This document shows, piece after piece, positions 1 to 15,667 of a DNA stretch of 15,667 bases (position 1 is its first letter; every line of letters begins with the position of its first letter). Source of the DNA: Candidatus Aminicenantota bacterium (GTDB lineage: Bacteria > Acidobacteriota > Aminicenantia > JAMOAD01); NCBI GenBank assembly GCA_027061995.1, contig JAMOUT010000008.1, positions 1-15,667 on the forward strand, written 5' to 3'. The notes under the pieces are model-generated. The model did not search any database and was not told the origin of the DNA. It worked only from the letters and a program-made list of their open reading frames with translations. The translations under genes and the position numbers were made by a program.

Positions 1-236
1 TTGATTATTCCATATTAAAACCATATATTGATAATAGTAAAAATAGTGCTGATTTTATAAGTTTACTTAAAAAAGACGGATATGATTTCATGTTTATTAA
101 TTTTTATGAATTCACAAGACTTCAAAAAGAATACAAACGATTAAGTGATCTTGAGATAATAAAATTACAATCTTTTTTGCGTAAGATAAAGCCTTTGATT
201 AACAGGCACGGTATGTTATTATATGAAATAAAATGA
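1..236 (+). CDS. C-terminal fragment of an unidentified protein, possibly a membrane glycosyltransferase
   Basis: The window opens inside a gene. The frame whose first full codon is at position 3 is open for 77 codons to the TGA at 234-236. The visible tail has no transmembrane segment. It contains a stretch FINFYEFTRLQKEYKRL followed by a basic, amphipathic end. I have the impression, from general familiarity only, that this resembles the soluble C-terminal tail of PMT/ArnT-like (GT39-type) membrane glycosyltransferases, where an 'I have no way to...NxxEL.RL' segment is common; this is weak. The gene converges on the minus-strand cation exporter with an 11-bp gap and no recognisable terminator hairpin. 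Confidence is good that it is coding and low for the family. Confidence 0.55.
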   Translation, partial: DYSILKPYIDNSKNSADFISLLKKDGYDFMFINFYEFTRLQKEYKRLSDLEIIKLQSFLRKIKPLINRHGMLLYEIK

Positions 237-247
237 ATAAAAACAGT

Positions 248-1144
248 TTAATAATTATCCGGCTCTATGTGGATTGATACGAAGGTTTCTTCTCCGAACT
301 CATTTTTCAGACCTTTTTCAACTGTGGTTGCAATTGAATGTGCTTCTGATATATTTAATTCTTTAGAAACTCTTATATGAACATCTATTGAAATTCTATT
401 TCCGATTTTTCTTGTTTTTAAATTATGAGGTGATTTTGTCCCTTCAACATTGTTTATTATATGGAGTATTCTGTTTTCCGTGTTTATATCCAAAGATGCT
501 TCCACGAGTTCATTAAAAGAATCTTTAATTATTTTAAAAGAGATGATTATTATAAAAACACTTAAAATGATTGATGAAAGTGGATCTAAAAATCTCCATT
601 TATCTCCAAGAAAAATTGCTCCCGCTATTCCGAGAGAAACACCGAATGATGAGATCGCATCTGTTCTATGATGCCAAGCATTTGCAATAATCAAATCACT
701 ATTTGTTTTTTCTCCGATTTTTTTCGTTACTCTGTAAAGATATTCTTTAAATATTATTGATAGTAATGCTATCAAAAGCGTGATAAGAGAAGGTGTTTTG
801 ATGAGTTTGCCTTTTAAAAAAGATATAATCTCTGTTATTCCATTATAAAGGATTCCGGTGCCTGCTAAAAACAGAAAAACACCAAGGAAAAAGGATGAAA
901 AAGTTTCATATTTACCGTGTCCGAAATCATGAGATTCATCACATGGTTTTGAAGCAAGTTTAAGACCTGATAAAACGATTATATCGGAAACAAAATCGGA
1001 AAAAGAATGAATTCCGTCGGCAATGATAGCCGAGCTTTTACCCGTGATTCCACCCCCTATTTTAAGGATGATGAGAATCCCGTTTATAAAAGAACCGATT
1101 AAAGTTATATCTCTTCCTTTTCTATAATTATCTCTTCCTTTCAA
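248..1144 (-). CDS. CDF-family cation efflux transporter (FieF/YiiP-like)
   Basis: This is a 298-residue inner-membrane divalent metal/proton antiporter of the cation diffusion facilitator family. The metal-binding pairs are intact: H46 and D50 in the first motif (ADGIHSFSD) and H158 and D162 in the second (AWHHRTD), matching the D/H site A quartet of E. coli YiiP. The family motif DFGHGKYE sits at 73-80. About six hydrophobic segments occupy residues 13-215, and a soluble ferredoxin-like C-terminal domain with HIRV and SIHIEP follows. The mix of His and Asp at site A suits Zn2+, Fe2+ or Mn2+, but the metal cannot be assigned. The protein contains no internal methionine, so the start is not AUG: TTG at 1144-1142 is the only conventional candidate after the upstream in-frame stop. 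It has no clear Shine-Dalgarno. Codons 2-5 and 9-12 repeat the sequence KGRD. Confidence 0.9.
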   Translation of the reverse strand: MKGRDNYRKGRDITLIGSFINGILIILKIGGGITGKSSAIIADGIHSFSDFVSDIIVLSGLKLASKPCDESHDFGHGKYETFSSFFLGVFLFLAGTGILYNGITEIISFLKGKLIKTPSLITLLIALLSIIFKEYLYRVTKKIGEKTNSDLIIANAWHHRTDAISSFGVSLGIAGAIFLGDKWRFLDPLSSIILSVFIIIISFKIIKDSFNELVEASLDINTENRILHIINNVEGTKSPHNLKTRKIGNRISIDVHIRVSKELNISEAHSIATTVEKGLKNEFGEETFVSIHIEPDNY

Positions 1145-1214
1145 ATTTATTAATAATTTTATTTACAGCAAATATATAATATAATAATTAATAATTTATT
1201 AAAAGAGGTGAGTG
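1145..1214. promoter_or_regulatory. AT-rich divergent promoter region between the CDF exporter and the LapA-like gene
   Basis: This gap separates two divergent genes, so it must hold promoters for both unless they are read from afar. Plus-strand TATAAT hexamers occur at 1175-1180 and 1180-1185, and TTTACA is at 1162-1167, but no -35/-10 pair with 16-18 bp spacing is convincing. AAGAGGTG at 1203-1210 is the ribosome-binding site of the downstream gene. In sequence this simple, TATAAT matches are weak evidence. Confidence 0.35.
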
Positions 1215-1571
1215 ATGTATATAAACCTGATAATTATTTTAATTATAGCTGTTATCGCCGTAATTTTCGGAGTGCAGAACACTGCGGTGGTTACTATTAA
1301 TTTTCTCGGTTTAAAGTTTGATAGTTCATTGGCACTCGTTCTGTTATTATCCGTGCTTGTCGGATTTGTTATAACAATATTATTCTCAATTCCATATTTT
1401 TACAAGTTCAAAAGGATGATATCATCTTTAAAAAAGGAGAAATCAAAAATAGAGGCTGAGAGAGACGAGTTAAAAAATATGGTGGAAAAATATGAAGAAG
1501 AAAAGATAAAGAAAAACAGTGAATTAAAAAATGAGGAAGATTTTCCAAAAGAGATAAAACCTATTGACTAA
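1215..1571 (+). CDS. LapA/DUF1049-domain small membrane protein
   Basis: A 118-residue inner-membrane protein. Residues 3-22 form a first transmembrane helix. The short loop GVQNTAVVTINFLGLKF is the hallmark of the LapA (lipopolysaccharide assembly protein A, DUF1049) domain, and residues 34-60 form a second helix. A cytoplasmic, highly charged segment from about 64 to 110, rich in K and E, reads as a coiled coil, as in E. coli LapA, which works with LapB in controlling LpxC and LPS synthesis. Outside Proteobacteria the role of this domain is not established. I chose ATG 1215 over GTG 1212 because AAGAGGTG (1203-1210) is 4 nt from the ATG but only 1 nt from the GTG. The sufC promoter overlaps its last codons. 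Confidence 0.82.
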   Translation: MYINLIIILIIAVIAVIFGVQNTAVVTINFLGLKFDSSLALVLLLSVLVGFVITILFSIPYFYKFKRMISSLKKEKSKIEAERDELKNMVEKYEEEKIKKNSELKNEEDFPKEIKPID

Positions 1572-1591
1572 GTAGGAAATAATGGTATAAT
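1564..1591 (+). promoter_or_regulatory. Sigma-70-type promoter for sufCB, overlapping the lapA-like stop codon
   Basis: TTGACT at 1564-1569 is separated by 16 bp from TATAAT at 1586-1591, and the -10 box carries an upstream TG (1583-1584), making it an extended -10. The -35 box lies within the last codons and stop of the preceding gene. A start point near 1598 would give a leader of about 20 nt that includes the GGAGGTG ribosome-binding site at 1608-1614. No IscR- or SufR-type operator is recognisable. Confidence 0.7.
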
Positions 1592-1607
1592 AATATATTT
1601 AATTGTT

Positions 1608-1621
1608 GGAGGTGTCTTATT
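1608..1621 (+). promoter_or_regulatory. Strong Shine-Dalgarno positioned on an ATT codon (sufC start)
   Basis: GGAGGTG at 1608-1614 is followed by TCTT and then ATT at 1619-1621. The spacing of 4 nt matches that used by other starts in this window, and the residues after the ATT match the conserved SufC N-terminus. AUU is a known but rare initiator (E. coli infC) that is discriminated against by initiation factor IF3. Confidence 0.6.
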
Positions 1622-2359
1622 TTAAAAATAGAAGATTTAACTATTAAGGTTGAGGATAAGATAATATTGGAGGGCGTAAACATAAATATTAAAAAAGGTG
1701 AAACCCATGTTTTATTCGGTCCGAACGGGGTTGGAAAGAGCTCTCTTCTTATGGCTATTATGGGATTTCCAAAATACAAAATAGTGGACGGAAAAATAAT
1801 TTTTAAAGGTGAAAATATTACCAATTTGAGTATTTATGAGAGAGCAAGAAGAGGAATAGGAATAGCTTTACAAAAACCTCCCGCTATAAAAGGGGTAACT
1901 TTGAAAAAGATAATAGAGATTTTAAATGGCAAATCAAAATTGAAAGTGGAAGAATACATAGATCAGATGAAGATGAGAGATTTTCTTAATAGAGACTTAA
2001 ATTATAAATTTTCCGGTGGTGAAGTTAAAAGAGCTGAACTTCTTCAACTTCTCATTCAAAAACCCTCCCTTTCTCTTATTGATGAGCCTGAATCCGGTGT
2101 TGATGTTGACAATATTAAGATTGTAGGAGAAGCAATCCGTAAAGCTCTTGAAAAGGATAAGCATATTTGGGAGAGAAAATCATCGGGGCTTATAATAACT
2201 CATACGGGAGCCATTCTGGATTATATAAAAGCGGATTACGGTCATATTATGATTGATAATAAAGTAAAATGCACGGCTAATCCGAGAGATATTTTTGATT
2301 ATATTTTAAAAAACGGTTTTAAGGAGTGTGGAAAATGTCCGAAAAGCATGTTAGATTAG
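1619..2359 (+). CDS. sufC: Fe-S cluster assembly ATPase SufC (apparent AUU start)
   Basis: This ABC-type ATPase energises SufB during Fe-S cluster assembly in the cytoplasm. Numbered from codon 1619, the Walker A motif GPNGVGKSS ends with K40 as the nucleotide lysine, the ABC signature FSGGE is at 131-135, Walker B leads into D155-E156 (LIDEPESGVDVD, the SufC form) and the H-loop is H195. The 246-residue length fits the family. The start is odd. No ATG, GTG or TTG in frame gives the conserved N-terminus; the first TTG (1667) would delete the first beta-strand. The family-typical LKIEDLTIKVEDK begins right after an ATT at 1619, which is 4 nt from a strong GGAGGTG. AUU initiation is therefore inferred. 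The gene overlaps sufB by 25 nt, so the two are translationally coupled. Confidence 0.93.
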   Translation: MLKIEDLTIKVEDKIILEGVNINIKKGETHVLFGPNGVGKSSLLMAIMGFPKYKIVDGKIIFKGENITNLSIYERARRGIGIALQKPPAIKGVTLKKIIEILNGKSKLKVEEYIDQMKMRDFLNRDLNYKFSGGEVKRAELLQLLIQKPSLSLIDEPESGVDVDNIKIVGEAIRKALEKDKHIWERKSSGLIITHTGAILDYIKADYGHIMIDNKVKCTANPRDIFDYILKNGFKECGKCPKSMLD

Positions 2360-3444
2360 ATGAAAAAGATAAAGAATTTTTAAAAAATGTGGGAGTTGAT
2401 TATAATAATCCTGAAAGATCGGGGACCTTTACACTTATAAATGATAAAGTTGATGATTCATCAGTTGCCGAATCAAGCGGAATTGAACTTTTCTCTTTAA
2501 AAAAGGCAAAAGAAAAACATCCGTGGTTAAAAGATTATCTGTGGACTCTTATAGATGAAGATAAGGACAAATGGACAAAGATAGCGGCTAATCACGAAGC
2601 TAACGGATATTTTATAAGGGTTAAAGAGAACACTAAGATAGATTATCCTTTGCAAGCGTGTTTTTACATAAAAACACAAAGATTTGTTCAGGCTGTTCAT
2701 AATGTTATTATTATAGAAAAAGGGGCTCATCTTAATATAATAAACGGATGTGCAACTGCAAATTATGTTACTACCGGTGAACATTACGGGGTAACCGAAA
2801 TATTTATAAAAGAGGGGGGATATTTGAGTTATAATATGATTCATGATTGGGGGCAAGAGGTTGAGGTTAGGCCTCGAACAGCGGTAAGAGTGGAAAAAAA
2901 CGGAACTTTTATCTCGAATTATGTTGCTCTTGAAAACACTAAAATTACTCAAAGTTATCCTGTTGCTCATCTTGTGGGGGAAAATAGTGTTGCAAAATTC
3001 ACTTCTCTTGTTTATGCTCCCATAGGAGCTACTTATGATCTCGGGGCTAAAATAATACTCGATGCTGAAAATGCAAAAGGGGAGATAATTTCGAGAACAA
3101 TAAGCGGAGGTGGGAGAATAATCTCGAGAGGATATCTTCTCGGGGCTAAACCTAAGATTCATGCTCATCTTGAATGTAGCGGAATGATTCTCGGAGATAA
3201 AGGCTCAATATACACAATTCCAGAACTTGAAGCTCTTGTTGATGATGTTGAGATGAGTCATGAAGCGGCAGTGGGAAAGATTGCCGAAGAGGAACTTGAA
3301 TATCTTATGGCAAGAGGATTAAATGAAGAAGAGGCTACCACTCTTATAGTAAAAGGGTTTCTTGATACTAAAATCATGGGACTTCCCGAAGAGCTTGAAA
3401 AACAGATGCAAGATGCGATAGATAGTCTTGAAAATGCATTTTAA
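2335..3444 (+). CDS. sufB: Fe-S cluster assembly scaffold SufB (short, minimal-system type)
   Basis: A 369-residue SufB/SufD-family protein. It has an N-terminal helical region (1-90), the right-handed beta-helix core with repeated strands (about 95-290) and the family C-terminus containing SHEAAVGK (308-315) and ARGLNEEEA. It would partner SufC as the scaffold that builds clusters. It is much shorter than E. coli SufB (about 495 residues) and resembles the compact archaeal/clostridial forms found in two-gene sufCB (SMS, SUF-like minimal) systems. By eye, the E. coli scaffold residue Cys405 aligns with G290 here (GDKGSIYT); C281 lies nine residues earlier. ATG 2335 is preferred over GTG 2326 because AAGGAG (2321-2326) is 8 nt upstream of it. 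No sufD, sufS or sufU is present. Confidence 0.92.
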   Translation: MSEKHVRLDEKDKEFLKNVGVDYNNPERSGTFTLINDKVDDSSVAESSGIELFSLKKAKEKHPWLKDYLWTLIDEDKDKWTKIAANHEANGYFIRVKENTKIDYPLQACFYIKTQRFVQAVHNVIIIEKGAHLNIINGCATANYVTTGEHYGVTEIFIKEGGYLSYNMIHDWGQEVEVRPRTAVRVEKNGTFISNYVALENTKITQSYPVAHLVGENSVAKFTSLVYAPIGATYDLGAKIILDAENAKGEIISRTISGGGRIISRGYLLGAKPKIHAHLECSGMILGDKGSIYTIPELEALVDDVEMSHEAAVGKIAEEELEYLMARGLNEEEATTLIVKGFLDTKIMGLPEELEKQMQDAIDSLENAF

Positions 3445-3482
3445 AAGTTCAAGAAAAGATAAAATGTTTTTTTATATAAAAT

Positions 3483-3992
3483 ATGAAAAATTTTAAATTA
3501 TTAATTCCTCTCATATTTTTGTCTTTGTCTATATATTATTTCGCTCCGGAAAAAAAACTTTCTCAAGGAGTTATGATAGACAAAATAATTATAAAAAAAG
3601 CACAAGGAAAAATGTTTGTTTATTCAAAAGAAAAACTTTTAAAATATTATAGGGTTTCTCTCGGCAGAGTATCTGGGAAAAAAAGATTCGAAGGGGATAA
3701 AAAAACACCCGAGGGGATATATTATATAATTGATAAGAATCCGAAAAGCTCTTTTCATCTGAATCTCGGAGTATCGTATCCTAATAAAAGTGATATTGAG
3801 TATGCTAGAAAGAGGGGAAGAAGGCCGGGAAACCTGATTAAAATTCACGGACTAAAAAACGGATTTGGTTTTATAGGTAAATTTCATAGATTTGTAGATT
3901 GGACAGCAGGCTGTATAGCGGTAACAAATCCGGAAATCGAGGAATTATACAAAGCGGTGCCTGTGGGGACAAAACTCATAATTAACGAATAA
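3483..3992 (+). CDS. L,D-transpeptidase (YkuD) family exported protein
   Basis: A 169-residue protein with an N-terminal signal anchor (residues 4-20, hydrophobic, after a short basic start) and a YkuD catalytic domain. The catalytic signature is present: H122-G123 followed by TAGC with nucleophile C144. The usual arginine after the cysteine motif (SxGCIR) is alanine here (GCIAVTN), the form typical of the YafK/ErfK-like COG3034 branch, whose members include peptidoglycan L,D-transpeptidases and the E. coli DpaA/LdtF Lpp-releasing enzyme. It should act in the periplasm on peptidoglycan stem peptides, but which reaction cannot be told. It starts 38 bp after sufB with no good Shine-Dalgarno, so it may be read through from the suf transcript. 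A functional link to Fe-S assembly is not evident. Confidence 0.85.
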   Translation: MKNFKLLIPLIFLSLSIYYFAPEKKLSQGVMIDKIIIKKAQGKMFVYSKEKLLKYYRVSLGRVSGKKRFEGDKKTPEGIYYIIDKNPKSSFHLNLGVSYPNKSDIEYARKRGRRPGNLIKIHGLKNGFGFIGKFHRFVDWTAGCIAVTNPEIEELYKAVPVGTKLIINE

Positions 3993-4292
3993 TAAATTAA
4001 TATATCTTTTATCAGTGTAAAAGGTGATGTTGCTTATATGATTTAAAAAAACAGATAAAAAAGCGGCACTTCCGTTAACAAGTTTACGATTAAAGATAAG
4101 TTTTACAAAAAAGGATTTTCCAGAAAATCAAATTGTAAAATTATAATACTTAAAAAACCCTAATAAATCAGACACAAAATAGAGTGAAAAATATAACAAA
4201 TTAGTTGCTTTTACAGCAAAATAAAAAAAAATATTTTGATTTTTTTATCCATATTATATATAATAGATTTTATTTATTATTAAGGAGAAATT
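3993..4292. other. 300-bp intergenic region upstream of korD
   Basis: No gene is supported here; the longest open stretches lack a start codon and ribosome-binding site. It contains a weak AT-rich hairpin near 4012-4030 (CTTTTA/TAAAAG) with no U-tract, a small perfect inverted repeat TTGCT-TTTAC-AGCAA at 4205-4219 that lies 16 bp upstream of the kor promoter -35 box and could be an operator half-site pair, and the kor promoter itself. A transcription terminator for the upstream operon is not evident. Confidence 0.6.
4236..4264 (+). promoter_or_regulatory. Near-consensus sigma-70-type promoter of the kor-thi4 operon
   Basis: TTGATT (4236-4241) and TATAAT (4259-4264) are separated by exactly 17 bp. 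Transcription would begin near 4271, giving a leader of about 20 nt that contains TAAGGAG (4281-4287), which sits 5 nt before the korD ATG. This is the best promoter in the window for both spacing and hexamers. Confidence 0.7.
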
Positions 4293-4586
4293 ATGGATAT
4301 AATAGAACAAAGAATTAACGAGGAGGCTCGCAAAAGGAGAAAAAAACCCGCTGCAAAACCTCACTCTGTTATTATCAAGGAGCAATACTGCAAGGGTTGC
4401 TCTATCTGTGTTAATGTATGTCCTACAGGGGTTCTTATTATCGAGGAAACTCCAAAATCAATATTCGGTCTTATCGCCAAAATTGACAAACCAGATTATT
4501 GTATAGGTTGTATGCTTTGTGAGTTGCATTGTCCCGATTTTGCAATTATTGTTGATTATGAAAAAAGGAAGGTGGATGATGAGTGA
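4293..4586 (+). CDS. korD: 2-oxoacid (2-oxoglutarate-type):ferredoxin oxidoreductase delta subunit
   Basis: A 97-residue 8Fe ferredoxin subunit. Two complete CxxCxxCxxxCP motifs bind two [4Fe-4S] clusters: C33/C36/C39/C43 and C70/C73/C76/C80. It passes electrons from the thiamine-diphosphate centre in KorAB to an external ferredoxin. A basic 25-residue N-terminal arm (KRRKK) precedes the first motif, as is common in KorD proteins. It is the first gene of korDABC, and its last codons overlap the korA start by 8 nt (4579-4586), implying coupled translation. The start ATG is 5 nt after TAAGGAG. Confidence 0.9.
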   Translation: MDIIEQRINEEARKRRKKPAAKPHSVIIKEQYCKGCSICVNVCPTGVLIIEETPKSIFGLIAKIDKPDYCIGCMLCELHCPDFAIIVDYEKRKVDDE

Positions 4587-5706
4587 AGTTAAAATCAGGT
4601 CGGGAAATGAACTTGTTGTTGAAGGAGCTATAGCCGCCGGTTGTAAAATTTTCGGGGGATACCCAATAACTCCCTCTTCGGAGATTGCCGAAGGGATGGC
4701 AAGAGAACTTCCCAAGGTTGATGGTCTTTTTATTCAGATGGAGGATGAACTTGCAGCGATGGGAGCTGTTATAGGGGCTTCTCTCGGTGGAAAAAAAGTA
4801 TTGACTGCTACAAGTGGTCCCGGATTCTCTTTAAAGCAGGAAAATCTCGGTGTTGCCATGATTGCTGAGGTTCCTGTTGTTATTGTTAATGTTATGAGGG
4901 GTGGTCCGAGCACGGGATTGCCTACAAGAGGAGCTCAAGGAGATGTTATGCAAGCAAGATGGGGAACTCACGGTGATCATCCTGTAATAGCTCTTGCACC
5001 GGCTTTTCCGGAAGAGGTTTTCACAACCACAATTGAAGCTTTTAATTTGGCTGAAAAATATATGACACCTGTTATATTACTTCTTGATGAAATAGTAGGT
5101 CACTCTCATGAGCCTGTTGAATTACCGAAAGAGGGAGAATATGAAATTATTAATAGAAAATACCCTGATAAAGTTGAGGATTTGGCAATCTATAAAAGAG
5201 AGATGGGTGAACCTCCGCTAAGACCGGATTTTTTTATGGGATATCCTATTCATGTTGAATCTCTTGAACATAGTGATCAGGGGTATCCTAATACAGTTCC
5301 CGAAAATGTTGAAGTTCAACAAAAAAGAAGATTGTTAAAAATTGAAAACCATAAAAATGAGATAATAAAATATAAAACACATTTTACCGATGATGCGGAA
5401 TTAGTAATTTTTGCTTTTGGTTCCATGGCAAGGTCAGCTCTTGAAGCTATAAAACTTTTAAGAGAGGAAGGGATAAAGGTAGGACTTTTCCAACCCATTA
5501 CAATTTGGCCTTTTCCCGAGGAGCAGTTAAAGGATGTTGTTAAAGATAGAGATACACTTGTTGTGGAGCTTAATTGGGGGCAACTGATTTATGAAGTTGA
5601 AAGAGTTCTTAAAGATAATAAAGTTCATTCTCTTTTAAAAATGACGGGAATGGCGATAACGCCCAATGAAATTATCGACAAAATTAAGGAGATTAAAAAT
5701 GCTTGA
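4579..5706 (+). CDS. korA: 2-oxoacid:ferredoxin oxidoreductase alpha subunit (KorA type)
   Basis: A 375-residue alpha subunit that binds substrate and CoA partners in the oxidative decarboxylation of a 2-oxoacid to acyl-CoA with reduction of ferredoxin. The motif GYPITPSSE is at 27-35; T31 is the substrate-carboxylate-binding threonine conserved in pyruvate and 2-oxoglutarate oxidoreductases. The following TSGPGFSL and PTRGAQGD...RWGTHGD segments are typical of 2-oxoglutarate-type enzymes, but branched-chain or other 2-oxoacids cannot be excluded from sequence alone. ATGs at 4576 and 4579 are adjacent; I use 4579 because AAGG at 4569-4572 is 6 nt away. Much longer upstream starts lie inside korD and lack ribosome-binding sites. 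The gene overlaps korD by 8 nt and korB by 8 nt. Confidence 0.93.
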   Translation: MSEVKIRSGNELVVEGAIAAGCKIFGGYPITPSSEIAEGMARELPKVDGLFIQMEDELAAMGAVIGASLGGKKVLTATSGPGFSLKQENLGVAMIAEVPVVIVNVMRGGPSTGLPTRGAQGDVMQARWGTHGDHPVIALAPAFPEEVFTTTIEAFNLAEKYMTPVILLLDEIVGHSHEPVELPKEGEYEIINRKYPDKVEDLAIYKREMGEPPLRPDFFMGYPIHVESLEHSDQGYPNTVPENVEVQQKRRLLKIENHKNEIIKYKTHFTDDAELVIFAFGSMARSALEAIKLLREEGIKVGLFQPITIWPFPEEQLKDVVKDRDTLVVELNWGQLIYEVERVLKDNKVHSLLKMTGMAITPNEIIDKIKEIKNA

Positions 5707-6514
5707 TTATGAAAAATATCTGAGATATAGAACTTTTCCGGTGCCATGGTGTCCCGGGTGTGGTATAGGAATGATTTTTAAAGCTGTTGCCATGACATTT
5801 TCAAAACTTGAATGGGAGCCGAATGATATAGCGGTTGTTTCGGGTATAGGTTGTTCTGGAAGATTATCGACCTATTTTAATACGAATTCACTACATACAA
5901 CGCACGGAAGAGCTTTAACTTTTGCAACCGGTGTTAAATTATCCAATCCCGATAAGCATGTTGTGGTTTTTTCAGGTGACGGAGATGCTCTTGCAATAGG
6001 GGGAAATCATTTTATTCATGCTTGCAGAAGAAATCTTAATATGAAAATGGTGGTTATAAATAATAATATTTATGGGATGACAGGTGGTCAGGTATCACCA
6101 ACAACACCAACCGGATTTATTTCCACAACAACCCCTTATGGAAATACGGAGCCCCATTTTAATACTGTTGAACTTGCAAAAGCTGCGGGAGCTACTTATG
6201 TTGCAAGGGAAACGGTTAACCGTCCGAGACAGCTTCTGAAAGTTCTGGAAAAAGCTTTTAAACACACCGGATTTGCTGTTGTTGAAGTTATCTCCAATTG
6301 CCATATTAATCTCGGAAGAAGAAATAAATTAAAACATCCTATTCCGATGCTTGATTGGATAAATCAACAAACCATCCCCATTGCAAAAGCTAAGGATATG
6401 AGTGAAGATGAGCTCGAATTAAAATATGTTGTCGGTGAATTTGTTCATAGACACAGACCCGATTATTTTGAAGTTTATGAAAATAAAGTTGTGAAAAAAG
6501 CAAAAGGAGAGTGA
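5699..6514 (+). CDS. korB: 2-oxoacid:ferredoxin oxidoreductase beta subunit, thiamine diphosphate-binding (KorB)
   Basis: A 271-residue catalytic beta subunit. The thiamine diphosphate motif runs from G93-D94-G95-D96 to the NNNIYGMTGGQ segment about 25 residues later. Four cysteines suited to its [4Fe-4S] cluster are present: C18 and C21 (WCPGCG), C52 (GIGCSG) and C201 (SNCHINLG). With KorA it forms the active site that cleaves the 2-oxoacid; electrons leave through KorD. The ATG at 5699 follows AAGGAG (5687-5692) by 6 nt and overlaps the korA stop by 8 nt. A longer in-frame start at 5666 lies inside korA and would add 11 residues not typical of the family. The gene ends 1 nt before korC. Confidence 0.93.
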   Translation: MLDYEKYLRYRTFPVPWCPGCGIGMIFKAVAMTFSKLEWEPNDIAVVSGIGCSGRLSTYFNTNSLHTTHGRALTFATGVKLSNPDKHVVVFSGDGDALAIGGNHFIHACRRNLNMKMVVINNNIYGMTGGQVSPTTPTGFISTTTPYGNTEPHFNTVELAKAAGATYVARETVNRPRQLLKVLEKAFKHTGFAVVEVISNCHINLGRRNKLKHPIPMLDWINQQTIPIAKAKDMSEDELELKYVVGEFVHRHRPDYFEVYENKVVKKAKGE

Positions 6515-6515
6515 T

Positions 6516-7052
6516 ATGAAAAATAGATATGAGGTTAGATTAGCAGCCGTAGGAGGGCAGGGGTTGATTACAGCCGGAGCTCTTCTTGCGAAAACAGCCA
6601 TAAATAAAAAACATATGTATGCTACACAAAGTCCGACATATACATCACAAGTCAGAGGGGGGCCTACAAAAGTTGATGTTATAATTGATAAAGATCCTAT
6701 TCTATTCCCTCAAGCGGTAAGTATAGATCTATATTTTGCAACAGCTCAAAGATCTTTTGATCTATATTATAGAAGTATAAAAAGAGATGCGGTTATTATA
6801 GTGGATTCCGATTTGGTAACAAAACTCCCTGAGGGAGATAATCATAAGATATACAAAATACCTCTTACAGCGGAAACTGTTAAACAAATAGGAAATATCG
6901 TTGTTGTATCCGTTGTTTCACTCGGAATCGTTACAAAATTATCCGATTTATTTACAAAGGAAGAGGTTAAAGAGATTGTTCTTTCTTCGGTTCCAAAAGG
7001 AACGGAGGAGATAAATCTTAAAGCACTTGATCTTGGTTTTAGTTTAGTATAA
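6516..7052 (+). CDS. korC: 2-oxoacid:ferredoxin oxidoreductase gamma subunit (KorC)
   Basis: A 178-residue gamma subunit. The N-terminal GGQGLITAG loop (13-21) and the [13 protein letters not shown] segment define the family, which helps bind CoA and completes the oxidoreductase. Length and motifs are normal. It follows korB with a single-base gap and uses an AAGGAGAG ribosome-binding site lying in the korB end. It completes the D-A-B-C gene order usual for the four-subunit 2-oxoglutarate-type enzymes of anaerobic bacteria and archaea. Thi4 follows 16 bp later. Confidence 0.92.
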
Positions 7053-7068
7053 ACAAAAGGAGAAAAAT

Positions 7069-7845
7069 ATGAAACTTGATGAAATAACAATATCCAAAGG
7101 CATAATTGATATCTATTTCAGGGATTTAAAGGATTCATTGGAAAGTGATGTAATAGTTGTTGGAGGAGGTCCCGCCGGATTGACGGCGGCATATTATCTT
7201 GCAAAAGCCGGCAAAAAAACAGTCCTTCTTGAAAGAGCGTTAAAGATAGGGGGAGGAATGCCCGGTGGCGGAATAATGTTTAATAAGATAGTTGTTCAGG
7301 AAAGTTCAAGATTCATTCTCGATGAATTTGATATAAATTATGAAGAGTATGAAAAAGGGTATTATATAGCATCATCGATAGAATCAACGGCGCAGTTAAC
7401 CGCAAAAGCCGCAAAGGCAGGTGCAAAGATTTTTAATCTTATAAGTGTTGAAGATGTAATGATAAGAGGAGATCAGATTACCGGAGCGGTAATAAATTGG
7501 ACAGCGGTTCAAATGGCAAATCTTCATATAGACCCTATAACAATGAGGTCAAAATACCTGATAGATGCAACAGGTCATGATACCGAGATAGTAAAAATAG
7601 TTGAGAGAAAGATAGAAGACAGGTTATTTACCCCCACGGGGAAAATAATGGGAGAAAAATCCATGTGGGCTGATAATGCCGAGAATATCATAGAGGAGCA
7701 TACTAAAGAGGTGTATAATAATTTATTCGTATGCGGGATGGCGGCAAATGCCGCATTCGGAGCACCGAGAATGGGTCCAATATTCGGAGGGATGCTATTG
7801 TCGGGTAAAAAAGTAGCCGAACTTATTATAGAAAGAGATAACTAA
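7069..7845 (+). CDS. thi4: Thi4-family thiazole synthase, His-type (sulfide-dependent)
   Basis: A 258-residue enzyme that makes adenylated thiazole carboxylate from NAD+ and glycine for thiamine synthesis. The N-terminal Rossmann loop is [12 protein letters not shown] (30-41), with E55 binding the ribose, then [13 protein letters not shown] and the C-terminal [13 protein letters not shown] cofactor segment. The residue corresponding to the suicide sulfur-donor cysteine of yeast Thi4 is H153 here (ANLHIDP). In archaeal and anaerobic homologues this His form is catalytic and takes sulfur from free sulfide with Fe2+. The usual W in the GGGMWGGG loop is proline. It is cotranscribed with korDABC (16-bp gap, AAAAGGAG 5 nt before the ATG), linking cofactor supply to a thiamine diphosphate enzyme. 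No other thi gene is nearby. Confidence 0.9.
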
Positions 7846-7914
7846 GAGTTAGGATAAAACAATAAGCAGAAATATCATATAAAAAAAATCCATAATTAAA
7901 TATTTGTCTAAAAC

Positions 7915-7946
7915 TTGACAATATAACCGAAATATGATTTTATAAT
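7915..7946 (+). promoter_or_regulatory. Candidate promoter of the biotin-carboxyltransferase operon
   Basis: A perfect TTGACA lies at 7915-7920 and a perfect TATAAT at 7941-7946, but the spacer is 20 bp, longer than the 16-18 bp optimum. TATGAT at 7933-7938 is an alternative -10 that would be too close (12 bp). The 132-bp gap after thi4 and the consensus -35 favour a new transcript starting here. No terminator hairpin after thi4 is obvious, so read-through is possible. Confidence 0.45.
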
Positions 7947-7977
7947 TGACTAAATTATGATAATTTTCGGAGGAATT

Positions 7978-9528
7978 ATGAGAAAAAAACTTGAATATCT
8001 TTTTGAGAAAAAATCAAAAGCCATGAAAGGTGGCGGAGAACAGAGGATAGAAAAACAGCATAATATGGGTAAATTAACGGCAAGAGAGAGAATAGAAGTT
8101 TTGACTGATCCCGGGTCATTCATTGAAAACAATTTTTTTGTTGAACATAGAACAAATGATTTTGGAATGGGAAAGAAAAAGTTTGAAGGGGACGGAGTCA
8201 TAACCGGCTTTGGTAAGATAAACGGCCGCCCTGTAGCTGTGTATGCTCAGGACTTTACTGTCCTCGGAGGGTCTCTCGGAGAGATGCACGGGAGAAAAAT
8301 AGCTTCATTAATGGATCTTGCAATTCAAAACAGAGTTCCGATTATAGGGCTTAATGATTCCGGTGGAGCGAGAATACAGGAGGGGATTAAAAGTTTGGCA
8401 AGTTACGGAGATATTTTTTACAGGAATACGATTGCTTCGGGGGTTGTTCCCCAAATATCGGTTATTATGGGACCTTGTGCAGGGGGAGCAGTTTATTCAC
8501 CGGCTATAACTGATTTTGTATTTATGGTTGATAATTCTTCATATATGTTTGTTACCGGACCTCAGGTTATTAAGACTGTTACAAAAGAGGATGTAACTTT
8601 TGATGAACTTGGCGGTGCTGAGGTTCATTCAAATGTTTCGGGTGTTTCCCATTTTGTTTATGATGATGATGAAAGAGCATTAAAAGGGGTTAGAGAATTA
8701 TTGTCTTTTTTACCGCAGAATAACAAGGACTTTCCTCCGATTGCGGAATATGATTTTTCAAGTGAAGAGAATGAAGAAATTAGTGAATTAAGAGAGATAG
8801 TTCCGGTTAATCCTAATAAACCTTATGATATGAAAGATGTTATAAATAAAATTGTTGATCAGGGGTATTTCTATGAGGTTCAAAAGCATTATGCTTCAAA
8901 TATAATAGTGGGGTTAGGAAGAGTTGCGGGGATATCGGTTGGTATTGTAGCGAATAATCCTCTGAGTTATGCGGGAACGATAGATGTTTTAGCCTCGCTT
9001 AAAGCATCAAGGTTTATTAGATTTTGTGATTCTTTTAATATTCCCCTTATTACCCTTGTTGATGTTCCGGGGTTTTTACCCGGAAAGGATCAGGAGCATC
9101 AGGGGATTATTAAACACGGTGCAAAACTTTTATATGCTTATAGTGAAGCTACTGTTCCGAAATTAACGGTTATACTGAGAAAAGCTTACGGCGGGGCATA
9201 TATTGTTATGTCTTCAAAGCATCTTGGTGCTGATGCGGTTTTAGCATGGCCAACTGCTGAAATAGCTGTTATGGGACCGGAAGGGGCTATCAATATAATT
9301 TTCAGAAAAGAGATAGCGGCGGCGGAAGATCAGGAAGCGGAAAGAAAAAGACTGATAGAGGTATATAAAGAAAAATTTGCAAACCCTTATATGCCTGCAT
9401 CTCTCGGTTATGTTGATGAAGTTATTGATCCGGCTAAAACAAGAAGTTCTTTAATAAAATATCTTGAATATACTATTACAAAAAAACAGGAACGACCATG
9501 GAAAAAACATGGGAACCTTCCTTTGTAG
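7978..9528 (+). CDS. Acyl-CoA carboxyltransferase (propionyl-CoA carboxylase beta / MmdA family)
   Basis: A 516-residue carboxyltransferase of the crotonase fold that moves CO2 between carboxybiotin and an acyl-CoA. Both oxyanion-hole glycine pairs are intact: G129-G130 (NDSGGARIQEG, acyl-CoA carbonyl) in the N-terminal half and G405-G406 (AYGGAYIVM, biotin ureido) in the C-terminal half. The N-terminal KLTARERIEVLTDPGSF and the end KKHGNLPL are standard for the PccB/MmdA branch, so propionyl-CoA/methylmalonyl-CoA is the likeliest substrate, although acetyl-CoA or others remain possible. The start ATG 7978 is 4 nt after GGAGG; an earlier in-frame ATG at 7957 would add seven residues and lacks a site. 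The biotin-carboxylase-like gene follows after 9 bp, with its ribosome-binding site overlapping this stop. Confidence 0.93.
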   Translation: MRKKLEYLFEKKSKAMKGGGEQRIEKQHNMGKLTARERIEVLTDPGSFIENNFFVEHRTNDFGMGKKKFEGDGVITGFGKINGRPVAVYAQDFTVLGGSLGEMHGRKIASLMDLAIQNRVPIIGLNDSGGARIQEGIKSLASYGDIFYRNTIASGVVPQISVIMGPCAGGAVYSPAITDFVFMVDNSSYMFVTGPQVIKTVTKEDVTFDELGGAEVHSNVSGVSHFVYDDDERALKGVRELLSFLPQNNKDFPPIAEYDFSSEENEEISELREIVPVNPNKPYDMKDVINKIVDQGYFYEVQKHYASNIIVGLGRVAGISVGIVANNPLSYAGTIDVLASLKASRFIRFCDSFNIPLITLVDVPGFLPGKDQEHQGIIKHGAKLLYAYSEATVPKLTVILRKAYGGAYIVMSSKHLGADAVLAWPTAEIAVMGPEGAINIIFRKEIAAAEDQEAERKRLIEVYKEKFANPYMPASLGYVDEVIDPAKTRSSLIKYLEYTITKKQERPWKKHGNLPL

Positions 9529-9537
9529 GAGAAAATA

Positions 9538-11007
9538 ATGGAAAAATATCTTATAGCAAACAGAGGTCTTGTTGCAACTTCTTTTATCAAAACCTTAAAT
9601 AGACTGAATAAAAACTCTTTTTTAATATGTTCGAAAGAGGAACTTGATTATTATCCCCCTTTTATCTCGGATAATCTTATTTTGGTTGATACCCATTTTA
9701 CACGATATCTTGAGGATGAAGATCTTCTTATTAAAGTATTGGTTAATAATGGAATAGAAGGCTTTATCCCTGGATACGGTTTTAAATCTCAAAACTCTCT
9801 TTTTGCCGTAAAATGTAAAAAAAACGGGATAAGATTTATAGGTCCCAAACCTGAAAAACTTGAGATTGCATCAAATAAATCAAAGATGAAAGAGATTGCG
9901 GCTCTTAATTTCATCCCTGTTGTTAAAGGTTCTACAGAGATAAAAAATCTGGATGAACTTAAAAAACATGTTGAAAACCTGAAATTTCCCATTATTTTAA
10001 AACCTGTAAATGGTTGGGGGAGTCATAATATAAAGCTTATTAAATCAAAAAGCTTATTAGAGCAAGGATATAACTCTTTCATGAAGAAGATGCAAGCAAT
10101 TAAGGGATACTATCAAAAAACATTCTTGGCCGAGGAATTTATTGAAGAGATAAGAGAGATTGAGATACCGTATTTAGCTGATTGTAAAGGAAATCATTAT
10201 ATTTTGGAACCAATTGAAAATACGATTCAAAAGAATAGAAAAAAGATAATATCAGTTTCACCTGTTCCCAATATTTCTAAAAAAATTATTAATAGGATAA
10301 ATGATTATGCGGAGAAATTATTAAAGGTGATGGATATCAAAGGGGTTGGAGTTATTGAATTCTTTATTGATAATAAGGATAATATATATTTTAACGAGAT
10401 TAATCCGACTTTACCTTTTAATTTCCCCCTGATTGAAGAGAAAAACAGAATTTCATTAACAGAGCTGTTAATAGATATTTTTGAGGGTAAAGAGGTAAAG
10501 TATCCGAAGCCTAAGGATGAGATAGTAATGAGTATTAATATTGTTGCGGAGGATGTTGAAGTGAGGGAGACAAAGGGGATATTGGATTATTTTGAGTTCT
10601 CTCCGGAAAGAAATTCATATCTCCTCCCTGTTTATCGAAAAGGCGAGAAGGTCTCTCTTCTATATGATCCGCTTGTCGGAACAATGATTGTATCGGGCGT
10701 ATCTAATGATACCATTAAAAAAACAGGGGTGGCAAATCTTGAAACTTTGGTGATATCAGGTATTGGAACAAATATAAATAATTTAAAAAGTTTATTGAAT
10801 AGTAAAAAGATATTTAATGAAAAAACAACTATTGCGGATAGTGAAGAGATTTTGAAAGAGGAAAAAAGTAATCTTGACAAAGAGAGTGTTGCAATGATTG
10901 CGGCTACAATATTTCATCAACAAAACAGAGGTAAATCCTTTAATGAAAGGTCGAATTTTATAGAAGAAAATCTATTTGATAAAATCACAAGAAAAATTTT
11001 CGGATAA
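9538..11007 (+). CDS. Degenerate biotin-carboxylase homologue (probable pseudoenzyme)
   Basis: A 489-residue ATP-grasp protein clearly homologous to biotin carboxylase: IANRG at 6-10, PGYGF at 78-82, IGPKPEK, ILKP with K155, VIEFF, and a C-terminal domain ending YDPLVGTMIVSG...SGIGTNI. By eye against E. coli AccC, most reaction residues are replaced: the glycine-rich ATP loop GGGGGRGM is N158-GWGSHNI, H209 is Glu, H236 is R234, R292 is T291, Q294 is P293, the catalytic base E296 is N295, and R338 is N334. The Mg/ATP glutamates (E276 and E288 equivalents; E287 here) and N289 remain. Biotin carboxylation by the known mechanism is therefore unlikely. A 55-residue C-terminal extension follows the domain. 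The frame is intact over its whole length, so it is not a decaying pseudogene. It sits between normal carboxyltransferase and biotin-carrier genes. Confidence 0.85.
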   Translation: MEKYLIANRGLVATSFIKTLNRLNKNSFLICSKEELDYYPPFISDNLILVDTHFTRYLEDEDLLIKVLVNNGIEGFIPGYGFKSQNSLFAVKCKKNGIRFIGPKPEKLEIASNKSKMKEIAALNFIPVVKGSTEIKNLDELKKHVENLKFPIILKPVNGWGSHNIKLIKSKSLLEQGYNSFMKKMQAIKGYYQKTFLAEEFIEEIREIEIPYLADCKGNHYILEPIENTIQKNRKKIISVSPVPNISKKIINRINDYAEKLLKVMDIKGVGVIEFFIDNKDNIYFNEINPTLPFNFPLIEEKNRISLTELLIDIFEGKEVKYPKPKDEIVMSINIVAEDVEVRETKGILDYFEFSPERNSYLLPVYRKGEKVSLLYDPLVGTMIVSGVSNDTIKKTGVANLETLVISGIGTNINNLKSLLNSKKIFNEKTTIADSEEILKEEKSNLDKESVAMIAATIFHQQNRGKSFNERSNFIEENLFDKITRKIFG

Positions 11008-11019
11008 CGGGAGGTTATT

Positions 11020-11526
11020 ATGGAATATAAATTTGAGATAAAAGGTAAAAGTTATAAGATAGAGATTCCGCTTATATCGGATCAGAAAGAAACATGTGTA
11101 AAAAGCGGAGGAAGAAAATCAAGGATTCATGTTTTTGAGGAAAGGGGGAAAATAAATAAAATTATGATAAACGGAAAACTGTATCCTGTAAAACTTATTA
11201 ATGGAAAAGACGGATATCCGGAAAAGATAATTATTGATAACAAGATTTTTCCTATTGAATTAAAGAGGGTTGATACCCTGCTTTTCAGACCTAAAAAAGA
11301 GAATAAAAAAGGGGAAGTTGTTATAAGAGCCTTTATTCCCGGTCTTATTAAAGATGTAATGGTTGCTGTGGGACAAAAGGTCAAAGAGAATGAACTTTTA
11401 CTTATACTTGAAGCTATGAAGATGGAAAATGAGATTAGAGCTCCTAAAGAGGGAATAATTAAGAATATTTTTATTAAACCCAATCAAACCGTTTATACAA
11501 AGGACAAACTGATTTCAATCGGGTGA
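11020..11526 (+). CDS. Biotin carboxyl carrier protein
   Basis: A 168-residue biotin carrier. The C-terminal biotinyl domain (about 99-168) contains EAMKMEN with K134 as the biotin attachment lysine and the usual PG.I and protruding-loop elements, so it should be biotinylated by BirA. The first 97 residues are unlike the Ala/Pro-rich linkers of classical AccB. They are beta-rich and charged, with a YKFEIKGKSYKIEI opening and two similar 15-residue segments at 46-60 and 68-82 (NGKLYPVKLI and DNKIFPIELK), perhaps a small barrel that docks to the partner subunits. GGGAGG lies just ahead of the ATG, which is 12 bp after the biotin-carboxylase-like gene. It ends the operon, converging on the glycosyltransferase with a 9-bp gap. 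Confidence 0.9.
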   Translation: MEYKFEIKGKSYKIEIPLISDQKETCVKSGGRKSRIHVFEERGKINKIMINGKLYPVKLINGKDGYPEKIIIDNKIFPIELKRVDTLLFRPKKENKKGEVVIRAFIPGLIKDVMVAVGQKVKENELLLILEAMKMENEIRAPKEGIIKNIFIKPNQTVYTKDKLISIG

Positions 11527-11535
11527 AACAGTTTT

Positions 11536-12708
11536 CTAAAAATTATCTAATACTCTTTCGATTTTCTCCATTAATGATTTCCATGAATAATTGTTTTTAA
11601 CATAGAATTTACCGTTTTCCCCCATTTTATATCTTATATCACTGTTTTTTAATAAAAAATCAATAGATTCCATAAATTCATCTTTATTGTAATAGTATAA
11701 TCCCCCTTTACTTTTATCTATATGATCTTTCATGACGGGACTGTTTCCGTTTACAAGAACAGGTGTTCCCACTGCCATAGCTTCAAGCATTGAGATGGAT
11801 AAACTTTCATACATAGAGGGATGAACATATAAACTCGCCCCTTTAAGAGATTGCCATTTTTCCTCTTCGCTTAAATATCCGAGATATTTTATTCTGAAAT
11901 CGGAGGGGATATCCATATTCTTTTTACCTCCGAGCAGTAGTTGGCAATAATTTGAGGATGAATATTCTAAAAAATTGTCAATTAGAAAATTCACCCCTTT
12001 TCCCTCGTCAATTCTCCCTATGTAAATAATGTATGGTAGGATGGGTTTTGTTCTTTTAATGAACTCTGTTTCATTAATATTATCGGGTGGTTCTATTCCT
12101 ATTCCACCTATGAGAGTTCTGAGCTGATTTTTTTTTCGGGGGAATTTTTTATCAATCAAAGCAAGTTCTTGCTCTGTTAAGCTTAGAATAACTTCGGGAG
12201 TATAAAAAGTTTTTTCCATTATCTTCATATATAGAGGTGATTCATCATGTGTAGTCGGTATGAGTATTTTCGGTTTTTTGATAACAGGAATTGAAAAAAC
12301 AACAGGGTAATAAAGATAAGTAAACAGAAAAAAGAAGTCATAATCATCTTGTTCGATTTTAACGGCTTCCACAAGTTCGGGGACAAATGGTCCCTGTCTT
12401 ATAATCCATTCTTTTTCCTCTTTCAGTGTGTGATTATCTTCCTTGAAAAAAATATTACTGTAACTGTTAAATTCATCAATATCTCTTTGTTTTTTAACCG
12501 AAAATCTTTTTATGTTGATATTTCCGATTTTTGATTCCCCTTCGGGATATTCGTTTTTCCATGAAAGGTAATCAACTGCCGTTGAAGTATAAACAGTTAT
12601 ATCATGTTTATCGCTTAACTTTCGAAGAAGATTTAAAGCATAAAACTCCGAACCTCCTATTATCTCTTCACCGAATCTCTGAATAATGACTCCGATTTTT
12701 TTCCTCAA
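11536..12708 (-). CDS. Family 4 glycosyltransferase (GT-B fold)
   Basis: A 390-residue retaining GT-B glycosyltransferase. The N-terminal domain opens with GVIIQRFGEEIIGGSE, containing the acceptor-side glycine loop, then a WKNEYPEGE segment. The C-terminal nucleotide-sugar domain starts with YIGRIDEGKG and includes the EX7E motif E301-SLSISML-E309 followed by AMAVGTPV. It probably transfers a hexose from a nucleotide sugar to an envelope glycan or lipid; donor and acceptor cannot be told. No membrane segment is seen. The start is TTG at 12708, supported by AGAGGTGAG 2-4 nt upstream; no ATG would keep the glycine loop. It starts only 3 bp after the apbE stop, so it is the last gene of the minus-strand operon. 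Confidence 0.88.
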   Translation of the reverse strand: MRKKIGVIIQRFGEEIIGGSEFYALNLLRKLSDKHDITVYTSTAVDYLSWKNEYPEGESKIGNINIKRFSVKKQRDIDEFNSYSNIFFKEDNHTLKEEKEWIIRQGPFVPELVEAVKIEQDDYDFFFLFTYLYYPVVFSIPVIKKPKILIPTTHDESPLYMKIMEKTFYTPEVILSLTEQELALIDKKFPRKKNQLRTLIGGIGIEPPDNINETEFIKRTKPILPYIIYIGRIDEGKGVNFLIDNFLEYSSSNYCQLLLGGKKNMDIPSDFRIKYLGYLSEEEKWQSLKGASLYVHPSMYESLSISMLEAMAVGTPVLVNGNSPVMKDHIDKSKGGLYYYNKDEFMESIDFLLKNSDIRYKMGENGKFYVKNNYSWKSLMEKIERVLDNF

Positions 12709-12711
12709 TTC

Positions 12712-13680
12712 TCACCTCTGTAAGTTTGTGTATATCTTTTTTTCAGAACTTATCGCATAATATTTTACGGGGGTAGGATAATGCCCTATTATTTTTTTTA
12801 TTGTCCTTATATCCATACCGAAAAACATTGTTGCAAGTGTATCGGCTTCAATACATTTATTTGCAATAATGGTCATACTTATCCACTTTCTAAAAGGCAT
12901 TCCTGTTCGGGGAGATATAATATGATGATATCTGATTCCGTTTTTAATAAAATACCTTTGATAATCTCCCGAAGTTGCAACCGCTTTATTATTTATCTCT
13001 ATTATTTTAATAATTCCTGCTTCTCTCGGATTTTGAATCCCTATTTTCCATTTTTCTCCGTCAGGGTTTCTCCCTTTTGCCATAAGATCTCCTCCCGCAT
13101 TTATAAGGAAATCATTTATATCATATTCTTTAAAAATCTTAGATACTTTATCAACCGCATATCCTTTTGCTATTCCCCCGAGATCAATCTTATAATTCTC
13201 CGGGATATACAGATAATTGTTTTTTACGGATATTCTTTTATAATTTACGAGTTTTAGTTTTTCTTTTAATTCATTATCTTTTGGTATGGAATAATGTTTG
13301 TCTGTATTCTCGAATCCCCAAAGATCAATGACAGGTTTTATTGTTATATCAAAAATTCCATTGCTTAAATTTGAGAAATAATCGGATTTTTCTATAAGAT
13401 ATTTTGTTTCATTATCAATTATTATTTTATCTTTTATCTTATGATTGATTTTATACAATACCCCTGTTTTAACAGATGGAGAAAATTTATTGTATATTCT
13501 TTCAAATTCTTTTTTTATTTTATTTTCAAGTTTTTGATTATCACCTTTATATTTAATTTCAACAATTGTATCCATTGTAAAAAAAGTGAGTCCCTTATAA
13601 TCTTTGCTTTTTTGTTTTATATTATGATTACAATAGTTAAATAGAAGAAAAATAATTATTAAAAAAGATATCTTTTTCAT
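12712..13680 (-). CDS. apbE: ApbE-type FAD:protein FMN transferase
   Basis: A 322-residue exported enzyme that attaches FMN from FAD to a Thr/Ser of target flavoproteins in a Mg2+-dependent reaction. Motifs in order: FDITIKPVIDLWGF (110-123), the FAD-binding IDLGGIAKGYAVD (165-177), INAGGDL (193-199), HHIISPRTGMP (252-262) and the metal site D280/T284 in ADTLATMFF. The N-terminus is a signal peptide (4-16) ending at C17 in LFNYC. The cysteine suggests a lipoprotein, as many ApbEs are, but the -1 tyrosine is outside the normal lipobox. No Rnf, Nqr or other flavinylated partner is in the window. The gene begins 6 bp after the upstream stop, with only a distant AGGGG, so translation is probably coupled. 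Confidence 0.92.
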   Translation of the reverse strand: MKKISFLIIIFLLFNYCNHNIKQKSKDYKGLTFFTMDTIVEIKYKGDNQKLENKIKKEFERIYNKFSPSVKTGVLYKINHKIKDKIIIDNETKYLIEKSDYFSNLSNGIFDITIKPVIDLWGFENTDKHYSIPKDNELKEKLKLVNYKRISVKNNYLYIPENYKIDLGGIAKGYAVDKVSKIFKEYDINDFLINAGGDLMAKGRNPDGEKWKIGIQNPREAGIIKIIEINNKAVATSGDYQRYFIKNGIRYHHIISPRTGMPFRKWISMTIIANKCIEADTLATMFFGMDIRTIKKIIGHYPTPVKYYAISSEKKIYTNLQR

Positions 13681-13686
13681 ATATTG

Positions 13687-15501
13687 TCAGATTAACCCCT
13701 GTTTTCTGAGTTCATTTGCCGAAGTTAAACCGTTTGACAACAAGGACATTGCATTATTACTCAATGTAATCATTCCGTTTTCAATTGCGATTTTTTGAAT
13801 AATATTTTCATCACCCCCCTCTTTTATTAACTGTTTTAATTCATCAGTTATTTTCAAAACTTCAAAAAGGGGGATTCTATCACTAAAACCGGTAAAATTG
13901 CAAAACTGACATCCTCTTTCCTTGTAAAATTCAAACATTAAGGAATCTTCTTCCGAAAGATTTAATTTATCAATAAAATCAATCGTAGGATTAACTTTGG
14001 ATTTACATTTTTCACACAAAATTCTTATCAATCTTTTGTTTATTATTAATTTCAGATTTTTTGATAAATCAATATCATTAATTTTAAAATAATTTTTTAA
14101 TTGGATTATGGTTCTTGCCGAACTTTTGGCATATATCTCAATGATAAATAGATAATTTTTGCTTAAATTAAAAATTTCTTTCATTATTTCAGGATTTTTC
14201 AAATCATGGATAAAAATTATCTCAGGCTCTAACTTATATATTGATTCAAAAATAGTATCTTTTTTATCTTTATCATAATATATCTGCTTAATTCCCGACA
14301 CTTTCATCAATATCTCTTTTTCTATGCTTAGTATTTTTTTATCACCCTTTATTTTATTGATAAGGGAATACATTAAAGATGATGTTTCATTAAAGATAGG
14401 AGCTGAAACTGTTATTACCCCTAACTTATTTGAAAGTGCCGCATTTATATCCTCTGTTTCATACATACTTAATCCTATTTCAGATAGGTCTTGTCCGAAG
14501 TTGTTAAGATTAATTATGTCAACTTCAAGGCTCTCCTTACCTGCTAATCCCTCGTTCTTAATAATAAGATTATATTTTGTTTTGTTAAGTTCATAAGTTT
14601 TACGAACGAACTTATTCCCATTAGGCTCAAGTCCGAGTGTTATTTTTAATTTTTCCAAATAATTTTCAATCTTTTTTACATCTATGCTTTTTACTTTAAA
14701 AAGGGTCCCGTTTATTCTCATGTTTATTCTGATTTTATAGAAATCTTTGGTTAGATACAGGTGTGAGGCTTTTTTATTAATGGCAAAATTTAATAATTCT
14801 TTAAAACCATTAAATATTTCATCATCCTTTCTTATTTTTTTTGTCTCTTTTATCTTAATTACTCTTAAAATAAGTTTTATCTTTTCTTCAATATCTTTTT
14901 TATCCGCTTGATAATATACAATTTGTGCATCCATATATTTACTTAATTTCTTGATTAATTGAGGCATATACGGGTTTGCCATTGCCACATGAAGTCTATT
15001 TTCATCATCATTAATCTTTTCAATAAGAAAAGGGATAATCCCGTATTTTAAACAGGTTTGAATTCCGAATTTTTGAACCAATTTAATATCAACCTCTTTA
15101 TTTAAAATATCAATTGTCGGGATATCTTTTTGTCTTAAAAGATACAAGGATAATTCCTCTTTTTTTATAAGACCCATTTTTATAAGAATTTCACCTATTT
15201 TTTCCCCTGTTTTCTCTTGTTTATTTAATGCGGCAAGAAGTTGTTCCGAGTTTATCTTTTTATCCGCCACAAGAATCTCTCCCAATCTTTGTTTAACGGA
15301 TGTAAGTTTAACCCTTTCAATATTTAATAGGGGAGGGGCATTGTCCCAAAATTTCTTTTTGTAATCTGCCGGTGCATTACAAGAACAGTTTAAACAATAA
15401 GGGCAAATTTTTGTTGGATCCGGATGAGCGCACCAAGCTGCCTTTATCGCATCAAATTCCCCGAGACAATACCAGCATTCAACAATATATTCTTCTTCCA
15501 T
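13687..15501 (-). CDS. PilB/GspE-family protein with a degenerate ATPase site (pseudo-ATPase)
   Basis: A 604-residue protein. Residues 9-41 hold eight cysteines (C9, C12, C24, C33, C36, C39, C41 among them in CxxC pairs), likely a Zn-binding head. Residues 72-95 and 101-124 are two 24-residue MshEN motifs (RLGEIL...L..Q, then KIGEIL...L..Q) separated by 5 residues, as in c-di-GMP-binding T2SSE N-domains. The C-terminal half follows the PilB/GspE ATPase fold, but Walker A (GPTGSGKTT in the family) reads APIFNETSS at 367-375, with T373 at the lysine position. The GEIRD of Walker B is HDLKN (432-436), and the His box is lost. The Zn-ribbon cysteines C496/C499 and C531/C534 and LFEVL remain. It should not hydrolyse ATP and may be a regulatory or structural partner of a pilus/secretion system. 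It is first in an operon with apbE and the glycosyltransferase. Confidence 0.85.
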   Translation of the reverse strand: MEEEYIVECWYCLGEFDAIKAAWCAHPDPTKICPYCLNCSCNAPADYKKKFWDNAPPLLNIERVKLTSVKQRLGEILVADKKINSEQLLAALNKQEKTGEKIGEILIKMGLIKKEELSLYLLRQKDIPTIDILNKEVDIKLVQKFGIQTCLKYGIIPFLIEKINDDENRLHVAMANPYMPQLIKKLSKYMDAQIVYYQADKKDIEEKIKLILRVIKIKETKKIRKDDEIFNGFKELLNFAINKKASHLYLTKDFYKIRINMRINGTLFKVKSIDVKKIENYLEKLKITLGLEPNGNKFVRKTYELNKTKYNLIIKNEGLAGKESLEVDIINLNNFGQDLSEIGLSMYETEDINAALSNKLGVITVSAPIFNETSSLMYSLINKIKGDKKILSIEKEILMKVSGIKQIYYDKDKKDTIFESIYKLEPEIIFIHDLKNPEIMKEIFNLSKNYLFIIEIYAKSSARTIIQLKNYFKINDIDLSKNLKLIINKRLIRILCEKCKSKVNPTIDFIDKLNLSEEDSLMFEFYKERGCQFCNFTGFSDRIPLFEVLKITDELKQLIKEGGDENIIQKIAIENGMITLSNNAMSLLSNGLTSANELRKQGLI

Positions 15502-15507
15502 ATTAAA

Positions 15508-15536
15508 ATTTTATCAGAAAAACATCTAATCTTCAA
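15508..15536 (-). promoter_or_regulatory. Extended -10 promoter whose start point falls on the ATG of the PilB-like gene
   Basis: On the minus strand TTGAAG (15536-15531) and TAAAAT (15513-15508) are separated by 17 bp, with TG one base upstream of the -10 (TGATAAAAT). Six bases lie between the -10 box and the ATG at 15501, so the predicted +1 is the A of the ATG. No Shine-Dalgarno precedes this gene, which agrees with a leaderless message. Confidence 0.5.
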
Positions 15537-15628
15537 ATAATCTATATTCGTCAAAAATAAACTTACCGAAAAGGAGTAGTTTAATCGAAAAAGAAATAAC
15601 CAAAAAAAAGGATAAAAAGGAGGAAAAG

Positions 15629-15667
15629 ATGAAAGAATTTGAAAAGTATTTAAAAAAGGGTTATCAC
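15629..15667 (+). CDS. 5' end of an unidentified plus-strand gene, truncated by the window
   Basis: AAGGAGG ends 5 nt before ATG 15629, and thirteen codons (M K E F E K Y L K K G Y H) follow to the end of the window. This is too little to identify a family. The same frame is open upstream to about 15572, and a second AAGGAG lies at 15571-15576, but there is no ATG, GTG or TTG there, so 15629 is the better start. It is divergent from the PilB-like gene. Confidence 0.6.
   Translation, partial: MKEFEKYLKKGYH

Follow-up and report, generated by a model that had tools for sequence, protein, structure and literature searches.

In biotin carboxylase (BC), bicarbonate is deprotonated by a strictly conserved general base, E296 (PMC11077971), and activity of the E. 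coli enzyme is lowered 200-fold by the R292A mutation and 100-fold by R338Q (PMC8667948). In the alpha6-beta6 holoenzymes, the alpha subunits lie outside the beta6 core (PMC4673880), and in the sodium pump, carboxybiotin is decarboxylated by the OAD_beta subunit (PMC7274780). No pseudo-biotin carboxylase was found in the open-access literature searched. The locus described here lies in what we call the window, i.e. the whole stretch of DNA analyzed, which is the entire 15,667-base contig C8 of a 2.36 Mb genome (G000) that is 95% complete. It encodes a carboxyltransferase (CT), a BC-like protein designated pseudo-biotin carboxylase (pBC) and a biotin carboxyl carrier protein (BCCP), with the following features:

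7978..9528, + strand: CT of PccB/MmdA type (profiles and CT tree)
9538..11007, + strand: pBC, 489 aa, with BC N-domain, ATP-grasp domain, BC C-domain and C-terminal helical tail
10000..10032, + strand: K155 (the ATP lysine, E. coli K159) and the altered glycine-rich loop PVNGWGSHNI (alignment)
10396..10422, + strand: motif EINPTLPFN, residues 287-295 (E. coli EMNTRIQVE, 288-296), with R292T, Q294P and E296N; E287 and N289 kept
10537..10539, + strand: N334, which replaces R338 of E. coli (alignment)
10609..10611, + strand: R358, where E. coli has G364; every full-length pBC has Arg here, as opposed to the Gly of canonical BC and of the sister clade
11020..11526, + strand: BCCP with an N-terminal extension of ~90 residues; ribosome-binding site GGGAGG
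11419..11421, + strand: K134, the biotinylation lysine within EAMKM (sequence)

The initial annotation had described pBC as an intact, full-length gene collinear with BC, and this description held. The ORF at 9538-11007 is uninterrupted, starting with ATG behind a good ribosome-binding site (TAGGAG) and running without an internal stop, and the product is spanned by the Pfam domains Biotin_carb_N (PF00289), CPSase_L_D2 (PF02786) and Biotin_carb_C (PF02785). The best profiles are those of pyruvate/urea carboxylase and BC, which excludes assignment to another ATP-grasp family; against the BC equivalog models, the score is at most 208 bits, far under every cut-off. An AlphaFold model from a 52-row alignment (mean pLDDT 84, pTM 0.83), dependent on the ordinary BCs which that alignment contained, aligned with 3g8c_A, the E. 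coli BC holding biotin, bicarbonate and ADP (Z 46.5, 2.3 Å, 434 residues), and matched many BC structures at Z 44-48, the fold being that of a complete BC; a run with 12 distant rows (pLDDT 52) was set aside for the 52-row run. Promoter and terminator scans of the window yielded no more than shuffled sequence did, and Rfam gave no match.

The flanking genes are normal, as had also been proposed. Intergenic gaps are ~10 bases, with a ribosome-binding site before each gene, and the CT start at 7978, with GGAGG upstream, is favored over 7957 of the longer ORF. The CT scores 804 bits with TIGR01117 and is an ordinary PccB/MmdA-type protein; its top-scoring model is MmdA (methylmalonyl-CoA decarboxylase alpha), at a score below that model's cut-off. 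As it encodes a CT of PccB type, a carrier that can be biotinylated and a BC-type subunit side by side, the operon has the layout of propionyl-CoA carboxylase (PCC), and by analogy the order CT-pBC-BCCP may be likened to a PCC whose alpha subunit has been split in two. In Pfam, no BT model matched the ~90-residue extension of the carrier at E up to 1. Both this CT and that of the sister clade described below have Ile at the position of D422 in S. coelicolor PccB, a position that governs substrate choice, so that assigning a particular acyl-CoA to the window CT would be insecure. In the MmdA encoded elsewhere in the window genome, Cys occupies this position, and the two enzymes may differ in acyl-CoA choice. 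Upstream on the same strand, four genes (4293-7052) encode a 2-oxoacid:ferredoxin oxidoreductase of 2-oxoglutarate type, and a Thi4 sulfide-dependent thiazole synthase (7069-7845) lies directly before the CT operon.

Residues were mapped with MAFFT against E. coli AccC, after a check of the length of that sequence and of the numbering of every key residue. Three alignments with different members agree, which together with the complete modelled fold excludes an alignment error. The substitutions listed in the initial annotation were reproduced exactly: T291, P293 and N295 stand where AccC has R292, Q294 and E296, leaving the bicarbonate/biotin site without its canonical residues, and in addition R338 is replaced by N334, H236 by R234 and H209 by Glu, with GWGSHNI as the glycine loop; K202 is likewise Glu. 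All seven ATP/Mg side chains checked are kept (K114, K155, E199, K236, E274, E287 and N289, corresponding to K116, K159, E201, K238, E276, E288 and N290 of AccC). Thus, the residues aligned with the bicarbonate-deprotonating E296, the bicarbonate-binding R292 and the biotin-holding R338 are replaced in pBC. Taken with the effects of R292A and R338Q and the general-base role of E296, this residue pattern means that pBC has retained the ATP half of its active site and lost the carboxylation half.

Based on these features, we postulate, with a probability of slightly better than even (about 0.52), that pBC is an ATP-binding but carboxylation-incompetent subunit, structural or regulatory, of a PCC-like complex acting as a decarboxylase or transcarboxylase. 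In this scheme, pBC would take the place of the BC domain of a PCC-like holoenzyme and hold the carrier and the CT together, probably with ATP bound as a structural or regulatory ligand, and would itself be unable to carboxylate biotin. The complex would then perform the CT half-reaction alone, passing a carboxyl group from an acyl-CoA to biotin, and the carboxyl of carboxybiotin may go on to a membrane decarboxylase (MmdB/OadB, encoded in most pBC genomes) or to another acceptor. Among the rival explanations, we rank a transcarboxylase proper first, followed by a new ATP-grasp reaction, a BC still active through an altered mechanism and, last, decay.

The initial annotation had suggested a survey of whether the same substitutions recur in homologues lying between CT and BCCP genes, and those at R292, E296 and R338 do. 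We searched 396 genomes of the phylum together with 34 genomes of one family of the same class (f5), sampled at one genome per species. The profile included the window copy and 11 relatives, which helped their own scores: pBC members scored 541-944 bits (541 for a truncated copy) and the window copy 621, with everything else at 354 or less, including an N-terminal pBC fragment in G408 (278 bits). A match from Pelagibacteraceae (L005) was by sequence the ATP-grasp enzyme PurK and was rejected as a relevant relative. Accordingly, pBC is present in 25 of the 34 f5 genomes (plus the G408 fragment) and in the window genome, and was seen nowhere else among the genomes searched; the 25 relatives exclude a private oddity of one genome. 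The order CT-pBC-BCCP holds in 25/25 f5 genomes, the carrier being lost to the contig end in two, and the (E)AMKM biotin motif is found in all 22 f5 operons that cover the site. Glu occupies position 296 in 27/27 canonical and 4/4 sister-clade sequences, and Asn in the window copy and 25/25 relatives, which also carry R292T/S (25/25) and R338S/T/A (23/23 covered, Ser in 21). K116, K159, Q233, K238, E276, E288 and N290 are invariant in the relatives and E201 is found in 24/25, while Y82, G83 and D382, along with Q294, K238 and N290, are kept in every relative covering them. The BC homodimer residues R16, E23 and R366 are lost in pBC as well.

That the replacement residues are fixed rather than drifting (E296N in all, R338S in 21/23), next to an ATP/Mg site fully kept including K238, may be read as a sign of a new ATP-grasp activity, in which the kept site would activate a carboxylate or phosphate acceptor other than bicarbonate in a pocket formed by Asn296, Ser338 and Thr/Ser292. 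Other ATP-grasp ligases carry Thr or Ser in the motif altered in pBC. However, the genes found constantly with pBC encode only a CT and a biotin carrier, which point to biotin chemistry, and a further divergence of the pocket in the window copy (Q294P, R338N) would be unusual for an active site; we consider this explanation unlikely.

A sister form of BC, in the same CT-BC-BCCP operon, is encoded by four genomes of a different family (f25) within the phylum:

4794-8394 of locus L107: sister-clade BC locus; further loci are L108, L109 and L110

The sister BC shares H236F, T291P, an altered loop, A160P and Q213P with pBC and lacks R16 and R366 of the dimer contacts, but R292, Q294, E296 and R338 are all retained. 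Since the sister clade carries such changes with these catalytic residues in place, the alterations of H236, K202, T291 and the glycine loop would not by themselves signal lost activity. Q294P, likewise listed in the initial annotation, is private to the window copy (Q294 is kept in 25/25 relatives). R228I, E296N and G364R are common to the window copy and f5 only. In the CT tree, the order is (sister clade,(window, f5)), supported at 100/100 and 99/93, with the window CT sister to 21 CTs of pBC operons; these are separate from MmdA and from the CTs of ordinary BC operons. The separation of the window CT from MmdA is a counterpoint to the decarboxylase/transcarboxylase reading. The BC tree agrees, with a weaker placement of the window copy because its terminal branch measures ~4.4 changes per site, as compared with 0.02-0.3 in the relatives. 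By its sequence, the sister BC appears to be a natural intermediate, and the likely order of loss would be dimer contacts and loop first and catalytic residues second, and the window lineage would then have diverged much further.

This long branch also bears on decay, i.e. a BC gene drifting toward loss after the need for carboxylation had gone. The window copy retains 52 of 122 canonical near-invariant positions (43%), and in most pairs pBC outpaces CT 2-5-fold in its evolution, both in line with decay. Against it, reading frames are uninterrupted in all full-length copies, dN/dS is well under 1 (0.025-0.23, indicating purifying selection, at 2-5 times the CT value in most pairs), the new residues are fixed across 25 genomes and none of the seven ATP/Mg side chains is missing from the window copy; we regard decay as the least probable explanation and quite improbable. 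The intact frames and dN/dS values also exclude a pseudogene or frameshift for the family. The proposal of the initial annotation that pBC was repurposed rather than decayed is supported at the family level, where the specific loss, its clade-wide recurrence, purifying selection and the full modelled fold make repurposing the better reading; for the window copy itself it is less secure, as this copy, being far more diverged than its relatives, may have undergone relaxed constraint or late decay on its own.

The complement of other biotin enzymes differs among these genomes. The window genome has ordinary AccB, AccC, AccD and AccA genes on contig C98 and a distinct set of MmdA, carrier and MmdB on contig C1. 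No other BC was found in 9 of the 25 f5 genomes with pBC (G012, G018, G024, G031, G038, G404, G415, G418 and G419), and AccA/AccD were not found in the five of these nine that were tested; single absences are weak evidence, given completeness of 93% for G012 (~20 contigs) and 70-93% for the others. Genomes lacking another BC are equally compatible with a pBC that still works as a BC, and this is a further counterpoint to the reading we prefer. Such an active BC, relying on an altered mechanism or a partner residue, would serve a propionyl- or acetyl-CoA carboxylase; being the only BC found in nine genomes, the PCC-like operon layout and the retention of Q294, K238, N290, Y82, G83 and D382 in relatives agree with it. 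We nevertheless deem it improbable: single R292 or R338 mutations cost 100-200-fold in activity (PMC8667948) and pBC has three such positions changed, and the window genome possesses a separate and complete AccBCD-AccA set.

OAD_beta was found in 20 of the 23 pBC genomes tested, and also in G408, as compared with 4 of the 46 remaining genomes of the class, a co-occurrence that is statistical, mostly follows family f5 and is thus confounded by kinship. An independent point is provided by the window genome, which has both pBC and OAD_beta, whereas members of its family (G001, G003 and G004) have neither. Because OAD_beta was not found in three pBC genomes (G410, G413 and G418), and because MmdB of the window genome is absent from the pBC operon and lies on C1, in an operon that has an MmdA and a carrier of its own, the link between pBC and the pump is statistical. 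The MmdB-like protein on C1 (locus L050, 2834-4525) has 564 aa, with OAD_beta at residues 193-563; the ~190 residues before it begin like a signal sequence. Many relatives likewise have OAD_beta within an open frame of 533-587 aa, which suggests an additional N-terminal domain.

A transcarboxylase proper, which overlaps the structural-subunit reading as a special case, would move a carboxyl group from one acyl-CoA or oxoacid to another with no need of ATP, as the 12S/1.3S/5S enzyme does, and pBC would form its core. A CT and a carrier without a competent BC are the minimal part list for such an enzyme, the Ile at the PccB D422 position is in line with it, and a PYC_OADA (PF02436, 5S-like) protein occurs in some pBC genomes (G012, G018, G024, G405, G412, G414 and others). 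A 5S-type partner is not general, though, since PYC_OADA had no match in the window genome (95% complete), G008, G027, G029, G033 or G034, and we hold this explanation, the first among the rivals, to be doubtful; a general 5S partner was rejected on its absence from the window genome. In G412 and G414 (loci L081 and L082), an MmdA-like CT, a 109-aa protein and a PYC_OADA protein are clustered, with a BCCP as well in L082, in a manner resembling the 12S/5S/1.3S transcarboxylase. In G034 (contig C119, 20294-24475), a 1662-aa frame matches BC and pieces of AccA/AccD-type CT and is perhaps a fused acetyl-CoA carboxylase.

Returning to pBC as an ATP-binding subunit incompetent for carboxylation, we also suggest, as a tentative idea to which we give well under even odds, a class of biotin-dependent enzymes in which BC has turned into a non-catalytic subunit that senses ATP and so gates a carboxyl transfer or decarboxylation needing no ATP; whole genomes would then retain working biotin chemistry without any functional BC. 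If pBC is what we postulate, the ATP-driven half of BC function can be retired while the body of the enzyme is retained, and a natural series from intact BC through the sister clade and pBC to the window copy would be at hand for following the order of site loss. It would also call for caution in annotation, as family-based calls would credit such genomes with ATP-driven synthesis of malonyl-CoA or methylmalonyl-CoA despite the missing key residues.

Among known systems, pBC resembles BC (AccC, or the BC domain of PccA, MccA and PycA) in its collinear, full-length fold, with Z 46.5 to 3g8c_A, in its ATP/Mg residues and in its operon place beside a CT and a carrier, but differs in lacking R292, E296 and R338 as well as the dimer residues R16, E23 and R366, and in staying, at 208 bits or less for the window copy, under every BC equivalog cut-off. 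With the alpha6-beta6 propionyl-, methylcrotonyl- and geranyl-CoA carboxylases, the operon shares a CT of PccB type and a carrier extended N-terminally where the alpha subunit has its BT domain; in contrast to them, the BC-type subunit and the carrier are encoded by two genes, and the BC is apparently incompetent. The MmdA/B/C sodium pump and the 12S/1.3S/5S transcarboxylase likewise combine a CT and a biotin carrier without BC, and the window genome has MmdB, yet neither of these enzymes includes a BC-like subunit and the MmdABC set of the window genome occupies the separate locus on C1. Plant BADC, a noncatalytic relative of a biotin-enzyme subunit, aids complex assembly (PMC11926652); BADC is carrier-like, whereas pBC has the fold of BC.
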